From assembly GCA_947365245.1 (NCBI GenBank), contig CANAWG010000001.1:124001-188000 (forward strand): a stretch of DNA of 64,000 nt. Direction: 5' to 3'. This DNA is from an uncultured Oscillibacter sp. (lineage in GTDB: Bacteria; Bacillota; Clostridia; Oscillospirales; Oscillospiraceae). Shown here one piece after another: positions 1-64,000 of the stretch. Under the pieces are notes generated by a model. That model had not been told where the DNA came from, ran no database searches, and saw nothing but the letters and a program-made list of their open reading frames with translations. Position 1 is the first letter of the stretch; the number at the start of each line of letters is the position of its first letter. The position numbers and the translations under genes are program-made.

Positions 1-424
1 CCACCCGGCGCAGGCAGTCGATGATCCGCCCCTCCCCGTCCAGCAGAATCAGGTTGGACCGGCGGCCCATGGCCTCCAGCACCAGCGTCCGGCGGCCGGG
101 GCGGCCGAAGTCGTCGGTGACGTCCATCTCCAGCCGCACCAGCCGCTCCAGGGGCGTCTGGGTGAGATCCGCGATCCTCGCCCCGGCCAGGTGCTTGCGC
201 AGCAACATACAGAACATGGGCGGCTCCGCCGGGTTGTCCCGGACGGTCTCCGTCAGCTGGATGCGGGGCGCGTTGGCCCCGGCGTTCAGCAGCAGCCGCC
301 GGCCCCGCAGCAGCAAAATCACCTGGTCCCGGGCGGGCTGCTGCACCTTGTCGATGCGAAGGCCCAGCAGCTGGGGCCGCAGCTCCTCCACCACCGCCTG
401 TAAGCAGATCGCGTCTAGCGGCAT
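1..424 (-). CDS. rqcH: RqcH/NFACT family protein, N-terminal part (runs off the window)
   Basis: Reading the minus strand from an ATG at 424 gives an open frame of 141 codons to the window edge. It begins MPLDAICLQAVVEELRPQL and continues through GLRIDKVQQP and FCMLLRKHLAGARI. This is the typical start of the NFACT-N domain of RqcH (YloA/FbpA-type), which in Bacillus binds obstructed 50S subunits and directs C-terminal alanine tailing of stalled nascent chains. Only about a quarter of the usual ~570 residues is present. Its start overlaps the end of mini-RNase III by ten bases, so the two are translationally coupled. Identification rests on N-terminal similarity recalled from the family; the rest lies outside the window. 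Confidence 0.85.
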   Translation of the reverse strand, partial: MPLDAICLQAVVEELRPQLLGLRIDKVQQPARDQVILLLRGRRLLLNAGANAPRIQLTETVRDNPAEPPMFCMLLRKHLAGARIADLTQTPLERLVRLEMDVTDDFGRPGRRTLVLEAMGRRSNLILLDGEGRIIDCLRRV

Positions 425-831
425 ACCTCGTCCTCCTCCATCATCACGCAGAAGAGCTGGTTGACCCGCTCCCTCTGTCCGCCCAGGTACAGCCAGCCGA
501 AGAGCGCCTCCAACGCCGTGGCCTCACCGTACTGGGCCCGGCTGGCGTGGCCCGGGACGGTGTGGACGTGGGCGTTGCGGCCCCGGCGGAACACCGCCGA
601 CTCCTCCTCCGTGAGCATGGGCAATATCCGCTCCGCCCGCCGGGCCTGGGACTCGGCGCACACCAGCTGGACGGCGGAGCGGTGCAGTCCCTTGCCGGTG
701 GCCCTGCCGTGGGCGCACAGCCAGGTGCGGGCCAGGATCTCAAACACGGCGTCCCCGACGTGGGCCAGGCCGATGGAGCTGATGGAGCGCAGCTGGTCCG
801 GGGCAAGACAGGGTTCAAAGTAGTTCTCCAT
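415..831 (-). CDS. mrnC: Mini-ribonuclease III
   Basis: 138 residues, the normal size for mini-RNase III, an RNase III catalytic domain without a dsRNA-binding domain that matures 23S rRNA in Firmicutes. Visible family features are IGLAHVGDAVFEI near residues 20-32 (the acidic signature helix) and YGEATALEALFGWLYL near 100-115 (second acidic cluster with the conserved E-ALE-GYLY pattern). It is followed directly by rqcH with a ten-base overlap. In many Firmicutes mrnC sits beside cysS; here the upstream side is instead a long gene-free palindrome. No strong promoter was recognised immediately upstream. Confidence 0.93.
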   Translation of the reverse strand: MENYFEPCLAPDQLRSISSIGLAHVGDAVFEILARTWLCAHGRATGKGLHRSAVQLVCAESQARRAERILPMLTEEESAVFRRGRNAHVHTVPGHASRAQYGEATALEALFGWLYLGGQRERVNQLFCVMMEEDEVCR

Positions 832-1629
832 AGGGTTCTCCTTTTGTCAGTCAAAAGCGCGTTTGCGCGCTTGAGGACAGTATAGCACGGAAGACGGCGG
901 CGGGGCAATCTTTTTTCTTGTCCCCCCCCCAGGGATGGGGGATTTCGCGCCTCGGGCGCGGGACGGAAGTTTTCCGCCCACGGGCGGGGACGAACGCACG
1001 GGCTTCGCCCGTGCTGGGGATGCACCCCCCATTTCTATTTTCTCTCTCTTCCGAGAGAAAATAGAAACGGGCCGTGCACGGTCCAAAGACAAAAGAGAGC
1101 GCTTTCCCCTGCGGGAGTATGTCCCACTCATCGGAGCTGCACAGCAGACCTGCCGCAAGGACGCAAGGACGTTCTCCTCTGCCCGCGCTTCGCGCATACC
1201 CGGGCACGGGCGGGCAGGCCCGCCGTTCTCTTGACGGCAGACGAACTCTCTGCCCCGAACGGGACCAACCATGCGCGGAGCGCGGGAGTAGGCGCTAGGG
1301 ACCTTGCGTCCACGCAGCGTTGACCGCCGTACTACCGATGAATGGAGCGCACTCCGGAGGGTACCCTAGCGCCTCTCTTTTCTCTTCCACCGTGCACGGC
1401 GCATTCTCTTTTCTCTGGCAAGACAGAGAAAAGAGAATGGGGGGTGCATTCCCAGCACGGGCAAAGCCCGTGCGTCGTCCCGCGCCCGAGGCGCGAAAAA
1501 TCCCCGCCCCGCCCCAGGGCGGCATCTTCCGTCCCGCCCGCAGGCGGGTCTCCTGAAAGGAGACAAAATCCCCGCCCTGGGAGGGGCAAAAGAGAGCGGG
1601 AGCATTCGCTCCCGCCCTCCGCGGAAAAA
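832..1629. repeat. Gene-free 0.8 kb block containing a large imperfect palindrome
   Basis: No credible gene lies between mrnC and ygfK; open frames here have no family features or good ribosome sites. About 941-1170 and 1295-1502 are inverted, diverged copies of one ~210 bp unit, separated by ~125 bp. Each copy contains a GCACGGGC/GCCCGTGC hairpin, the run TGCACCCCCCAT, and a long A/T-rich hairpin (left 1031-1066, right 1404-1439) ending at GCCGTGCACGG. The two A/T-rich stems differ in sequence yet each is self-complementary over 14-15 bp. Further GC-rich inverted repeats occur at 1500-1620. No transposase or terminal target duplication was seen, so the nature of the element is unknown. Confidence 0.75.
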
Positions 1630-4578
1630 TCACAGCAGATAGGGGTACTTGGTCAGCACCGTGAGGATGAAGACCTCGATGTCCGCCGGCAGGCCGCTCT
1701 CGCCGTCCAGGTCGGCCTCGAAGACCTTGCCGTCCAGCCGCACCAGCACTTTCCGGCCCCCCAGGGGCAGGAAGCCCTGGTTGTTCACGCTCTCGTCAAA
1801 GCCCTCCCGGGTCTTAAACAGGGTGAACTTATCCCGGTAGGGGGCGGAGTCGTAGGGGCAGAAGACGGCGCAGTTGCCGCACTCGTTGCACATCCGGTCC
1901 ACATGGAGGATCTCATGCCGCCCGTCGGGCAGCTCCACCACCACGTTGGCCCGGTTGGGGCACACGTCGGCGCAGACCTGGCACACCACGTTGCAGGCGA
2001 GGCACCGGTCCCCCTCGCACTTTGCGGATTCGCACAGGATCCCCTTCTTGGCGATGGCCTCGGCCCGGCTGGCCCTGGCGTGGGCGGGAACGGCGTACTT
2101 GTGGGCCTCGCCGATGACGGCGTTGGCAAACCACTGGGCGTCGGCGATGCCCTCCACCACGGTGGCGGGGCCCCGCATGGCGTCGCCGCCGGCGAAGACG
2201 CCCTCCACGTTGGTCCTGAACGCGGGCAGGCCCTTATCGTCCACCTCAATCCCATTGGCGGTAAAGAGCTCGCTCTCCACCTTCTCGCCCACGGCGGAGA
2301 TGACGGTGTCGCAGTCGATCTCCACGAACTCCCCGGTGGGCTCCGGCTTCCGGCGGCCCTTGTCGTCGGGCTCGCCCAGCTTCATCTTCTCGCAGCGGAG
2401 CTTGCCGCCGCCCTGCTCCACAGGGGCCACCAGCTCCAGGAAGTTCACGCCGTCGGCGATGGCCAGCTCCAGCTCCTCGGCGTCGGCGGGCATGTACTTC
2501 TTGGTCCGGCGGTACACCAGGGTGGAGGATTTTGCCCCACTCCGGAGAGCCGCCCGGGCGGCGTCCATGGCGGTGTTGCCGCCGCCCACCACGGCCACAT
2601 GGCCCAGGGAGACCTCTTTCCCGGCCTTGAGGTCCTTCAGCCAGCCGATGACCGGCACCACGTTGCCGGGGATGTCCAGCTTCCCGGCCTTCCAGGCGCC
2701 CACGGCGAAGAAGATGTGGGTGTACCCCTGGGCCTTCAGCTCGGCGACAGACGGGGCGGGGGTGTTCAGCCGGATCTCCGCGCCCATCCTGGCCACCAGC
2801 GCCGCGTCCTTGTCGATGGCCTCATCGCTGATGCGGAACGCGGGGATCACCTGCCGGACGATGCCGCCCAGGCGGTCGGACTTCTCGAAGATCGTGACGG
2901 GAATGCCCGCCCGGCCCACGAAGTAGGCCGCGGCCATGCCGGCGGGGCCGCCGCCGATGACGGCCACCTTCCGCCCGTCCGTCACCGGGGCCGCCGGCCT
3001 GAGCTTCGCCATATAGGCGTCGTAGCCCCGCTGGGCGGCCACCAGCTTGGTGGAGCGGATCTGGACGGAGTCGTCGTAGAAGTTCCGGGTGCACTTGGTC
3101 TGGCAGCGGTGGGCGCAGATGGTGCCGGTGATGAAGGGCAGGGGGTTCTTCTCGCAGATCAGCCGCAGGGCGGAGGCGTAGGACCCCTTGCGGCAGAGCT
3201 CAATATACTCCGGGATATCCTGCTGGATGGGGCAGCCGCCCTTGCAGGGGGCGGTGAAGCAGTCCATCAGGGGCACCCTCTCGTAGAGCTTCCGCCGGGG
3301 CAGGGGCTTGACGGCCTTGACGTGGTACTTGTCGGACCGGGCCGCCAGGGCCAGGGCCTCGATGCCCTCCACATCCACGCCGGTAAAGGGCTTGAACTCC
3401 AGCGTGTCCAGCTTATCGCCGATCTGAACGAAGCGCTGGTAGCCGCCGGGCTTCAGCTCCGTGGTGGCCATGGTGATGGGCCAGATACCCAGGGAGAAGA
3501 GCTTGTCGATGTTCAGCGCGTCGGCGCCGCCGGCGTAGCTGATGCGCATCCTCCCGCCGAACTCCCGGGAGATCCGGGCGGCCATGGTGGTGGTCAGGGG
3601 GAAGAGGGACTTTCCCGCCATGTACATCTCCTCGCTGGGGAGCTCCCCGGCCTTCACGTCCACGGGGAAAGTGTTGGAGAGCTTCAGTCCAAACTCCACG
3701 CCCGTCTGATCCGCCAGGGCCTGGAGGCGGCGGAACATGGGCACCGCGTCCTCGTACTGGAGGTCCTCCTTGAAGTGGTGGTCGTCAAAGGCGATGTAGT
3801 CGTAGCCCATGCCGTCCAGGATGGACCGGGCGGTCTCGTAGCCCAGGAGGGTGGGATTGCACTTGACAAAGGTGTGGAAGCGCTTCTTTTCAATGAGGTA
3901 GCTGGCGATGCGCTCGATCTCGTCCGGCGGGCAGCCGTGGAGGGTGGAGACGGTGACGCTGCCGGAGACCCGGGGGGAGATGGCGTCGATGAAGCCGCTC
4001 TCAGCGGGGAAGAACTCCTTGAGAACCTTCACGCACTCCCGGAAGACGGGGGTCTTGGAGGCGTCCGCCATCTCGGTGAGGAACTTGTCCACCTTGGGGC
4101 CCTGGATGCCCGCCAGGTCATAGCCCACGGACATATTGAATACAAAGGCGTCGGGGTCGCCCAGCCCGTAGACCTTCGCCATGATCTTGCATGCGCACCA
4201 GGCCTTGACGTACTCCTCAAAGGCCTGCTGGACATACAGCTCCGTGGACCACTCGCAGTTGTAGCACTCGTCCTCCGCCAGGATGCAGGGGCGGTTGACG
4301 CAGGCGGAGAGCTCCGCGCCGTCCATCTTCTGGACGGTTTTCAGCTCGAAGAACCGGGCGCCGGCGAAGTAGCCGGCGATGATGTTCTGGGCCAGCTGGG
4401 TGTTGGGACCGGCGGCGGGGCCGAAGGGGGTCTCGATCTTCTCGCCGAAGATGGGCAGGGTCTTGACGCCGGCCCGATAGGGCTTGTGGACGCCGAAGAC
4501 GGTGCCCTCTCTCTGGTACTCGGCAGTCACCCAGGTCATCAGTTCCCGAAAGGGAATGGGGGTCATCAGTTCGGACAT
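1630..4578 (-). CDS. ygfK: YgfK-type selenate reductase-like flavoprotein with Fe-S domains
   Basis: 982 residues, the usual size of YgfK. Order: N-terminal dihydroorotate-dehydrogenase-like domain (~1-400), a GltD-like Fe-S segment (CKGGCPIQ and CAHRCQTKC, ~430-480), an FAD site (VIGGGPAGMAAA, ~530), an NAD(P)H site (VVGGGNTAMDAA, ~660), and C-terminal ferredoxin-like clusters (CLACNVVCQVCADVCPN and CNECGNCAVFCP, ~855-915). The start at 4578 is preferred over an ATG 15 bases upstream because GGAGG sits eight bases before it and overlaps the earlier ATG. YgfK is linked by gene context to ssnA and to selenium-dependent purine hydroxylases. Selenate reduction is an inherited label, not shown; an electron-transfer partner for purine or amidine catabolism is equally likely. 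Confidence 0.9.
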   Translation of the reverse strand: MSELMTPIPFRELMTWVTAEYQREGTVFGVHKPYRAGVKTLPIFGEKIETPFGPAAGPNTQLAQNIIAGYFAGARFFELKTVQKMDGAELSACVNRPCILAEDECYNCEWSTELYVQQAFEEYVKAWCACKIMAKVYGLGDPDAFVFNMSVGYDLAGIQGPKVDKFLTEMADASKTPVFRECVKVLKEFFPAESGFIDAISPRVSGSVTVSTLHGCPPDEIERIASYLIEKKRFHTFVKCNPTLLGYETARSILDGMGYDYIAFDDHHFKEDLQYEDAVPMFRRLQALADQTGVEFGLKLSNTFPVDVKAGELPSEEMYMAGKSLFPLTTTMAARISREFGGRMRISYAGGADALNIDKLFSLGIWPITMATTELKPGGYQRFVQIGDKLDTLEFKPFTGVDVEGIEALALAARSDKYHVKAVKPLPRRKLYERVPLMDCFTAPCKGGCPIQQDIPEYIELCRKGSYASALRLICEKNPLPFITGTICAHRCQTKCTRNFYDDSVQIRSTKLVAAQRGYDAYMAKLRPAAPVTDGRKVAVIGGGPAGMAAAYFVGRAGIPVTIFEKSDRLGGIVRQVIPAFRISDEAIDKDAALVARMGAEIRLNTPAPSVAELKAQGYTHIFFAVGAWKAGKLDIPGNVVPVIGWLKDLKAGKEVSLGHVAVVGGGNTAMDAARAALRSGAKSSTLVYRRTKKYMPADAEELELAIADGVNFLELVAPVEQGGGKLRCEKMKLGEPDDKGRRKPEPTGEFVEIDCDTVISAVGEKVESELFTANGIEVDDKGLPAFRTNVEGVFAGGDAMRGPATVVEGIADAQWFANAVIGEAHKYAVPAHARASRAEAIAKKGILCESAKCEGDRCLACNVVCQVCADVCPNRANVVVELPDGRHEILHVDRMCNECGNCAVFCPYDSAPYRDKFTLFKTREGFDESVNNQGFLPLGGRKVLVRLDGKVFEADLDGESGLPADIEVFILTVLTKYPYLL

Positions 4579-4608
4579 AGTGCTATCCTCCATATAATAA
4601 TTTACGAT

Positions 4609-4839
4609 TTACACATTTTTTACGGTAACATATTCGGCCAGATTCATGCCTTTGTTGATTTCTACCGCATAGCTGGTTTTCATGCCAGCCGCTCGCAAAA
4701 GGTCACCCGGTGTACAGTGGGCTTCCCGGATTTCATCCGCGTACTTGATTCCAAAGAGATGGATTGCAGTGGCTTTTCTTTTTGCGGGCGCGGTATCATA
4801 CATTTGCTTGAGAGCGCCTGCCAATTCCATCAATGTCAT
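4609..4839 (-). CDS. Small HTH-like protein between ssnA and ygfK
   Basis: 76 residues beginning MTLMELAGALKQMYDTAP, then IHLFGIKYADEI, LLRAAGMKTSYAVEINKGMNLAEYV. The second half looks like a helix-turn-helix (GDLLRAAGMKTSYAVEINKG), similar to small HTH-like proteins found in varied contexts. AAGGAAA lies about nine bases before the ATG. It sits 13 bases after ssnA and 30 bases before ygfK, so it is probably cotranscribed with both. Role unknown; it might be a local regulator or a small mobile passenger. Its base composition is markedly more A/T-rich than the flanking genes, which hints at a different origin. Confidence 0.7.
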   Translation of the reverse strand: MTLMELAGALKQMYDTAPAKRKATAIHLFGIKYADEIREAHCTPGDLLRAAGMKTSYAVEINKGMNLAEYVTVKNV

Positions 4840-4852
4840 AAATGCGCTTTCC

Positions 4853-6196
4853 TTAATAAGTTCTGTGATTCAGGGTCCCCCACAGCTTCTTGGAGGCCTC
4901 CAGAATGTGGGCGTTGACGGCCTCCTCGTCGATCTCCGTGAGGACGCGGTCGCGCATCAAAATCCTGCCGTTAATCATGGTGGTCTGGCACTGGCGGCCC
5001 GTCATGCCAAATAACATGTGGCCGTCGATGTTGGCGTCGGAGAACGGCGTAAAGGGCTTGTAGTCCATGACGATCACGTCCGCCGCGGCGCCGGTCTTCA
5101 GCACGCCCATCTCCGGGAACCCGGCCCGCTGGGCCATCTTGGCGTTGTTCTTGAAGAGCATATCCGTCACCTCGCACCAGCCCACGCCGGGCAGGCAGGC
5201 GTTGTGCCGCTGGATGGTGAGGGCGGCCTTGATGCTCTCCAGCATGTCGTTGGTGTAGGCGTCGGTGCCCAGGCCCACCAGGATGCCCTTTTTGAAGAGC
5301 TGGAGCACCGGCGAGCAGCCCACGGCGTTGCCCATGTTGCTCTCGGGGTTGTTGACGCACATGGTGTCGGTGGCCTTGATGATGTCCATCTCGGCGGTGT
5401 TGACGTGGATGCAGTGGCCCAGGATGGTCTTGGGGCCCAGGATGCCGTGGTCCTGGAGCCGCTGGACCGGGCGGCGGCCGTAGTTCTGGAGGCTGTCGTA
5501 CACGTCGTTCATGCCCTCGGAGACGTGGATGTGGTAGCCCACCCGGCCGCCGTTGGCGGCGTTCATGCGGTCGAAGGTCTTGTCGGAGATGGTGAAGAGG
5601 GCGTGGCCGCCGAACATGGCTTTCAGCATATCGGAGGGGTTCTTCTCGCAGTAATCGATGAAGTCCTTGTTCTCCTGGACGGACTGGCGTGACTTCTCCT
5701 CCCCGTCCCGGTCGCTGACCTCGTAGCAAAGGCAGGCCCGCATCCCCATCTCTTTCGTGACATCGGCGATCTCCATCAAAGAGCCGGGGATCTCGCAGAA
5801 AGAGGCGTGGTGGTCGAAGATGGTGGTGACGCCCTGCTTGATGGAGTCGATCACCAGCGCCTGGGCGGACGCCCTGGTGGCCGCCAGATCCAGGTGGCGG
5901 TCGATGTACCACCACTGGCCGTCCAGCACCTCGTAGAAGTTGGTGGGGGCGTAGCCGTCGATAGAAAGGCCCCTTGCCAGGGCGGAGTAGATGTGGGTGT
6001 GGGCGTTGATGAGGCCGGGCATGATGACGCCGCCCCGGGCGTCCACAAACTCCGCCTGGGGGTACTTGGCCTTCAGAGCCGCGGTCTGGCCCACCTCCAC
6101 AATCCTGCCGCCGTCGGTGACCACGCCGCCGTCGGGCAGGTAGCCGGCGCCGTCGGGGTCCCGGGTAATCAGTCTGCCGTTTGCCAGTAAAATCAT
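4853..6196 (-). CDS. ssnA: SsnA-type amidohydrolase (aminohydrolase)
   Basis: 447 residues, as expected for SsnA. The metal-dependent amidohydrolase pattern is complete: HTH after MPGLIN (~60), HIHVSEG (~225), GHCIHV (~260) and GLGTDAYTNDM (~305). These match the metal and catalytic residues of the atrazine-chlorohydrolase/guanine-deaminase clade. The start at 6196 is set by AGGAGG ten bases upstream; a longer frame upstream has no ribosome site. ssnA next to ygfK is a conserved pair also seen in Escherichia coli. The probable role is deamination or hydrolysis of an amidine or purine-like compound; the true substrate is not shown by the sequence. Confidence 0.9.
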   Translation of the reverse strand: MILLANGRLITRDPDGAGYLPDGGVVTDGGRIVEVGQTAALKAKYPQAEFVDARGGVIMPGLINAHTHIYSALARGLSIDGYAPTNFYEVLDGQWWYIDRHLDLAATRASAQALVIDSIKQGVTTIFDHHASFCEIPGSLMEIADVTKEMGMRACLCYEVSDRDGEEKSRQSVQENKDFIDYCEKNPSDMLKAMFGGHALFTISDKTFDRMNAANGGRVGYHIHVSEGMNDVYDSLQNYGRRPVQRLQDHGILGPKTILGHCIHVNTAEMDIIKATDTMCVNNPESNMGNAVGCSPVLQLFKKGILVGLGTDAYTNDMLESIKAALTIQRHNACLPGVGWCEVTDMLFKNNAKMAQRAGFPEMGVLKTGAAADVIVMDYKPFTPFSDANIDGHMLFGMTGRQCQTTMINGRILMRDRVLTEIDEEAVNAHILEASKKLWGTLNHRTY

Positions 6197-6266
6197 ACGA
6201 AAAACCTCCTGATATTTTTTCGGTGATCCCAAAAAGAAAAGGCGCCCCAAACCGAACCGGCTTGAA

Positions 6267-6335
6267 ACACCTACCAAAAGAAAAGGAATGATAGGTGTAG
6301 CCCGTGCGCGCGGCACTCCGTTACAGCTATCATTC
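6267..6335 (-). promoter_or_regulatory. Structured leader of ssnA with alternative hairpins
   Basis: On the minus strand a 14-position stem (arms 6335-6322 and 6299-6286, one G-G mismatch) is followed by CTTTTCTTTT, resembling an intrinsic terminator. The 3' arm contains ACACCTA, which can instead pair perfectly with TAGGTGT at 6273-6267 just downstream. The two helices cannot form together, so this looks like an attenuator. I could not match it to a known riboswitch class; the purine-riboswitch core was looked for and not found. Confidence 0.5.
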
Positions 6336-6497
6336 TTCGCTTGTACGTATAGTCTATCAGAATTTTCGGGAGAGCGCAAGCAATAAACTTTAGAAAATGC
6401 CGGAAATTTTTGTGGATTTCGCCGGTGACTCCCGCCCGCCCGCAGACCACCCGGGAAAAATTTCACAGAATCACACCAAATTTTTTGAAAAAACTAC

Positions 6498-6524
6498 TTG
6501 CAATATAAATTCAAATCGTATAAT
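6498..6524 (+). promoter_or_regulatory. Candidate promoter for the hemolysin III-like gene
   Basis: TATAAT at 6519-6524 with TTGCAA at 6498-6503, spacing 15 (or CTTGCA with 16). The region is A/T-rich, in contrast to the coding DNA on both sides, and lies 66 bases before the chosen start. Confidence 0.55.
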
Positions 6525-6589
6525 ATAGTTTCGTAAACCACATTACACGATTTATTCAGCCGTTCATGGCGTGGCAGAGGAGAAGGACG

Positions 6590-7291
6590 ATGGAAGCGAT
6601 CATGACAAAAGAGATGGTTCGAACCAGGGCCCGGGCGGTCCGAAAGGCCAAGGTCCGGCAGCGGAACGAGCCGCCCCGCCTGACGGCGGGGGAGGAGCTG
6701 TTCAACACGGTGAGCCACGGCGCGGGGGCGGCGCTGGCGGCGGCGGCCATGGTGCTGCTGCTCCTGCGGTCCGATACGCCGCTGAAGATCATGGCCTCCT
6801 GCTTCTACGGCGTCAGCATGGTGCTGATGATGGTCATGAGCAGCGTCTACCACGCCATGAGGACCGGCTCCACCGCCAAACGGGTCTGCCGCCGGTTTGA
6901 CTACACCTCCATCTACCTGCTGATCGGCGGCACATTCGCCCCCATCTTCCTGGTGTATCTGGGGGGCACACTGGGGGTCACGCTGTTCTGCGTCCAGTGG
7001 GCGGTGATCCTCACCGGCGTGACGCTGATCCTGGTCTTCGGCCCCGGCCGCTGGCGGGCGCTGCACTTCACGCTGTACTTTCTTCTAGGCTGGAGCGGTC
7101 TGCTGTTCCTGCCGGACTTCTACGCCAACAACCGCCCCCTGCTGTGGTTCATCCTGGGAGGCGGGCTGGTGTACACCCTGGGCATGATCCCCTTTGCCCG
7201 GGGCCGGCGGAACGACCACTGCGTGTGGCACCTGTTCGTGCTGGCCGCCGCGGCGCTGCACTGGGTGGGAATCTACACCGGCATCTATTAA
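6590..7291 (+). CDS. Hemolysin III/PAQR family membrane protein
   Basis: 233 residues with about seven hydrophobic segments after a basic N-terminal tail. Family landmarks are ELFNTVSHGAGAALA (N-terminal His motif), SSVYHAM (Ser/His motif), RRFDYTSIYLLIGGTFAP and the C-terminal HLFVLAAAALHWVGIY, which carry the conserved His/Asp residues of the PAQR/YqfA fold. The start at 6590 follows AGAGGAGAAGG by five bases; an upstream ATG at 6566 lacks such a site. The family is called hemolysin III from a Bacillus cereus protein, but most members are membrane enzymes or receptors of unclear role. Haemolytic activity should not be assumed. Confidence 0.88.
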   Translation: MEAIMTKEMVRTRARAVRKAKVRQRNEPPRLTAGEELFNTVSHGAGAALAAAAMVLLLLRSDTPLKIMASCFYGVSMVLMMVMSSVYHAMRTGSTAKRVCRRFDYTSIYLLIGGTFAPIFLVYLGGTLGVTLFCVQWAVILTGVTLILVFGPGRWRALHFTLYFLLGWSGLLFLPDFYANNRPLLWFILGGGLVYTLGMIPFARGRRNDHCVWHLFVLAAAALHWVGIYTGIY

Positions 7292-7303
7292 ACAGCCTCC
7301 CGG

Positions 7304-7329
7304 GGCCCGGGCGCTCTCGCGCCCGGGCC
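7304..7329. terminator. GC-rich hairpin after the hemolysin III-like gene
   Basis: A perfect 11-bp stem (GGCCCGGGCGC with its complement, TCTC loop) lies 12 bases after the stop. There is no T-run, so it is a weak or non-canonical terminator, or a transcript-stabilising hairpin. Confidence 0.4.
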
Positions 7330-7385
7330 TCTGCCGCGCTTTGGCGCGATCGTGCAAAATCCTCTGAAATTTTATTCAAAAAAGA

Positions 7386-7426
7386 TTGTTAAAAAAATTG
7401 ACAAGTCGCCGGATTTGGTCTAAACT
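7386..7426 (+). promoter_or_regulatory. rex promoter with overlapping Rex-like operator
   Basis: TTGACA (7398-7403) and TAAACT (7421-7426) are 17 bases apart. A site TTGTTAA-N5-TTGACAA at 7386-7404 overlaps the -35 box and resembles the Rex consensus TTGTTAA-N4-TTAACAA, with one mismatch and one extra spacer base. Autoregulation of rex by the NADH/NAD ratio is the likely meaning. Confidence 0.6.
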
Positions 7427-7468
7427 AATCATAACTTTCACAATCTTTCTCGATAGGAGCTGATTGAT

Positions 7469-8098
7469 TTGAAGAAAGAAAATATCTCCGACGCGGTCAT
7501 CCGCCGTCTGCCCCGGTACTACCGGCAGCTGACGGACCTGTGCGGCCGCGGCGTGGTCCGCATCTCCTCCCACTCCCTGGGGCAGGAGATGAACATCACC
7601 GCCTCCCAGATCCGGCAGGATTTCAGCTGCTTCGGGGAGTTCGGCCAGCAGGGCTACGGCTACAACGTGGAGGAGCTCCGCTCCGAGATCGGGCACATCC
7701 TGGGGGTGGACAACCACCACCACCTGATCGTGATCGGCGTGGGCAACCTGGGCCACGCCCTGCTGCAGAATTTCCACTTCGACCAGACGGGCTTCACCGT
7801 GGGCGCCGCCTTTGACGTCTCTCCCGCCGTGGTGGGCTCCACCGTCAACGGCGTGCCCATCTACGCCATGGACGAGCTGGAGCGCTACATCCGCGGCCAC
7901 GCCGTGGACGTGGTGGTTCTGACCATCCCCCAGTCGGTGGCCCAGGACACCGCCGACCGCCTCATCGGCCTGGGAGTCCGGGGCTTTTGGAACTTCACCA
8001 ACGTGGAGCTCAGCAGCGCCGACCCCGACGTGCAGTTTGAGAACATCCACTTTGCGGACAGCCTCCTGACTCTCAGCTACCGCATCGCCAACCGCTGA
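7469..8098 (+). CDS. rex: Redox-sensing transcriptional repressor Rex
   Basis: 209 residues, standard Rex length. The N-terminal winged helix holds the signature ITASQIRQDFSCFGEFGQQGYGY (split here: SQIRQDFS then FGQQGYGY, ~45-70), and the Rossmann core has VIGVGNLGHAL (~90). Rex senses the NADH/NAD+ ratio and in Clostridia represses fermentation genes such as bcd, etf and alcohol dehydrogenases, so it may also touch butyrate formation from the lysine pathway encoded further along. Translation probably starts at a TTG with TAGGAGC upstream. A Rex-like operator overlaps its own promoter. Confidence 0.96.
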   Translation: MKKENISDAVIRRLPRYYRQLTDLCGRGVVRISSHSLGQEMNITASQIRQDFSCFGEFGQQGYGYNVEELRSEIGHILGVDNHHHLIVIGVGNLGHALLQNFHFDQTGFTVGAAFDVSPAVVGSTVNGVPIYAMDELERYIRGHAVDVVVLTIPQSVAQDTADRLIGLGVRGFWNFTNVELSSADPDVQFENIHFADSLLTLSYRIANR

Positions 8099-8108
8099 GG
8101 GGGCCGCT

Positions 8109-9182
8109 ATGAAGAAAAAAATCCTGATCCTGCTGCCCGCCTGCATCCTGCTGCTGGCCGCCGTCTGGGCCCTGGCGGCGGGGGACGCGGCGGATCCCCT
8201 GGCCACCCTCAGCTACCTCACTGGGGCTTTCTCGGACGCGGTGGACCAGCGGGTGGACCAGCGGCTGGACGGCGCCGGCCTCTCCTCCGACGGCGTGAGC
8301 GCCCCCGCTGTCTCCGTCTCCACCTGGTCTGAGATCCGGTTGAAATGCGCGGACGAAACTGTCTGCTCCACCGGCTCCAGCGTGCTGCTGCTGGCGGGGA
8401 GCGCCTGTGTGTCCTACCCGGACGGCGGCGCGGTGGTGGATGTCACCGCCGGCGCGGCGGTCCCCAGCGGCACAGCGCTGGCGGTAAACCACCGGTATCT
8501 GGCGGCGGAGGACACCGTGGCCCATTTCACCGTTACCTCCAAGACGGCGGTGCTGGACTACCAGGGGGACGTGACGTTCTCCTACTCCAATGCCCAGGAC
8601 TACAACGCCATGGCCGCCGCCCTGAAGGAGCTCCACCTCTTCCGGGGCACCCTCACCGGCTACGGCCAGGGCTTCGATTTAGAGGCGGCCCCCACCCGGC
8701 TCCAGGCCCTCATCATGTTCATCCGGGTCCTGGGGGAGGAGGAGCAGGCCCTGGCCTGGACGGGGACCACGCCTTTCCGGGACGTGGCCCCGGGCACCGA
8801 GGCGGAAAAGTACGTGGGCTACGCCTATGAGCGGGGCTACACCACCGGGTACACCGCCACGGAGTTCCGGCCCGCCTATGGCTCCAATGCGTTTCAGTAC
8901 ACGGAGTTCGTCCTCCGGGCCATGGGGTACAGCGCCAGCACCAACCTGGCGGACGTCTTCGACCGGGCCATAAGCGCGGGGGTACTCACCGCCGGGGAGG
9001 CCGATATGCTCCGGCGGGACCGCTTTTTGCGGGCGGAGCTGGTGTACATCTCCTACTACGCCCTGGAGGCCCCGCTGCCAAACAGCGGCCGGACCCTGGC
9101 GGACCGGCTGATGGACGCGGGCGTCTTCACCGCCGCGGAATGGGATTCGGCCCGGGGGCTGGTGACCTCCTGGCGGCTCTGA
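8109..9182 (+). CDS. Secreted S-layer-homology-type protein
   Basis: 357 residues with a clear N-terminal signal or anchor helix (KKKILILLPACILLLAAVWALAA). The C-terminal ~170 residues contain SLH-like repeats: YGQGFDLEAAPTRLQALIMF, then FRDV, AYERGYTTGYTATEFRP, and YTEFVLRAMGYS, the pattern of SLH domains that bind secondary cell-wall polymers. The middle (residues ~60-170) is a beta-rich segment with no recognised catalytic motif. It starts ten bases after rex and may share its transcript; the ribosome site is weak (GAGGGGG). The likely role is a wall-attached protein; function unknown. Confidence 0.75.
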   Translation: MKKKILILLPACILLLAAVWALAAGDAADPLATLSYLTGAFSDAVDQRVDQRLDGAGLSSDGVSAPAVSVSTWSEIRLKCADETVCSTGSSVLLLAGSACVSYPDGGAVVDVTAGAAVPSGTALAVNHRYLAAEDTVAHFTVTSKTAVLDYQGDVTFSYSNAQDYNAMAAALKELHLFRGTLTGYGQGFDLEAAPTRLQALIMFIRVLGEEEQALAWTGTTPFRDVAPGTEAEKYVGYAYERGYTTGYTATEFRPAYGSNAFQYTEFVLRAMGYSASTNLADVFDRAISAGVLTAGEADMLRRDRFLRAELVYISYYALEAPLPNSGRTLADRLMDAGVFTAAEWDSARGLVTSWRL

Positions 9183-9267
9183 GAGAATTTCGCACCCCCG
9201 GCGGGGAGAGGCATACTATGGGTTGAGACCGGTTCGGCCGGTCAACAATTCATAGGAGGTTCCCCTT

Positions 9268-9474
9268 ATGTGCAACAACGGTTTTGGCGGCGGCAACTGC
9301 TGCTGGATCATCATCCTGCTGATCATCGTCTGGTGCTGCTGCGGCAACAGCGGCTGGAGCGGCAACGGCGGCGGCAATGGCTGCTGCTGCTGTGACTGCT
9401 GCAACGGCGGCAATAACGGCTGCGGCTGCAACTGCAACTGCAACTGCAACTGCAATCCCACTCCCTGCTGCTGA
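9268..9474 (+). CDS. Tiny Cys/Gly/Asn-rich protein with one membrane segment
   Basis: 68 residues behind a strong AGGAGG site. It has three parts: MCNNGFGGGNCC, a hydrophobic helix WIIILLIIVW, then a tail holding 20-odd Cys with Gly and Asn, ending in a CN dipeptide repeat (CNCNCNCNCN) and PTPCC. The layout recalls the small YjcZ-like sporulation proteins (Gly-rich start plus one helix) but with an added Cys-rich tail. Such a tail could cross-link or bind metal at the cell or spore surface. It has its own strong terminator. A real gene is supported by ribosome site, terminator and non-random composition; function is not known. Confidence 0.75.
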   Translation: MCNNGFGGGNCCWIIILLIIVWCCCGNSGWSGNGGGNGCCCCDCCNGGNNGCGCNCNCNCNCNPTPCC

Positions 9475-9497
9475 TCATCTCTCCATACCAAAGAACC

Positions 9498-9541
9498 AGG
9501 AGCCTCCCCGGGCTGAAAGCCCGGGGAGGCTCCTCTTGTTT
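9498..9541. terminator. Strong terminator after the Cys-rich gene
   Basis: A 17-bp GC-rich stem begins AGGAGCCTCCCCGGGCT and is followed by CTTGTTTGTT. It lies between convergent genes and can serve the YczE-like gene on the other strand, though that side lacks a T-run. Confidence 0.85.
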
Positions 9542-9553
9542 GTTCCTCCGCCC

Positions 9554-10201
9554 CTATTCAAACCAGCCCCTGACATGGTCGGAGACGAACACGATCACCG
9601 GGCCCAGGAAAAAGCCGGTGATCACCGTCGTCAGCCCCACCGTGGAGCCCAGGAGGAACCCCACGCTCAGCACGGAGAGGTCCCACGCCATCCGGACCCG
9701 GCGGTAGCTCCAACGCCCCAGGCGGGCGGCGATCAGCTGCGGCATGGCGTCGTAAGGGGCCACGCCCAGGTCCACCACCATGTAAAAGGCGGCGGCCACC
9801 AAAAACGCGGCCATGCTCACCGCGAACATCACCGCCCGAGCCGTCAGGGAGAGGCCCTCCGCCGGGATCAGCGGCTGGATCCGCGCCATGCAGAAGTCCG
9901 CGATGTAGCCCACGCCCACCATGTTGCCCACGGTCCCGATGCCCACCCGGGAGAGGTCGTACCGCAGCACCGGGACGAACATAATCAGGTTGAACAGCAT
10001 CTGGCAGGTCCCAAAGGACACCCCTGTGTGGGCGGAGACCCCCAGGGTAAAGGTGGAGCAGGGGTCCGTGCCGAAGCCCACCGTCTTGAATACCGCCACA
10101 CAGGCCCCGATCACCGTCAGGCTGACGGCCAGCGCCAGCAGTCTGCGGCCCATGCGGGGCCGGATCAGCTGTCTGACCGCGGATTGAAAATTCACACTCA
10201 T
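9554..10201 (-). CDS. YczE/YyaS/YitT-family membrane protein
   Basis: 215 residues with about five hydrophobic segments. Features typical of the YczE group are VGFGTDPCSTFTLGVS near residues 40-55, FGTCQMLFN, GVGYIADF and LGVAPYDAMPQLIA near 145-160, the two half-repeats carrying a D-P or P-Y-D motif. The family is an integral membrane group without an agreed function; one member lies beside the surfactin locus in Bacillus subtilis. GAGGAAGAG precedes the ATG. It is transcribed alone toward the Cys-rich gene and separated from the kinase by ~350 bases. Confidence 0.82.
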   Translation of the reverse strand: MSVNFQSAVRQLIRPRMGRRLLALAVSLTVIGACVAVFKTVGFGTDPCSTFTLGVSAHTGVSFGTCQMLFNLIMFVPVLRYDLSRVGIGTVGNMVGVGYIADFCMARIQPLIPAEGLSLTARAVMFAVSMAAFLVAAAFYMVVDLGVAPYDAMPQLIAARLGRWSYRRVRMAWDLSVLSVGFLLGSTVGLTTVITGFFLGPVIVFVSDHVRGWFE

Positions 10202-10554
10202 CTCTTCCTCACTCCCGTGTCCTTTACGTCGGCCGCCGCCGTCTGCGGCGGCGAACAGAACGGCTCAAATCATATCCATGATTTCCAAGCGTCATTTGGA
10301 AATAACACCATACCACAGCGGCGGCACGCCGTCAATCGGCAAAGCGCACGAGGAAGCCCCCTGAACGCATAGGTCATCATTGGGAACTCTGCGGGGGCGG
10401 CGGGCAGCCGCCCCTGCAAAATAAAATCTCCGAACGGGACGCACCCCCTCCTTTGTGATATTGACACAGCGGCGGAAGTCTATTAAAATATAGACAGGTA
10501 TATACAAAAGCCACGGGGGTTCACGCCGGCTTGAGCTATGGGAGGACGATCATC
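10202..10554 (+). promoter_or_regulatory. Hairpin-rich intergenic region ending in the kinase promoter
   Basis: No gene is seen. The left part holds several small inverted repeats (GCCGCCGCCG/CGGCGGCG, TTTCCAAG/CATTTGGAAA, a GGGGCGGC/GCCGCCCC hairpin). Near the right end TTGACA (10461-10466) and TAAAAT (10484-10489) are 17 bases apart and drive the hybrid kinase gene, giving a leader of about 60 bases. Confidence 0.65.
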
Positions 10555-13500
10555 ATGTACCACTGTCAATTGCACTTCTACTGTCTGGGCCGCCGGCAGG
10601 AGTTGTTTGACACCATCCGGGCGATTCCTCCTCTGGAGCACTTCACCCATGTCTTCTCCGCCGGCGAGACGGTGGAGGAGGCCCTGGGCGCCCGGGCGGA
10701 GGTGCTCCTGGCGGACCTGCGTGATCTGGGCGCCCAGGCGGCGGCCCGGCTGACCTCCGGCAAGCTCCCTCAGACCGCCCTCGTCCTCCTGGCGGACCGC
10801 CAGCAGCTCCCCGCCCTGGAGGGCCGCCTGGACGGGGCCGACGATCTCTGGCTCCTCCCCATGTCCGTCGAAGAGCTCTCTTTCCGCTTCCGGCGTCTTC
10901 AGGCGCTGGCCAAAGAGCGCGCCGAGGCCTGGGAGGCCAATCAATTTCTGGAGGCCTGCATCAACAGCACCCCGAATCTCATCTGGTTCAAGGATAAAAA
11001 CGGCATCCACGAGAAGGTCAACGACAGCTTCTGCGAGACCGTGGGCAAGACCAAGCAGCAGGTGCAGGGCCGGGGCCACGCCTATATCTGGGACGTGGAG
11101 CACGACGATCCCGCCTGCATCGAGTCGGAGCGGATCGTCATGGAGTCCCGCCAGACCTGCGTCTCCGAGGAGACTATTAAGGCCGGCGAAGGCACCCGCC
11201 TGCTGACCACCTACAAATCCCCCCTCTACGACATGGACGGCGGCGTCATGGGCACCGTGGGCGTCGCCATCGACGTCACCCAGGAGCGGGCCTACGCCCA
11301 GGAGCTCATCACCAAGACCCAGACCCTGGAGTCCATTTTCACCAGCATGGACTGCGGCATCATGTGCCACAGCCTGGACGGGAGCCGCATTCTCAGCGTC
11401 AACCGGGCCGCCCTGGAGATCCTGGGCTACCAGACCCAGGAGGAGCTGACGGAGGCCGGGTTCGACCTGATTGCCGCCTCCGTGGTGGAGGAGGACAGGC
11501 AGAAGCTGCGCAGCGCCATTCTCTCCCTGAGCCAGGAAGGAGACAGCGTCAGCGTGGAGTACCGGGTCCGGCACGCCAACGGCGACCTTCTCCACGTCAT
11601 GGGCAACATCAAGCTGATCCGGGAGGGCGGCGAGCTCTGCTACCAGCGCTTTTTGCTGGACTGCACCGCCCAGAAGCAGCGGGAGCAGGCGGCCCGGCTG
11701 GAGACCGAGCGGCGGCACCACAGCCTGATTCAGGCCCTGGCCTCCGACTACAACCTGGTGTGCTTTTTCGATCTGGACACCGGACTGGGCGAGACGCTCT
11801 GGACCCACGCCTGTCCCCACCATGTACTGGAATCCCTCTTCAGCAAAGCGCTTCCCATGGCGGAGAGCATGGAGGAATACATACAGACCTGCGTCTTTGA
11901 GGAGGATCGGGAGATCCTGCGGCAGGCCGTCTCCGCGGAGTCCTTGACGCGGGAGCTGACCCAGCGGGGCACGTTTTACTTCAACTACCGCGTCACCTGC
12001 GGCAATGACCTGCGCTACTTCCAGGTAAAGGCCGTCCGCGCCGGAAACTGGTCCAAGCAGCGGGGCGTAGTGATCGGTTTTCGCAGTGTGGACGAGGAGA
12101 CCCGGGCCGAGATGGAGAAGAAAGCCCTTCTGGAGGACGCCCTCTCCCAGGCCAACCGGGCCAGCAAGGCCAAGAGCGTCTTCCTCTCCAATATGTCCCA
12201 CGACATCCGCACCCCCATGAACGCCATCATCGGCTTCACGGCCCTGGCCACCACCCACATCGACCAAAAAGAGCAGGTGGCGGGGTATCTCAAGAAGATC
12301 ATGACCTCCGGCAACCACCTGCTGAGCCTCATCAACGACGTGCTGGACATGAGCCGCATCGAAAGCGGCAAGATCTACCTGGAGGAGAAGCCCTGCAGCC
12401 TGCCGGACATTCTCCACGGCCTGCGCAGCATCGTCCAGGCGGACATCCGCGCCAAGCAGCTGGAGCTGTACATGGACGCGGTGGACGTGAAAAACGAGAG
12501 TATCTACTGCGACCGGCTGCGGCTGAACCAGGTGTTCTTGAACCTGCTGGGCAACTCCATCAAATACACCCCCGCCGGCGGCGTCATCAGCGTCCGGGTC
12601 ATCGAGAAGCCCGGCGCTCCGGCGGGCTGGGCCAAATACGAGTTCCACGTCAAGGACACCGGCATCGGCATGAGTGAGGAGTTCGTCGACCACATCTTCG
12701 AGCCCTTTGAGCGGGAGCAGAACTCCACCACCAGCGGCATCCAGGGCACGGGCCTGGGCATGGCCATCACCAAGAACATCGTGGACATGATGAACGGCTC
12801 CATCGACATCAAGAGCAAGCTGGGCGCCGGCACCGAGACCACCGTCACCATCTCTTTCCGGCTGTGCTCCGAGGCGGCGGTCCCCCAGGCCATTCCGGAG
12901 CTGAAAAACTGCCGGGCCCTGGTGGTGGACGACGACTTCAACACCTGCGACAGCGTCTCCAGCATGCTCCAGCAGATCGGGATGCGGGCGGAGTGGACCC
13001 TCTCCGGCAAGGAGGCGGTGCTGCGGACCCGCCAGGCCGTGATGCGGAACGACCACTTCTATGTGTACATCATCGACTGGCTGCTGCCGGACATGAACGG
13101 CGTGGAGGTAGCCCGCCGGATCCGGAAAGAGTGCGGCGAGAACGTGCCCATCATCGTCCTCACCGCCTACGACTGGTCCGACATCGAGGACGAGGCCCGG
13201 GAGGCCGGCGTCACCGCCTTTTGCAGCAAGCCGCTGTTCCTCTCCGAGCTGCACAGCTGTCTCCTGTCCGTGGTGGGCACGGAGGAGAAGTCCCAGCCGG
13301 AGCAGGCGGAAGCGCCCGCGGTCCACACCGGCCGCATCCTGCTGGCGGAGGACAACGAGCTGAACCAGGAGATCGCCCAGGCCATTTTGGAGGAGGCCGG
13401 CTTCCAGCTGGAGATCGCCGGTAACGGCCAAATCGCCCTGGAGATGCTGCGCGCCTCCCAGCCCGGCTATTACCAGGTGGTGCTGATGGACGTTCAGATG

Positions 13501-13716
13501 CCGGTGATGAACGGCTACGACGCCACCCGGGCCATCCGGAAGCTGGAGGACCCGGCCCTTTCCTCCATCCCCATCCTGGCCATGACCGCCAACGCCTTTG
13601 AGGAGGACAAGCGGGAGGCCCTTCGGGCCGGGATGAACGGGCACATCGCAAAGCCCATCAACATCGGCGAGCTGATGAACGCGCTGGACAACGCGCTGCG
13701 CAGCGAATCGGAATGA
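10555..13716 (+). CDS. Multi-domain hybrid sensor histidine kinase
   Basis: 1053 residues and apparently cytoplasmic: no membrane segment was seen. In order: a degenerate receiver-like N-terminus (~1-120), a PAS domain (~135-250, NLIWFKDKNGIHEKVN), a second PAS (~255-375, SILSVNRAALEILGY), a third sensor module (~385-510), HisKA with the phospho-accepting His in NMSHDIRTPMNAI (~548), HATPase_c (N-box NLLGNSIKYTPAGG, G-boxes DTGIGMS and GTGLGMAI), and two receivers (VVDDDFN with Asp in IIDWLLPDMNG ~841; LAEDNELN with Asp in LMDVQMPVMNG ~978). It lacks an output domain, so it probably passes phosphate to another protein. GGGAGG nine bases before the ATG sets the start; it is monocistronic with its own promoter and terminator. 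Confidence 0.93.
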   Translation: MYHCQLHFYCLGRRQELFDTIRAIPPLEHFTHVFSAGETVEEALGARAEVLLADLRDLGAQAAARLTSGKLPQTALVLLADRQQLPALEGRLDGADDLWLLPMSVEELSFRFRRLQALAKERAEAWEANQFLEACINSTPNLIWFKDKNGIHEKVNDSFCETVGKTKQQVQGRGHAYIWDVEHDDPACIESERIVMESRQTCVSEETIKAGEGTRLLTTYKSPLYDMDGGVMGTVGVAIDVTQERAYAQELITKTQTLESIFTSMDCGIMCHSLDGSRILSVNRAALEILGYQTQEELTEAGFDLIAASVVEEDRQKLRSAILSLSQEGDSVSVEYRVRHANGDLLHVMGNIKLIREGGELCYQRFLLDCTAQKQREQAARLETERRHHSLIQALASDYNLVCFFDLDTGLGETLWTHACPHHVLESLFSKALPMAESMEEYIQTCVFEEDREILRQAVSAESLTRELTQRGTFYFNYRVTCGNDLRYFQVKAVRAGNWSKQRGVVIGFRSVDEETRAEMEKKALLEDALSQANRASKAKSVFLSNMSHDIRTPMNAIIGFTALATTHIDQKEQVAGYLKKIMTSGNHLLSLINDVLDMSRIESGKIYLEEKPCSLPDILHGLRSIVQADIRAKQLELYMDAVDVKNESIYCDRLRLNQVFLNLLGNSIKYTPAGGVISVRVIEKPGAPAGWAKYEFHVKDTGIGMSEEFVDHIFEPFEREQNSTTSGIQGTGLGMAITKNIVDMMNGSIDIKSKLGAGTETTVTISFRLCSEAAVPQAIPELKNCRALVVDDDFNTCDSVSSMLQQIGMRAEWTLSGKEAVLRTRQAVMRNDHFYVYIIDWLLPDMNGVEVARRIRKECGENVPIIVLTAYDWSDIEDEAREAGVTAFCSKPLFLSELHSCLLSVVGTEEKSQPEQAEAPAVHTGRILLAEDNELNQEIAQAILEEAGFQLEIAGNGQIALEMLRASQPGYYQVVLMDVQMPVMNGYDATRAIRKLEDPALSSIPILAMTANAFEEDKREALRAGMNGHIAKPINIGELMNALDNALRSESE

Positions 13717-13727
13717 AAAAGCAAATC

Positions 13728-13758
13728 CGCCCCCGGGCCGCTCAGCGGCCCGGGGGCG
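13728..13758 (+). terminator. Terminator after the hybrid kinase
   Basis: A 15-bp GC-rich stem (CGCCCCCGGGCCGCT and complement) starts 12 bases after the stop, with only a short T-containing tail (GTTGTCACTT). Confidence 0.65.
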
Positions 13759-13770
13759 TTGTCACTTATA

Positions 13771-13948
13771 GTCAAAACACTTGAAAATCGGTATTCCGAT
13801 TTTCAAGGCGGGCATCGCCCGCCCGCACATGAAATGTGCCGTGTTTTGCCTATGAAGTCCACCGCCAAGCCGTTTCACGGCTCCCGGGGCGCGTGCGCGC
13901 CCCGGGGTTGAAAAGAAGTAAGTACTTCTTTTCAACTGCGGTGACTAT
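13771..13948 (-). repeat. Hairpin-array intergenic repeat, copy A
   Basis: A run of back-to-back palindromes: CTTGAAAATCGG/CCGATTTTCAAG, CGGGC/GCCCG, GCACAT/ATGTGC, AGCCGT/ACGGCT, GGGGCGCG/CGCGCCCC and GTTGAAAAGAAGTA/TACTTCTTTTCAAC. Read on the minus strand it begins TAGTCACCGCAGTTGAAAAGA and ends with a GGGC-GCCC hairpin, a second hairpin and TTTTGAC. Copy B at 59608-59784 has the same order with different stem sequences. No coding potential. Confidence 0.7.
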
Positions 13949-13959
13949 AGAACCTGTAT

Positions 13960-15057
13960 TCACCCCAGATCCCGGTGGTCCAGGGCGGCCAGGCCGAAGC
14001 GGACCGCCCGGTCCACGGCCTCCCGCTCCGCCTCGCTCTCCGCCCCCCGCCGCCGCTGCCGCAGACAGCGGAGGAACAGCCCCCGGAGGGAGTCCTCCTC
14101 CGCCCGGGCCCAGACGTCCTCCGCCACGCGGGTGCGGTCCCGGAGCTCCAGGGCGTAGAACCGCTCCGCCAGGGCCTCCCGGAGCCCCAGGACGTCCGCG
14201 CCGCCCGGGCCGGTCTCCCCGGTGAGCACAATGCGGTACAGATGGCGGGCGGTGTCCTCCGGCAGCGCCGCCTCCACGGCGGCGCGGGGGGAACGACCCG
14301 TCACGTCCACCTCCAGAACCTCATACCGCCGCCGGGCAAAGGGGACAAAGGCCAGGGAGACCCCGCCCCGCTCGTCCACGGTCCCCCGGTAGAACCCTTT
14401 CTCCCCCAGCTCGTCAAAGCCCCTTCCCTCGATGCAGCCGGGCCAGGCGCACAGGGTCCTCCCCAGCCGCACCGGCTCCGTCCTCTTGTGGATGTGCCCC
14501 AGGGCCAGGTAGTGCAGGCCGCTGCCGGCGATCTCCTCTTTCCGGAGAGGCGCGTACCGCGCCTCCGGCGGGTCGATCTCCCCGTGGAGGAGGCCGATAT
14601 GGACCCGCCCGTCCTCCGGGGCCGAAAAGCCCTCCAAAAAGCTCTCCCTCCGCTCCGGGGCGGTAAAGGCCGCGCCGTGGACGGTGAGGTTCCACTCCGG
14701 CAGATCTACCGCCGTCAGGCGCCCCTCCCGAAAGACATGGACATTCTCCGGCCAGCGCACCGTCGTCCAGGGGCTGCCGGGTCCCGCCCAGTCGTGGTTT
14801 CCCGGGGCGATGAAGACCCTGGCCTCCATCCGCCCCAGGGCCTCCGCCAGTTGCTCCCCGGTCTCCCGGAACGCGCTGCCGCTGTCAAAGAGATCCCCCG
14901 CCAGCAGCACCAGGCCGATGTGATTTTGATTTACATAATCTGAAAGCCGAAATACCAGCTCCCGGCTCTCCCGCCGGCGTCCGGCCGCCTGAGCCGCGGT
15001 CAAAGCGCCAAAAGCGCTGTCCAGGTGAAAGTCCGCCGCGTGCAGGAACATTAACAT
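13960..15057 (-). CDS. SbcD/YhaO-like metallophosphoesterase (DNA repair exonuclease)
   Basis: 365 residues. The calcineurin-like metal motifs are present: HAADFHLD (~6-13), LAGDLFDSG (~53-61), APGNHDW (~83-89), LLHGEID (~155) and LALGHIHKR (~185). This fits the SbcD/Mre11-like YhaO group, which normally works with an SbcC/YhaN-type ATPase on DNA ends. No such ATPase is adjacent: downstream is a hairpin-rich repeat, upstream is ybaK. The C-terminal third is Arg/Glu-rich and less conserved. The start at 15057 is plausible (GAGAG seven bases upstream); an in-frame ATG six bases further in is an alternative. Confidence 0.85.
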   Translation of the reverse strand: MLMFLHAADFHLDSAFGALTAAQAAGRRRESRELVFRLSDYVNQNHIGLVLLAGDLFDSGSAFRETGEQLAEALGRMEARVFIAPGNHDWAGPGSPWTTVRWPENVHVFREGRLTAVDLPEWNLTVHGAAFTAPERRESFLEGFSAPEDGRVHIGLLHGEIDPPEARYAPLRKEEIAGSGLHYLALGHIHKRTEPVRLGRTLCAWPGCIEGRGFDELGEKGFYRGTVDERGGVSLAFVPFARRRYEVLEVDVTGRSPRAAVEAALPEDTARHLYRIVLTGETGPGGADVLGLREALAERFYALELRDRTRVAEDVWARAEEDSLRGLFLRCLRQRRRGAESEAEREAVDRAVRFGLAALDHRDLG

Positions 15058-15084
15058 AACGCTGCTCTCATTCGGGCGGTCCGG

Positions 15085-15558
15085 TCACTGCCAGCCCTTG
15101 CAGACGTCCACCCACTCCACGAAGTTGGAGGAGTGCCGCTCCAGCTCCTCGCAGGTCAGCTCAATGGCGCTGCTGCTGCTGCCGGCGGCGGGGAAGACGG
15201 TCTCAAACCGCTTCAGCGACACGTCCAGGTAGACTTTCACGTCCTCCGGCAGGGCAAAGGGGCAGACGCCCCCCACGTCGTGGCCGATGAGATCGTGGGC
15301 CTCCTCGTGGGTCAGCATCTTGGCCTTGGTGTGGAACTGGGCCTTGTACTTGCCGTTGTCCACCTTGGCGTCCCCCGCCGCCACGATGATGATGGGTCGG
15401 TCCTCCACCTTGAAGCTGAGGCTCTTGGCGATGCGGGCGCCCTCCACGCCCACGGCCACCGCCGCCAGCTCCACCGTGGCGGAGGAGACGTCAAACTCCC
15501 GGATGCGGTCCGCCATGCCCCGCTCCTCAAAATAGGCTCTCACTTTCTGAATGGACAT
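15085..15558 (-). CDS. ybaK: YbaK/EbsC-type aminoacyl-tRNA deacylase
   Basis: 157 residues covering one YbaK domain. The family pattern shows in KSLSFKVEDRPIIIVAAGDAKVD (KSL at ~45, then GD at ~62), the lysine of KYKAQF, and GGVCPFALPEDVKVYLD near 95-110, which line the substrate pocket. YbaK proteins free-stand to hydrolyse mischarged tRNA such as Cys-tRNA(Pro). GAGAGGAA precedes the ATG. It sits between ymdB and the SbcD-like gene on the same strand with short gaps, so cotranscription is likely. Confidence 0.9.
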   Translation of the reverse strand: MSIQKVRAYFEERGMADRIREFDVSSATVELAAVAVGVEGARIAKSLSFKVEDRPIIIVAAGDAKVDNGKYKAQFHTKAKMLTHEEAHDLIGHDVGGVCPFALPEDVKVYLDVSLKRFETVFPAAGSSSSAIELTCEELERHSSNFVEWVDVCKGWQ

Positions 15559-15619
15559 GATATGTTCCTCTCTTTCTGTCGATTGTCGGAATGTGAAAAT
15601 CAGCTGCCGCCGGTGCGTC

Positions 15620-16393
15620 TCACCGCACGTCGATCCGCTCCACGGCCTCGCACAGGCCGGTGGCGCTGTCCAGCGTGAAGATGGCCCCCTGCATCTTGCA
15701 GGGCCCCTCCGGCTGTCTGTACCGCCCCGGCAGGCCCCCCAGAAAGCTCTCCACCGACTGCCAGGGCTCGATGCCCAGCACGGACTCCACCGGTCCGGTC
15801 ATCCCCAGGTCCGTCAGGTAGCCGGTGCCCTTGGGATAGACCCGCTCGTCGGCGGTGGGCACGTGGGTGTGGGTTCCCCACACCGCGCTGACCCGGCCGT
15901 CCAGATAGTAGCCCATGGCCAGCTTCTCGCTGGTGGCCTCGGCGTGGAAGTCCACCAGGGTGAAGTCCGCCTCCCCCTCTTTCAGCAGCCTGTCCGCCGT
16001 GGTAAAGGGGTTCTCCGCCCCCCAGGCCAGATCGCAGCGGCCGATGAGGTTCACCACCCGCACCCGGACGGCCCCCAGGTCGAAGATCTCGCAGCCGCGG
16101 CCGGGAGAGCGGCCGGTGTAGTTGGCTGGCCGCAGGAGCCAGGAGGTGTCCTCCAGGAAGTCCTTGATCTGCATCTTGCCGAACGTGTGGTTGCCCAGGG
16201 TCACCGCGTCGGCCCCGGCGGCGCGGATGCGCTCCGCCTGCTCCGGCGTCAGGCCCACGCCGGCGGCGTTTTCGCCGTTGACCACGGTGAAGTGGATCTG
16301 CTTGAGCTTTTGCAGGGGCCGCAGGTTCTTCTCCAGGTGCTTGAGGCCCGGCTCCCCCACCACGTCCCCCACCGCCAGAATGTGATACCGCAT
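15620..16393 (-). CDS. ymdB: YmdB-type metallophosphoesterase
   Basis: 257 residues, matching the 2',3'-cyclic-nucleotide phosphodiesterase YmdB family (TIGR00282). Metal ligands are visible in AVGDVVGEPG (~7-16), VNGENAAGG-like VVNGENAAGVG (~38-48), TLGNHTF (~65-71), VDFHAEATSEK (~145) and GTHTHVPTADE (~170-180). In Bacillus this protein affects RNA decay and the choice between motility, biofilm and sporulation. GGAGGAG lies just before the ATG. A promoter TTGCAA-16-TATACT (16457-16430 on the minus strand) precedes it. Confidence 0.94.
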   Translation of the reverse strand: MRYHILAVGDVVGEPGLKHLEKNLRPLQKLKQIHFTVVNGENAAGVGLTPEQAERIRAAGADAVTLGNHTFGKMQIKDFLEDTSWLLRPANYTGRSPGRGCEIFDLGAVRVRVVNLIGRCDLAWGAENPFTTADRLLKEGEADFTLVDFHAEATSEKLAMGYYLDGRVSAVWGTHTHVPTADERVYPKGTGYLTDLGMTGPVESVLGIEPWQSVESFLGGLPGRYRQPEGPCKMQGAIFTLDSATGLCEAVERIDVR

Positions 16394-16429
16394 AGGGTCT
16401 CCTCCGCTGTTGAAATCATGATTGGAAAT

Positions 16430-16457
16430 AGTATACCAGAAAAAAGACCGTTTGCAA
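16430..16457 (-). promoter_or_regulatory. Promoter of ymdB
   Basis: On the minus strand TTGCAA and TATACT are separated by 16 bases, about 40 bases before the ymdB ATG. Confidence 0.6.
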
Positions 16458-16490
16458 GCCCCGGAATCCCTCCACGCTCAAAAATGTGGG

Positions 16491-16519
16491 TTGTTTTTTC
16501 CAAACCCATTTATTATACT
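16491..16519 (+). promoter_or_regulatory. Promoter of the LysR/TRIC unit
   Basis: TTGTTT (16491-16496) and TATACT (16514-16519), spacing 17, followed by a leader of about 105 bases that contains a CCGGGCCGCC-type inverted repeat and the strong AGGAGG site of the LysR gene. Confidence 0.6.
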
Positions 16520-16633
16520 GATTTATATTCATTATGAGTTTCTCTACTGGAGGCCGCCCGAACCGGCGGCCCGGGGCAAGCCCTGAGAGAGGAGGATCCT
16601 CTCTTCCGCCGGGAGGAACAAAAGGAGGCCTCC

Positions 16634-17521
16634 ATGGCAGTCAAGCTGGAGCTCTACCGCGTGTTCAAGGAGGTTGCCGAGGCCGGCAACATCTCCGAGG
16701 CGGCCAAGAATCTGTACATCTCCCAGTCGGCGGTAAGCCAGTCCGTCAAGCAGCTGGAGACGGCCCTCCAGGCCCGCCTCTTCGCCCGCAGTCCCCGGGG
16801 CGTCACTCTCACTGGCGAGGGGCGGATGCTCTACCAGTATGTCCGCAGCGCTCTGGGCCTCATCGCCACCGGAGAGGATAAGCTCTCCCAGGCCCAGCAG
16901 CTGCTGCTGGGCTCGCTGGTCATCGGTGCCAGCGACACGGTGACCAGCCTCTTTCTGACCCCCTATCTGGAGGCCTTCCACCGCCAGCACCCGGGCATCC
17001 GGCTGAAGATCGTCAGCGGACGCAGCGCCAAGGTGCTGGGGCTCCTGCGCTCCGGGGCGGTGGACATCGCCTTCGCCTCCTCCCCCGCCGAGAGCGGCGT
17101 CGCCGCCTGGCCCTGTTTTTCCACCCACACCGCCTTTGTGGCCGGCAGCGGCTACGGCTGCGACTTCTCCCACGTCTACACCCTCCAGGAGATCGCCGCT
17201 TTCCCTCTGATCCTGCTGGAGCGCAAGGCCAGCAGCCGGGTCTTCCTGGAGCAGTTCTTCGCCGCCGGCGGCGTGACGCTGACGCCGGAGATCGAGCTCT
17301 CCTCCCGCAGCCTCCTGGTGTCCCTGGCGGCCATCGGCCTGGGGGTTGCGGGTGTGACGCTGGAGTTTGTGAAGGAGGCCCTGGAGGCCGGGGAGATCCG
17401 GCAGCTGAAGACGGACTTCGACGTCCCCGCCCGCAGCGTGGATATGTGCACCCTCCAGGACGTGACTCCCACCGCGGCGGCGGCGGCTTTCATGGAGATG
17501 GTGCGCACGGGAAAGCGGTGA
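16634..17521 (+). CDS. LysR-family transcriptional regulator
   Basis: 295 residues. The N-terminal helix-turn-helix is typical (YRVFKEVAEAGNISEAAKNL then SQSAVSQSVKQLE, ~6-45), followed by a periplasmic-binding-protein-like effector domain (LVIGASDTVTSLFL to ~290). It resembles CysL/CbbR-like members but the effector cannot be named. AAAGGAGG precedes the ATG. Six bases after its stop comes a TRIC-like channel gene, so this LysR is probably cotranscribed with that gene rather than controlling a divergent one; ymdB is divergent across a ~240-base region. Confidence 0.93.
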   Translation: MAVKLELYRVFKEVAEAGNISEAAKNLYISQSAVSQSVKQLETALQARLFARSPRGVTLTGEGRMLYQYVRSALGLIATGEDKLSQAQQLLLGSLVIGASDTVTSLFLTPYLEAFHRQHPGIRLKIVSGRSAKVLGLLRSGAVDIAFASSPAESGVAAWPCFSTHTAFVAGSGYGCDFSHVYTLQEIAAFPLILLERKASSRVFLEQFFAAGGVTLTPEIELSSRSLLVSLAAIGLGVAGVTLEFVKEALEAGEIRQLKTDFDVPARSVDMCTLQDVTPTAAAAAFMEMVRTGKR

Positions 17522-17527
17522 GGCGGC

Positions 17528-18157
17528 GTGGACACGATGATTCTGACCATTGAGCTGGTGGGCGTCCTCTCCTTTGCCGCCTCAGGGACCATGACGGGCC
17601 TGCGGAAGAACATGGACCTCTTCGGCGTGTGCATTCTGGGGCTCACCACCGCCGTGGGCGGCGGCGTCCTGCGGGACGTGATTCTGGGCAGCACGCCCCC
17701 CGCCACCTTTCAAAACCCCATCTACGCCGCAGCGGCGGTCCTCACCTCCCTGGTGCTGTTCCTGCCCCGGGTCCGGCGCCTGTTAAACCGCAGCCAGCAC
17801 CTGTACGATGCGACCATGCTGGTGATGGACACCCTGGGCCTCGGCATCTTCACCGTCATGGGGGTCCAGATCGCCTACACCCGCGTGGAGGAGCCCACGG
17901 TGTTTCTGCTGGTGTTCGTGGGGGTGGTCACCGGCGTGGGCGGCGGCGTTTTGCGGGACATGATGGCCGGGGACACCCCCTATATCTTCGTCAAGCACGT
18001 CTACGCCTCGGCGTCTCTCGCGGGGGCGCTGGTCTGTGTGCTCTTCTGGCTCCCCGGTCTGGAGGTGTACGCCATGGGGGCCGGGGCCGTCACGGTGATC
18101 GTCATCCGCCTCCTCTCCGCCTATTACCACTGGAACCTGCCCCATGCCCGTGATTGA
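17528..18157 (+). CDS. TRIC-like (UPF0126) cation channel family membrane protein
   Basis: 209 residues with seven predicted hydrophobic segments and the internal duplication that marks the family: VGGGVLRDVILGSTPP in the first half and VGGGVLRDMMAGDTP in the second. Bacterial members are homologues of TRIC trimeric cation channels; some are linked to glycine transport. GTG is taken as the start because a GTGAGG site lies four bases ahead; an ATG nine bases later is possible. It follows the LysR gene with six bases between them and ends at a strong terminator. Confidence 0.88.
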   Translation: MDTMILTIELVGVLSFAASGTMTGLRKNMDLFGVCILGLTTAVGGGVLRDVILGSTPPATFQNPIYAAAAVLTSLVLFLPRVRRLLNRSQHLYDATMLVMDTLGLGIFTVMGVQIAYTRVEEPTVFLLVFVGVVTGVGGGVLRDMMAGDTPYIFVKHVYASASLAGALVCVLFWLPGLEVYAMGAGAVTVIVIRLLSAYYHWNLPHARD

Positions 18158-18190
18158 AAGCCTGCATTCCCAACTGGAAAATACAGGCTC

Positions 18191-18230
18191 AAAAAGACCG
18201 CCCTCCCGGCCGGGAGGGCGGTCCTGATTT
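18191..18230. terminator. Bidirectional terminator between TRIC-like and small membrane gene
   Basis: A 14-bp GC-rich perfect stem (GACCGCCCTCCCGG and complement, 18196-18223) is flanked by AAAAA on the left and CTGATTT on the right, so it can stop convergent transcripts. Confidence 0.8.
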
Positions 18231-18564
18231 ACAGCTCGTTGATGTCCTGTTTTCCCATCTTCTCCATCTGCTTCCCCACCCGGAACTTCTCCCGGGCCGC
18301 CCAGTAGATAGCCAACAGAACCAGGGTGGGGATGTTCCCCGCCAGCAGCGTCGCCAGAACCAGCAGGATGTTTTTGGACACGCTGCCGGTGTCCGCCGCA
18401 TTCAGGGGCCCCAGCAAAGAGCAGAGAAACGTCAGCAGGGGCAGCACCAGTCCCGGCCAGCGGCTCTCCCGCCGGGAGAGATAGATTTGCAGCAGAACGC
18501 CGCCCACGACAAATACCAGCAGTATGACCAGCGAGACAACGATAACTCTAGACGCGATTGCCAT
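18229..18564 (-). CDS. Small membrane protein (paralogue of its upstream neighbour)
   Basis: 111 residues with three hydrophobic helices. The segment LQIYLSRRESRWPGLVLPLL (~25-44) is nearly the same as AQIYLSRREKWWPGLILP in the gene upstream, so the two arose by tandem duplication. The C-terminus is basic and ends KQMEKMGKQDINEL. GAGGAGG precedes the ATG. It is the last gene of a three-gene unit led by a DUF2089 regulator with palindromic operators. Proteins of this kind are common next to such regulators; function is not known. Confidence 0.8.
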   Translation of the reverse strand: MAIASRVIVVSLVILLVFVVGGVLLQIYLSRRESRWPGLVLPLLTFLCSLLGPLNAADTGSVSKNILLVLATLLAGNIPTLVLLAIYWAAREKFRVGKQMEKMGKQDINEL

Positions 18565-18593
18565 AAAAAACTCCTCCTCATGCGAAAGCAGTA

Positions 18594-18974
18594 TTACAAG
18601 TCGTCGATCCGGGTCTTTTTCAGCTGCCGCCTCTCCTTACGCCGCCGGAGCCGGTGGCACACGGCGTAGATGCCCAGCAGGATCAGGTTGGGGATGTTCT
18701 CCAGCAGCAGAACCGATATACCCGTACCGGAAATGTAAAAAGCTTCAAAAAAATCCTCCTCCGTCCAGAGCTGGACCATCTCCGGCGCGATTGCGATGAT
18801 TGTCCACAGCAGCCACGCCGCCGGCAAAATCAGCCCCGGCCACCACTTCTCCCGCCGGGAGAGATAGATTTGAGCGGCGACCAACACGGCAAAGACGGGA
18901 AGGACCACCAACAGATCCCCCAAGTAAATCGAGAGGGAAAACTCGGGGTAGATGGTAATTCCTGAATACAGCAC
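18594..18974 (-). CDS. Small membrane protein (paralogue of its downstream neighbour)
   Basis: 126 residues with three to four hydrophobic segments and the same core, QIYLSRREKWWPGLILP, as the following gene; the C-terminus is strongly basic (CHRLRRRKERRQLKKTRIDDL in shortened form RRRKERRQLKK). The start is a GTG immediately after the TGA of the DUF2089 gene, with GGGAGGG seven bases ahead, a layout typical of translational coupling. An ATG nearby is in another frame. The function is unknown; the duplicated core suggests the two proteins may pair in the membrane. Confidence 0.78.
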   Translation of the reverse strand: MLYSGITIYPEFSLSIYLGDLLVVLPVFAVLVAAQIYLSRREKWWPGLILPAAWLLWTIIAIAPEMVQLWTEEDFFEAFYISGTGISVLLLENIPNLILLGIYAVCHRLRRRKERRQLKKTRIDDL

Positions 18975-19268
18975 TCATATCCCTCCCTTCGTCTTTCGGT
19001 ACTCGCCAATCAGAATCTTCGCCGTGTCGAAGTCCAGCCTGTCATCCACCGCCAGCCGCTTCACCAGCGACACGTAGGGGTCCGCCTCCGCCGTCTCGCT
19101 GATTTTGATCTTCTGAATCAGCCGGTCCAGCCGCAGCCGCACCGTGGGATAGCTGACGCCGTACTGCGCCGCCACCTCCTTCAGCGAGCCGGAGGCCAGG
19201 ACGAACTTCTTGATAAAGGCCGCGTCCTCGTCCTCCAGGTCCGCCAGCCATATTGGGATGTTCTCCAT
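18975..19268 (-). CDS. DUF2089-type helix-turn-helix regulator
   Basis: 97 residues. The helix-turn-helix is clear: FIKKFVLASGSLKEVAAQYG then VSYPTVRLRLDRLIQKI (~18-55), the arrangement of DUF2089 proteins, but without the N-terminal zinc ribbon many have. A downstream helical tail (VDDRLDFDTAKILIGEY) may dimerise. Three copies of CTTTCATAAAATT-like half sites form palindromes over its promoter, strongly suggesting self-control. It leads a unit with two small paralogous membrane proteins, which are its probable targets. Confidence 0.85.
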   Translation of the reverse strand: MENIPIWLADLEDEDAAFIKKFVLASGSLKEVAAQYGVSYPTVRLRLDRLIQKIKISETAEADPYVSLVKRLAVDDRLDFDTAKILIGEYRKTKGGI

Positions 19269-19278
19269 AGCTCTCCCC

Positions 19279-19348
19279 CTTTCATAAAATTAAATATAAA
19301 CTTTAATTTTATGAAAGTCAAGTATCAATTTTATCTTTCATAAAATTG
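19279..19348 (-). promoter_or_regulatory. Promoter and palindromic operators of the DUF2089 unit
   Basis: On the minus strand TTGACT (19321-19316) and TATATT (19298-19293) are 17 bases apart. Arms CTTTCATAAAATTAAA (19279-19294) and its exact complement (19302-19317) cover the -10 and abut the -35. A second palindrome, CAATTTTAT-N5-ATAAAATTG, lies at 19326-19348. The repeated half-site CTTTCATAAAATT occurs three times. Confidence 0.8.
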
Positions 19349-19427
19349 TGCCATTTTAAAGCCGCCCCCGCACAGCAAAGCGCCCCCTGAACACTCAGAG
19401 GGCGCTCCCTGCATGTTTCAATCATCG

Positions 19428-21398
19428 TCACTGCGGGTGAAAGAACTCCCGGTCATAGCCGTACACCCACTCCAGGGGATCCTGGAGCTCCCCGTCCCGC
19501 CGGACCTCGAAGTGGAGATGGGGCCCGGTGGACCGACCCGTGGAGCCCACCCTGGCGATGACCTGCCCCTGCTCCACACGGTCCCCGGCTTCCACACACA
19601 GCTCCTGACATTGGGCGTACAGGGTCTCCAGACCATCGCCGTGGTCCACCAGCAGATAGTTCCCCCGGGCGCTGTCAAATCCACTCTCCGTCACGTTGCC
19701 GTCCAGCACGGCGAAGATGCCCGTGCCCGCAAACGCCGCGATGTCGAGCCCATCGTGGACGGTCACGCCCTGGCCGCCGGGGTTGGCCCGGGGGCCGAAC
19801 GCGCTGGCGATACATTTGAAATCCGTCACCGGCCAGGCCATATCCCGGGCGCTCTCCCGCTGCTCCGTAAACGCCGCCTGCTCCTCCTCGCTGAGGAACT
19901 CCAGCCCCGTCAGCACGCCGTCCTCATACACGGCCCGCACCTCTCCGGCGTCCTGGTCGAAGAGGCCGTTTCCAATGTGCTCCGTGATCCAGGTCTCCCC
20001 GTCCACGATGCCCCGGACCTCCCGGCCCTGGAACATCATCCGCAGGCCGTTGCCGTCCCCGTCCGGGTCCTCAAAGGTGTACTCCAGCCCCAGGGGCAGA
20101 TAGGGGGCCAGGGTCTCCGCCCAAACAGCCTCCACCTCGGCGGATATGTCCGCCTCCGGCCGGGGCATATAGGCCAGCAGGTCGATGTCAATGCTCTCCC
20201 GCCCGTCGGTGCCGTTGATGGTCAGCTCGTCATAGACGGCCTCCTCCAGCCGGAACTGATAGGTCTTTCCCGGCTCCCAGCTTCTATCGGCGCTCTCCTC
20301 CTCCAGGTAGTGGACGCTCATATTCATTCCGTCGGCCAGGACGCGCCCGGAGATCCACAGATTCCACTCCGCCTTTCCCTCCGGGATGGTAAAGGAGACG
20401 GTCCCGTCCTCACAGGTGACGCTCTCCGCCAGCTGCTCCGCCGGATTCCGCGGCGGCTCCTTGGCGGAGGTGGCGAAGGCGGTGGTGACGCACACCGCCA
20501 GCAGCAGCGCGCAAACCGTGACCAGCACGGGGACGCGCCTGGATTGAAATTTCATCATGGCTTTGATCCTTTCTTCCACAGGGCTCTGGGCAAACCGGGG
20601 GCAGATCCCCGCCCGGGCCTCCTCCACGGCCAGCAGCGTCCGGGCGTAGGCCGCCGGATCTCCCAGGCGGCGCACCACGGCCTCGTCGCAGGCCAGCTCC
20701 AGATCCCGGCCCGCCAGACAGACCATCAGCCATACCGCCGGATTCCACCAGTGGACGCACAGCGCCGCCGCCAGAACCAGCTTGGTCAGGCCGTCCAGAT
20801 GCCGGATGTGTTCGTACTCATGGGTCAGAATGTGGCCCAGGGCCGTCTCGTCCCCCCGGTCCATCCCCCTGGGCAGGAGGATGACGGGGCGAACCAGGCC
20901 GTAGGCCAGAGGGCTGGAGACCCGGTCGGACACCCGGACCGAGACCCGGGGGTGGTCCCTCTGCCACCGGGCGGCATATCCGCCCCCGGCGGGCAGGGAC
21001 GCGCAAAACGTCCGGCGGCAGCGGAGGTAGGATACCGCCAGCCAGAGAGCCAGCAGCAGACTCCCCGCCAGCCACACCAGCGCCCAGGGGGAGACCGCCG
21101 GGGACGCCGGGGACGCCGGGGCCATGGCCGCCCCTCCGCCGGCGACGGTCCCCGGCAGCAGCCGCACCGGAACTCCCCCGCCCGCCGGACGGGGCCCGGG
21201 CATCTGCCCACCCGCGGCAAACAGGTTGTACACGCTGAAGTGGGACGACACCTCCCAGGGCAGCAGCAGCCGCAGCGCCGCCGCCCACCACAGCAGTCCG
21301 AGGGCCCGCCGGGGCAGGGCCCGTCCCATGGCCGTGCGCAGCAGCGCGACGGCCAGAATCAAAACCGCCCCGGCCGCTCCCCGCTCCAGAAGCGTCAT
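19428..21398 (-). CDS. M56 (BlaR1-like) membrane metalloprotease fused to an M23 peptidase domain
   Basis: 656 residues. The N-terminal half has several membrane helices and the M56 zinc motif in ILTHEYEHIRHLD (~190). A further helix (VLVTVCALLLAVCVTTAF, ~285) leads to an extracellular part of ~370 residues: a linker of unknown fold (~310-520), then an M23/LytM domain with HDGLDIAA (~544) and GPHLHFEV (~622), which hold the zinc ligands of wall endopeptidases. BlaR1 proteins normally end in a penicillin-binding sensor; here a peptidoglycan hydrolase-like domain takes its place. The start at 21398 overlaps the blaI stop (ATGA); a longer upstream frame is only the shadow of blaI. Confidence 0.88.
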   Translation of the reverse strand: MTLLERGAAGAVLILAVALLRTAMGRALPRRALGLLWWAAALRLLLPWEVSSHFSVYNLFAAGGQMPGPRPAGGGVPVRLLPGTVAGGGAAMAPASPASPAVSPWALVWLAGSLLLALWLAVSYLRCRRTFCASLPAGGGYAARWQRDHPRVSVRVSDRVSSPLAYGLVRPVILLPRGMDRGDETALGHILTHEYEHIRHLDGLTKLVLAAALCVHWWNPAVWLMVCLAGRDLELACDEAVVRRLGDPAAYARTLLAVEEARAGICPRFAQSPVEERIKAMMKFQSRRVPVLVTVCALLLAVCVTTAFATSAKEPPRNPAEQLAESVTCEDGTVSFTIPEGKAEWNLWISGRVLADGMNMSVHYLEEESADRSWEPGKTYQFRLEEAVYDELTINGTDGRESIDIDLLAYMPRPEADISAEVEAVWAETLAPYLPLGLEYTFEDPDGDGNGLRMMFQGREVRGIVDGETWITEHIGNGLFDQDAGEVRAVYEDGVLTGLEFLSEEEQAAFTEQRESARDMAWPVTDFKCIASAFGPRANPGGQGVTVHDGLDIAAFAGTGIFAVLDGNVTESGFDSARGNYLLVDHGDGLETLYAQCQELCVEAGDRVEQGQVIARVGSTGRSTGPHLHFEVRRDGELQDPLEWVYGYDREFFHPQ

Positions 21399-21769
21399 GA
21401 CCGGTGCTCCTGCTCCATGGCGGTGACCAGCTTCCGAAGCCGCTCCAGCTGCTCCGCGGAGAGCTTCCGGCTGTCCAGAAGCGAGGCGAACAGCAGGTCC
21501 GGGGAGCCGTCGAAGAGCTTGCCGATGAGGGCCTCCGTCTCCGCCGCCTGCACCTCCGTCTTGGAGATCAGGGCGTGGCACTGGAACCCCGGCTCGCTGC
21601 GCCGGATGGCCCCCTTGGCCACGCACTTTTTGATGACCGTGTAGGTGGTGTTGGTGTTCCAGCCGATCTCCTCCCCCAGGATGACCGCGATCTCCCTGGC
21701 GGTCCGGTCCCCGTCCCGCCAGAGCACGTCCATCACCTTCAGTTCCGAGTCAAAGAGCTTTACCGTCAT
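21395..21769 (-). CDS. BlaI/MecI-family repressor
   Basis: 124 residues with the BlaI winged helix: SELKVMDVLWRDGDRTAREI then NTNTTYTVIKKCVAKGAI (~5-55), followed by a C-terminal dimerisation region. BlaI repressors are inactivated when a partner M56 protease is activated by a wall signal. The stop codon overlaps the start of that partner gene by four bases, and two dyad sites cover the promoter. GGAGGG precedes the ATG. Without a beta-lactamase nearby, the regulon is probably this pair plus unlinked genes. Confidence 0.93.
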   Translation of the reverse strand: MTVKLFDSELKVMDVLWRDGDRTAREIAVILGEEIGWNTNTTYTVIKKCVAKGAIRRSEPGFQCHALISKTEVQAAETEALIGKLFDGSPDLLFASLLDSRKLSAEQLERLRKLVTAMEQEHRS

Positions 21770-21781
21770 GCCGAACCCTCC

Positions 21782-21837
21782 AAACTATTGCAATAGTTTA
21801 CAGTTGTTATACTATCACAGTAGTTTATTGTTGTCAA
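21782..21837 (-). promoter_or_regulatory. blaI promoter with two operators
   Basis: TTGACA (21837-21832) and TAGTAT (21814-21809) on the minus strand, 17 bases apart. A perfect 18-bp palindrome AAACTATTGCAATAGTTT lies at 21782-21799 and a second dyad ACTATCACAGTAGT at 21811-21824 overlaps the -10. Both share the ACTA/TAGT ends typical of BlaI boxes. Confidence 0.8.
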
Positions 21838-21929
21838 TACAGTTTTGCGGCTTTTTTGCGGCGCGGTATTCCCCGCACGCAAACAGCGGCCGGCGGGGCC
21901 ATGCCCCGCCGGCTGTCATCCGCTGCCCG

Positions 21930-22670
21930 TTATGTGTCGATATACGCCGCCGCCGCGTAGCCCACGTGCTCTTCGTGGTGGACCACATACCAGCCCTCCC
22001 ACTCGCCGTAGACGGTGACCCTGGCCCCGTCGGGCAGGTTCGCCAGGATGTTCCCCTTGGGAGAGGGGTAGCTGCGCAGGTTCAGCGTGCCGTAGCTCAC
22101 GTTCACGGTGCCCTCCACCGGGGTCATGGGGTAGATGAAAGGCAGGCCGAAAAACCGGGTCAGCGCCCGGGCCAGCTGCTGGGCGATGTCGTCTGTATGT
22201 CCCTCGATCCAGACGGCGTCGGCGTAGTTGTCGTGGTAGCCGATCTCCACCAGCACCGCCGGGGCCTTGGACTGGCGCACCTCCCCCAGGGTGGTGGTCT
22301 CCCGGGTGGTGACCCTGCCGGGCAGGGGGTAGATCTTCCGCAGCTCCTCGGCAATCAGCTCCGCCGCCCGGCGGCCCTTGACGCTGCCGGGGTAGTAAAA
22401 GGCGATGATGCCCCGCTCCTCGCCGTAGTGTCCCTCCGGCGCGCCGTTGGAGTGCAGGGCCAGGTACAGGTCATAGTTTCCGGCGTTGGCCTCCCGGATG
22501 GAGGAGGCGGCGGTCATCTCCGGCCGGTTCCGCCTGTACTGGATGGCGTTGGAGAGCAGATAGGGCACCAGCGCGTCCGCCAGCAGGTTCATGTTGTACT
22601 CCTCGGAGCCGCTGCCGGTGACGTATTGATTCCACTCCTGTGTGCTTGGGCTTAAATAGATAATGGGCAT
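21930..22670 (-). CDS. N-acetylmuramoyl-L-alanine amidase-type protein with SH3-like tail
   Basis: 246 residues. The catalytic Amidase_3-like region runs to ~185: a His-poor start (YLSPSTQEWNQY), LALHSNGAPEG (zinc His, ~70), and the catalytic Glu in AVLVEIGYHDN (~140). The C-terminal ~60 residues form a bacterial SH3 domain (GTLNLRSYPSPKG to the end). There is no signal peptide, which is unusual for a wall hydrolase but known in phage endolysin-like and spore-related amidases. AAAGGGAGG lies before the ATG. It is transcribed divergently from the methyltransferase gene across ~97 bases. Confidence 0.87.
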   Translation of the reverse strand: MPIIYLSPSTQEWNQYVTGSGSEEYNMNLLADALVPYLLSNAIQYRRNRPEMTAASSIREANAGNYDLYLALHSNGAPEGHYGEERGIIAFYYPGSVKGRRAAELIAEELRKIYPLPGRVTTRETTTLGEVRQSKAPAVLVEIGYHDNYADAVWIEGHTDDIAQQLARALTRFFGLPFIYPMTPVEGTVNVSYGTLNLRSYPSPKGNILANLPDGARVTVYGEWEGWYVVHHEEHVGYAAAAYIDT

Positions 22671-22767
22671 GGTGATCCCTCCCTTTCACTTATTTATATG
22701 GCAATCGGCGGCCGGGTGTGCTATAGTAGACAGGAGCCAACATACGCCCAAGGAGGGACTGATCGAC

Positions 22768-24000
22768 ATGAAAGCAGAGCGAACCTATCCCAGGTACACC
22801 GTCACGCCCAAGGCGGAAGCCGCCATTCTCCGGGGCCACCCCTGGGTCTACGGAGAGGAGGTGCTCTCCGCGGAGGGCCAGGTGGAAAACGGCGGATTGG
22901 CGGACGTTGTCAGCAAAAAGGGCCGGTATCTGGGGACCGGCTTCCTCTCGGAGCAGTCCAAGATCCGGGTGCGCCTCCTCTCCCGCAACGCCAACGACCG
23001 CTTTGACGAGGCCTTCTGGCGGCGGAAGCTCCAGTGGGCCTGGGACTACCGCAAGACGGTCATGTCCCCGGAGGACCTGGACTGCTGCCGTGTCGTCTTC
23101 GGCGAGGCGGACGCCTTTCCGGGGCTGACGGTGGACAAGTTCCACGACCTCCTCTCCGTCCAGGTGCTGTCCGTGGGAATGGAGCGGATCAAGGGGACGC
23201 TGCTGCCCATGCTGGCGGAGATTTTGCGGCAGGACGGGCAGACCGTCCGGGGGATCTACGAGCGGAACGACGTCTCCCTGCGGGACAAGGAGGGCCTGCC
23301 CCAGTACAAGGGCTGGTTCCCCCTCCCCGGCGAGGAGGGGGTCCCAGCCTCCCCCGTGACGGAGATCACGGAGAACGGCATCCGGTATCTGGTGGACGTG
23401 GAGAACGGCCAGAAGACCGGCTTCTTCCTGGACCAGAAGTACAACCGCCGGTGCGTTGCCCGGCTGGCAGCCGGAAAAACCGTGCTGGACTGCTTCACCC
23501 ACACCGGCTCCTTCGCCCTGAACGCCGCCCTGGGCGGGGCGGCCCACGTCACCGCCGTGGACGTGTCGGAAACGGCGGTGGAGATGGCCCGGGCCAACGC
23601 GCGGCGCAACGGCCTGGAGGGGAAAATGGACTTCCTGGCGGCGGACGTCTTCGACCTGCTGCCCCGGCTGGAACAGGCGCCCCGCCGGTACGACTTCATC
23701 ATCCTGGACCCGCCGGCATTCACCAAGTCCCGCAAGACCATTGAGAGCGCCATGGCCGGGTACAAGGAGATCAACTACCGGGCCATGCGGCTGCTGCCAA
23801 GAGGCGGGTATCTCGCCACCTGCTCCTGCTCCCACTTTGCGGAGGAGGGCCGGTTTCTGGCCATGCTGCGCTCCGCCGCCCGCGACGCCGGCGTGCAGCT
23901 GCGGCAGATCGAGGCCCGGCAGCAGAGCTGCGACCATCCCATTCTCTGGGGTGTGGAGGAGACGAACTATTTGAAATTCTACCTGTTCCAGGTGATATAG
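22768..24000 (+). CDS. RlmI/RlmK-type class I rRNA cytosine methyltransferase
   Basis: 410 residues. An N-terminal PUA domain (YTVTPKAEAAILRGHPWVYG, with the RGHPWVY signature) is followed by the SAM-binding core: VLDCFTHTGSFALNAALGGA (~235), VDVSETAVEMARANA (~255) and the catalytic loop FIILDPPAFTKS (~312). This matches YccW/RlmI, which makes 5-methylcytosine in 23S rRNA. AAGGAGGG ten bases before the ATG at 22768 sets the start; the frame extends further upstream without a site. It stands alone between divergent and convergent neighbours. The exact target base is inferred from family only. Confidence 0.9.
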   Translation: MKAERTYPRYTVTPKAEAAILRGHPWVYGEEVLSAEGQVENGGLADVVSKKGRYLGTGFLSEQSKIRVRLLSRNANDRFDEAFWRRKLQWAWDYRKTVMSPEDLDCCRVVFGEADAFPGLTVDKFHDLLSVQVLSVGMERIKGTLLPMLAEILRQDGQTVRGIYERNDVSLRDKEGLPQYKGWFPLPGEEGVPASPVTEITENGIRYLVDVENGQKTGFFLDQKYNRRCVARLAAGKTVLDCFTHTGSFALNAALGGAAHVTAVDVSETAVEMARANARRNGLEGKMDFLAADVFDLLPRLEQAPRRYDFIILDPPAFTKSRKTIESAMAGYKEINYRAMRLLPRGGYLATCSCSHFAEEGRFLAMLRSAARDAGVQLRQIEARQQSCDHPILWGVEETNYLKFYLFQVI

Positions 24001-24146
24001 CATGAAAGTTTAGGGCCGCCCTTGCCCAGGGCCCCCGCGCGAGTCCAACGAAGTGGGTCGCGTGGGGCGGAGTTTCTTCTGACGGCGGCGGCGGGATCCT
24101 GGGCAAAGCCCCAGCGGGTTTGGACGGAGCCCATCATTGCGTCAGC

Positions 24147-24186
24147 AAAAAGGAGCGTGTTTCCTTTTGGAAACACGCTCCTTTTT
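24147..24186. terminator. Bidirectional terminator
   Basis: An AAAAAGGAGCGTGTTTCC stem with exact complement and a TTTT loop, flanked by A-run and T-run, sits between convergent genes. The bases from 24001 to 24146 hold GC-rich inverted repeats (for example GCCCTTGCCCAGGGC) but no gene. Confidence 0.9.
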
Positions 24187-24195
24187 CGATTCATG

Positions 24196-26439
24196 CTATC
24201 TCTTGACCTCAATACACCGGACATAGCCGCCCTCGGTGTAAATGCTGCACTGCTCCGCGTAGGCATGGGCCTCCGCCAGAGTCACCCACATCTTCATGTC
24301 CCGATTGTAGCAAAGGACATTGGAGGGCACCGTGTAGGTCCTGCCGCCGATAGTCACCAGACTCTCGCTGGTCCAGGCGGAGTTGGGGACGTTCTTCGTC
24401 TCGCTCAGCTTTTTCAGACTGGAGAACCCGGTGCCTCCCCGGTTCAGCGTCACGGCCACATAGTCGCCGCCGTTGACGTCGTAACGCATGGAGAAAGCCT
24501 TGGTTCGCTTGCCGTTGCCGTACTCCACACCTATTGTCTCCCAAGTGACCAGCTTCGTATCATCCTCACCCGCTTCATTCTTAATCGGCACCTCTGTGCT
24601 CGCGATTTCTATATACACCCGGCCATAGATTACCGTGCCGTCGACGCCGGAGTTCAGGACGATCAGGTCCACCTTGTTCGCGGAGTTCACCCGGGCGTAG
24701 GCGATCCGGCCGGAGGGAATGACGCCGTCCGTCAGGTCGCTGAGGCTCACGGCCTCCGCGCCGTCCACGCCGTTCTGGAAGATCATCACGTTGTCCGCCA
24801 GCTTCCGCTGCCCCAGGGTGCGCTCCGCCACGTCCAGATTGCCGCCGGCGTTGCCGCCGCTGAGGCGGGAGAGGCCAATGTGCCCGCGGTAGGTGGAGGA
24901 GACCCGGACCAGCTGTCCCACCAGGTCCGCGCCGTCCTCCGCCGCGCCGGTGAGGCTGATGCCGCAGAGGAGGTCCACCCGGCCGCCCTCCCGGACGATG
25001 CCGATGGCGTTGCTGGAGGCCACGGTGCCCTTGGCCTCCACGGCCCCGGCCACCTGATTGTCCTCCGTCAGCAGGAGGGTCAGCTGGTCGCCGGGCTTGA
25101 ACTTGGAAACACTTTCCCGAGCGGTGGTCAGCACCGGGAAGTCGTGGCCCAGCACGGTGATGGTCTCCGGCTCGTCGGGGCTGGGGGAGCAGCTCTCGTA
25201 GAAGCCGCTGATGCGGGTGTCGCACACCCGGATGGCGTTGGTGGCGGGGGAGTAGGTGGCCACGTCGTACTTCCGGATGTCCTTGGCCACGACCTCCGCG
25301 CCGTTCTTGTAGAGCTTGTAGCCCGTGGCGCCGCCGGTGAGGTCTCCGAATCCGGCGGTGGAGCCGTCGTCGTAGACGATGACGGCGGAGCTGGCGGTGG
25401 AGCCGCCGCCCACGAAGATGTAGTCCGCGCCGCCGGCGGCGTTGAGGTACAGCGTCACGGTGCTGCCGGCGCTGACCCAGGAGAACACCTGGCTCCAGGG
25501 CTTCTCCGCGCCGTTGTAGTAGGTCTGGGTGGTGCCGGTGACGGTGTAGACAGCGCCGCTGACGTCCGTGATCTGGCCGGCCTTGGCGCTGGCCACGGTG
25601 ATGGTCATCTGCACGCCCATGGCGTCGGGCACGAAAGTGAGCACCTTGCCGCTCTTATCCAGCACGAGAGAGCCCCGCAGGCCGTTCAGCGCTCCATTGG
25701 ACGCCTTGCCGGAGGCCATCTGGTACACCGTCTCGCCGGAGGCCAGCTTCATGGCGGTCTCCTTTCCGTCGGGCCCGGCGGCGGAGGAGGTCACCAGCAC
25801 CTGGTTTGCCAGAACGGTGCCGCCCAGGGAGCTGAGATAGCTGCCTTTCTCCTTCATGTCGGCGCGCAGCAGGTTCAAAAAGAGCTGTGCCGCCTGGCCC
25901 CGGGTCAGCGTGGCGTTTCCGTTGGTTCCAACGCCGTCGGTGAGGCCCACGGTGGCCCCCACAGCCATGTAGCTGGCGGGCCACACGCCGCCGATGTCCT
26001 CGTCCTTGTAGCCCAGCATCCGCAGCAGGATGGTCACCGCCTGGCCCACGGTGACGGACCGCTCCGGGTGGAACCTGCCGTCCGGGTATCCGGCGATGAC
26101 GCCCTTGCGGGAGGCCATGTTAATGTAGGCTGAGGCCCAGTGGGAGGGCTTGGCGTCCGGGAAGATGGTGACGGTGCTGTACAGTCCCAGCTCCTCCTGG
26201 CCGTGCATGGCGTACACCGCCATCTTGCAGAACTGGGCCCGGTTCAGCGCGGCGCCCGGGCGGAACGTGTTGTCGCTGTAGCCGTCCAGCACCCCCATCA
26301 GCCGCAGGGACTCCACGGCCATGATGGTGTTCCGGTCCGTCACGTCGGAAAAGCGGACCGTGTCCGCCGCCCCCGCCGGCAGCACCAGCAGGGACGACGC
26401 CATGACCGCCGCCAGCAGGAAACTCCAAAATCTCTTCAT
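24196..26439 (-). CDS. Large secreted SLH-domain protein
   Basis: 747 residues with a signal peptide (KRFWSFLLAAVMASSLLVLPAGAA) and three SLH repeats in the first ~190 residues (FSDVTDRNTIMAVESLRLMG, YSDNTFRPGAALNRAQFC, GYPDGRFHPERSVTVGQA). The remaining ~550 residues are beta-rich and Ser/Thr/Gly-rich, without a recognised enzyme motif. SLH domains hold the protein to pyruvylated wall polymers. GGAGGAATC precedes the ATG at 26439. It follows the MacAB-type exporter with a 46-base gap and could share its transcript. Confidence 0.88.
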   Translation of the reverse strand: MKRFWSFLLAAVMASSLLVLPAGAADTVRFSDVTDRNTIMAVESLRLMGVLDGYSDNTFRPGAALNRAQFCKMAVYAMHGQEELGLYSTVTIFPDAKPSHWASAYINMASRKGVIAGYPDGRFHPERSVTVGQAVTILLRMLGYKDEDIGGVWPASYMAVGATVGLTDGVGTNGNATLTRGQAAQLFLNLLRADMKEKGSYLSSLGGTVLANQVLVTSSAAGPDGKETAMKLASGETVYQMASGKASNGALNGLRGSLVLDKSGKVLTFVPDAMGVQMTITVASAKAGQITDVSGAVYTVTGTTQTYYNGAEKPWSQVFSWVSAGSTVTLYLNAAGGADYIFVGGGSTASSAVIVYDDGSTAGFGDLTGGATGYKLYKNGAEVVAKDIRKYDVATYSPATNAIRVCDTRISGFYESCSPSPDEPETITVLGHDFPVLTTARESVSKFKPGDQLTLLLTEDNQVAGAVEAKGTVASSNAIGIVREGGRVDLLCGISLTGAAEDGADLVGQLVRVSSTYRGHIGLSRLSGGNAGGNLDVAERTLGQRKLADNVMIFQNGVDGAEAVSLSDLTDGVIPSGRIAYARVNSANKVDLIVLNSGVDGTVIYGRVYIEIASTEVPIKNEAGEDDTKLVTWETIGVEYGNGKRTKAFSMRYDVNGGDYVAVTLNRGGTGFSSLKKLSETKNVPNSAWTSESLVTIGGRTYTVPSNVLCYNRDMKMWVTLAEAHAYAEQCSIYTEGGYVRCIEVKR

Positions 26440-26484
26440 GATTCCTCCTCCATGTACGAAAAACAAGTCCATTGCGTCCGCCCT

Positions 26485-27756
26485 TCACTCCGCCCGCAGG
26501 GCTTCCACGGGCTGGAGCTTGGCGGCCTTGGCCGCGGGGTAGATGCCGAAGATCACGCCCAATGCCACCGACAGGGAAAAGGCGCTGAGGGTGATCCAGG
26601 CCGCCGGGTAAATGGTCATCTGGAACAGCAGCTGTCCCGCCACCCGGCTGCCCAGGGTCCCCAGCAAAATGCCGATGATGCCGCCGATGCCGCAGAGCAT
26701 GGCCGCCTCGATCAAAAACTGGGTGACGATGGAGCTGCGCTGGGCGCCGATGGCCCGGCGGATGCCGATCTCCCGCGTCCGCTCGGTGACGGTGACCAGC
26801 ATGATGTTCATGATGCCGATGCCGCCCACCAGCAGCGAGATGGCGGCGATGCCCCCCAGCACCAGGGAGATCATGGCCATCTGCTCGTTCATGGACTGCT
26901 GCCACTGGTTGTCGGAGCTCACCCAGGAGCTGCCGGTGGACTGGTCCACCAGCCCATTGAGAAAGCTCTGGAGCCGGGCGGTGGCCTCCTGCACGGACGC
27001 GTTGTCCCTGGCCTTGACGATGAACTCCTGCATGGGCTCGCCGCCCAGGACCCGCCGGGCGGTGTAGGGCAGGATGATGATGTTGTCGATGCTGCTGTTC
27101 TGGGCGTCCGCCCCGGTGAGGCGGGGGGCGTAGACTCCCACCACCTCAAAGCCCTGGCCGTTGAGCTGGAGGGCCTTTCCCACGGGGTTGGCGGAGCCGA
27201 AGAACACCTCCGCCGCCTGGGAGCCCATGACGCAGATCTGGTTGTAGCGCTCAATATCCAGCTCGCTGATATCCCGGCCCCTGGAAATGGTGAGATTATT
27301 GCAGATGCTGTACTGGTCGGAGGCGTAGTAGAGCCGCGGGGGCCGCTGGCCGGTCATCTGGCCCGTGGCGTCATCCCAGCCCCATTCGAAGTTGTCGGAG
27401 TTCTTGGTTCCGTAGACCACGGTGGCGTTGGCGTAGGCCTCCGGCGTCACGCCCACCACGTACTCCGAGAGGCTCTTGCAGTAGTCGTACAGGTCCGGAA
27501 AGTAGTCCTTTCCGGCGTTGACCATGTTGCCGTTTTCGTCCTCCACGTAGACATAGCTGTAGATGCTCACGTTGATCTTGTTGCTGCCCATGGCGGAGTA
27601 CTGCTCCATGGTCTTCACGGTGTAGCCGTTCATGGTGGCCACGATGGTCATGACGGCGGCGATGCCGATGATGACGCCCAGCATGGTCAGGGCGGACCGG
27701 CCCTTCTTGCCCACGATGGACTTCCAGGCCATCTTTACCGCTTGGCGGATATTCAC
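26485..27756 (-). CDS. MacB/FtsX-type ABC transporter permease
   Basis: 423 residues in the MacB arrangement: one N-terminal membrane segment ([20 protein letters not shown], ~20-40), a large extracellular MacB_PCD domain (~45-290), then three helices near the C-terminus ([28 protein letters not shown], given in part, with [15 protein letters not shown]). The motif GVIIGIAAV and [11 protein letters not shown] are hallmarks. Its start overlaps the ATP-binding gene by four bases (ATGA). The three genes adaptor, ATPase and permease form one exporter of unknown cargo; peptides or antibiotics are typical for the family. Confidence 0.93.
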
Positions 27757-28454
27757 AGCCAGTCCACCTCCTGTTCCCTGTCCTCCACGATCTTGCCGTC
27801 CTGGAGCCGCACGCAGCGGCGGGCGGTGGCGGCGATGCCGTTGTCGTGGGTGATGAGGATGATGGTGCTGCCCTCCTTGTTCAGCTGCTGGAGGAACTGC
27901 AGCACCTCGTGGCCCGTGCGGGAGTCCAGGGCGCCGGTGGGCTCGTCGGCCATGATAATGGGGGGATGGGTGGCGATGGCCCGGGCGATGGCCACCCGCT
28001 GCTGCTGGCCGCCGGACATCTCCGTGGGCTTGTGCTTCACGCGGCCCGCCAGGCCCACCCGCTCCAGGGCCTCCATGGCCAGGTCGTAGCGGTCGTCGGC
28101 GTTGATGCCCTGATAGATCAGCGGCAGCTCCACGTTCTCCAGCACCGTCAAGCTCTGGATCAGGTTGTACTGCTGAAAGATGAAGCCGATTTCCTTGTTG
28201 CGGATCAGGCTCAGCTCCTTGTCCGTCAGCTCCCGGACGTCGGTGCCCTCCAGGAAGTAGTCCCCCCGGGTGGGGATATCCAGGCAGCCCAGCACGTTCA
28301 TCATGGTGGACTTTCCCGAGCCGGACTGGCCCACAATGGCCAGGAACTCCCCGGTCTCCACCGTCAGGGACACCCCGTCCAGGGCCCGGACCTCGCTCTC
28401 CAGGCCCTCGCCGTAGATCTTATAGACGTCCCGCAATTCTATCAAATGTGCCAT
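27753..28454 (-). CDS. MacB/LolD-type ABC transporter ATP-binding protein
   Basis: 233 residues with all ABC motifs: Walker [10 protein letters not shown] (~40), Q-loop FIFQQYNL (~90), signature [14 protein letters not shown] (~145) and Walker [14 protein letters not shown] (~165). The sequence [19 protein letters not shown] is typical of MacB and LolD ATPases. It starts 11 bases after the adaptor gene and overlaps the permease start, giving a tightly coupled operon. Confidence 0.95.
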
Positions 28455-28465
28455 GCCCTGTGACC

Positions 28466-30196
28466 TCAACCGTACATGATGCCCATGCCGCCCATGCCGT
28501 ACATGGACTGCATCTGGGTGAAGACCTCCGTGCCCTCCTCCACGCCGGAGCGGATCTCCACGTTGTAGTTGTCGGAGATGCCGATCTCCACCGGCACGGC
28601 CCAGTAGCCCTCGGGGATCATCTCGTCCGCCATGATGTTCTCCACGGCATTGTCCGGCTTGCTGCCGGCCACGTAGACCACCTGCAGCGTCTCGCCCTCC
28701 TCCGTGGACACGGTGCGCACGCACTGGAGGGGCAGGATCAGACAGTTGTCGTTCTCGCTGGCGGTGAGGCTGTAGTTGATGTAGCTGTTGACCTGAATGG
28801 AGCCCTCGCTGTTGTCGGCGGAGATGGTGATGGGATAGGTGGCCACGCCGTTGTTGACGGTGGAGGACATGCTGACGGTCTCCACCGTACCGAAAGCCGG
28901 GGTGCCCCACTGGTCCAGGTCCACCATCATGCCGGGCTTGATGTAGCTGATGTTCCGCTCGTCCACATTGGCGGAGACGGTGATGGTGGAGGTGTCGGAG
29001 ATGGTGACCAGGGTGGTGTTGGCGGCGATCTCGTCCCCGGGCTGGATGCTCAAGCCGATGACCATGCCGTCGATGGGGGCCGTGGCGGTGCAGTTGGCCA
29101 GGTTCTTCTCGGCGGCCTCCAGCTCCTCCTGGGCGGTCTCCACATTCTGCTGAATGGTGAAGAGCTCGCTCTCGCTCTCCTCGCCGTCGATGGTGACCAG
29201 CACCTGCCCGGCGGACACCTGGAGGTAGTCCACCAGCCCGCTGGAGAGCACGGTGCCGGACACGGTGGAGGTCAGGTCGCCGGTGCGGTAGTACTCCAGC
29301 TTCCCGGGCTCGTAGGGGTAGACGGTCTCGCCGTTTACATTGACGGTGGCGGAGGCCGCCATCTCGGCGGTGAGGGCCCCTTCGTTCTCCAGGATGATCT
29401 CCGCGGAGAAGAGCTTGGAGCCCTCCGAGGTGATGCGGCTGACCATATGTACCGCCTCGATGCGGCCGGGGATGGTGCTCATAAGGGCGGGGACGGACAC
29501 GTCCACCGTCTGCCCGGCGGTAAGCTGCCCCGCGTAGGCGTAGCTGTAGTACTGGGTCAGGCGCAGCCGGGTGTCGTCCGCCAGCACCGCCACCTTCTGC
29601 CCCTTGGTGATGGTGTCGCCGGGGTTCAGCGTGACGGTCTCCAGGAGCTTCCCGGGATAGCCCGCGGAGAGGGCCAGGCCGGCGATGTCCTTTTCCGCCT
29701 GGCTCAGCTGCTTCTGGTAGCCCTCCAGATTGCTGCGGGCCTTCTGCACGGCGGTCTCCGCCGCCGGAGAGTCGATGGTAAAGAGGGGCGTCCCGGCGGT
29801 TATGATGTCGCCCTCCGCCACCAGCACGTCCAGCACGGTGCCCGTGGTGGTGAGTGTGATGGTCTCGCTGCTCTTGGCCCGGGTCAGTCCGCTGCCGTCC
29901 ACCACGGAGGTGATGGAGCCGTACTGCACCATGTCGGTGAGGATCTGGCTCTCCCCCTCCTTCTTGCCGCCGAATATCTTGTACAAAATGCCGCCGATGA
30001 CGGCCAGCACCAGCAGGAGGATCAGCAGACGGACGATTCTGCGCCGCTTCTTCCGGGGCATGGACTTCCACTTCTCCTTCAGCGGCACCCGGGCAGGCGC
30101 GCTCTCCGTCTCCGGGGCGGGAACAGACGCCGTCTCTGTCTCCTGGGCGGCCGCTGCCTTCGGGGCCATCTCCTCGCGATCTTTCACTTCTGCCAT
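28466..30196 (-). CDS. MacA/HlyD-type periplasmic adaptor subunit
   Basis: 576 residues. A basic, Glu-rich cytoplasmic tail (~1-60) precedes one membrane helix (LLILLLVLAVIGGILYKIF, ~65-83). The outside part holds a biotinyl-lipoyl-like hybrid fold (GDIITAGTPLFTID), a short coiled coil (~145-165) and beta-barrel repeats, with a second lipoyl-like copy near 340 (DYLQVSAGQVLVTIDGEE). The C-terminus is Met/Gly-rich (MYGMGGMGIMYG), a possible metal-binding or flexible tail. AAAGGAG sets the ATG at 30196. It is the first gene of the exporter operon. Confidence 0.88.
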   Translation of the reverse strand: MAEVKDREEMAPKAAAAQETETASVPAPETESAPARVPLKEKWKSMPRKKRRRIVRLLILLLVLAVIGGILYKIFGGKKEGESQILTDMVQYGSITSVVDGSGLTRAKSSETITLTTTGTVLDVLVAEGDIITAGTPLFTIDSPAAETAVQKARSNLEGYQKQLSQAEKDIAGLALSAGYPGKLLETVTLNPGDTITKGQKVAVLADDTRLRLTQYYSYAYAGQLTAGQTVDVSVPALMSTIPGRIEAVHMVSRITSEGSKLFSAEIILENEGALTAEMAASATVNVNGETVYPYEPGKLEYYRTGDLTSTVSGTVLSSGLVDYLQVSAGQVLVTIDGEESESELFTIQQNVETAQEELEAAEKNLANCTATAPIDGMVIGLSIQPGDEIAANTTLVTISDTSTITVSANVDERNISYIKPGMMVDLDQWGTPAFGTVETVSMSSTVNNGVATYPITISADNSEGSIQVNSYINYSLTASENDNCLILPLQCVRTVSTEEGETLQVVYVAGSKPDNAVENIMADEMIPEGYWAVPVEIGISDNYNVEIRSGVEEGTEVFTQMQSMYGMGGMGIMYG

Positions 30197-30381
30197 GACG
30201 TTCTCCTTTTCCTGATTCCGCAAACTGTACCATCCATGATAGTACAGTTCCCTCCGTAATGCAATAACAAAATGGTTACAAATTCATCCACTTATTTAGA
30301 CGGAAAATCGGCAAAAAAGTTTCCGGAAAACGGCAGACCGGGGAATTTTTTTACCCGCCGTCTCTCCCCGGCCCTCCCCAG

Positions 30382-30418
30382 TCAAAAAGTCCCCGGAGAT
30401 CCTCAGATCTCCGGGGAC
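30382..30418 (-). terminator. Terminator of pepD
   Basis: On the minus strand GTCCCCGGAGATC pairs with its exact complement around a TGAG loop and is followed by TTTTTGAC. The ~160 bases from here to the adaptor gene hold no gene. Confidence 0.88.
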
Positions 30419-30432
30419 GCTGCGGTCTTTCG

Positions 30433-31881
30433 TCACTTGCTGCGCTTGAGGAACTCACACACCAGGCGGTAGACCCGCTCCGTGGAGGCCACGCCCAGCT
30501 TTTCCCGGGGGGAGTGGATGTCCCGCAGCTCCGGCCCCAGGGACACGGCGTCCAGCCCGGGGAGCTTTTCGATGAACAATCCGCACTCCAGCCCGCCGTG
30601 GGTGGCCTCGATGCGCCCGTCCCGGCCGGTGAGATCCCGGTAGGCGTCCATCAGCCGCTGCCGCATGGCGGACTGCCGCTGGTACTGCCAGCCGGGATAG
30701 GCGCTGCGCTCCACCGCCGTGCCGCCGCCGGTCTCCACGATGGCCCGCACTTTCCGGGCCAGGTCCTCTTTCTGCGTGGCGATGCAGGAGCGCAGGGAGA
30801 GGCTGAAATGCACGCCGTCGTCCTCCGTGGTCATGATGCCCAGGTTCAAAGACGTCTGCACCAGGCCGGGGAAGTCCGCGTTCATGGCCTGGACGCCCTG
30901 GGGCAGGATCAGCAGCGTCCGCAGGACGCGGCGGGTGTCCTCCGGGGACAGGGCGCTCTCCACCGCCGTGCGTTTGCAGGTGAGGGTGACGCCCTCGTCA
31001 CAGCCGGCGTACTCGTTTTTCAGCACCCCGTCCAGCTCCTGAATGAACGCCTCGAACGCGCCCTCCTGCCCCGCCGGCACGGCGACCTTCGCGTCATGGG
31101 CGGGGCATATAACATTGTCGAACCTGCCGCCCCGCAGACCGGTCAGCCGCAGGCCCGGCACCTGCTCCATGGCGCTATACAGCACCCGGCCCGCCAGGGT
31201 GTTGGCGGAGGCCCGGCCCTTGTCGATGTCCGCGCCGGAGTGGCCCCCCTGGAGACCGGAGATGGAGACGGCGTAGCCCGTCTCCCCCGCCAGGGGCTTC
31301 CGCGCTCCGGGAAGCACGCAGTCCATCCGCATCCCGCCGGCGCAGGAGACGGTGAAGACCCCCTCCTCCTCGGAGTCCAGGTTCAAAAGCTGCCGGCCCT
31401 TGAGGTCGGAGCAGTCCAGGCCGAAGGCCCCGTCCATGCCCGTCTCCTCGTCCACGGTGAACACCGCCTCCAGGGGCGGGTGGGGCAGTGTGTCGTCCGC
31501 CAGAATCGCCAATATCATGGCCACGGCAATGCAGTCGTCCCCGCCCAGGGACGTCTCTTCCGCCCAGACGTACTCCCCGTCGGTCCGCAGGTCCAGCCCC
31601 TCCTTGGCCATGTCCTTGGGGCAGTTCTCCGTCTTGGCGCAGACCATGTCCGTATGGCCCTGGAGGATCACCGGCTCCGCGCTCTCGTAGCCGGGGGTGC
31701 CGTCCTTCCAGATCACCACATTGTTCAGCTCGTCCTGCCGCCACTTGAGGCCCAGCTCCTTGGCGAAGCCCACACACAGATCGCTGATGATCTTGGTGTT
31801 GCCGCTGCCGTGGGGCACGGCGCACAGCTTTTCAAAGTACTCGAATACCGCCTTGGGTTCCAGATTGGATAAAACCGCCAT
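30433..31881 (-). CDS. pepD: Aminoacyl-histidine dipeptidase PepD (M20)
   Basis: 482 residues, normal for PepD (carnosinase-like, also called PepV-group M20C). Zinc-site motifs are HTDMVC (~78, first metal His and catalytic Asp), GGDDCIAVAM (~113, bridging Asp), VDEETGMDGA (~144, general base Glu and metal Glu), LDSEEEG (~168) and HGGLECGLF near 435 (last His/Glu region). GGGAGG precedes the ATG at 31881. It splits broad-range dipeptides inside the cell. It lies downstream of an ABC importer operon but a terminator separates them; a shared role in peptide use is only a guess. Confidence 0.93.
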   Translation of the reverse strand: MAVLSNLEPKAVFEYFEKLCAVPHGSGNTKIISDLCVGFAKELGLKWRQDELNNVVIWKDGTPGYESAEPVILQGHTDMVCAKTENCPKDMAKEGLDLRTDGEYVWAEETSLGGDDCIAVAMILAILADDTLPHPPLEAVFTVDEETGMDGAFGLDCSDLKGRQLLNLDSEEEGVFTVSCAGGMRMDCVLPGARKPLAGETGYAVSISGLQGGHSGADIDKGRASANTLAGRVLYSAMEQVPGLRLTGLRGGRFDNVICPAHDAKVAVPAGQEGAFEAFIQELDGVLKNEYAGCDEGVTLTCKRTAVESALSPEDTRRVLRTLLILPQGVQAMNADFPGLVQTSLNLGIMTTEDDGVHFSLSLRSCIATQKEDLARKVRAIVETGGGTAVERSAYPGWQYQRQSAMRQRLMDAYRDLTGRDGRIEATHGGLECGLFIEKLPGLDAVSLGPELRDIHSPREKLGVASTERVYRLVCEFLKRSK

Positions 31882-31893
31882 AGTAAACCTCCC

Positions 31894-31929
31894 AAAAGGC
31901 ACAGCCTGCCGAAAGGATCCGGCAGGCTG
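31894..31929 (-). terminator. Terminator of the DUF3798-type ABC importer operon
   Basis: Minus strand: CAGCCTGCCG with its complement around GATCCTTT, then TGCCTTTT. It lies between the last gene of the importer operon and pepD. Confidence 0.75.
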
Positions 31930-31998
31930 CGCTGATTTTGCCGTCTTCCAGTATCATACCACTTTTGGACGGTCTTGCACACGCGTTTCCCGGGAAAA

Positions 31999-32550
31999 TC
32001 AGGCGCCCAGGTCGCCCTCCAGACCCATGTCGCTCTCCAGACCCATGTCGCTCTCCAGACCCATGTCGCTCTCCAGGCCCATGTCGCCCTCCAGACCGAA
32101 CTCGCCGCCCTCGCCGGGCAGCGGCTCATCGTCCGCGGGCTCCGTCTCCACCTGGGGCACGAACTCGGAGAACCAGGCGTCCTCCGGCAGCCCCGCAAGA
32201 TAGGCCGGCAGGTTGATGACGATGCCGTCCACGCTGTAGGGCAGCTTCATGGAGATCTCCTCCGTCCGGGGCTCATCGCCCTTGTTCTCGGTGATCTCCA
32301 GGGTCATCTTGAAGCTCTGACCCATCCAGGTGGCCATGCCGCGCTCCCGCTTGCCGAGCTTGGCCACCTCCTCGCCCTTGACGGTGACCACCACCCGCTC
32401 AAAGGACTTGTACTCCTGGCCTTGGTAGTTCTCGATGGTCTTGTTGTCGAAGTAGAGGGTGTGGCCGCGGCCGATGACCATCATGGCGGCCGCCACGGCG
32501 ACGACCACAGCCAGCGCCGCCAGGCGGATCAAAAGGGTCTTCCCTCTCAT
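31999..32550 (-). CDS. DUF6672-like membrane-anchored protein with hexapeptide repeats
   Basis: 183 residues. One N-terminal helix (LIRLAALAVVVAVAAAMMVI) is followed by an extracellular beta-rich domain (~30-125, GRGHTLYFDNKTIENYQG). The C-terminus is an acidic low-complexity tail of six-residue units MGLESD/MGLEGD, encoded by a near-perfect 18-bp tandem repeat (~32010-32098). Its start overlaps the permease by four bases, so it belongs to the importer operon. Similar proteins occur at the end of such operons in related gut bacteria as I recall; no function is established. The repeats may vary in number between strains. Confidence 0.75.
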   Translation of the reverse strand: MRGKTLLIRLAALAVVVAVAAAMMVIGRGHTLYFDNKTIENYQGQEYKSFERVVVTVKGEEVAKLGKRERGMATWMGQSFKMTLEITENKGDEPRTEEISMKLPYSVDGIVINLPAYLAGLPEDAWFSEFVPQVETEPADDEPLPGEGGEFGLEGDMGLESDMGLESDMGLESDMGLEGDLGA

Positions 32551-33665
32551 GACTGCACGCCCCCTTCCCTCTGGGCCCTGGCCAGCAGCTCGCCGCCCTG
32601 GCTCCTGGCCCGGCGCTTCTTGATTTCATACATAATCAGGGCCAGCGTGATGACACCGTAGGAGACGAACACGCGGAAGTACTCGCCGATCATGGCGTCG
32701 CCGGTGATGGCGACGCCCGCCCGGGGCGCCACGATGAACATGGTGTGGAACAAAATCACGCCCAGGAACACATTGCCGATGGAGGCCTTCTCCACGCTGG
32801 CGCCTCCCACCAGCAGCGCGGCGATGCAGAACATGCCGATCTGGGAGTGGGCGGTGTAGGTGGGAAAGTTGCCGATGTTCTGCAGGTAGATGATCTGACC
32901 GAAGCCGGCGAAGACCGTGGAGATGATGATGGAGATGATGCGGGTGCGGTCCACATTGATGCCGGCGGCCTGGGCCACCTCCATGTCCTGGCCCACGGCC
33001 CGCATGTCCTGGCCCAGCTTCGTCCGGCGGAACCAGACGATGAACAGGCACAGCGCGGCGATGATGACGAAGTTCAAAACCGGGATCTTCACGCCCTTGT
33101 AGAGGATGGCGAACTCATTGTCCAGGCACTGGCGCATATTGGCCAGGCTCACGGTGGTGCGGATGCCATAGCCTCTGGGCAGGCGGATGGAGGCGTGCTT
33201 GATGGGGATGATGGAGCCCATAAAGTAGAGCACCAGCAGCTGGTAGAGGCCAGTGACGAAGTAGTTCATCATATAGCCCAGGATCATCTCACGGCCCTTG
33301 GCCATATTCATGAGCTTGCCGCACATGAGGCCCAGAAGGGCGGACAGGGGCACGGAGAGGATCATGGCCAGCACCACGCCGGGGATGCCCCAGATCTGCC
33401 AGTCGGTGACGAAGATCAGGGCCACCTGCCCCGCCATGGCCCCCAGGGTCATGCCGAAGTTCAGGCCCATGCCCGCCATGATGGGGATCAGGAGGCTGAG
33501 GATCAGGAAGATGTTCCGGCCCATGCGGGTGACGATCTCGTTGAGCAGATAGCTGGGAGAGAAGCCGGACAGGGGGATGCAGATGGCGCAGATGATGATG
33601 AACATCAAGGGCACCAGGTTGTTCTGCAGGAAGTCGAGACCGTTGAAATTCTTTTTGATCTTCAT
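32547..33665 (-). CDS. ABC importer permease (branched-chain/ribose type), second copy
   Basis: 372 residues with about eight to ten hydrophobic segments in the BPD_transp_2 arrangement. The coupling-helix region is VGQDMEVAQAAGINVDRTRI (~225), and LVGGASVEKASIGNVFLGVI near 290 is a family mark also present in its partner. Together with the adjacent permease it forms the heterodimeric channel of an importer. Its start overlaps the upstream permease stop by four bases. Confidence 0.92.
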   Translation of the reverse strand: MKIKKNFNGLDFLQNNLVPLMFIIICAICIPLSGFSPSYLLNEIVTRMGRNIFLILSLLIPIMAGMGLNFGMTLGAMAGQVALIFVTDWQIWGIPGVVLAMILSVPLSALLGLMCGKLMNMAKGREMILGYMMNYFVTGLYQLLVLYFMGSIIPIKHASIRLPRGYGIRTTVSLANMRQCLDNEFAILYKGVKIPVLNFVIIAALCLFIVWFRRTKLGQDMRAVGQDMEVAQAAGINVDRTRIISIIISTVFAGFGQIIYLQNIGNFPTYTAHSQIGMFCIAALLVGGASVEKASIGNVFLGVILFHTMFIVAPRAGVAITGDAMIGEYFRVFVSYGVITLALIMYEIKKRRARSQGGELLARAQREGGVQS

Positions 33666-34738
33666 TTCGCTCCCTCCGTCTTTCTCGTCAGGGCATAGAT
33701 CACCATGCCGTTGGAGACGATGATGCGGATGACCTCGCTGACGTCCGTGTGGATCAGGGCGGTGATTACCGTGGGCGTCATGGTCACCAGGCCCTGGAAG
33801 AGGAACGTACCGATGATGACGTTGGAGATCGAGGCCTTATTCACCGACGCGCCGCCGATGAGAACGGCCGCCACCGCCGGCATGGTCATATTCTGAGGGG
33901 CCGTGTAGAGCTGCACAAAGCCGAAGCCCTGCTGATAGACCAACACGCCCACGGCGCCCAGCCACGTGGACAGGATCACCGACAGGATCCGGATCCGGTC
34001 CACGTCGATGCCGGAGGCCCTGGCAAATATGGGGTTGGAGCCCACGGCGGTCATGGCCGTGCCGGTCTTGGTGTGGAGGAACGCCCACACCAGCAGTGCC
34101 AGCAGGGCAAAGAACAGGATGGACCCGGTGGGAACCACCAGATTGATTCCCAGGGGGTTCAGGTCGATCTCCAGGAACTTGGAGAGGACGCCCGCGTAGA
34201 AGCTGTCCAGGGCGAACATGTTCCGCAGGCCCACGCCGGTGTACGCCATGACGATGGAGGGGTTCTTGTAGGGGATCAGCAGCCACATGATGCACATGAA
34301 AGAAACGGAGGAGAACCCCACGTAGGTGGCCACCATCATCTCGCCGCCCTTGATCTTGTTCAGCAGCGCGCCGTAGCCGCCGCCGAAGAGGATGGCGAAG
34401 GGGGTAGACACCACAATGGCCATCAGGAAGCTCATGGGCCCGGTAAAGCCCATCTCAATGGCCAGCGTGCCGCCCAAAAGCCCCGCCAGAATGCCCAGGG
34501 GGATGCCGAAGTTCAGTCCGCAGCCGGAGTGGATCATGGGCACCATGGCCAGCACCAGCACGGCGTTCCAGCTGAAGCGGTTGATGACGTTGGTGATCTG
34601 GGTGGACAGGTCGGACCCGGTGATGGGAGCCATAATGAAGAGGAAGATCAAAAATCCGGTGATAATCAGTCTCGGCAGGCCGAAGGCATTGACGAGCTGA
34701 CCAAACTGGGTTTGCCGCAGTCGTTCTGATTTGCTCAT
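33662..34738 (-). CDS. ABC importer permease (branched-chain/ribose type), first copy
   Basis: 358 residues, same family as the next gene: NPIFARASGIDVDRIRILSV (coupling region, ~220) and LIGGASVNKASISNVIIGTF (~290) align with the partner. It has about nine hydrophobic helices. The start at 34738 is chosen because AGGAGGG lies eight bases ahead; an in-frame start 21 bases upstream overlaps that site. It sits 13 bases after the ATPase gene. Confidence 0.92.
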   Translation of the reverse strand: MSKSERLRQTQFGQLVNAFGLPRLIITGFLIFLFIMAPITGSDLSTQITNVINRFSWNAVLVLAMVPMIHSGCGLNFGIPLGILAGLLGGTLAIEMGFTGPMSFLMAIVVSTPFAILFGGGYGALLNKIKGGEMMVATYVGFSSVSFMCIMWLLIPYKNPSIVMAYTGVGLRNMFALDSFYAGVLSKFLEIDLNPLGINLVVPTGSILFFALLALLVWAFLHTKTGTAMTAVGSNPIFARASGIDVDRIRILSVILSTWLGAVGVLVYQQGFGFVQLYTAPQNMTMPAVAAVLIGGASVNKASISNVIIGTFLFQGLVTMTPTVITALIHTDVSEVIRIIVSNGMVIYALTRKTEGAK

Positions 34739-34751
34739 GTCGATACCCTCC

Positions 34752-36362
34752 TTACACAACTTGACTGACCATCAGCGTGCCGAACTCCTCCGAGGAGGCC
34801 GCCGCGGGCAGAATGCCCGCCACCCGGCCGCCGGAGATGATGGCGATGCGGTCACAGGTCTGCCGCAGCTCCTCCAGCTCCGAGGAGATCATGACCACGG
34901 TGACGCCGCTGTCCCGGTTGAACTGCTTCAGGGCGTCCAGCACCAGGGCCTTGGCGCCCACGTCAATGCCCCGGGTGGGCTCCGACACGAAGAGGAACTG
35001 GGGCTCCAGGGCAAAGGCCTTGGCCAGGCACACCTTCTGCTGGTTGCCGCCGGAGAGCTCCCTGGCCTTCTGCTTGGAGCTGGTGCACTTGATCTCCAGG
35101 GCGTCAATGTATTTCTGCGTCACGGCGTGAATGGCCTTTTCATCCCGCCACTTGACGGCGCCGCCGAAGAGTTTTTTCAAAAACTTGTTCTGGATCTGCA
35201 TGGCGGGGAACGCCACGTTCCACTCCAGCGTCTCATCCAGGAGAAGCCCCACGCCCCGCCGGTCCTCCGACACGAAAGCCAGCGAGGAGTCCAGGCACTT
35301 CCGGGGGCTGTTGAGGGGGATCTCCCGGCCGTCGAACTCCACGGTGCCGCCGGCCTCATAGAGGCCCATGACGCCGTTGGGGATGCCCAGCTTGCCCTGT
35401 CCGGCAAGGCCGCCGATGCCCAGGATCTCGCCCTCCCGGACCTCCAGCGACACGTCCCGCACGGTCTCTCCGGGCATGTCCACCCACAGGTGCTGGATGG
35501 ACATAATGGTCCTGGCGTCCCCCTGGTCGTCGGCCTTGGCCTCCGCGGGGGCGGCTGCGCCGCTGTGCACGTCGCGGCCCACCATCCAGCGGGTAATGTC
35601 CGCCACGCTGGTCTCGGCGGAGGGCACGTCCCGGACCACCTTGCCGTCCCGCATGACCACCACCTTGTCGCACACCGCCAAAATCTCGTGGAGGCGGTGG
35701 GTGATGAAGATGACGGAGATGCCCCGGGCGGCCATGCCCCGGATAGAGTCCAGCAGCGCCTCGGCCTCTTTTTCCGTCAGCACGGCGGTGGGCTCGTCCA
35801 GAATGAGGAGCTTCAGCTGGTCCTTGCTCAGCTCCCGGGCGATCTCGGTAAACTGCTTGTGGCCCACGGGCATGCTGCTGATGAGCATCTTCGCGTCGAT
35901 CTCCACGCCCATCTTCTGGATCGCCTCCGTGGAGCGGCGGTCCATCTCCTTGTAATCCAGGGTGTTCAGCCGGGGGCCGAAGACCTCTGAGATCACATTC
36001 TTCTTCTGGGGCTCCCGGTTGAGCAGGATATTCTCCGTGGCGGTGAAGCCGGGGATCAGGGAGAACTCCTGATGCACCATGCCGATGCCCGCTTTCAGCG
36101 CGTCGAACGGCGTGGCGAACTCCACCTTTTCACCGTTGATCAAAACGTCGCCCTCGTAGCCGCCGGTCTCCCGGATCACGTCCATACCGAAGAGGATCTT
36201 CATCAGCGTGGACTTGCCCGCGCCGTTCTCGCCGCACAGGCCCAGAACCTCTCCCGCGCCCAGTGTGAAATTGATGTCCGTCAGGACCTGGTTGCCGAAG
36301 AAGTCTTTCTTAATGCTGCGCATCTCCAGCAGAGGAGCACTTGAACTGCCTATGGAAATCAC
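34752..36362 (-). CDS. Duplicated ABC importer ATP-binding protein (sugar/nucleoside type)
   Basis: 536 residues with two ABC cassettes, as in RbsA/MglA/YufO. The first has Walker A GENGAGKST (~40), signature region MPVGHKQFTEIARELS (~165) and LLILDEPTAVLTEKE (Walker B, ~185); the second has a degenerate P-loop (GGLAGQGKLG), signature LSGGNQQKVCLAKAF (~430) and FVSEPTRGIDVGAK (~455). The second site is probably weak in hydrolysis, as is usual for the family. The start is a GTG after AAAAAGGG; an ATG 39 bases later is possible. Confidence 0.92.
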   Translation of the reverse strand: MISIGSSSAPLLEMRSIKKDFFGNQVLTDINFTLGAGEVLGLCGENGAGKSTLMKILFGMDVIRETGGYEGDVLINGEKVEFATPFDALKAGIGMVHQEFSLIPGFTATENILLNREPQKKNVISEVFGPRLNTLDYKEMDRRSTEAIQKMGVEIDAKMLISSMPVGHKQFTEIARELSKDQLKLLILDEPTAVLTEKEAEALLDSIRGMAARGISVIFITHRLHEILAVCDKVVVMRDGKVVRDVPSAETSVADITRWMVGRDVHSGAAAPAEAKADDQGDARTIMSIQHLWVDMPGETVRDVSLEVREGEILGIGGLAGQGKLGIPNGVMGLYEAGGTVEFDGREIPLNSPRKCLDSSLAFVSEDRRGVGLLLDETLEWNVAFPAMQIQNKFLKKLFGGAVKWRDEKAIHAVTQKYIDALEIKCTSSKQKARELSGGNQQKVCLAKAFALEPQFLFVSEPTRGIDVGAKALVLDALKQFNRDSGVTVVMISSELEELRQTCDRIAIISGGRVAGILPAAASSEEFGTLMVSQVV

Positions 36363-36378
36363 ACCCTTTTTCTAAAGT

Positions 36379-36481
36379 CCTGTATTCACAACCGCAAACG
36401 CCGTCCCGGTCCGCCGCCGTTTCCAGTTGTGAATACAGGTTGCAGGATTTTAAGAAACGGGGGGAGGATGAACCTCCCCCC
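36379..36481 (-). terminator. Hairpins between the binding-protein gene and the ATPase gene
   Basis: Reading toward the ATPase gene, GGGGGGAGG/CCTCCCCCC (36481-36459) with GTTTCTTA after it looks like a leaky terminator. Next comes CCTGTATTCACAAC with its exact complement (36379-36392 and 36426-36439). The pair would let the binding-protein gene be expressed above the membrane genes, or protect its 3' end. Confidence 0.6.
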
Positions 36482-36520
36482 TGTCTCCGTTGTCAAATTC
36501 TCTTGCGAGGCAAGCGCGTC

Positions 36521-37789
36521 TTACTTCACGGTGAAGTACTTCTCGGGCACCTCAACCTCGGTGGCGCCCATGAACTGGCCGGGATTGCCCATGATATAGG
36601 TATCCTGGTAGATCAGGAACACGTTGTCCTCCTTGACGCCGGTGTCGGCGTTGGTGTAGCCGGAGCCGTTCCAGGCGGCCTTGGGAGAGTACTCCTGCAG
36701 GGCGGCGGCCACGTCGTCCATGTTGGTGATCTCGGCCTTGCCCTCGATGACGTTGATGGCGTGCTGGGCCAGGCCCGCGGACAGGCAGTAGCCGTAGGAG
36801 TAGGCCCAGGTGCCGAAGCGGCCGGCGCCGCCGGCGTCCACGACGGCCTTCTCCACCTTGGCGAGGATGGCGTCAAAGTCGCCGGCCTCGGCGGTCAGGT
36901 CCAGATCGCCCAGAGCGTTGGGATAGCCCATCAGAGGAGAGGGCAGGTCGGCCTCGATGAAGTAGCCGCCCAGCTCCAGCAGGCGCTGCAGCAGAGGAGC
37001 GGTGTGGGCGTCGTTGGTGCAGAAGTAGGCGGAGTTCTGGCCGTACTTCTGGATCCACTCGGGGGCCTTCTCCAGCACGTAGGCCTGGGCGCCGGTGACG
37101 CCCACGTCGGTGGTGGGATCGGGAGCGGTCTCCAGGACGAACTCCATGCCGAACTCCTTGCAGGCCTCCTGCATGACGGCCACACGGCGGCTCATGGTCT
37201 CATAGGACATGTGCCGGGGGAAGGAGATGTGCACGAACGTGTCGCAGCCCAGGTCATGGGCGGTCTTGATAATCAGGTAGCCGCGGGAGACGAAGTCGTT
37301 GTTGCACACCAGGTCCGCGGAGGCGCCCACCACGGGCAGGTCCTCGTGGGCCTCGCCGGCCAGGCACAGGATGTCGGGGCGGCGCTCCTTGATCTGGGTG
37401 AACGCCTCGGCGGTGCCGGGAACGGACTGGTTGACGATGATGGCTTTCATCAGAGGATCGTCGGACATGTTGACGATGGTCTGGATGGTGGTCTCCAGCT
37501 CCTCGGTGAAGTTGTCGGGATAGGTGGCAAGCTTCACCTTGTCCTCGCCGTACTTGGCCTGAATGGCCTCAGCGCCGCGCAGGTCGTCCTCGGACTGGGA
37601 CACGGTGCCGGTGATGATGCCGATGTGCCAGTCCTCGGCGGGCTCGGCGGCGTCGCCGCCCTCCTGGGGCTGGTCGGTGTTGGCGGGGGTGTCGGTGTTG
37701 GCGGGGGCATTGCTGCCGCCGTTGCCGCCGCAGGCCGCCAGCGACAGGATCATAGCCAGCGCCAGCAGCATGGTGAGAAACTTCTTCAT
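36521..37789 (-). CDS. DUF3798 lipoprotein, substrate-binding component of an ABC importer
   Basis: 422 residues with a lipoprotein signal (KKFLTMLLALAMILSLAAC, lipid Cys at ~20) and a Gly/Asn/Pro linker before a periplasmic-binding fold. Segments such as WHIGIITGTVSQSEDDLRGA (~60), KAIIVNQSVPGTAEAF and FVHISFPRHMSYE resemble DUF3798 proteins, distant relatives of the ribose and BMP binding proteins. GGAGG sets the ATG at 37789; a strong promoter is 100 bases upstream. It leads the operon: binding protein, ATPase, two permeases, DUF6672-like protein. The ligand cannot be told from sequence. Confidence 0.85.
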   Translation of the reverse strand: MKKFLTMLLALAMILSLAACGGNGGSNAPANTDTPANTDQPQEGGDAAEPAEDWHIGIITGTVSQSEDDLRGAEAIQAKYGEDKVKLATYPDNFTEELETTIQTIVNMSDDPLMKAIIVNQSVPGTAEAFTQIKERRPDILCLAGEAHEDLPVVGASADLVCNNDFVSRGYLIIKTAHDLGCDTFVHISFPRHMSYETMSRRVAVMQEACKEFGMEFVLETAPDPTTDVGVTGAQAYVLEKAPEWIQKYGQNSAYFCTNDAHTAPLLQRLLELGGYFIEADLPSPLMGYPNALGDLDLTAEAGDFDAILAKVEKAVVDAGGAGRFGTWAYSYGYCLSAGLAQHAINVIEGKAEITNMDDVAAALQEYSPKAAWNGSGYTNADTGVKEDNVFLIYQDTYIMGNPGQFMGATEVEVPEKYFTVK

Positions 37790-37890
37790 TGCAAACCTCC
37801 AAAAATTTTTATGGTCCCGGCGCACAGCCCTCCTCTCCATGGTTTGTCCGCAAACCATGGGAAAAGGCGTACGCCTTTTGAACCTTATTT

Positions 37891-37918
37891 ATTTTAACAA
37901 AAATTTCATTTTTGTCAA
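37891..37918 (-). promoter_or_regulatory. Promoter of the ABC importer operon
   Basis: Minus strand TTGACA (37918-37913) and TAAAAT (37896-37891) with a 16-base spacer. The leader then carries two hairpins, AAAAGGCG/CGCCTTTT (~37862-37879) and CCATGGTTT/AAACCATGG (~37837-37860). Confidence 0.75.
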
Positions 37919-38015
37919 CCGCATTTCGCATATTTGCCGCAAATAATCGGACTGTTTTTCAAAATCGCCCCGTTCCCAGGCGATACGGCTGTTGAAAAAT
38001 TTAAAAACTCCCATC

Positions 38016-38044
38016 TTGCCAAGCGGTTCCCCTCCGCGTATAAT
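38016..38044 (+). promoter_or_regulatory. Promoter of the FapA/CheX unit
   Basis: TTGCCA (38016-38021), 17-base spacer, TATAAT (38039-38044); the start codon follows 37 bases later. Confidence 0.8.
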
Positions 38045-38080
38045 GGGAGTAAATTACGATGGAAACGGCGGTGTGCAGAG

Positions 38081-39829
38081 ATGTCATGGAAAGAGACGAT
38101 TGCCAATATCCTGTTCGGCCCGAAAGCGGAGACAGCGCCGGACGACGAGGCCGGCGCCGACCAGGAGGCCGCGGCGGCGGAGACCGCCGCGGAGCCCCAG
38201 GGCGGCGGGTTTGTCGATCCGGCCCGTCTGGAGCTTCCGCCGGACCACGCCCTCTTCCGCCTCTATGATCTGCGCCGGCGGAAATCCGGCTATCTGCCGG
38301 CGCCCCGCCTCTCGCTGGACGAGGACGGCGTTCTCCCGCCGGAGATGGTTCAGCGGGAGCTGGGCCGTCTGCGCTCCGCCATGACCAGCGTGTGCGGCGC
38401 GCGGCTGAAGCAGGTCCGGGACATGGAAAAGCCGAGCCGCCCCGCCAAAAAGAAGCCGGAGCCGGAACCGGAGCCGGAGGCTCCCCCGGCTCTGGACGCG
38501 ATGCCCTATTTCTTTCTCTCCGCGGATAAGCTCTACGCCTGGGTCATCGTATTCCCCCCCGTGGGACCGGGACAGGAGCTCAGCCGCGACCTGCTCCTGG
38601 GGACCATGCTGGCCCAGGACATCTCTTTCGGCGTGGACGAGCGTCTGGTGGACCGGCTGTCCCACGATGAGGAGCGGTATTTCCACCTCTTCCTCATCGC
38701 CAGGGGGAAGCCCGCCTTTGACGGGGAGAACGGCAACATCGTGGACTACTTCCCCCGGTCCATCGACCGGGTGCTGGAGGTGGACGAGTACGGACAGGTG
38801 GACTACACCAACCTCAACCTGATCCGCAACGTCAAGATGGGGCAGGATATCTGCCGGCTGATTCAGCCCACGGAGGGCGATCCCGGGCGGACCGTCCTGG
38901 ACCAGGAGATCCCCGCCAAGAGCGGCAGGCCCGTCCCCCTGCCCAAGGGGCGGAACACCGAGATCAGCGAGGACGGCCTCACCCTCATCGCCTCCATGGC
39001 GGGGCACGTGGAGTTCACCGGCCGCAGCTTTCAGGTCAAGCCCGTGCTGGACATCCAGGGCGACGTGGATTTCTCCACGGGGGACATCAACTTCATCGGG
39101 GACATCAACATCGAAGGCGACGTGCTCAGCGGCTTTACCGTCCGGGCCATGGGCAACATCCACGTGGGCGGCGTTGTGGAGGCCGGCAGCTCGGTGGAAT
39201 CCGGCGGCGACCTGGTGGTGGTCAAGGGCATCCTGGGGGACGGGACCACCATTGTCCGCTCCCAGCGGAGCATCTTCTCCAAGTACATTGAAAACGCCAC
39301 CATCTACGCCCGGGAAAACCTTCAGACCGACTGCATCATCAACGGCAGCGTCTACTGCGACGGCGAGGTCGTGGTCCGCTCCGGCCGGGGCTGCATCATG
39401 GGCGGCCGGATCTGGGCCTCCAAAAAGGTGAATGTCCGGACCGTGGGCTCCCAGTCCGAGGTCCGTACCTCCATCGCCCTGGGGGGCCTGCCCTGCACCA
39501 ACTTCGAGCGGGAGATCGTCCAGAAGGAGCTGAAGAATCTGGAGATGGAGCTGGAGAAGCTGGAGTGCCAGCTGGACAGCCCCACCAAGTCCAGCATCCT
39601 GGGCAAGACGCGAATGAAGCTCTCCGTGGCCGAGCTCAAGCTCAAGCAGCTGGAGGAGGACCTGGCCGACATCAAGCTGACGCTGGAGGAGAAAGAGAGT
39701 GGGCGGCTGGAGTGCTCCACCGCCTACCCCGGAACGGAGATCAGCTTCGGCGACGAGATCCTCCGCCTTCGGCATGAGACCCGCCAGTGTGTGGTCAAAA
39801 TGGTATGCGGCGAGATCGTGGTCTTGTAG
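38081..39829 (+). CDS. FapA/DUF342 family protein
   Basis: 582 residues. Residues ~30-45 are Ala/Glu-rich, then an N-terminal domain (~130-300) leads into the DUF342 beta-helix-like repeats (VDFSTGDINFIGDINIEGDV, given in part as GDINFIGDINIEGDV, ~330-470). A long coiled coil (KELKNLEMELEKLECQLD, ~485-540) closes the protein. FapA-like proteins help switch flagellar assembly or polar localisation in vibrios, but many DUF342 proteins occur in bacteria lacking flagella. No flagellar gene is nearby. The start at 38081 is the first in-frame ATG after a perfect promoter; its ribosome site is weak. Confidence 0.88.
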   Translation: MSWKETIANILFGPKAETAPDDEAGADQEAAAAETAAEPQGGGFVDPARLELPPDHALFRLYDLRRRKSGYLPAPRLSLDEDGVLPPEMVQRELGRLRSAMTSVCGARLKQVRDMEKPSRPAKKKPEPEPEPEAPPALDAMPYFFLSADKLYAWVIVFPPVGPGQELSRDLLLGTMLAQDISFGVDERLVDRLSHDEERYFHLFLIARGKPAFDGENGNIVDYFPRSIDRVLEVDEYGQVDYTNLNLIRNVKMGQDICRLIQPTEGDPGRTVLDQEIPAKSGRPVPLPKGRNTEISEDGLTLIASMAGHVEFTGRSFQVKPVLDIQGDVDFSTGDINFIGDINIEGDVLSGFTVRAMGNIHVGGVVEAGSSVESGGDLVVVKGILGDGTTIVRSQRSIFSKYIENATIYARENLQTDCIINGSVYCDGEVVVRSGRGCIMGGRIWASKKVNVRTVGSQSEVRTSIALGGLPCTNFEREIVQKELKNLEMELEKLECQLDSPTKSSILGKTRMKLSVAELKLKQLEEDLADIKLTLEEKESGRLECSTAYPGTEISFGDEILRLRHETRQCVVKMVCGEIVVL

Positions 39830-39866
39830 ATACGCGCCGCGGAAAGCGAAAGAGAGGAGGCGGCGA

Positions 39867-40361
39867 ATGTACAACTCAGTGCCGCAGCAGGACCTGATGG
39901 AGATTTACGACCAGATCGCCCGGGAGATCACTCCCCAGGCGGCGGGCATCCGGCTCCAGCCGGGCGGCGAGGGCCCGCGGGAGGAGATCTGCACGGTATG
40001 CATCCTTTTTGAAAAGGAGTTCCGCATGGCCCTGTCGGTCTGCGCGGAGAAATCCATGTTCGTCCGGACGGCCCAATACATGATGCAGACGGAGGAGATC
40101 AGCCGGCAGGACATCGAGGACGTGGCGAAAGAGTACATCAACGTGCTGTGCGGCCACTTCGCCTCCCGCCTGTTCCGCCTGACCAAGACCCCCGCCCGGT
40201 TCAGCGTCCCGGCCTTTCACGAGGGGCGCCGCCCGCTGGAGGGGCACCGGGAGGACTTTGTCCTCACCTACACCGGCGACGGGGACGAGCACGTGCAGCT
40301 GATTCATTACACCCCCCTGAAGGCCGCGCCGGACCCCCTCTCCCGGGGAGGCGCTGAATAA
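39867..40361 (+). CDS. CheX-like phosphatase-type protein
   Basis: 164 residues in the CheC/CheX fold. The helix EISRQDIEDVAKEYINVLCGHFASRL (given in part as EDVAKEYINVLCGHFASRL, ~90-110) carries the E-xx-N motif of CheX active sites (E...N in EDVAKEYIN). CheX dephosphorylates CheY. AGAGGAGG lies seven bases before the ATG. It lies 37 bases after the FapA-like gene and ~100 bases before a CheY-like receiver, so the three probably work together. Confidence 0.75.
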   Translation: MYNSVPQQDLMEIYDQIAREITPQAAGIRLQPGGEGPREEICTVCILFEKEFRMALSVCAEKSMFVRTAQYMMQTEEISRQDIEDVAKEYINVLCGHFASRLFRLTKTPARFSVPAFHEGRRPLEGHREDFVLTYTGDGDEHVQLIHYTPLKAAPDPLSRGGAE

Positions 40362-40459
40362 CCCCCTATACGCAACTTCACACCACAGTTTTCCGCAGGA
40401 CTGCGCACGCTGATCCCATCGGCGCTCTCCTAAGACTTACAGAAAAAGGAAGTAAATGT

Positions 40460-40831
40460 ATGAAAAAACAGGTCATGGTCGTGGACGACTCCCGGATGAT
40501 GGAGCTGCAGATCCGCAAATTCCTGGAGGGATCCGACTTTGAGATAGCGGCCTACTGCGACAACGGCGAAGACGCCATTGCCCGCTACGGGGAGATCCAG
40601 CCCGACGTTGTCACCATGGACATCATCATGCCCGGCATCGACGGTCTGGAGACCGCCAGGGTCATCCTGGAGGAGCACCCGGACGCGCGGATTGTCATGG
40701 TCTCCTCCCTGATCTACGACGACACCATCAACGAGGCCCAGGAGATCGGGGCCAAGACTTTTCTCTACAAGCCCATCACCCAGGAGGCCCTGCTCCGGAC
40801 GCTGACGGAGGTCACGGAGGACGGGGACTAA
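40460..40831 (+). CDS. Single-domain CheY-like response regulator
   Basis: 123 residues, one receiver domain and no output domain. The phosphorylation site is the Asp in VVTMDIIMPGIDGLE (~54), with the acidic pair at VVDDSRMM (~9-10), Ser/Thr at VMVSSLI (~83) and the conserved Lys in FLYKPIT (~105). The upstream CheX-like gene encodes a probable phosphatase for it. A cognate kinase is not adjacent; the outputless hybrid kinase at 10555 is one possible source. Confidence 0.95.
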   Translation: MKKQVMVVDDSRMMELQIRKFLEGSDFEIAAYCDNGEDAIARYGEIQPDVVTMDIIMPGIDGLETARVILEEHPDARIVMVSSLIYDDTINEAQEIGAKTFLYKPITQEALLRTLTEVTEDGD

Positions 40832-40840
40832 ATCCCGGCG

Positions 40841-40880
40841 AAAAGGAGACGGAGGACGCTTTGTCCCCCGTCTCCTTTTT
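40841..40880 (+). terminator. Terminator after the CheY-like gene
   Basis: AAAAGGAGACGG pairs with CCGTCTCCTTTT, followed by a run of six T; A-rich on the other side, so it can also stop transcripts from the convergent side. Confidence 0.88.
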
Positions 40881-40920
40881 TATCTTGACCTTATGCCCTT
40901 TGATGCCGGCCCCCGGCCGT

Positions 40921-41343
40921 CTACCGGTCCTCCCAGCCCTCCAGGTCGTCCATGGACAGCACCGCCATCACCAGGGCCACCAGGAGCAATATCACGTAGC
41001 CCACCAGCACGCTGCTCATCAGCCGGTCCACCAGGGCCATGACCAGGAAGAGCGCCGCCGTATCCAGCACCACCAGCAGCGCCTTCGCCTTACCCATGGA
41101 GATTCGGTGGAGCATCAAAAGCGCCCGGGGAAGGGCCTTGACCAGGATCTGCACCGGGAATCCCAGCGCGCCGCAGAAGAGGACGAAAAGAATCATCGTG
41201 GACAGGGAGTCGTATGCGGCGCCGAACCACCGCATCACCGTCTCGCCGGGCATATCCAGCGACGCGGCCACCGCCATCATCCCGGCCGCCAGCACCGCGC
41301 AGCCGGCCAGAATCGCAATGCGCTTTTTCACTCTTCCGCTCAT
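40921..41343 (-). CDS. Small integral membrane protein
   Basis: 140 residues with four hydrophobic segments (IAILAGCAVLAAGMMAVAA, LSTMILFVLFCGALGFPV, LLVVLDTAALFLVMAL, VLVGYVILLLVALVMAVL) and an acidic C-terminus (DDLEGWEDR). The arrangement recalls small YrvL-like regulators but I cannot assign it. Its own promoter (TTGACA-17-TATACT) lies upstream. No ribosome site is strong (GGAGGCGGCCC before the ATG). Function unknown. Confidence 0.72.
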   Translation of the reverse strand: MSGRVKKRIAILAGCAVLAAGMMAVAASLDMPGETVMRWFGAAYDSLSTMILFVLFCGALGFPVQILVKALPRALLMLHRISMGKAKALLVVLDTAALFLVMALVDRLMSSVLVGYVILLLVALVMAVLSMDDLEGWEDR

Positions 41344-41391
41344 GGGCCGCCTCCTCCCGTGGTCTCATACGTCCTTTGCAATCTGCCGAGA

Positions 41392-41420
41392 AGTATACCA
41401 TGGCAGGAATTTTCTGTCAA
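41392..41420 (-). promoter_or_regulatory. Promoter of the small membrane protein gene
   Basis: Minus strand TTGACA (41420-41415), 17-base spacer, TATACT (41397-41392), about 50 bases before the start. Confidence 0.8.
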
Positions 41421-41690
41421 CCTCCCCGCCGCGGGGTCCCGGGCGCCGCGGCGTCCTATGCACACCCCGCCGTATATTATACTGCATTCCGCGCCGGCGG
41501 ACCGCCGGAGGCGCCGCCCGTCCTTTGCCGGGGAGGTATTCGATTACCCCTCCCGATTTTGCCGCGATCACATCCGATACGCCGCCCGTCCGATTCATGC
41601 GCCATATACGGGTTTCGACCGCATAATATTTCCTTTCCGTTGGATATCCTGACAGGTTTCAGCGCTTTTCAGGCTCTTCGTTTAGTGAAC

Positions 41691-41719
41691 TTGACAAGCC
41701 CCAAAATTTGGGCTATGAT
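41691..41719 (+). promoter_or_regulatory. CoA-transferase promoter with a palindrome in its spacer
   Basis: TTGACA (41691-41696) and TATGAT (41714-41719), 17 apart. The spacer is almost filled by the dyad CCCAAA-A-TTTGGG (41700-41712), a likely operator. An inverted relative, CAAATTTTGG, recurs at 41863-41872. The bases 41421-41690 show nothing I can name. Confidence 0.8.
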
Positions 41720-41969
41720 AATCACAAGCACATGCCGCTGCCGAATAGACGGCATAGCAGATTCCATGCTCATCGGTGCATTCCAGCATGAGGAGGTTTG
41801 AAGCGAAGCGCAGTCTAAGTTGCAGGGTATGGGAAGCGCGGGCCGGTAAGGTTTGCTCTTCTCAAATTTTGGCTGTTCCCACTCCGGCGCCGGGAGCGCC
41901 GCCACCGCGGCAGATGGCGGCGCGGCGTACCGGGCAGGTGGGCGCGGCGAAGGGAGTAAGAAAAAGAAC
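41720..41969 (+). promoter_or_regulatory. Long structured leader of the CoA-transferase operon
   Basis: About 250 bases separate the promoter from the start. Stems include GCCG/CGGC at ~41734-41748, CATGCT/AGCATG (41767-41792) and a perfect GCGCCGCCA/TGGCGGCGC (~41899-41927) without a T-run. No known riboswitch core, including lysine, cobalamin, glycine and T-box, was recognised. Regulation is likely but its kind is unknown. Confidence 0.45.
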
Positions 41970-42659
41970 ATGATCAACAAAATGAGAACAGCCCAGGAGG
42001 CGGTGGCTGGCATCCAGGACGGCATGACCGTCATGGTGGGCGGCTTCCTGGGGACCGGGACCCCGGAGATCCTGATCGACGCATTGGTGGCAAAGGGCGT
42101 CAAGCACCTGACCGTCATCGCCAACGACGGCGGCCTGCCGGCCTCCGTCACCGGCACCACGGACCGGGGCGTGGCCAAGCTCCTCTCCGCGGGGATGATC
42201 GACCACATCATCGCCTCCCACGTGGGCATGAACCCCATCATCGGCAAGGGCATGAACGACGGCACGCTGAAGTGCACCCTGGTGCCCCAGGGCTCCCTGG
42301 CTGAGAAGATCCGGGCCGCCGGCGCGGGCCTGGGCGGCGTGCTGACTCCCACCGGCGTCGGCACCATCATCGCCGACGGCAAGGAGACGCTGACCATCGA
42401 GGGCAGGCAGTACCTGCTGGAGCTGCCCCTCCACGCGGACTACGCCCTGTGCCGGGCCAGCATCTGCGACAAGTTCGGCAACTTCAGCTGCTACAAGGCC
42501 ACCAAGAACTTCAACCACGTCATGGCCATGGCGGCGGACACCGTCATCCTTGGCGCGGAGAAGGTCGTGGAGATCGGCGAGGTGGATGTGGACACCTTCA
42601 CCACCGCCGGCGTGTATGTGAACTATATCGTAGGAGGTGAGCAGCCTTGGCAGATCTGA
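41970..42659 (+). CDS. atoD: CoA-transferase alpha subunit (AtoD-type)
   Basis: 229 residues. The class I CoA-transferase alpha fold shows in AVAGIQDGMTVMVGGFLGTG (~12-30) and GGVLTPTGVGTIIADGKE (~115-132). With the beta subunit it transfers CoA between acyl-CoA and acetoacetate or acetate. In the lysine pathway the pair is expected to move CoA from butyryl-CoA to acetoacetate, freeing butyrate. ATG 41970 follows GGGAG at a rather long distance; the ATG at 41982 is a second option. A strong promoter with a palindromic spacer precedes the gene. Confidence 0.92.
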   Translation: MINKMRTAQEAVAGIQDGMTVMVGGFLGTGTPEILIDALVAKGVKHLTVIANDGGLPASVTGTTDRGVAKLLSAGMIDHIIASHVGMNPIIGKGMNDGTLKCTLVPQGSLAEKIRAAGAGLGGVLTPTGVGTIIADGKETLTIEGRQYLLELPLHADYALCRASICDKFGNFSCYKATKNFNHVMAMAADTVILGAEKVVEIGEVDVDTFTTAGVYVNYIVGGEQPWQI

Positions 42660-43303
42660 AGATGAGAATCGCCAAGCGTGCGGCGAAAGAATTTAAGGAC
42701 GGCGACATCGCGAACCTGGGCATCGGCCTGCCCACCATGGTGGCGGACTGCCTGCCCGAGGGCGTGACCATCGTCCTGCACTCCGAGAACGGCTTCACCG
42801 GCCTGCTGGGCGCTCCCGAGAAGGGCCACGAGGATGTGGACGTCATCAACTCCGGCGGCGCGTACGTCACCTACGCCCCCTACGGCAACTTCTTCGGCTC
42901 CGAGGAGAGCTTCTCCATCATCCGCGGCGGCCACGTGGACGCCACGGTGCTGGGCGCCATGGAGGTGGACGAGAAGGGCAACATCGCCAACTGGATCATC
43001 CCCGGGAAGATGGTGGCCGGCATGGGCGGCGCCATGGACCTGGTGGTGGGCGCGCGGAAGGTGATCGTGGCCATGCTGCACACCCAGAAGGGCGCTCACA
43101 AGATCCTCAAGGAGTGCACCCTGCCCCTGACCGCCGTGGGCGTGGTGGACATGATTATCACCGAGATGGGCGTCATGGAGGTCACTCCCGAGGGCATCGT
43201 CCTCAAGGAGCTGCACCCCGACTACACCCTGGACGACATCAAGGCCGCCACCGGCTGCGAGCTCATTGTCAGCCCCGACCTCAAGCCCATGGAGGAAGAC
43301 TGA
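42647..43303 (+). CDS. atoA: CoA-transferase beta subunit (AtoA-type)
   Basis: 218 residues. The catalytic Glu lies in the S-E-N-G motif LHSENGFTGLLGAP (~50), which forms the glutamyl-CoA intermediate; GGAMDLVVGARKVIV (~125) is also typical. Translation starts at a TTG right after AGGAGGTGAGCAGCC and 13 bases inside the alpha gene, so the subunits are made together. It ends at a strong bidirectional terminator. Confidence 0.93.
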   Translation: MADLKMRIAKRAAKEFKDGDIANLGIGLPTMVADCLPEGVTIVLHSENGFTGLLGAPEKGHEDVDVINSGGAYVTYAPYGNFFGSEESFSIIRGGHVDATVLGAMEVDEKGNIANWIIPGKMVAGMGGAMDLVVGARKVIVAMLHTQKGAHKILKECTLPLTAVGVVDMIITEMGVMEVTPEGIVLKELHPDYTLDDIKAATGCELIVSPDLKPMEED

Positions 43304-43327
43304 TTCTCAACTGAGCCCCATTTTTAC

Positions 43328-43364
43328 AAAATGGGAGTCCCGGCACCTGCCGGGACTCCCATTT
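43328..43364. terminator. Bidirectional terminator after the CoA-transferase genes
   Basis: AAATGGGAGTCCCGGC pairs exactly with its complement around ACCT. A- and T-runs on either side serve both atoA and the convergent PhzF-like gene. Confidence 0.9.
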
Positions 43365-43370
43365 AAACCC

Positions 43371-44231
43371 TCACAGCACCTCGCCCCGTAGCGTCAGCAC
43401 CGCCCGGCCTCCGATCCGGACCCGGACGCCGCCGTCCTCCTCCGTGAGGCAGCTCAGAATCTCCGAGGGCTTGCCCATCGCCTCCCCCTGGATAAAGCGG
43501 TTGGTCACGCCGGGCTTTACCAGTCCCCGGCGGTAGAGGTAGTAGGTCAGCGCCCCGTTGGAGGTGCCGGTGGCCGCCTCCTCCGGGATGGCGTACAGCG
43601 GCGCGAAGTTGCGGCAGCGGGCCGCCGCGTCCCCCGTCCCCGGGCAGAATATATGGACCCCCACCACGCCGTACCGCTCCGAGAGGCGGCAGACCGCCGT
43701 CTCGTCCTGCCGGGCCCGGTCCAGGGCGGCGGCGTCCGCCACCGGCAGCAGAATGTCCAAAAGCCCCGTGCTGACGGCCTGGGGCTCCAGCCCCACCGGC
43801 CGGTCCGCCGCGGTCAGGCCGTAGGCGGCGTACAGCTCCGCCTGTTCCGCCTCCGAAAAGGTCCGCCCCTCCGCGGGCGGGGCCATGTCCATCCACACGG
43901 CGTCCGGCTCCACGGTGACCTCCAGATCCCCGGAGCGGGTGTGGAGATTGTACCGCCCCGGTTTGATCTCCTGGGTCTGGCGCAGCACGGTGAACGAGGC
44001 GATGGTGGCGTGGCCGCACAGGTCCACCTCCTCCGCCGGGGTGAAGTAGCGGATATGGAAGCTCCTCTCTCCTGTCCGCCGGACGAAAGCGGTCTCCGAG
44101 TGCTTCAGCTCCCCGGCCAGGGCCCGCATCAGCGATTCCTCCGGAAAGGGCCCCTCCCCCAGGGGGACCACCCCCGCCTGGTTGCCGGAGAATGCCTTGG
44201 CGGCAAAGGCGTCCGCGATGTAAAAGCGCAT
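43371..44231 (-). CDS. PhzF-family isomerase-like protein
   Basis: 286 residues, standard for PhzF/YddE. Typical landmarks are FAAKAFSGNQAGVV (~8-21), the catalytic Glu in LKHSETAFV (~46), FHIRYFTPAEEVDLCGHATIAS (given in part as EVDLCGHATIA, ~70) and TGTSNGALTYYL (~215). PhzF proteins isomerise or epimerise by proton transfer; most have no known substrate. It lies between the CoA-transferase and kal and reads in the same direction as kal, but no role in lysine fermentation is known for it. AAAGGGAGG sets the ATG. Confidence 0.9.
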   Translation of the reverse strand: MRFYIADAFAAKAFSGNQAGVVPLGEGPFPEESLMRALAGELKHSETAFVRRTGERSFHIRYFTPAEEVDLCGHATIASFTVLRQTQEIKPGRYNLHTRSGDLEVTVEPDAVWMDMAPPAEGRTFSEAEQAELYAAYGLTAADRPVGLEPQAVSTGLLDILLPVADAAALDRARQDETAVCRLSERYGVVGVHIFCPGTGDAAARCRNFAPLYAIPEEAATGTSNGALTYYLYRRGLVKPGVTNRFIQGEAMGKPSEILSCLTEEDGGVRVRIGGRAVLTLRGEVL

Positions 44232-44306
44232 AAGTTTCCTCCCTTTCTTCCATGGTTTGACAAGGGGCGGCGGCAAAGCGCCCCGCCGCCTCTTGTCAAG
44301 CGATGG

Positions 44307-44334
44307 AAAAAAGCCCGGCGCCTGGGCGCCGGGC
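44307..44334 (-). terminator. Terminator after kal
   Basis: Minus strand GCCCGGCGCC with complement (CA loop) followed by TTTTTT. Next to it a second inverted repeat, TTGACAAG/CTTGTCAA around a GGGGCGG/CCGCCCC core, fills 44255-44300. Confidence 0.85.
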
Positions 44335-44348
44335 CGGATTCCGCTCAA

Positions 44349-44750
44349 TCAGGGCTTCTTGCGGCTGCACTCCTTGGGGACCACGCAGGTGCCCTCGGCC
44401 ACGGCCACGATGACGGGCTCCTCCAGGAAATCCGCGGCGGAGGCGCTGATGTCGGGGCGGGTGGCGATGACCTTGCGGGCCTCAAAGCGCATCTTGCGGG
44501 AGGTGTTGCCGATATGGGTGACCTCGCCGTAGGCCTCGATGTAGTCGCCGGCGTAGACGGGCGCCTTGAACTCCACGTTGTTGTAGGCGCAGAACAGACC
44601 CTCGTCGCCGTCGGTCTGAATCAGCAGCTCCGTGGCCACGTCGCCGAAGAGGTGGACCATGTGGGCGCCGTCCACCAGGTTCCCGCCGTAGTGGGCGTCC
44701 TTGGCGGACATGCGCAGGCGGATCAGCGAGGTGTACTTCTTCTCTTCCAT
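44349..44750 (-). CDS. kal: 3-aminobutyryl-CoA ammonia-lyase (Kal), hotdog fold
   Basis: 133 residues, a single hotdog domain. [20 protein letters not shown] (~15-34) and [19 protein letters not shown] (~58-76) resemble thioesterase-like hotdog enzymes, and the gene stands inside the lysine locus where Kal is expected. Kal removes ammonia from L-3-aminobutyryl-CoA to give crotonyl-CoA. I distinguish it from a plain thioesterase by context and by the [10 protein letters not shown] motif I associate with Kal; the fold alone would not decide. It has its own promoter (TTGACA-17-TACAAT) and terminator. Confidence 0.85.
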
Positions 44751-44819
44751 GTTCGTATCACTCCTGTTTTTTATTTGCGGATGGCTCCGCACGTTCCCTC
44801 GTCGGGGTTCACAAAATTC

Positions 44820-44848
44820 ATTGTAAGCTCTTTTCCTGTATTTGTCAA
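44820..44848 (-). promoter_or_regulatory. Promoter of kal
   Basis: Minus strand TTGACA (44848-44843), 17-base spacer, TACAAT (44825-44820), 70 bases before the start. Confidence 0.85.
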
Positions 44849-44876
44849 TCCCGTCAAAAAAATAACACATTCCGCC

Positions 44877-45485
44877 CTATAGGGACTGGATAAACTGCAG
44901 AATCAGCCGCAGGCCGTAGACCAGGATCACGCTGCCGCAGACGATGTTGATGATCCGCAGAACGCGGTCGTTGAACCGGGCGGAGAAGAGGGAGATCAGC
45001 AGCGTGACGCCGGAGAACCACAGGCAGGAGGCGGTGGCGGAGCCCAGCACCAGCAGGGTGCTGTCGGCCCCCGGGTGGCCCACCCGGAAGCTGCCGTAGA
45101 GCAGCGTCCCGTCGATGAGGGCCTGTGGGTTGAGCCAGGTGACCACAAAGGCCTTGGCGGCGATTCTGGAGAGCGGAATGTCCATGTCCACGCTTTGATC
45201 CATGGAGGGCCGCTCCCGGATCAGCCCCAGGCCGATCCAGCACACCACCACCCCGCCGGCAGCCAGGACGATCATCTGGAGCCATGTGAAGCGCTCCACC
45301 AGCGCGCCGATGCCGAAGAAGCAGGCCAGCAGCAGGCTGACGTCGAAGAAGATCACGATCAGCGTGATGGGGACCAGCCGCCGCCGGGGCTGGGTCAGGG
45401 CGGCGTTGATGACGAACAGGTTCTGCATCCCGATGGGGGCCACGTAGGCCAGGCCAATGGCCAGCCCCTGCAAATAAAGACCCAT
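44877..45485 (-). CDS. LysE/ArgO-type amino acid exporter
   Basis: 202 residues with about six hydrophobic helices. LysE marks are GLAYVAPIGMQNLFVINAAL (~11-30, with the P-I-G-x-Q-x-x motif), a conserved Asp in ITLIVIFFDVSLL (~48) and VVTWLNPQALIDGTLLYGS (~115-133). LysE/ArgO proteins export lysine or arginine when internal levels rise. Its place beside kal and the lysine operon supports basic amino acid export. CGGGAGG precedes the ATG. It is divergent from the HxlR-kamB-kamC unit. Confidence 0.9.
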   Translation of the reverse strand: MGLYLQGLAIGLAYVAPIGMQNLFVINAALTQPRRRLVPITLIVIFFDVSLLLACFFGIGALVERFTWLQMIVLAAGGVVVCWIGLGLIRERPSMDQSVDMDIPLSRIAAKAFVVTWLNPQALIDGTLLYGSFRVGHPGADSTLLVLGSATASCLWFSGVTLLISLFSARFNDRVLRIINIVCGSVILVYGLRLILQFIQSL

Positions 45486-45585
45486 TGACGATTCCTCCCG
45501 ATTTTTCGTATACTACGACCATAGCACACATTCCGCCCCCGCGCAAGAGCGGAGAAAATCCGTAGCAGATAAGGAGAAACTGACC

Positions 45586-45969
45586 ATGCCCACCCACGAA
45601 GGCTGCCCCTGTATGGAGATCTGCCCGCTGAACCGGGCCCTGAAGCTCATCGGCGGCAAGTGGAAGATGCAGATCCTCTGCTCCCTCCACAACAACGGCC
45701 CCACCCGCTACAACCGCCTGAAGCGGACGCTGGACGGCGTTTCCAACACCGTGCTGGCCGGGGCGCTGCGGGAGCTGGAGTCCGACGGGCTGGTGGTCCG
45801 GCGGGAGTACCTGGAGGTCCCCGTGCGGGTGGAGTACGAGATCGCCCCCCGGTGCCGGTCCCTGATCCCCATTCTGGACGAGCTGGGCCGTTGGTGCGAT
45901 TCCCTTTCCGCCGGGGGCGGGACAGACAGCGGGGACGGCCCCGCGGACAATGGAGGTGCGGCTCTTTGA
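45586..45969 (+). CDS. HxlR-family transcriptional regulator
   Basis: 127 residues. The HxlR winged helix begins CPLNRALKLIGGKWKMQILC (~12-31) and continues RYNRLKRTLDGVSNTVLAGALRELE (given in part as GVSNTVLAGALRELE, ~50-64). Cys residues cluster at the start (CPCMEICP), which in this family can sense oxidants or electrophiles. AAGGAG lies upstream. Its stop overlaps the kamB start, making it the first gene of a regulator-reactivase unit; it is divergent from the LysE-type exporter. Confidence 0.92.
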   Translation: MPTHEGCPCMEICPLNRALKLIGGKWKMQILCSLHNNGPTRYNRLKRTLDGVSNTVLAGALRELESDGLVVRREYLEVPVRVEYEIAPRCRSLIPILDELGRWCDSLSAGGGTDSGDGPADNGGAAL

Positions 45970-46970
45970 AGAAGATTCTGGCCCCCCTGGTGGGGGACGC
46001 GCCGATGGTGACGGCCATCGGCCTTTGTAAAAACGCGGGCAAGACCACGGCCCTGCGCCGCCTGATGGCGGAGCTGGAGGACGAGTGCTTAGGCCTCACC
46101 TCCGTGGGCCGGGACGGCGAGGCCACGGACCTGGTGACCGGCACGGAGAAGCCGGACCTGTACATCAAGAAAGGCGACCTGTTCGCCACCGCCCGGGGCA
46201 TGATGAGCCTGTGCGACGTCACATTGGAGGCGGCGGCCCTCACCGGCGTCATGACCCCCCTGGGGGAGGTGGCGGTGTTCCGGGCGCTGTCCGACGGCTA
46301 CATCCAGCTGGCGGGCCCCTCCGCCGCCGGGCAGCTGAAGCCCCTGTGCGCCAGCTTCACCGCCCTGGGCGCGGAGCGGGTGCTCATCGACGGCGCCGCC
46401 GGGCGGAAGTCCCTGGCGGGAGCCGGGGTGGAGGGCGCCGCCATCCTCTGCACCGGCGCCTCTCTGGACCGGAACATGGACCTGGTGGTGGCGGAGACAG
46501 CCCACGTCTGCCGCCTCTTCGCCTCCCGCCGTCCGGCGGACGCGGGCCTGGCCGCCGCCCTGGACCGCTGCGGGGAGCGCTACGCCCTCTTCACACCCGG
46601 CGGGGAGCCCCGGGATCTGCCCCTGGACGAGAGCGGCCTGCCCCGCTGGAACAAGCTTCCCCGGGAAAAGTGCGCCCTCTGGGTGGCCGGCGGCGTCACC
46701 GACCCGCTGCTCAAGACCCTGGCCCGCCGGGGCGCCCCCATCACCCTGGCCACGGCGGACGCCACCCACGTGCTGGCGGGGCGGAACGTGCTGGACGCAT
46801 TCACCCGCGCCGGCGGGGAGCTGGTGGTGCGGCGGGAGCTGTCCATCGCCGCCGTGGGGGCCAACCCCTGGTCGGCCTACGGCTGGCATTTCCAGGCTGA
46901 AAAATTTGAGGACGCCCTCCGGCAGGCGCTGACGGTGCCGGTGGTGAATGTCAACGAGAAGGAGGACTGA
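45966..46970 (+). CDS. kamB: Lysine 5,6-aminomutase reactivase subunit KamB
   Basis: 334 residues. A P-loop lies near the start (GLCKNAGKTT, ~18-27), then alternating alpha/beta segments; the C-terminus is NPWSAYGWHF...NEKED. With the MutS-like protein next to it, this is the KamB-KamC pair found in lysine-fermenting bacteria, thought to exchange damaged cobalamin in lysine 5,6-aminomutase. The start is a TTG that overlaps the HxlR stop, with GGAGG ahead. Assignment relies on the pair and the locus, since P-loop proteins of this size are otherwise hard to name. Confidence 0.85.
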   Translation: MKKILAPLVGDAPMVTAIGLCKNAGKTTALRRLMAELEDECLGLTSVGRDGEATDLVTGTEKPDLYIKKGDLFATARGMMSLCDVTLEAAALTGVMTPLGEVAVFRALSDGYIQLAGPSAAGQLKPLCASFTALGAERVLIDGAAGRKSLAGAGVEGAAILCTGASLDRNMDLVVAETAHVCRLFASRRPADAGLAAALDRCGERYALFTPGGEPRDLPLDESGLPRWNKLPREKCALWVAGGVTDPLLKTLARRGAPITLATADATHVLAGRNVLDAFTRAGGELVVRRELSIAAVGANPWSAYGWHFQAEKFEDALRQALTVPVVNVNEKED

Positions 46971-46972
46971 CC

Positions 46973-48475
46973 ATGGAACTGACCCTTGAACTGCGGGAGG
47001 AATCCGGTCTCCAGTGGGTGCTGGAGCGGCTGACCCCCATGTCTCCCTTTGGCCGCGCCGCCGCCCGCGCTCTGCGGTGGTACGCCCCCGGGGAGGAGGA
47101 GGCGCTTACAACCGAGCTGGACAACGTGGCCCTGGCCCTGGAGCTGTGGAACGCCGCCGGCGGCGTCCCCGCCCAGGAGACGCCGCAGTGCTGCTGCGAT
47201 GCCCCCCGGCTGGACCCGTCCGCGCTGAAGGACCTCCCCTCCCTCCTCCGGGGCCTCACCCGGTGCCTCCCCCTGTTCCACGATATCCGGGGCTCCTTTG
47301 ACCGGGACCCGGAGAACCCCTTTGACCTGGTGGAGCTCTTTGAGATCAAGCACTTCCTGGTGACGCTGGAGCAGCTGACCATGGCCTACGCCAAGCTGCC
47401 CCCCTTCCAGGACCTGGCCTTTGTGCCCATGGAGGAGTCCCTGGACCTGCTGGACCCCGACGGCCGCCGCCTGCCCGCTTTCTCCGTCTCGGAGGCCTAT
47501 CACCCCAAGCTCCCCGCCCTGCGCGCGGAGAAGTCCGCCCTGGAGCGGGCCATCCGCGAGGCCGGCCCGGAGGAAAAGCCCGCCCTGCTGGATCAGCGCC
47601 ACCGCCTCACCGTCCAGGAGGACCTGCTGGAGCTGGAGGTCCGGCGGGATCTCACCCGCCGGCTCATGGCCCGCCGGGAGGACTTCCTGGCCAACATGGA
47701 GACCCTGGGCCGCCTGGACCTGTTCCTGGCCAAGGCGAAGCTGGCCAAGCGGTACGGCTGCGTCCGCCCCGTACTGTCCGAAGACGCCCGGATCACCCTC
47801 CGGGGCCTGCGCCACCCCCAGGTGGCCGAGGAGCTGCTGGAGCGGGGGGAGGACTTCACCCGGCTGGATCTGGACCTCTCCGCCGGCTGCACCGTCATCA
47901 CCGGCGCCAACATGGGCGGCAAGACCGTCTCGCTGCGCTCCACGGTGCTGAGCCTGCTGCTGTGCCAGTGCGGCTTTTTCGTCTTTGCCCAGTCCGCCTC
48001 GCTGCCGCTGTTCCACGAGGTGGCGCTGATTCTGGCGGACACCGGCCCCGGCTCCGGGGGCCTGTCCTCCTTCGGCCGGGAGGTCCACCTGCTGGACCGG
48101 CTGCTCCAGCGCACCCGGGGGCAGCGGTTCTTCCTGGCTTTGGACGAGTTCGCCCGGGGCACCAACCCCCAGGAGGGCGCGGCGCTGGCCCGGGCGCTGG
48201 TGCGGTATCTGGGCACCCTGGACTGCGTGGCGCTGATGACCACCCACTACGACGGCGTCTCCGACGTGGCCGGCGCCCACTACCAGGTGGCGGGGCTGGT
48301 CCGGGAGATTCAGGGCGACGAGGGGGACGACCCCCGCAGCCGCATCGCCCGGCGGATGGACTACCGCCTCCAGAGCGCCCCACCCGGCGCCCCCTGTCCC
48401 AGGGACGCCCTGCGGGTGTGCCGCCTGCTGGACCTGGAGCCGGCGCTGATGGAGCTGTTCCAGGCGGACCTTTGA
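46973..48475 (+). CDS. kamC: Lysine 5,6-aminomutase reactivase ATPase KamC (MutS-like)
   Basis: 500 residues. The C-terminal ~200 residues are a MutS-type ATPase: Walker A TGANMGGKTVSLR (~310), SSFGREVHLLDRLL (~365), FLALDEFARGTNPQEG (Walker B with MutS signature, ~385) and MTTHYDGV (H-loop, ~425). The first 300 residues match the lever and clamp region of MutS-like proteins but lack mismatch-recognition domain I. In this setting it is the energy-using part of the aminomutase reactivase rather than a DNA repair protein. It starts two bases after the kamB stop. Confidence 0.88.
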   Translation: MELTLELREESGLQWVLERLTPMSPFGRAAARALRWYAPGEEEALTTELDNVALALELWNAAGGVPAQETPQCCCDAPRLDPSALKDLPSLLRGLTRCLPLFHDIRGSFDRDPENPFDLVELFEIKHFLVTLEQLTMAYAKLPPFQDLAFVPMEESLDLLDPDGRRLPAFSVSEAYHPKLPALRAEKSALERAIREAGPEEKPALLDQRHRLTVQEDLLELEVRRDLTRRLMARREDFLANMETLGRLDLFLAKAKLAKRYGCVRPVLSEDARITLRGLRHPQVAEELLERGEDFTRLDLDLSAGCTVITGANMGGKTVSLRSTVLSLLLCQCGFFVFAQSASLPLFHEVALILADTGPGSGGLSSFGREVHLLDRLLQRTRGQRFFLALDEFARGTNPQEGAALARALVRYLGTLDCVALMTTHYDGVSDVAGAHYQVAGLVREIQGDEGDDPRSRIARRMDYRLQSAPPGAPCPRDALRVCRLLDLEPALMELFQADL

Positions 48476-48545
48476 CGCCTTAAAGTGAAAAAGGGCTTCC
48501 AAAAAACACATGGAAAAATCATGCAAAACGGCCATATCAAAAAAC

Positions 48546-48574
48546 TTGACAAAAGCCGCCATATAGAGTATATT
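48546..48574 (+). promoter_or_regulatory. Promoter of the riboswitch-controlled lysine operon
   Basis: TTGACA (48546-48551), 17-base spacer, TATATT (48569-48574). Transcription would begin near 48581, just ahead of the lysine aptamer. Confidence 0.9.
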
Positions 48575-48589
48575 GTTTTTAGTCAAAGT

Positions 48590-48773
48590 GAATAAAGTAT
48601 GGATAGAGGCGCGGAACGCAAGGTAGCAGGCCGATGCAAAGGACAGGCAAGTCCGAGGCGGTCTGTGAATGTCCGTACCGCCGAAAGAGGGTTTGAGCTG
48701 CCGCCTCCCCTCTTGGACCTGTACGCCCAGCGCGTGCGGTTTGTCATGAGAAACATGGAGTGCTATTTATGCC
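48590..48773 (+). ncRNA. Lysine riboswitch aptamer (L-box)
   Basis: Matches the L-box core in order: GGATAGAGGCGCGGAACGCA then AAGGTAGCAGG, CTGTGAATGTCC, GCCGAAAGAGGG, GGACCTGTACGC, a short CATG-AGAAA-CATG hairpin and GGAGTGCTAT. P1 can form as a 10-bp helix between 48597-48606 (GUAUGGAUAG) and 48763-48772 (CUAUUUAUGC), with G-U pairs. It precedes kce-kdd-kamADE, all lysine degradation genes, which agrees with the ligand. Confidence 0.9.
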
Positions 48774-48827
48774 TGTGGGGAGCTTTTTTCATCTGTTTCT
48801 GCGTGGCATAAATAGTCTCTTGTTTTT
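48763..48827 (+). terminator. Expression-platform hairpin 1 of the lysine riboswitch
   Basis: CTATTTATGCC (48763-48773) pairs without mismatch with GGCATAAATAG (48805-48815), followed by TCTCTTGTTTTT. Its 5' arm is the 3' strand of aptamer P1, so folding of the lysine-bound aptamer should block this hairpin. Confidence 0.75.
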
Positions 48828-48893
48828 ATGGAGCGCTATCCTACCCCGCGTATTCCAGCAATATGCGGCGTAGGAAAGCGCTCCAAGTTTTTT
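48828..48893 (+). terminator. Expression-platform hairpin 2, strong terminator before kce
   Basis: GGAGCGCTATCCTAC (48830-48844) pairs with GTAGGAAAGCGCTCC (48870-48884), one A-A mismatch, extended by an inner CCGCGTATT/AATATGCGG helix and followed by AAGTTTTTT. The opening ATGGAGCGCTAT (48828-48839) repeats the aptamer 3' end ATGGAGTGCTAT (48755-48766) with one change. Confidence 0.85.
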
Positions 48894-48908
48894 AGCAGGA
48901 GGTACGAA

Positions 48909-49727
48909 ATGGAAAAACTCATCATCACAGCAGCAATATGCGGAGCCGAGGTCACCAAGGAGCACAACCCCGCCGTTCCCTACACTGTGGAGGAGATGGT
49001 GCGGGAGGCCAAGAGCGCCTTTGAGGCCGGCGCCGCCGTCATCCATGTCCACGTCCGCTGGGACGACGGAACCCCCACCCAGGACAAAGAGCGCTTCCGC
49101 GTGGTGCTGGACGCCATCCGCGAGGCCTGCCCCGGCGTGATTCTCATCCCCTCCACCGGCGGCGCCACCGGCATGACCCCGGAGGAGCGCCTGCAGCCCA
49201 CGGAGCTGATGCCCGAGATGGCCACGCTGGACTGCGGCACCTGCAACTTCGGCGACGACATCTTCGTCAACGATATGCCCACCATGCGCGCTTTCGGCAA
49301 GCGCATGCTGGAGAACAACATCAAGCCCGAGTATGAGTGCTTCGAGATCGGCCACCTGGATACCGTGCTGAACATGGCCGCCAAGGGTCTGGTCCCCGGC
49401 GCCCCCATGCAGTTCAACTTCGTGCTGGGCGTCAACGGCTGCACCCCCGCCACCCTGGGCAACCTGGACTACCTGGTGAACAAGATCCCCGCCGGGTCCA
49501 CCTGGACCGTCACCGGCGTGGGCCGGGGCGCGTGGCCCATGGCCGCGGCCGGCATCGTCATGGGCGGCAACGTCCGCGTGGGCTTCGAGGACAACATCTA
49601 CCTGGAGAAGGGCCGCAAGGCCGCCTCCAACGGTGAGCTGGTGGCCAAGGTCGTGGCCCTGGCCAAGCTCCTGGGCCGTGAGATCGCCACCCCCGACGAG
49701 GCCCGGAAGATCCTGTCCCTGACATAA
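48909..49727 (+). CDS. kce: 3-keto-5-aminohexanoate cleavage enzyme
   Basis: 272 residues, the BKACE fold. Zinc ligands are His46 and His48 in AAVIHVHVRWDDG; the loop IPSTGGATGMTPEER (~80) and FEIGHLDTV (~140) are family marks. Kce condenses 3-keto-5-aminohexanoate with acetyl-CoA to give acetoacetate and 3-aminobutyryl-CoA. AGCAGGAGG sets the ATG at 48909, sixteen bases beyond the second riboswitch terminator. It is the first gene of the riboswitch-controlled operon. Confidence 0.95.
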   Translation: MEKLIITAAICGAEVTKEHNPAVPYTVEEMVREAKSAFEAGAAVIHVHVRWDDGTPTQDKERFRVVLDAIREACPGVILIPSTGGATGMTPEERLQPTELMPEMATLDCGTCNFGDDIFVNDMPTMRAFGKRMLENNIKPEYECFEIGHLDTVLNMAAKGLVPGAPMQFNFVLGVNGCTPATLGNLDYLVNKIPAGSTWTVTGVGRGAWPMAAAGIVMGGNVRVGFEDNIYLEKGRKAASNGELVAKVVALAKLLGREIATPDEARKILSLT

Positions 49728-49827
49728 GTGAGAGGCGCGGCCTCTCCGTGACCCAGCCATTCCATTTCATCATTTTTTGCATTCCATAAATCTTACCATA
49801 CAAATTTTTTTGAGGAGGAACACCACC

Positions 49828-50871
49828 ATGCAGAAGAAAGGCAACAAGTACGGCACCCACCGCGTTATCGAGCCCAAGGGCGTTTTGACCCAGGCCGCCC
49901 AGAAAATCGACAACAACATGGACGAGATCTACTCCAACGAGATTCTGTGCAACGTCACCGCTCTGAACATCGACTCCGCCTCTTTCACCCAGATCTCCGA
50001 CGCCTGCGGCGGCGACGAGACCAAGATCGGCGAGATGATTATGGGCATCGTGGCCGAGCGCGGCAAGCAGCAGAACCCCGTCACCGGCTCCGGCGGCATG
50101 TTCATGGGCAACGTTGCCAAGATCGGCGACGATCTCAAGGGCAAGATCGACCTCAAGGAGGGCGACAAGATCGTCTCCCTGGTGTCCCTGTCTCTGACTC
50201 CCCTGAAGATCAACAAGATCAAGGCCATCCACAAGGAGATCGACCGCGTGGACGTGGACGCCCAGGCGATCCTGTTTGAGAGCGGCATCTACGCCAAGAT
50301 GCCCGACGATATGCCCGAGCCCCTGGCCCTGGCCGCTCTGGACGTGGCCGGCGCTCCCGCCCAGGCCCGCAAGCTCCCCAAGGAGGGCGACAGCGTCCTG
50401 ATCCTGGGCGCCAACGGCAAGTCCGGCGTGCTGTGCGGCTATGAGGCCATGAAGAAGGTCGGCCCCAAGGGCAAGGTCGTGGGCGTCGTCCGCAACCCCA
50501 AGCAGGTCGCCGACCTGAAGGAGCTGGGCGTCTACACCGACATCGTCGTGGCCGACTGCACCCGCCCCGTGGACGTGATGGAGGCCGCTCTGGCCGCCAA
50601 CGACGGCAAGGAGTACGACATCTCCATCTGCTGCGTCAACATCGAGAGCTGCGAGATGTCCGCCATCCTGCCCGTCCGTGACGACGGCCTGGTGTACTTC
50701 TTCTCCATGGCCACCTCTTTCACCAAGGCGGCCCTGGGCGCCGAGGGCATCGGCAAGGACGTCACCATGATCGTGGGCAACGGCTACACCAAGGACCACG
50801 CCAACATCACCCTGAACGTCCTCCGGGAGAACGCGAAGCTGCGCAAGCTGTTCGAGGAGAAGTACGTCTGA
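49828..50871 (+). CDS. kdd: 3,5-diaminohexanoate dehydrogenase
   Basis: 347 residues. It begins KKGNKYGTHRVIEPKGVLTQAA, typical of Kdd, and has a Rossmann dinucleotide site in VLILGANGKSGVLCGYEA (~190). It oxidises L-erythro-3,5-diaminohexanoate to 5-amino-3-oxohexanoate with NAD(P)+. GAGGAGG precedes the ATG at 49828. A 100-base gap after kce contains nothing notable. Several lysine-pathway genes here (kce, kdd) show strong AAG/GAG/GGC codon preference, as expected for highly expressed genes. Confidence 0.95.
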   Translation: MQKKGNKYGTHRVIEPKGVLTQAAQKIDNNMDEIYSNEILCNVTALNIDSASFTQISDACGGDETKIGEMIMGIVAERGKQQNPVTGSGGMFMGNVAKIGDDLKGKIDLKEGDKIVSLVSLSLTPLKINKIKAIHKEIDRVDVDAQAILFESGIYAKMPDDMPEPLALAALDVAGAPAQARKLPKEGDSVLILGANGKSGVLCGYEAMKKVGPKGKVVGVVRNPKQVADLKELGVYTDIVVADCTRPVDVMEAALAANDGKEYDISICCVNIESCEMSAILPVRDDGLVYFFSMATSFTKAALGAEGIGKDVTMIVGNGYTKDHANITLNVLRENAKLRKLFEEKYV

Positions 50872-50911
50872 TCCCCGCCCCGCGATACTATAAAGTGGAG
50901 GTAACTCAATT

Positions 50912-52177
50912 ATGAAAGTTTCCCGTCGTGCTGAACTGTTCCCCAACGTCACCGACGCCGAGTGGAACGATTGGAAATGGCAGGTCAAAAACCGCGTTGA
51001 GACCCTGGAGGACCTGAAGAAGTACGTCTCCCTGACCCCCGAGGAGGAAGAGGGCGTCAAGGCGTGCCTGGGCACGCTGCGCATGGCCATCACCCCCTAC
51101 TACCTCTCTCTGATCGATCCCAACGATCCCCACGACCCCATCCGCCGTCAGGCCGTCCCCACCGCGCTGGAGCTGCACCAGGCCGACTCCGACCTGCTGG
51201 ACCCCCTGCACGAGGATGAGGACTCCCCGGCTCCGGGTCTGACCCACCGCTATCCGGACCGCTGCCTGCTGCTGATCACCGACCAGTGCTCCATGTACTG
51301 CCGCCACTGCACCCGCCGGCGCTTCGCCGGTCAGAACGACGCCGGCCTCCCGGTGGACCAGGTGGATCAGGCCATCGAGTACATCCGCAAGACGCCCGTC
51401 ATCCGCGACGTGCTGCTCTCCGGCGGCGACGCCCTGCTCTGCTCCGACGAGCGGCTGGAGTACATCATCTCCAAGCTCCGGGAGATCCCTCACGTGGAGA
51501 TCGTCCGCATCGGCTCCCGCACCCCGGTGGTCTGCCCTCAGCGCATCACCCCCGAGCTGTGCGCCATGCTGAAGAAATATCACCCCATCTGGCTGAACAC
51601 CCACTTCAACCACCCCAACGAGATCACTCCCGAGTCCTCCAAGGCCTGCCAGATGCTGGCTGACGCCGGCATCCCCCTGGGCAACCAGAGCGTGCTGCTG
51701 GCCGGCGTGAACGACTGCGTCCACACCATGAAGAAGCTGGTCAATGAGCTGGTGAAGATCCGGGTCCGCCCCTACTACATCTACCAGTGCGACCTGTCCA
51801 TGGGTCTGGAGCACTTCCGTACCCCCGTCAGCAAGGGCATCGAGATCATCGAGGCTCTGCGGGGCCACACCTCCGGCTTCTGCGTGCCCACTTTCGTGGT
51901 GGACGCCCCCGGCGGCGGCGGCAAGACTCCCGTCATGCCCCAGTATGTCATCTCCCAGACGCCGCACAAGGTCATTCTCCGCAACTACGAGGGCGTCATC
52001 ACCACCTACACCGAGCCCGAGCACTACGAGGAGACCTGCCAGTGCGAGTACTGCCGCGCCGAGCGGGAGGGCAAGCGCAAGACGGAGCTCATGGGTGTCG
52101 CCGGACTGGAGCGGGGCCAGGCCCTGTCCATGGAGCCCGCCAACCTGGAGCGCCACAAGCGTTCTCACCACGAGTAA
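50912..52177 (+). CDS. kamA: L-lysine 2,3-aminomutase
   Basis: 421 residues, the length of the clostridial enzyme. The radical-SAM cluster motif CX3CX2C is at CSMYCRHC (~126-133), the SAM site nearby in LLSGGDALLC, and the PLP lysine in APGGGGKTP (~337). It converts L-lysine to L-beta-lysine. The C-terminal Cys motif (CQCEYC, ~378) matches the zinc-binding cysteines of this family. AAAGTGGAGG precedes the ATG. Confidence 0.96.
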   Translation: MKVSRRAELFPNVTDAEWNDWKWQVKNRVETLEDLKKYVSLTPEEEEGVKACLGTLRMAITPYYLSLIDPNDPHDPIRRQAVPTALELHQADSDLLDPLHEDEDSPAPGLTHRYPDRCLLLITDQCSMYCRHCTRRRFAGQNDAGLPVDQVDQAIEYIRKTPVIRDVLLSGGDALLCSDERLEYIISKLREIPHVEIVRIGSRTPVVCPQRITPELCAMLKKYHPIWLNTHFNHPNEITPESSKACQMLADAGIPLGNQSVLLAGVNDCVHTMKKLVNELVKIRVRPYYIYQCDLSMGLEHFRTPVSKGIEIIEALRGHTSGFCVPTFVVDAPGGGGKTPVMPQYVISQTPHKVILRNYEGVITTYTEPEHYEETCQCEYCRAEREGKRKTELMGVAGLERGQALSMEPANLERHKRSHHE

Positions 52178-52276
52178 TCCCGTACCGGTCTACCCGGGGC
52201 CCCGCCTTGGCGGGTCCCCGGGCGCCGTCCGGTCCGCGGATAATCCAAATAAACAGACGATTGGATGTGAGCGTAC

Positions 52277-53875
52277 TTGAAATCCAAACTGAACCTTGAT
52301 TTTAAGCTGGTGGAGCAGGCCCGCGCCCACGCCGCCCAGGTGGCCGACGAAACCCAGCGGTTTATCGACGGCTACACCACCGTGGCCGTGGAGCGCACCA
52401 TCTGCCGGCTGCTGGGCATCGACGGCGTCAGCGGCGGCGAGGCCCTGGACATCACCGGCGAGAACAGCCTGGGCGTGCCCCTGCCCAGCGTGGTGGTGGA
52501 CCACCTGATGGAAAAGGGCGCGCTGTCCCAGGGCGCCGCTTTCTGGCTGGGCAACGCCATGGTGGAGACCGGCAAGACCCCCCAGGCCCTGGCCGAGGAG
52601 GTGGCCGCCGGCACACTGGATCTGACCGCCCTGCCCGCCCACGCCGAGGCGGACATTCACGCGGTTCTGGCCCCCATCGTGGAGGAGAGCCTGAAGAAGA
52701 TCCGCACCCGCCGCAAGCGCCGGGAGGACTTCATCGCCTCCCACGGCGGCGAGAAGGACGGCCCCTGGGTCTACCTGATCGTGGCCACCGGCAACATCTA
52801 CGAGGACATCGTGCAGGCCACCGCCGCCGCCCGCCAGGGCGCCGACGTCATCGCCGTCATCCGCACCACCGGCCAGTCCCTGCTGGACTACGTGCCCTAC
52901 GGAGCCACCACCGAGGGCTTCGGCGGCACCTACGCCACCCAGGAGAACTTCCGCCTCATGCGGGAGGCCATGGACAAGGTGGGCGAGGAGCTGGGCCGCT
53001 ACATCCGGGTGTGCAACTACTGCTCCGGTCTGTGCATGCCTGAGATCGCCGCCATGGGCGCGTTCGAGGGCCTGGACGTCATGCTGAACGACGCCCTCTA
53101 CGGCATCCTCTTCCGGGACATCAACATGCAGCGCACCCTGGTGGACCAGTCCTTCTCCCGGGCGATCAACGCCTACGCGGGCGTGGTCATCAACACCGGC
53201 GAGGACAACTACCTCACCACGGCCGACGCCGTGGAGGAGGCCCACACCGTGCTGGCCTCCCAGTTCCTCAACGAGGCGTTCGCCCTCAAGGCGGGCCTGC
53301 CGGAGGAGCAGATGGGCCTGGGCCACGCCTTTGAGATCGACCCCGACGTGGAGAACGGCTTTTTGTACGAGCTGGCCCAGGCCGAGATGGCCCGGGAGAT
53401 CTTCCCCAACGCGCCGCTGAAGTACATGCCTCCCACCAAGTTCATGACCGGCAACGTCTTCCGGGGCCATGTGCAGGACGCCCTGTTCAACATGGTGACC
53501 ATCCTGACGGGCCAGAAGATCCACCTGCTGGGCATGATGACCGAGGCCATCCACACTCCTTTCCTGTCCGACCGGTTCCTGGCCATCCAGAACGCCCAGT
53601 ACATCTTCCGCACCATGCGGGACCTGGGCAGCGAGATCGTGTTCAAGGACGGCGGCATCATGCAGAATCGCGCCAACGACGTTTTGAAGAAGGCCACCGA
53701 CCTGCTGGCGCAGATCGAGCAGCTGGGCATCTTCGAGACGCTGGAGCGGGGCATCTTCGCCGACATCAAGCGTCCCCGTGACGGCGGCAAGGGCCTGGAC
53801 GGCGTTGTCAGCAAGGCGCCTGGCTACTTCAACCCGTTCCTGGAACCCATGATGAAAGGGGGTGCCGGCAAATGA
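52277..53875 (+). CDS. kamD: D-lysine/beta-lysine 5,6-aminomutase alpha subunit
   Basis: 532 residues. It begins with KSKLNLDFKLVEQARAHA and contains the highly conserved stretch IVATGNIYEDI, RTTGQSLLDYVPYGATTEGF and NYCSGLCMPEIAAMGA that bind PLP and substrate. With KamE it performs the adenosylcobalamin- and PLP-dependent 5,6-amino shift. The start is a TTG that aligns with known N-termini; the upstream ribosome site is weak, so some translation coupling to kamA is possible across the 100-base gap. The stop overlaps kamE by four bases. Confidence 0.96.
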   Translation: MKSKLNLDFKLVEQARAHAAQVADETQRFIDGYTTVAVERTICRLLGIDGVSGGEALDITGENSLGVPLPSVVVDHLMEKGALSQGAAFWLGNAMVETGKTPQALAEEVAAGTLDLTALPAHAEADIHAVLAPIVEESLKKIRTRRKRREDFIASHGGEKDGPWVYLIVATGNIYEDIVQATAAARQGADVIAVIRTTGQSLLDYVPYGATTEGFGGTYATQENFRLMREAMDKVGEELGRYIRVCNYCSGLCMPEIAAMGAFEGLDVMLNDALYGILFRDINMQRTLVDQSFSRAINAYAGVVINTGEDNYLTTADAVEEAHTVLASQFLNEAFALKAGLPEEQMGLGHAFEIDPDVENGFLYELAQAEMAREIFPNAPLKYMPPTKFMTGNVFRGHVQDALFNMVTILTGQKIHLLGMMTEAIHTPFLSDRFLAIQNAQYIFRTMRDLGSEIVFKDGGIMQNRANDVLKKATDLLAQIEQLGIFETLERGIFADIKRPRDGGKGLDGVVSKAPGYFNPFLEPMMKGGAGK

Positions 53876-54660
53876 GCTCCGGACTGTATCAGATTCGCGA
53901 TAAAAACCTGGACACCACCCTGGACCTGACCCGTTTGAAGCCCTATGGCGACACCATGAACGACGGCAAGGTGCAGACGTCTTTCACCCTCCCGGTGAAG
54001 GACGACGACCGGGGCGCGGCGGCCGCCGTGCTGGTGGCCCAGAAGATGGGCCTGGCGGAGCCCAACGTGGCCCTGCGGCAGAAGCTGGACGAGAACTTCA
54101 CGTTCTACGTGGTCTACGGCTCTCTGACCCACACCGTCAACTACAACGAGATCGTGGTGCAGACCGTCACCGACGAGGTGATGGATATGCACGAGACCGA
54201 CGAGTTCCTCAAAGAGCGCCTGGGCCGCAAGATGGTGGTCATCGGCGCGTCCACCGGCACGGACGCCCACACCGTGGGCATCGACGCCATCATGAACCGC
54301 AAGGGCTTCGCCGGCCACTACGGCCTGGAGCGCTACGAGATGGTGGAGGCCTACAACCTGGGCAGCCAGGTCCCCAACGAGGAGTTTCTGCGCAAGGCCG
54401 CCGAGGTGAACGCCGACGTGGTGCTGGTCTCCCAGACCGTCACCCAGAAAGACGTCCACATCCAGAACCTCACCGAGCTCATCGAGCTGGCGGAGGCCGA
54501 GGGCGTCCGGGAGAAGTACATCTTCTGCTGCGGCGGCGCCCGCATCACCCACGCGCTGGCCAAGGAGCTGGGCTACGACGCGGGCTTCGGCGCCGGCACT
54601 TACGCCGACGACGTGGCCACGTTCACCTCGAAAGAGCTGGTCCGCCGCCTGAACAAGTAA
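53872..54660 (+). CDS. kamE: D-lysine/beta-lysine 5,6-aminomutase beta subunit
   Basis: 262 residues. The cobalamin-binding His133 lies in GTDAHTVGIDA and Lys144, which carries PLP in this enzyme family, in MNRKGFAGHYG, at the same positions as in the well-studied Clostridium enzyme. AAAGGGGG precedes the ATG. Dependence on adenosylcobalamin links this operon to the cobalamin-riboswitch locus about 5 kb downstream. Confidence 0.96.
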   Translation: MSSGLYQIRDKNLDTTLDLTRLKPYGDTMNDGKVQTSFTLPVKDDDRGAAAAVLVAQKMGLAEPNVALRQKLDENFTFYVVYGSLTHTVNYNEIVVQTVTDEVMDMHETDEFLKERLGRKMVVIGASTGTDAHTVGIDAIMNRKGFAGHYGLERYEMVEAYNLGSQVPNEEFLRKAAEVNADVVLVSQTVTQKDVHIQNLTELIELAEAEGVREKYIFCCGGARITHALAKELGYDAGFGAGTYADDVATFTSKELVRRLNK

Positions 54661-54926
54661 TCTGTCCGTTCTGTCCGCGGCGAACGCGAAAGGCCGGGAG
54701 CCCAAACGCTCCCGGCCCCCGGCGGTATCCATGGGTGTGACGTCTATGGAGAGAGGAGACCGCCGAGGACAGGCCGGCTGATTGGGAGTGTCCCCAAGGT
54801 CCTCCGCTTCCACTCAGCAGTTGATTTTGGGATGCACTTCGAGGCATACCCCGCCCCCGCACATTCATCCGCGCGGGCCGCCGGCAGAGAGAACCGGAGG
54901 CCCAAGAGAGAAAAGGAGGTTTCTCA
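54661..54926 (+). other. Gap between kamE and the NhaC-family gene
   Basis: About 265 bases without a gene. A CCGGGAGC/GCTCCCGG hairpin (~54695-54716) without a T-run follows kamE, and may partly end or protect the kam transcript. I see no convincing promoter before the transporter gene, so readthrough from the kam operon is likely. Confidence 0.5.
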
Positions 54927-56591
54927 ATGCAATCCCTGAAAAATCTGAAGGACAGACTCGGCAAAGTCCTGCTGGTCATGTACGCGCTGGTTCCTTTCAT
55001 GACCGTCTTTGCCATGGCCGCTGAGGACGGCCAGAGCAGGTTCTACGGCACCATCTGGTCCCTGGTTCCCCCCGTGGTGGCCATCGGTCTGGCCCTGATC
55101 ACCAAGGAGGTTTACTCCTCGCTGTTTCTGGGCATTCTGGTGGGCTACCTGATCCAGATGGAGTTCAACCCCGTATCCGCCATCACCACGCTGATCGCGG
55201 ACCTGGGCGACAACATCGGCGGCAACGCCGGCATCCTGATCTTCCTGGTGGTCCTGGGCACCATGGTGGCCCTGATGATCCGCGCCGGCGGCTCCAAGGC
55301 CTACGGCGACTGGGCTGTGGAGCACCTGAAGAGCAAGAAGAGCGCCCTGTGGTCCACGTTCATCCTGGCCGCCATCCTGGGCGTGGACGACTACTTCAAC
55401 AACCTGACCACCGGCAACGTCATGCGTCCCGTCACGGACCGGCACCAGATCTCCCGCGCCAAGCTGGCCTACATGTGCGACGCCACCGCCGCCCCCATCT
55501 GCATCATGATGCCCGTCTCCTCCTGGGCCGCCGCCGTCACCGGCGTTATCGACAACGAGGAGCTGGGCTTCCAGATCTTCTGCCGGGCCATTCCCTATAA
55601 CTTCTACGCTGTCCTGACCATCGTCTTCATCATCGTCATGATCGTCCGGGACATCGACTTCGGCCCCATGAAGACCCATGAGGACAACGCCAAGGCGGGC
55701 GACATCTACACCACTCCCGAGCGTCCCTTTGCCGGCGCCGAGGAGATGAAGTTCAACCCCAACGGCAAGGTCATCGACCTGGTGATTCCCGTCATCATCC
55801 TGATCATCGGCTGCGTGGGCGGACTGATGTACGCCGGCTATCTGAACGGCGGCGTGGGCCTGCTGGGCATGTTCGCCAACACCGACGCTTTCGTGGGTCT
55901 GCCTCTGGGCTCCACCGTGGCGCTGATTATCAACTTCATCTACTTCGCCTGCCGCAAGTCCATGAAGTTCACCGAGCTGATGGACTGCCTGCCTGAGGGC
56001 TTCAAGCAGATGGTTCCCGCCATTTTGATCCTGTGCTTCGCCTGGACCATCGGCGGCGTGACCCGTTACGGCCTGGGCGCTCCCGAGTTCGTGGCCGGCC
56101 TGGTGTCCTCTTTCGGTCCCACCCTGTACAACATGCTGCCCGCCGTGATCTTCCTGATCGCCTGCGGCCTGGGCTTCGCCACCGGCACCTCCTGGGGTAC
56201 CTTCGGCATCCTGCTGCCCATCGTGCTGGACGTGTTCACCCCCGGCGGCTTTGCCAACCTCACCGCTGACGCCCTGAACGAGGTGCCCATCCTCATGGTC
56301 GGCATCGGCGCCACTCTGGGCGGCGCGGTCTGCGGCGACCACTGCTCTCCCATCTCCGATACCACCATCATGGCGTCCTCCGGCTCTCAGTGCTACCACA
56401 TCAACCACGTGGTCACCCAGATGCCCTACGCCATGACCGTGGCGGCCATCTCTTTCGTGAACTACGTGATCACCGGCTTCCTCATCAGCTTTGTGCCGGA
56501 GATCGTCTGCCTGCTCATCGCCATCGCCTCCACCATCGTCACCATGCTGGTGATCGACAAGGTGACCAAGTCCAAGAAGGCCGCCGCCTGA
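54927..56591 (+). CDS. NhaC-family antiporter, probable lysine-pathway transporter
   Basis: 554 residues with 11-12 hydrophobic segments. NhaC-type features are ILGVDDYFNNLTTGNVMRPV (~150), ATAAPICIMMPVSSWAA (~190), FATGTSWGTFGILLPI (~415) and GDHCSPISDTTIMASSG (~470). The family exchanges cations for organic substrates, and some members carry amino acids. Its place at the end of the lysine operon suggests lysine uptake coupled to sodium or product exchange, but the substrate is inferred only from position. AAAAGGAGG precedes the ATG; an N-terminal helix resembles a signal anchor. Confidence 0.88.
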   Translation: MQSLKNLKDRLGKVLLVMYALVPFMTVFAMAAEDGQSRFYGTIWSLVPPVVAIGLALITKEVYSSLFLGILVGYLIQMEFNPVSAITTLIADLGDNIGGNAGILIFLVVLGTMVALMIRAGGSKAYGDWAVEHLKSKKSALWSTFILAAILGVDDYFNNLTTGNVMRPVTDRHQISRAKLAYMCDATAAPICIMMPVSSWAAAVTGVIDNEELGFQIFCRAIPYNFYAVLTIVFIIVMIVRDIDFGPMKTHEDNAKAGDIYTTPERPFAGAEEMKFNPNGKVIDLVIPVIILIIGCVGGLMYAGYLNGGVGLLGMFANTDAFVGLPLGSTVALIINFIYFACRKSMKFTELMDCLPEGFKQMVPAILILCFAWTIGGVTRYGLGAPEFVAGLVSSFGPTLYNMLPAVIFLIACGLGFATGTSWGTFGILLPIVLDVFTPGGFANLTADALNEVPILMVGIGATLGGAVCGDHCSPISDTTIMASSGSQCYHINHVVTQMPYAMTVAAISFVNYVITGFLISFVPEIVCLLIAIASTIVTMLVIDKVTKSKKAAA

Positions 56592-56621
56592 TCTCAGGCT
56601 GCGCCTGACTGATCGACACGC

Positions 56622-56665
56622 AATTCCGCTCCACTCCGCCTGGAGTGGAGCGGAATTTGCCTTTT
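56622..56665 (+). terminator. Terminator after the NhaC-family gene
   Basis: AATTCCGCTCCACTCC pairs exactly with its complement around GCCT and is followed by TGCCTTTTA. Confidence 0.88.
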
Positions 56666-56690
56666 AGAGCCTGTTCAGTGTCTCTGCGGC

Positions 56691-56828
56691 TCAGCGCTTC
56701 CCAAAGGCGCGAAACGCGGCCCAGGGGCTCTCGGACCAATACAGCCGTTTCTCGGCGGCGGGTACGCCGGCGAGGTACACCAGGCTCTCTTCCTTCTTCA
56801 TCGTCGCAAACTCACAGATCTTCTTCAT
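56691..56828 (-). CDS. 45-residue small protein divergent from a LysR gene
   Basis: Begins MKKICEFATMKKEESLVYLA and ends with SPWAAFRAFGKR. AAAGGAG lies nine bases before the ATG at 56828 and a promoter TTGTGT-17-TATACT precedes it. No membrane segment or known domain; it is polar and basic at both ends with two Trp near the C-terminus. The gene shares a ~100-base region with the divergent LysR gene, the usual place for a LysR target. Function unknown. The case for a gene rests on promoter, ribosome site and position. Confidence 0.6.
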   Translation of the reverse strand: MKKICEFATMKKEESLVYLAGVPAAEKRLYWSESPWAAFRAFGKR

Positions 56829-56855
56829 AGCTGTATGCTCCTTTCTTGTTTCTGT

Positions 56856-56890
56856 ACCCAGTATACTCTGACCTGTAGCATTACACAAGC
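56856..56890 (-). promoter_or_regulatory. Promoter of the 45-residue protein gene
   Basis: Minus strand TTGTGT and TATACT separated by 17 bases, in the A/T-rich divergent region shared with the LysR gene. Confidence 0.65.
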
Positions 56891-56931
56891 GAATAATTTT
56901 CATGTTTTGCATGAACAAAGGGAATGATTAA

Positions 56932-57810
56932 ATGAACACCATCAAGTGTCAGATCTTTTTAAAGGCCGTGGAACTGGGGAGCATTACACGGGCGGCGGAG
57001 GACATGGGGTACACGCAGTCGGCGGTGAGCCGGTCCATCGCGGACCTGGAGCGGGAGTGGAATGTGACGCTGCTGAACCGCAGCAAGGACGGCGTGACCC
57101 TCACCACCCAGGGGGAGTCCCTGCTGCCGGACATCCAATTTCTGTGCAGCGCCCAGCGGGCGCTGGAGACCCAGGTCTCCGCCCTCCACGGCCTCACCAG
57201 CGGCACGCTGCGGGTGGGCACCTTCACCAGCGTCTCCATCCACTGGCTGCCGGGGATGATGAAGGAGTTCCTGGCCCTCTACCCCGGCATCCGCTTCCAG
57301 CTGGTCAGCCGGTGGGAGTTCACCGAGGTGGAGGATCTGGTGCGGCGGGGGCTGGTGGACTGCGGCTTTCTGGGCCTGCCGGCGGGGGACGGCCTGGACA
57401 TCTCCTTCCTCCGGCGGGACCGTCTGCTGGCGGTGCTGCCCCCGGACCACCCCCTGGCGGAGGCGGAGTGCTACCCCATGGCCCGCCTGGCCCAGGACCC
57501 CTTTATCCTCATCCAGGAGAATCAGGACATGGAGATCTCCCGAATCTTCCAGGAGGAGGGCCTGCGGCCCAACATCCAGTACGCCCTCAGTGACGATTTC
57601 GCCATCCTGGCCATGGTGGAGCAGGGGCTGGGGGTCAGTATCCTCTCGGAGATGCTGGTGCGGAGCACCAGCCGCCATGTCTCCGCCATTCCTCTGGAGC
57701 GGCCCCGCTACCGGGAGATCGGTCTGGCCGTCCGCCGAGGCGGTCCCATCCCGCCCCTGACCCGCCGCTTCCGGGACTTTGCCCTCCAGTGGCTGGAGAG
57801 CACCCCCTGA
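56932..57810 (+). CDS. LysR-family transcriptional regulator
   Basis: 292 residues. The helix-turn-helix runs FLKAVELGSITRAAEDMGYT then SAVSRSIADLEREW (~8-45); the rest is a two-lobed effector domain (GTLRVGTFTSVSIHWLPGMM, given as TLRVGTFTSVSIHWLPG, ~90). It sits between the NhaC-family gene and lysO, divergent from a 45-residue gene. Control of lysine transport genes is plausible but not shown. GGGAATG precedes the ATG weakly. Confidence 0.92.
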   Translation: MNTIKCQIFLKAVELGSITRAAEDMGYTQSAVSRSIADLEREWNVTLLNRSKDGVTLTTQGESLLPDIQFLCSAQRALETQVSALHGLTSGTLRVGTFTSVSIHWLPGMMKEFLALYPGIRFQLVSRWEFTEVEDLVRRGLVDCGFLGLPAGDGLDISFLRRDRLLAVLPPDHPLAEAECYPMARLAQDPFILIQENQDMEISRIFQEEGLRPNIQYALSDDFAILAMVEQGLGVSILSEMLVRSTSRHVSAIPLERPRYREIGLAVRRGGPIPPLTRRFRDFALQWLESTP

Positions 57811-57939
57811 GCCCTCCGCGGGTCCCAAGCTCCATGATTTTTTCACATGGATATCATCTTGATCCTGCGCTTGTGCGAATACCGTGATCCGTGTATACTA
57901 TTATTATAAAGAGAACATATCAAAAAACGGAGTGATATC

Positions 57940-58908
57940 ATGAACACCGCTCTCAGTACCCTTTGGAATCTGGCGGGCCTGATCGCCGCGGTGGCCCTGG
58001 GGGCCTTTCTGGGCTCCCGCCCCGCTGTCAGGGCGAAGCCCCTCCCCTGGCTGAGCAAGCTCCAGCTGGCGGCGCTGATGATTCTGATCGTCTCCCTGGG
58101 CGTGAAGCTGGGCGCCGACGACGAGGTCATCTCCTCCCTGGCGGAGATCGGCTGGACCGCCTTTTTGATCACCGTGGCCGCCATGGCCGGGTCCGTTCTG
58201 GCGCTTTGGCTGCTGCGCCGCTTTGTGCTGCGGCTGGACCGCCGCGGCCTGCCGGCGGGCAGCGGCGAGGAGGCGGAGTCCGGCGGCGAGGGCGGCCAAA
58301 AGGCCGACAACTCCCTGACCAAGTGGATCGTGGGGGCGGTGGCCCTGGGGATGCTGGCGGGCTACTTTCTGGTTCCGGAGTCCATCGTGGCCTACTGCGG
58401 GCAGGTGATCGACCTGGGGCTGTACCTGCTGCTGTTCCTGGTGGGGGTGGACATGGGCCTCCAGGGCACGGTGGTTTCGGACATCAAGGCCGCCGGGTTC
58501 AAGGTGCTGTTAATCCCCGTGGTGGTGGCCGCCGGCTCTCTGGGGGCGGCGGCGCTGGTGGGATTGGCGCTGGAGATCGGCCCCAAGGACGCCATGGCGG
58601 TGTCCGCGGGTCTTGGCTGGTACTCCCTGGCCCCCAGCCTGCTGGCTCCCTACTCCCTGCCGGTCTCCGCGGTGTGCTTTTTGTCCAACGTCATGCGGGA
58701 GGTCTTCTCCATCCTGACCATTCCCCTGGTGGCCCGGCGCGTCGGCTTTGTGGAGAGCGTGGCCCTGCCGGGGGCGGCGGCCATGGACACCGTCCTCCCC
58801 GTGGTGGTGGGCGCTACCCATGAGCGCATCACCATCTACTCCTTTACCAGCGGCGTGATTTTGTCCCTGGCGGTGCCCCTGCTGGTCTCCGCCGTCATGG
58901 CGCTGTGA
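57940..58908 (+). CDS. lysO: LysO-type lysine exporter (DUF340)
   Basis: 322 residues with eight or more hydrophobic helices. The N-terminal quarter is the DUF340 small repeat (LIVSLGVKLGADDEVISSL, ~50), followed by a charged loop (Gly/Glu-rich, ~110-125) and the main domain with LLFLVGVDMGLQG (~170) and GLGWYSLAPSLL (~225). LysO (YbjE) exports lysine and its toxic analogues in Escherichia coli. A second lysine-type exporter in a lysine-degrading locus suggests a need to limit internal pools. GGAGTGAT precedes the ATG. Confidence 0.9.
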   Translation: MNTALSTLWNLAGLIAAVALGAFLGSRPAVRAKPLPWLSKLQLAALMILIVSLGVKLGADDEVISSLAEIGWTAFLITVAAMAGSVLALWLLRRFVLRLDRRGLPAGSGEEAESGGEGGQKADNSLTKWIVGAVALGMLAGYFLVPESIVAYCGQVIDLGLYLLLFLVGVDMGLQGTVVSDIKAAGFKVLLIPVVVAAGSLGAAALVGLALEIGPKDAMAVSAGLGWYSLAPSLLAPYSLPVSAVCFLSNVMREVFSILTIPLVARRVGFVESVALPGAAAMDTVLPVVVGATHERITIYSFTSGVILSLAVPLLVSAVMAL

Positions 58909-58958
58909 GGCCATGATAAACCCACTGTCAACACTGTAAAAAAGAGAGGAGCCTTTTT

Positions 58959-59246
58959 ATGGACGAATCCTGGCGCGAAAAAAAATACTCCCGCTTCACC
59001 CACAGGGACTGCGAGTTCTTCCCCTGCCACAAGGGGGTGGACGAGGCGTCTTTCAACTGCCTCTTCTGCTACTGCCCGCTGTACCTCACCGGGGATCAGT
59101 GCGGGGGGAACTTCACCTATACCGCCTCCGGCATCAAGGACTGCAGCGCCTGCACCATTCCCCACCGGCCGGAGAACTACGGCTATATCCTTCAAAAGTT
59201 CATGGAGGCGTCGGCGAAGCAGTCCGGGCCCCGCGGGGAGACATGA
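58959..59246 (+). CDS. Cysteine-rich small domain protein
   Basis: 95 residues with ten Cys: DCEFFPCHKG, FNCLFCYCPLY, QCGGNF and DCSACTIPHRPENYGYI. This matches the Cys_rich_small family (pfam04071), often found next to cobalamin or cobalt genes, and thought to bind metal. AAGAGAGGAG precedes the ATG. It ends just before the promoter of a cobalamin riboswitch, which fits a role in cobalt or corrinoid metabolism, though no activity is known. Confidence 0.88.
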   Translation: MDESWREKKYSRFTHRDCEFFPCHKGVDEASFNCLFCYCPLYLTGDQCGGNFTYTASGIKDCSACTIPHRPENYGYILQKFMEASAKQSGPRGET

Positions 59247-59265
59247 AGAAAATTCCATTTTAGCC

Positions 59266-59294
59266 TTGCGTTCCCCCGGGCGCCGTAGTATAAT
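59266..59294 (+). promoter_or_regulatory. Promoter of the cobalamin-riboswitch operon
   Basis: TTGCGT (59266-59271), 17-base spacer, TATAAT (59289-59294). Confidence 0.8.
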
Positions 59295-59304
59295 AGCGTC
59301 GAAA

Positions 59305-59520
59305 ACAGAATATAGAAAAGCAGTCGGAGCCGCTTCCCCCTTGGGGAAGCGGGTAAAAGGGAAACAGGTGAAAGGCCTGTACGATCTCGTCACTGTATGC
59401 AGGGAGCGCGCTGCCTGTGTCCAACCAGGACAGCCACTGGCGAAAGCCGGGAAGGCGGCGGCGCGTGAGGATCTGTGAGTCAGGAAACCTGCCGCCTGCC
59501 GGTACAGGAATACCACCCGG
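59305..59520 (+). ncRNA. Cobalamin riboswitch
   Basis: The core elements appear in order: GGGAAACAGGTGAAAGGCCTG, here split as GGGAAACAGGTG and AAAGGCCTGTACG, then GTCACTGTATGC, CAGCCACTGGCGAAAGCCGG, GAAGGCGGCGGCGCGTGAGG and the B12 box AGTCAGGAAACCTGCC (59478-59493). It lies upstream of an exported CbiK, a binding lipoprotein and a FecCD-type importer. Confidence 0.95.
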
Positions 59521-59577
59521 TGTTCCGGATCACGAGGGCTTGATTTGTACCACGTCCCCTTTGGGGACTGCGCTTGT

Positions 59578-59606
59578 GGTCATCTGATGCAGATGGCCGC
59601 TTTTTT
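59578..59606 (+). terminator. Terminator of the cobalamin riboswitch
   Basis: GGTCATCT-GATGC-AGATGGCC followed by GCTTTTTT. Being downstream of the aptamer it is the expected OFF hairpin when cobalamin is plentiful. Confidence 0.85.
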
Positions 59607-59607
59607 G

Positions 59608-59784
59608 TAGTCACCGCGGCTGAAAAGAGGCGGCTTCGCCTCTTCTCAGCTCCGCGGCACTTTGCGCCGCGGAGGCCGCAGGGCGGCCGAGCGCCAGACT
59701 TGATCGCAGGCGCCTGGCGCGCTTCACGCGCCGGCGGGCTTTGCCCGCCCGGAAAACCCTTTCCCGGTTTTCGCCCGCGTTGAC
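59608..59784 (+). repeat. Hairpin-array intergenic repeat, copy B
   Basis: Begins TAGTCACCGCGGCTGAAAAGA and continues with hairpins AGAGGCGG/CGCCTCT, CTCCGCGGC/GCCGCGGAG, GGCGCCTGGCG-type, GCGGGC/GCCCGC and GGAAAACC/GGTTTTC before GCGTTGAC. The order matches copy A at 13771-13948 (opposite strand). It lies between the riboswitch terminator and cbiK, inside the transcribed leader. Confidence 0.65.
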
Positions 59785-59890
59785 GATATCTGACGGATTC
59801 CTGTGCCGTGGAACCGCTGATGTAAAATCTTATCATACATCAGGAGACGGAGCCGCGCTCCGTCCCAACCGCACAAGGAGGAATCCCAAG

Positions 59891-60904
59891 ATGAAAAAGA
59901 AGAACCTGCTCTCCCTGCTGATCACCGCCGTTTTGATGGCCGGCCTGCTGGCCGGCTGCGGCGGAAACAAGGCCGCCGACGCCCCCCAGGAGCCCGCCGC
60001 TCCCGCTTCCGCCGCTCCCGCGGAGAGCGAAACGCCGGAGACCGCCGGAGATGAAGACGAGGACTACACCACCGGCGACGCCTCGTTGGACAACCCCCGG
60101 AACCAGGACGGCATCGGCGAGGACGAGCTGCTGGTCATCAGCTTCGGCACCAGCTTCAACGACAACCGCCGCCTGACCATCGGCGCCATTGAGGAGACCA
60201 TGGAGAAAGCCTTCCCCGACTGGTCCGTGCGCCGGGGCTTCACCGCCCAGATCATCATTGACCACGTTCAGCGCCGGGACGGTGAGGTCATCGACAACGT
60301 GGGTCAGGCGCTGGACCGGGCCGCTGCCAACGGGGTCAAGCGCCTGGTGATCCAGCCCACCCACCTGATGGACGGCCTGGAGTACAACGACGTGGTGGAC
60401 GAAGCGGCCCAGTACGCCGACGCTTTCGAGGCCCTGGCCATCGGCGAGCCCCTGCTGACCTCCGACCAGGACTTCCAGACCGTCGCCAAGGTCATGGCGG
60501 AGGCCGCGCAGCAGTACGACGACGGCAAGACCGCCGTCTGCTTCATGGGCCACGGCACCGAGGCCGCCTCCAACGCCGTCTACTCCAGGATGCAGCAGAT
60601 GATGTCCGACGCCGGATACGCCAACTGCTTCATCGGCACCGTGGAGGCCGCCCCCACCCTGGACGACGTGCTGGCGATGGTCCAGGCGGGCAGCTATGAG
60701 CGGGTGGTGCTCCAGCCCATGATGATCGTCTCCGGCGACCACGCCAACAACGACATGGCCGGCGACGACGAGGACACCTGGAAGAGCGCCTTTGAGGCCG
60801 CCGGCTATCAGGTGGAGTGCGTGCTGAAGGGCCTGGGCGAGTATGAGGAGATCCAGGACCTGCTGGCCGCCCACGCCCAGGCCGCCATCGACTCCCTGGG
60901 CTGA
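59891..60904 (+). CDS. cbiK: Exported CbiK-type sirohydrochlorin cobaltochelatase (lipoprotein)
   Basis: 337 residues. A lipoprotein signal (LLITAVLMAGLLAGC, lipid Cys at ~23) and an Ala/Pro/Glu linker precede a CbiK domain: VISFGTSFNDNRRLTI (~80), IQPTHLMDGLEYND (catalytic His, ~155), CFMGHGTEAASN (second His, ~218) and VLQPMMIVSGDHANNDMAGD (~280). CbiK inserts cobalt into sirohydrochlorin. Most CbiK proteins are cytoplasmic; an exported form is known from Desulfovibrio, where metal or haem handling has been proposed. AAGGAGG precedes the ATG. Control by the cobalamin riboswitch upstream is likely. Confidence 0.93.
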   Translation: MKKKNLLSLLITAVLMAGLLAGCGGNKAADAPQEPAAPASAAPAESETPETAGDEDEDYTTGDASLDNPRNQDGIGEDELLVISFGTSFNDNRRLTIGAIEETMEKAFPDWSVRRGFTAQIIIDHVQRRDGEVIDNVGQALDRAAANGVKRLVIQPTHLMDGLEYNDVVDEAAQYADAFEALAIGEPLLTSDQDFQTVAKVMAEAAQQYDDGKTAVCFMGHGTEAASNAVYSRMQQMMSDAGYANCFIGTVEAAPTLDDVLAMVQAGSYERVVLQPMMIVSGDHANNDMAGDDEDTWKSAFEAAGYQVECVLKGLGEYEEIQDLLAAHAQAAIDSLG

Positions 60905-60965
60905 TCCCATACTTAGATTTTCCGCGCAGGCCGAAGAACCTCTTTTCGGCCTGCCGTGTGAGCGC

Positions 60966-61064
60966 CCGTTCAGCATCTCAGCGCGCGGGGATCGGTCAGC
61001 GGACTTTCTGCCCTGCAAGGCGGAATGTACGCCGTCAGGACGCGCGCGCGGGGATGCTGAACGG
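60966..61064. repeat. Inverted repeat between cbiK and the next lipoprotein gene
   Basis: CCGTTCAGCATC (60966-60977) pairs exactly with GATGCTGAACGG (61053-61064), with GCGCGCG/CGCGCGC just inside. No T-run. It may slow or divide the transcript, or be one more member of the local hairpin-rich repeats. Confidence 0.6.
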
Positions 61065-61089
61065 CTGCCGAAAAACGGAGGTTGCGAGC

Positions 61090-62007
61090 ATGAAAAAATC
61101 CCTGATCCTGCTGCTTTCCCTGGTGACGGCGGCTCTGCTGGCCGCCGGCTGCGGCGCGGCAAAGGATGTTCCCGCGGCCCCGCCGGCCGCGGAGCCGGAG
61201 GCCGCTCAGGCTCCGGAGGCCCCCAGGGCCGCGGTGGCCGACGCCAGCCAGATGGCCCCTGTGGAGGACGTGGTGGACCCCGGCCTGGTCCCCGTCCGCG
61301 CCGACGCCCTTCGGGACGGCGTCTACGACATCGCGGTGGACTCCAGTTCCTCCATGTTCACCGTCACCTCCTGTGAGCTGACGGTGGCGGAGGGGAAGAT
61401 GACCGCCCTGATGCATACAGGCGGCACAGGCTACCTGTATATCTACCCCGGCGCCGGCGAGGAGGCCGCCCAGGCGGCGGAGAGCGCCTGGATCCCCTAC
61501 GCCGAGGACGCGGGCGGCCACACCTTCACATTCCCGGTGGAGGCCCTGGACATGGGCCTTGACTGCGCGGCTTTCAGCAAGAAGAAAGAGATGTGGTACG
61601 ACCGCACCCTGGTCTTCCGGGCGGACTCCCTGCCTCTGGAGGCTTTCCGGGACGGTGTCTTTGCCACGGCGGAGAGCCTGGGCCTGGCCGACGGCGGCTA
61701 TACCGTCTCCGTCCGGCTGGAGGGCGGCTCCGGCCGGGCCGCGGTGGAATCCCCCGCCGCGCTGCGGGTGGAGGGCGGCAGAGCGTACGCCGCCATTGTC
61801 TGGGGCAGCTCCAGCTACGACTATATGCGCATCGACGCGGAGAGGTTTCTCCCCCTGAATACCGAGGGCAATTCCGCGTTCGAAATTCCGGTGGCAGCCT
61901 TTGACCGCGCCCTGACGGTCTACGCCGACACCACCGCCATGAGCACCCCCCACGAGATCGAGTACACCCTGTACTTCGACTCCGCGTCCATTGAAGCGGC
62001 GCCATGA
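61090..62007 (+). CDS. Surface lipoprotein with two NEAT-like beta domains
   Basis: 305 residues. A lipoprotein signal (LVTAALLAAGC, Cys at ~21) and a Pro/Ala/Glu linker lead to two related ~110-residue domains: GVYDIAVDSSSSMFTVTSCE to LVFRADSLP (~75-185) and GGYTVSVRLEGGSGRAAVES to YTLYFDS (~195-300). Matching elements such as the GTGYLYIYPG and SSSYDYMRID tyrosines suggest a bound ligand, as in NEAT-type haem proteins, but I cannot confirm the family. It overlaps the binding-protein gene by four bases and lies in a cobalamin-controlled locus, so haem, cobalt chelate or corrinoid binding is likely. Confidence 0.78.
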   Translation: MKKSLILLLSLVTAALLAAGCGAAKDVPAAPPAAEPEAAQAPEAPRAAVADASQMAPVEDVVDPGLVPVRADALRDGVYDIAVDSSSSMFTVTSCELTVAEGKMTALMHTGGTGYLYIYPGAGEEAAQAAESAWIPYAEDAGGHTFTFPVEALDMGLDCAAFSKKKEMWYDRTLVFRADSLPLEAFRDGVFATAESLGLADGGYTVSVRLEGGSGRAAVESPAALRVEGGRAYAAIVWGSSSYDYMRIDAERFLPLNTEGNSAFEIPVAAFDRALTVYADTTAMSTPHEIEYTLYFDSASIEAAP

Positions 62008-63158
62008 GGGCGGCGGGACACCTGCCCCTCCTGGGGCTTTCGGCGCTGATCTGCCTGCTGGCCCTGTGCGGCTGCACCCAAAGCGCGGAGCAGACCCCGC
62101 CGCCGGAGCCGTCGGCCCTCGCCTACGACGCGCTGGAGTACGACCACAGCGCGGAGCTCCTATACGCAGAGCAATTTTCCATCGATTTCTATACAGGTGG
62201 CTATATAAAAATTGCCATCGGTGACGGGAATCACTACCTGGCGGTGCCGGAGGGGGCGGAGGTCCCCGCCGGCATCCCGGCGGACGTCACGGTAATCCGC
62301 CGGCCCCTGGAGAGCATCTACCTGGTGGCCACCTCCGCCATGGACCTCTTCCGGGGGCTGGACGCCATCGACGCGGTCACCCTGGCGGGACTGGACGCGG
62401 AGGGCTGGTACATCCCGGAGGCCCGGGAGGCCATGGAGGCGGGCCGCATGTCCTTTGCCGGCAAGTACGGCGCCCCGGACTACGAGCGGATTCTGGAGCT
62501 GAACTGCGATTTGGCGATCGAGTCCACCATGATCTACCACACCCCGGAGGTCAAGGAGCAGCTGGAGCGGCTGGGAGTGCCGGTGCTGGTGGAGCGCTCC
62601 AGCTACGAGAGCCACCCCCTGGGCCGCATCGAGTGGATCAAGCTCTACGGCGCGCTGCTGGGGAAAGAGGCGGAGGCGGAGGCGTATTTTGCCGGCCTCA
62701 TGGAGCGTCTGACGCCCATTCTGGAACAGGAGAACACGGGGAAGACCGTGGCGTTTTTCTACATCACCTCCGCCGGGGCGGTCAACGTGCGCCGCTCCGG
62801 GGACTATATCGCCAGGGCCATCGGCCTGGCCGGGGGCGTCTACGCCTTTCCGGACCTGACGGGGGACGGGGCCAAGGCCACCATGAACATGCAGATGGAG
62901 TCTTTCTATGAGGGCGCCCGGAACGCCGATGTGCTGGTGTACAACAGCGCCATCGACGGCGAGCTTGCGGCGGTGGACCAGCTGCTGGAAAAGAGCGCCG
63001 TCCTGGCGGACTTCAAGGCCGTGCGGGAGGGAAACGTCTGGTGTACCGGGCAGAATCTCTTTCAGGAGAGCCTGGGCCTGGGGGATCTGATCGCGGATCT
63101 CCACACCGTCCTCACCGGCGGCAGCGCTCCTCTGACTTACCTGCACCATCTGGACTAA
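62004..63158 (+). CDS. ABC importer substrate-binding lipoprotein (BtuF/FhuD type)
   Basis: 384 residues with a lipoprotein signal (LICLLALCGC, lipid Cys at ~24). The two-lobe chelate-binding fold shows in VTVIRRPLESIYLVATSAMD (~90), YERILELNCDLAIESTMIYH (~150) and VRRSGDYIARAIGLAGG (~255), with a long linking helix between. Such proteins carry siderophores, haem or cobalamin. With cobalamin-riboswitch control, a corrinoid or cobalt chelate is the best guess. It overlaps the preceding gene and is followed 12 bases later by the permease. Confidence 0.9.
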   Translation: MRAAGHLPLLGLSALICLLALCGCTQSAEQTPPPEPSALAYDALEYDHSAELLYAEQFSIDFYTGGYIKIAIGDGNHYLAVPEGAEVPAGIPADVTVIRRPLESIYLVATSAMDLFRGLDAIDAVTLAGLDAEGWYIPEAREAMEAGRMSFAGKYGAPDYERILELNCDLAIESTMIYHTPEVKEQLERLGVPVLVERSSYESHPLGRIEWIKLYGALLGKEAEAEAYFAGLMERLTPILEQENTGKTVAFFYITSAGAVNVRRSGDYIARAIGLAGGVYAFPDLTGDGAKATMNMQMESFYEGARNADVLVYNSAIDGELAAVDQLLEKSAVLADFKAVREGNVWCTGQNLFQESLGLGDLIADLHTVLTGGSAPLTYLHHLD

Positions 63159-63170
63159 GGAGGTAAAACC

Positions 63171-64000
63171 ATGAGGCAAGCCCGCACCCGCTGTCTGGGC
63201 GCCTTCCTCCTGCTGCTGGCGCTGCTGGCGGCGCTGGCGGTGTGGAACATCAACGCCGGCAGCGTTTCACTCTCCGGCGGGGAGATCCTGCGCATTCTGT
63301 GCGGTCCCCCGGACAGCAGCACAGAGTACGGTATCGTGCGCACCCTGCGCCTGCCCCGGATCTGCGCCGCGGTCCTCCTGGGCGGCGCGCTGTCCGTCTC
63401 CGGCTTTCTGCTCCAGACCTTCTTCGCAAACCCCATCGCCGGCCCCTTTGTGCTGGGCATCTCCTCGGGGGCCAAGCTGGCGGTGTCCCTGGTGATGATC
63501 TCGCTTCTGAGCCGGGGGCACACGGCGGGCTCCGGCGTCCTGATCGGCGCGGCTTTCGCCGGGGCCATGGCCTCCATGGGCTTTATCCTGGCGGTCTCCC
63601 AGCGGGTGAAGCGAATGAGCATGCTGGTGGTGTGCGGCGTGATGATCGGATACATCTGCTCCGCCGTCACGGACTTCGCCGTCACGTTCGCCCAGGACTC
63701 CAACATCGTCGACCTCCACAACTGGTCCATGGGGAGCTTTTCCGGCATCTACTGGGACAGCGTGGCGGTGATGGCGGCGGTGGTGGGGGTCTCCATGGTG
63801 CTGGTCTTCCTCCTCTCCAAGCCCATGGGGGCCTACCAGATGGGGGAGGTCTACGCCCGGAATATGGGCGTCAACATCAAGGCCTTCCGTCTGGCGCTGA
63901 TTTTGCTCTCCAGCGTCCTCTCCGCCTGCGTCACGGCCTTTGCCGGGCCCATCTCCTTTGTGGGCATCGCCGTGCCCCACCTGGTGAAGAGCCTCTTTGG
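63171..64000 (+). CDS. FecCD-family ABC importer permease (runs off the window)
   Basis: 276 codons are present. The BtuC/FecD features are GIVRTLRLPRICAAVLLGGAL (given as RTLRLPRICAAVLLGGAL, ~55), LLQTFFANPIAGPFVLGISS (~80-99), NLHNWSMGSF-like DLHNWSMGSFSG (~185) and FAGPISFVGIAVPHLVKSLF at the edge (~257-276). About 50-60 residues are missing. AAGGAGG precedes the ATG. Its ATPase partner should lie just beyond the window. Confidence 0.95.
   Translation, partial: MRQARTRCLGAFLLLLALLAALAVWNINAGSVSLSGGEILRILCGPPDSSTEYGIVRTLRLPRICAAVLLGGALSVSGFLLQTFFANPIAGPFVLGISSGAKLAVSLVMISLLSRGHTAGSGVLIGAAFAGAMASMGFILAVSQRVKRMSMLVVCGVMIGYICSAVTDFAVTFAQDSNIVDLHNWSMGSFSGIYWDSVAVMAAVVGVSMVLVFLLSKPMGAYQMGEVYARNMGVNIKAFRLALILLSSVLSACVTAFAGPISFVGIAVPHLVKSLF

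Follow-up and report, generated by a model that had tools for sequence, protein, structure and literature searches.

In the window (the whole stretch of 64,000 nucleotides that was analysed), a lysine riboswitch leader precedes kce, kdd, kamA, kamD and kamE, which form a lysine-fermentation pathway and each score above their NCBIfam cut-off. All five lie on the forward strand: kce (3-keto-5-aminohexanoate cleavage enzyme; 48909-49727; NF052387, 415 bits against a cut-off of 382), kdd (L-erythro-3,5-diaminohexanoate dehydrogenase; 49828-50871; NF052381, 261 against 200 bits; the start codon at 49828 is our choice, the profile query having spanned 49819-50871), kamA (lysine 2,3-aminomutase; 50912-52177; TIGR03820, 626.9 against 525.4 bits), and kamD and kamE (lysine 5,6-aminomutase alpha and beta; 52283-54660; NF052384, 896.4 against 600 bits, and NF052385, 389.3 against 280 bits). 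Butyrate is the end product towards which lysine-fermentation operons turn lysine. The nearest kce relatives of this assembly are named Oscillibacter. Ahead of the leader, a sigma-70-type promoter (TTGACA-17-TATATT; 48546-48574, forward strand) matches at 11 of 12 positions, one such site being found in 2 kb against 0.2 expected. The gene for 3-aminobutyryl-CoA ammonia lyase, kal (NF052388, above cut-off), lies outside the kce operon on the opposite strand (44349-44759) and adjoins a LysE-like exporter (44877-45485; score below cut-off); in many relatives kal is the first gene of the riboswitch operon. An NhaC/ArcD-like antiporter (54927-56591, forward strand; all NCBIfam matches below cut-off) follows kamE and is possibly a lysine carrier. 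A cobalamin riboswitch (RF00174, 98 bits; 59308-59510, forward strand) is located ~4.6 kb downstream of kamE, and lysine 5,6-aminomutase requires B12. An ssnA RNA motif (RF03031, 61.5 bits) occupies 6289-6336 of the reverse strand.

One aptamer, two closing strands and two hairpins

The aptamer matches the full length of the lysine riboswitch model at 48596-48773 (RF00168; 54.4 bits against a gathering score of 30; E = 1.8e-11) and is the only such match in the whole assembly (~95% complete). It lies on the forward strand, as do all features of the leader described below. The conserved L-box junction bases, which line the lysine pocket, are present in the cmscan alignment (AGAGG, GCCGAA, UGG, UGUCA and GGAGYGCUA). 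The leader holds one complete aptamer, not the two of a pseudo-cooperative tandem riboswitch, and it is the closing strand of this aptamer that is doubled. Copy 1 (ATGGAGTGCTAT, 48755-48766) spans the P5 3' side, J5/1 and the start of the P1 3' side; the ATGGAGYGCTAT strand reappears 73 bases further on, where a second hairpin opens, as copy 2 (ATGGAGCGCTAT, 48828-48839), which again provides a P5 3' side, J5/1 and P1 3' side and is kept in relatives. The P1 5' strand (48597-48606) is common to both, forming 10 pairs with the P1 3' strand of copy 1 (48763-48772; cmscan alignment) or, with one bulge, 9 pairs with the alternative strand of copy 2 (CUAUCC plus UAC, 48836-48844; folds). In the alignment and the folds, the P5 5' strand CAUG (48745-48748) likewise pairs with 48754-48757 at copy 1 or 48827-48830 at copy 2. 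No place in the 64 kb other than these two matches the 12-mer within one mismatch (0.25 places expected), and two sites arose in 3 of 100 shuffles.

Each P1 3' strand is also part of the 5' arm of a predicted terminator. In T1 (48758-48827), a perfect 11-bp core (48763-48773 with 48805-48815) is extended by GAG (48758-48760) pairing CUC (48817-48819), encloses a loop of 31 bases and is followed by the tail UUGUUUUU (48820-48827). In T2 (48829-48893), a stem-loop at 48829-48885 is followed by a U-tract, TTTTTT at 48888-48893, that ends 15 bases ahead of the kce ATG at 48909. Predicted folding energies are -26.4 kcal/mol (z = -6.07) for the T1 segment (48755-48827) and -40.0 kcal/mol (z = -8.88) for the T2 segment (48826-48895), with 0 of 200 shuffles as good in either case. 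Both hairpins are mutually exclusive with P1, and T2 and copy 1 do not overlap. A terminator 5' arm that overlaps the P1 3' strand is the structure of a transcriptional ON riboswitch, and two intrinsic-terminator-like hairpins in series behind one aptamer, if both terminate as predicted, make a dual-terminator platform like that of Bc1, discussed below.

Most of what the initial annotation had described here is borne out: the L-box ahead of kce-kdd-kamADE, whose 3' end the covariance model now places at 48773, the 12-base recurrence and the two successive hairpins exclusive with P1. The perfect 11-bp hairpin stands as well, with a longer stem and a better tail than had been thought. T2 is the stronger hairpin by folding energy, its distance to the ATG having been overstated by one base (16). 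Tighter binding of the P1 5' strand by copy 2 is not confirmed, the two energies showing no clear difference (-8.8 kcal/mol for copy 1 and -8.9 kcal/mol for copy 2).

Two other roles were considered for these elements and rejected. T2 does not appear to cover the ribosome-binding site, since AGGAGG (48897-48902, ahead of kce) lies outside the hairpin. Copy 2 begins with an ATG in frame with kce (ORF 48828-49727, a possible 27-residue extension), but a leader peptide does not fit a frame that stops before kce in L061, copies that start with GTG or ACG, and the lack of a visible Shine-Dalgarno sequence ahead of the copy-2 ATG. Homogenization of the copies by recombination is at odds with the differences between ATGGAGTGCTAT and ATGGAGCGCTAT in the window and in leaders L061, L062 and L063, and between ATGGTGCGCTAT and GTGAAGCGCTGT in L082; as the copies differ within leaders, their conservation does not appear to be plain copying.

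Tandem leaders in related genomes

Related loci comprised 80 named kce loci and further relatives without names. Rfam detected the aptamer upstream of kce in 76 of 80 loci scanned (71 named and 9 unnamed; 19, 19, 20 and 18 in batches of 20). The scan covered 71 of the 80 named loci, with L071-L073 represented by identical unnamed loci, L141, L143, L145, L147, L148 and L150 left out, and L068 and L070 (~43% identical relatives, from a set of 11 loci) also set aside. The four loci of 80 without a match are L062, L091, L133 and L138. L062, which has no match at the gathering score, nevertheless carries a tandem leader resembling that of the window; L091, a second kce locus of Flavonifractor plautii ATCC 29863, has no lysine riboswitch, and its upstream region resembles kdd coding sequence.

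Leaders before kce come in single-terminator and tandem forms. Removal of identical leaders reduced 52 tandem entries to 38, or 39 with L062 in the position-wise count of P1, T1 and T2 pairing; all 38 have kce in the locus, and most kdd and/or kal too. L098, L124, L151 and L161, with a second motif judged to be chance, were dropped before counting. A further leader with a degenerate copy 2, L076, was left out of leader counts, folds and conservation. This kce-first leader of an uncultured Flavonifractor sp. has a copy 2 diverged to ATGGAGGGTTGT, and its kce groups with the window clade in the kce tree. With wobbles allowed, its UUGUCC may yet pair with GGAUAG of the P1 strand, and the leader is a natural test case.

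No second copy was found in 49 located control lysine riboswitches, drawn from the 58 best RF00168 matches of the genus and family whatever genes lay behind them; L009, L032, L034, L038, L039, L042, L051, L053 and L058 were not located, the contig of L002 ends 22 bases past the copy, so that this locus is not a complete control, and controls L033 and L036 correspond to entries L151 and L161 of a looser pattern. A search with the tandem motif pattern, in which copies are spaced 40-70 bases apart so that wider-spaced tandem leaders are missed, matched 19 of 400 family genomes, with none from the reversed control among the matches listed. Of the 20 places listed, 16 precede kce; L151 and L161 are lysine riboswitches whose loci lack kce, kdd, kal and kamA, and L168 and L169, which resembled coding sequence, were dropped. 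The same search of 391 class genomes returned the window's own genome and one match taken for chance (L171), against 3 matches for the reversed control. Among the places examined, the duplicated 3' strand appears restricted to kce loci. In a tree of 72 kce proteins (33 labelled tandem, including L076), the bootstrap of which was not fully settled, the tandem state changes six times, as forced by supported branches, suggesting repeated gains, losses or exchange of leaders.

T1 takes the P1 3' strand in all 38 tandem leaders and in 38 of the 39 single ones, and in the same proportions an 8-base stretch with at least 5 T lies within the 12 bases after it; seven consecutive T occur there in 14 of the 15 Flavonifractor-type leaders. 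T2 forms with the copy-2 CTRT paired in 34 of 38 tandem leaders, 30 of which also have at least 5 T in 8; the four without counted T belong to the window clade, whose six-T run the script misses by ending the stem too early. In two of the five window-clade leaders, L061 and L063, the T1 U-tract is broken (CCCCCTTATG, CCCCC) while the hairpin is kept, which suggests a role other than termination there; T1 may be a weak terminator in the window clade. The T1 hairpin of these two leaders shows compensatory changes.

The strand shared by P1 and T1 co-varies with both partners. With the innermost P1 pair counted as k=0 and T arms placed gap-free at best pairing, which favours the T side, both pairings are possible at P1 position 5 (k=4) in every one of the 39 leaders, the bases of P1 strand, copy 1 and T1 arm being, in that order, G-U-A, A-U-A, G-C-G or A-U-G. 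The same holds at position 6 (k=5) in 33 of 39 (G-C-G, C-G-C or G-U-R) and at position 8 (k=7) also in 33. Within the window clade, A48599-U48770-A48808 becomes G-C-G in L061 and L063. The P1 and T1 helices therefore both look real and mutually exclusive and, with a ligand that stabilizes P1, amount to an ON switch. P1-copy 2 covariation over 14 cluster representatives was not above shuffles (p = 0.07-0.21; run length, p = 0.14), whereas P1-copy 1 covariation was marginal by position (p = 0.05-0.06) and clear by run length (p = 5e-5), in a shuffling that treats representatives as independent. About six pairs between P1 and copy 2 are kept, and positions 7-10 pair both ways in 9, 7, 3 and 20 of 39 leaders. 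The consensus over the same 14 representatives is ATGRAGYGCTAT for copy 1 and ATGRAGCGCTRT for copy 2, with mixed bases after copy 2; NGCTRT was used in picking the copies and ATGRA was not. The copy-2 12-mer ATGAAGCGCTAT is identical in 15 of 15 Flavonifractor-type leaders (14 found via kce and one, L153, via the motif; L076 left out), where identity declines from 100% in the 12-mer to 76% in the next 8 bases and 55% in the T2 loop and 3' arm. In 7 of these 15, the T2 stem begins only at GCTAT, leaving the seven bases ATGAAGC unpaired, so T2 does not explain their conservation; P5 and J5/1 can.

The initial annotation had tied its ON wiring to homologous leaders that keep both hairpins, and the 38 distinct tandem leaders have that arrangement, with the P1 3' strand forming a terminator-like 5' arm in nearly all tandem and single leaders alike. 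The check it had proposed, whether hairpins and duplication are kept with covariation, gives support for their retention and for P1, copy 1 and T1, and no significant signal for P1 with copy 2.

Predicted folding and a two-gate reading

In predicted minimum-free-energy (MFE) folds of the growing window RNA, P1 is closed by copy 1 for RNA ends up to 48785, and this pairing is lost at 48791-48809, before the T1 3' arm is complete; T1 appears from 48815, P1 closed by copy 2 accompanies T1 at 48840-48872, and T2 appears from 48876. When transcripts stop just beyond copy 2, 31 of the 38 tandem leaders have an MFE fold in which copy 2 closes P1, against 2% when the copy-2 block is shuffled; 27 of the 38 pair P5 with copy 2, and all 38 contain T1. 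The seven leaders that fold without copy 2 are L086, L100, L115, L121, L137, L142 and L170, and in L137, L142 and L170 copy 2 gives just four P1 pairs. Closure by copy 2 is better than closure by copy 1 by 5.6-20.9 kcal/mol in all 38 leaders because T1 can then form; for L134 a one-base slip left the closure constraint without effect, and the free fold closes P1 with copy 2. Comparison of folds with and without P1, which the initial annotation had proposed, puts both hairpins ahead at equilibrium (window, T1 stage -85.9 against -74.2 kcal/mol for the aptamer; final -130.7 against -117.4 kcal/mol), so that on these models the switch would have to be kinetic.

Taken together, sequence, comparison and folding show the strand sharing, both hairpins, the conservation of copy 2 as an aptamer strand and the predicted order of folding. 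We favour, with a probability of about two-thirds, a transcriptional ON riboswitch with two gates, in which one aptamer body can be closed by either of two strands, and each of these strands forms the 5' arm of a separate terminator. At the first gate, copy 1 would leave P1 for T1 in the absence of lysine and polymerase would tend to stop, whereas with lysine the P1 closed by copy 1 would delay T1 and polymerase would continue. Once polymerase is beyond T1, that hairpin would be harmless and would free the P1 5' strand, and the emerging copy 2, with its own P5 3' side, J5/1 and P1 3' side, could rebuild the aptamer with T1 as an insert in P5. The effect of T1 would thus depend on timing: formed early it would stop transcription, and formed late it would aid the hand-over. 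At the second gate, the rebuilt, lysine-bound aptamer would delay T2; without lysine, T2 would form and transcription would end. Since T2 shares no bases with copy 1, closing the lysine-bound aptamer through copy 1 would carry polymerase past T1 but leave T2 ahead. Expression from this promoter would need T2 to be opened, for which P1 closed by copy 2 is the only candidate seen, and a hand-over is therefore preferred. As copy 2 brings its own J5/1, the pocket would be rebuilt and lysine probably read anew. We infer the direction in which lysine acts, that both hairpins terminate, that lysine is released and bound again during the hand-over, and that leak is lower or the response steeper. More tentatively, one aptamer may be read twice per transcript, its pocket dismantled and rebuilt, which would give pseudo-cooperative or proofreading-like control; lysine-fermenting gut Clostridia, mostly Oscillospiraceae, would have acquired or lost this arrangement on several occasions.

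Alternatively, copy 2 and T2 could form a single ON switch, with copy 1 and T1 a relic that now acts as a P5 insert or as a hairpin hiding the old strand. The T1 hairpin retained ahead of a broken U-tract in L061 and L063, its presence in every fold ending past copy 2 and its long loop in the window all fit that reading, but at least 5 T in 8 lie within 12 bases after T1 in all 38 leaders, seven of them consecutive in 14 of 15 Flavonifractor-type leaders, and copy 1 keeps up to 10 covarying P1 pairs that a relic would not need; we consider it unlikely. T2 could also be a plain, ligand-independent back-up terminator, with copy 2 resembling copy 1 only through recent duplication. Modules that are alike along their length in L065 (= L089), L069 (= L090) and L088, as after tandem duplication, are consistent with this, as are the non-significant P1-copy 2 covariation and the seven leaders that fold without copy 2. 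Yet if T2 did not respond to any ligand, the operon would stay off permanently, the closure of P1 by copy 2 largely disappears once the copy-2 block is shuffled, and the 12-mer is unchanged across the Flavonifractor type (15 of 15, without L076) beside a T2 loop and 3' arm of 55% identity, all of which make a passive T2 improbable.

A lysine OFF switch is very improbable. Here lysine would hold P1 on copy 1 and leave T2 free, whereas without lysine T1 would take copy 1 and the P1 5' strand would antiterminate by pairing with copy 2. The two P1 pairings do exclude each other, T2 lies clear of copy 1, and OFF is the usual sign for biosynthesis lysine riboswitches in the text consulted (PMC11477304). 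The operon genes, in contrast, degrade lysine; T1 would have to be non-terminating despite its T-rich tail in 38 of 38 leaders; the J5/1 and P5 bases of copy 2 would serve no need, yet are conserved even where T2 leaves them unused; and single-terminator relatives before the same genes share a strand between P1 and the terminator in 38 of 39 cases, which fits ON only.

Relation to known riboswitches and meaning of a proposed second gate

ON lysine riboswitches and two-terminator platforms were already known, and the exchangeable duplicated strand is apparently new in the literature searched. In a purine riboswitch, strand exchange reportedly runs between aptamer and expression platform; in the window leader, the proposed exchange would also run between two copies of an aptamer strand. 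What the two would share, on the accessible part of the purine study (PMC9756952), is co-transcriptional strand exchange at P1 as the deciding step. Lysine-catabolic operons with kal and kce are described as positively regulated by an L-box riboswitch (PMC5584792, in the passages available), and certain ON-logic lysine riboswitches as burying pieces of terminator stems (PMC2258182, likewise in part). These catabolic riboswitches have the same aptamer family, genes and ON logic as the window leader, but the available passages of both papers mention a single lysine riboswitch per operon, and neither a second P1 and J5/1 strand nor a second P1-exclusive terminator. The c-di-GMP-I riboswitch Bc1 resembles the window leader in having one aptamer and two serial intrinsic terminators, those of Bc1 being 28 bp apart, and differs in its ligand and in that the available portion of its description (PMC11218506) speaks of no aptamer strand duplicated at the second terminator. 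In the genome, Bc1 T1 seemed to be bypassed and T2 to dominate, according to the same portion (PMC11218506). Pseudo-cooperative tandem riboswitches, including 14 double lysine ones, also place two ligand-gated terminators in series under one ligand, as far as the excerpted account goes (PMC9481103), but have two aptamers, whereas the window leader reuses one body and doubles only the 3' closing strand and the terminator. No report of a duplicated aptamer closing strand was found in the open-licence literature searched, a set without the 2003 LYS-element paper.

Riboswitches are commonly drawn as a single aptamer joined to a single expression platform, with sharper control requiring another complete aptamer. 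In this leader the extra gate seems to cost only ~70 bases, a spare closing strand fused to its own terminator. If the hand-over is true, the gain would be a lower leak or a steeper response, like that described in part for pseudo-cooperative tandems (PMC9481103), without a second aptamer. The system allows a direct test of whether one aptamer is consulted twice per transcription event and of the effect on leak and steepness. Single and tandem leaders before the same genes form an evolutionary series, and the operons concerned serve lysine fermentation in gut bacteria.
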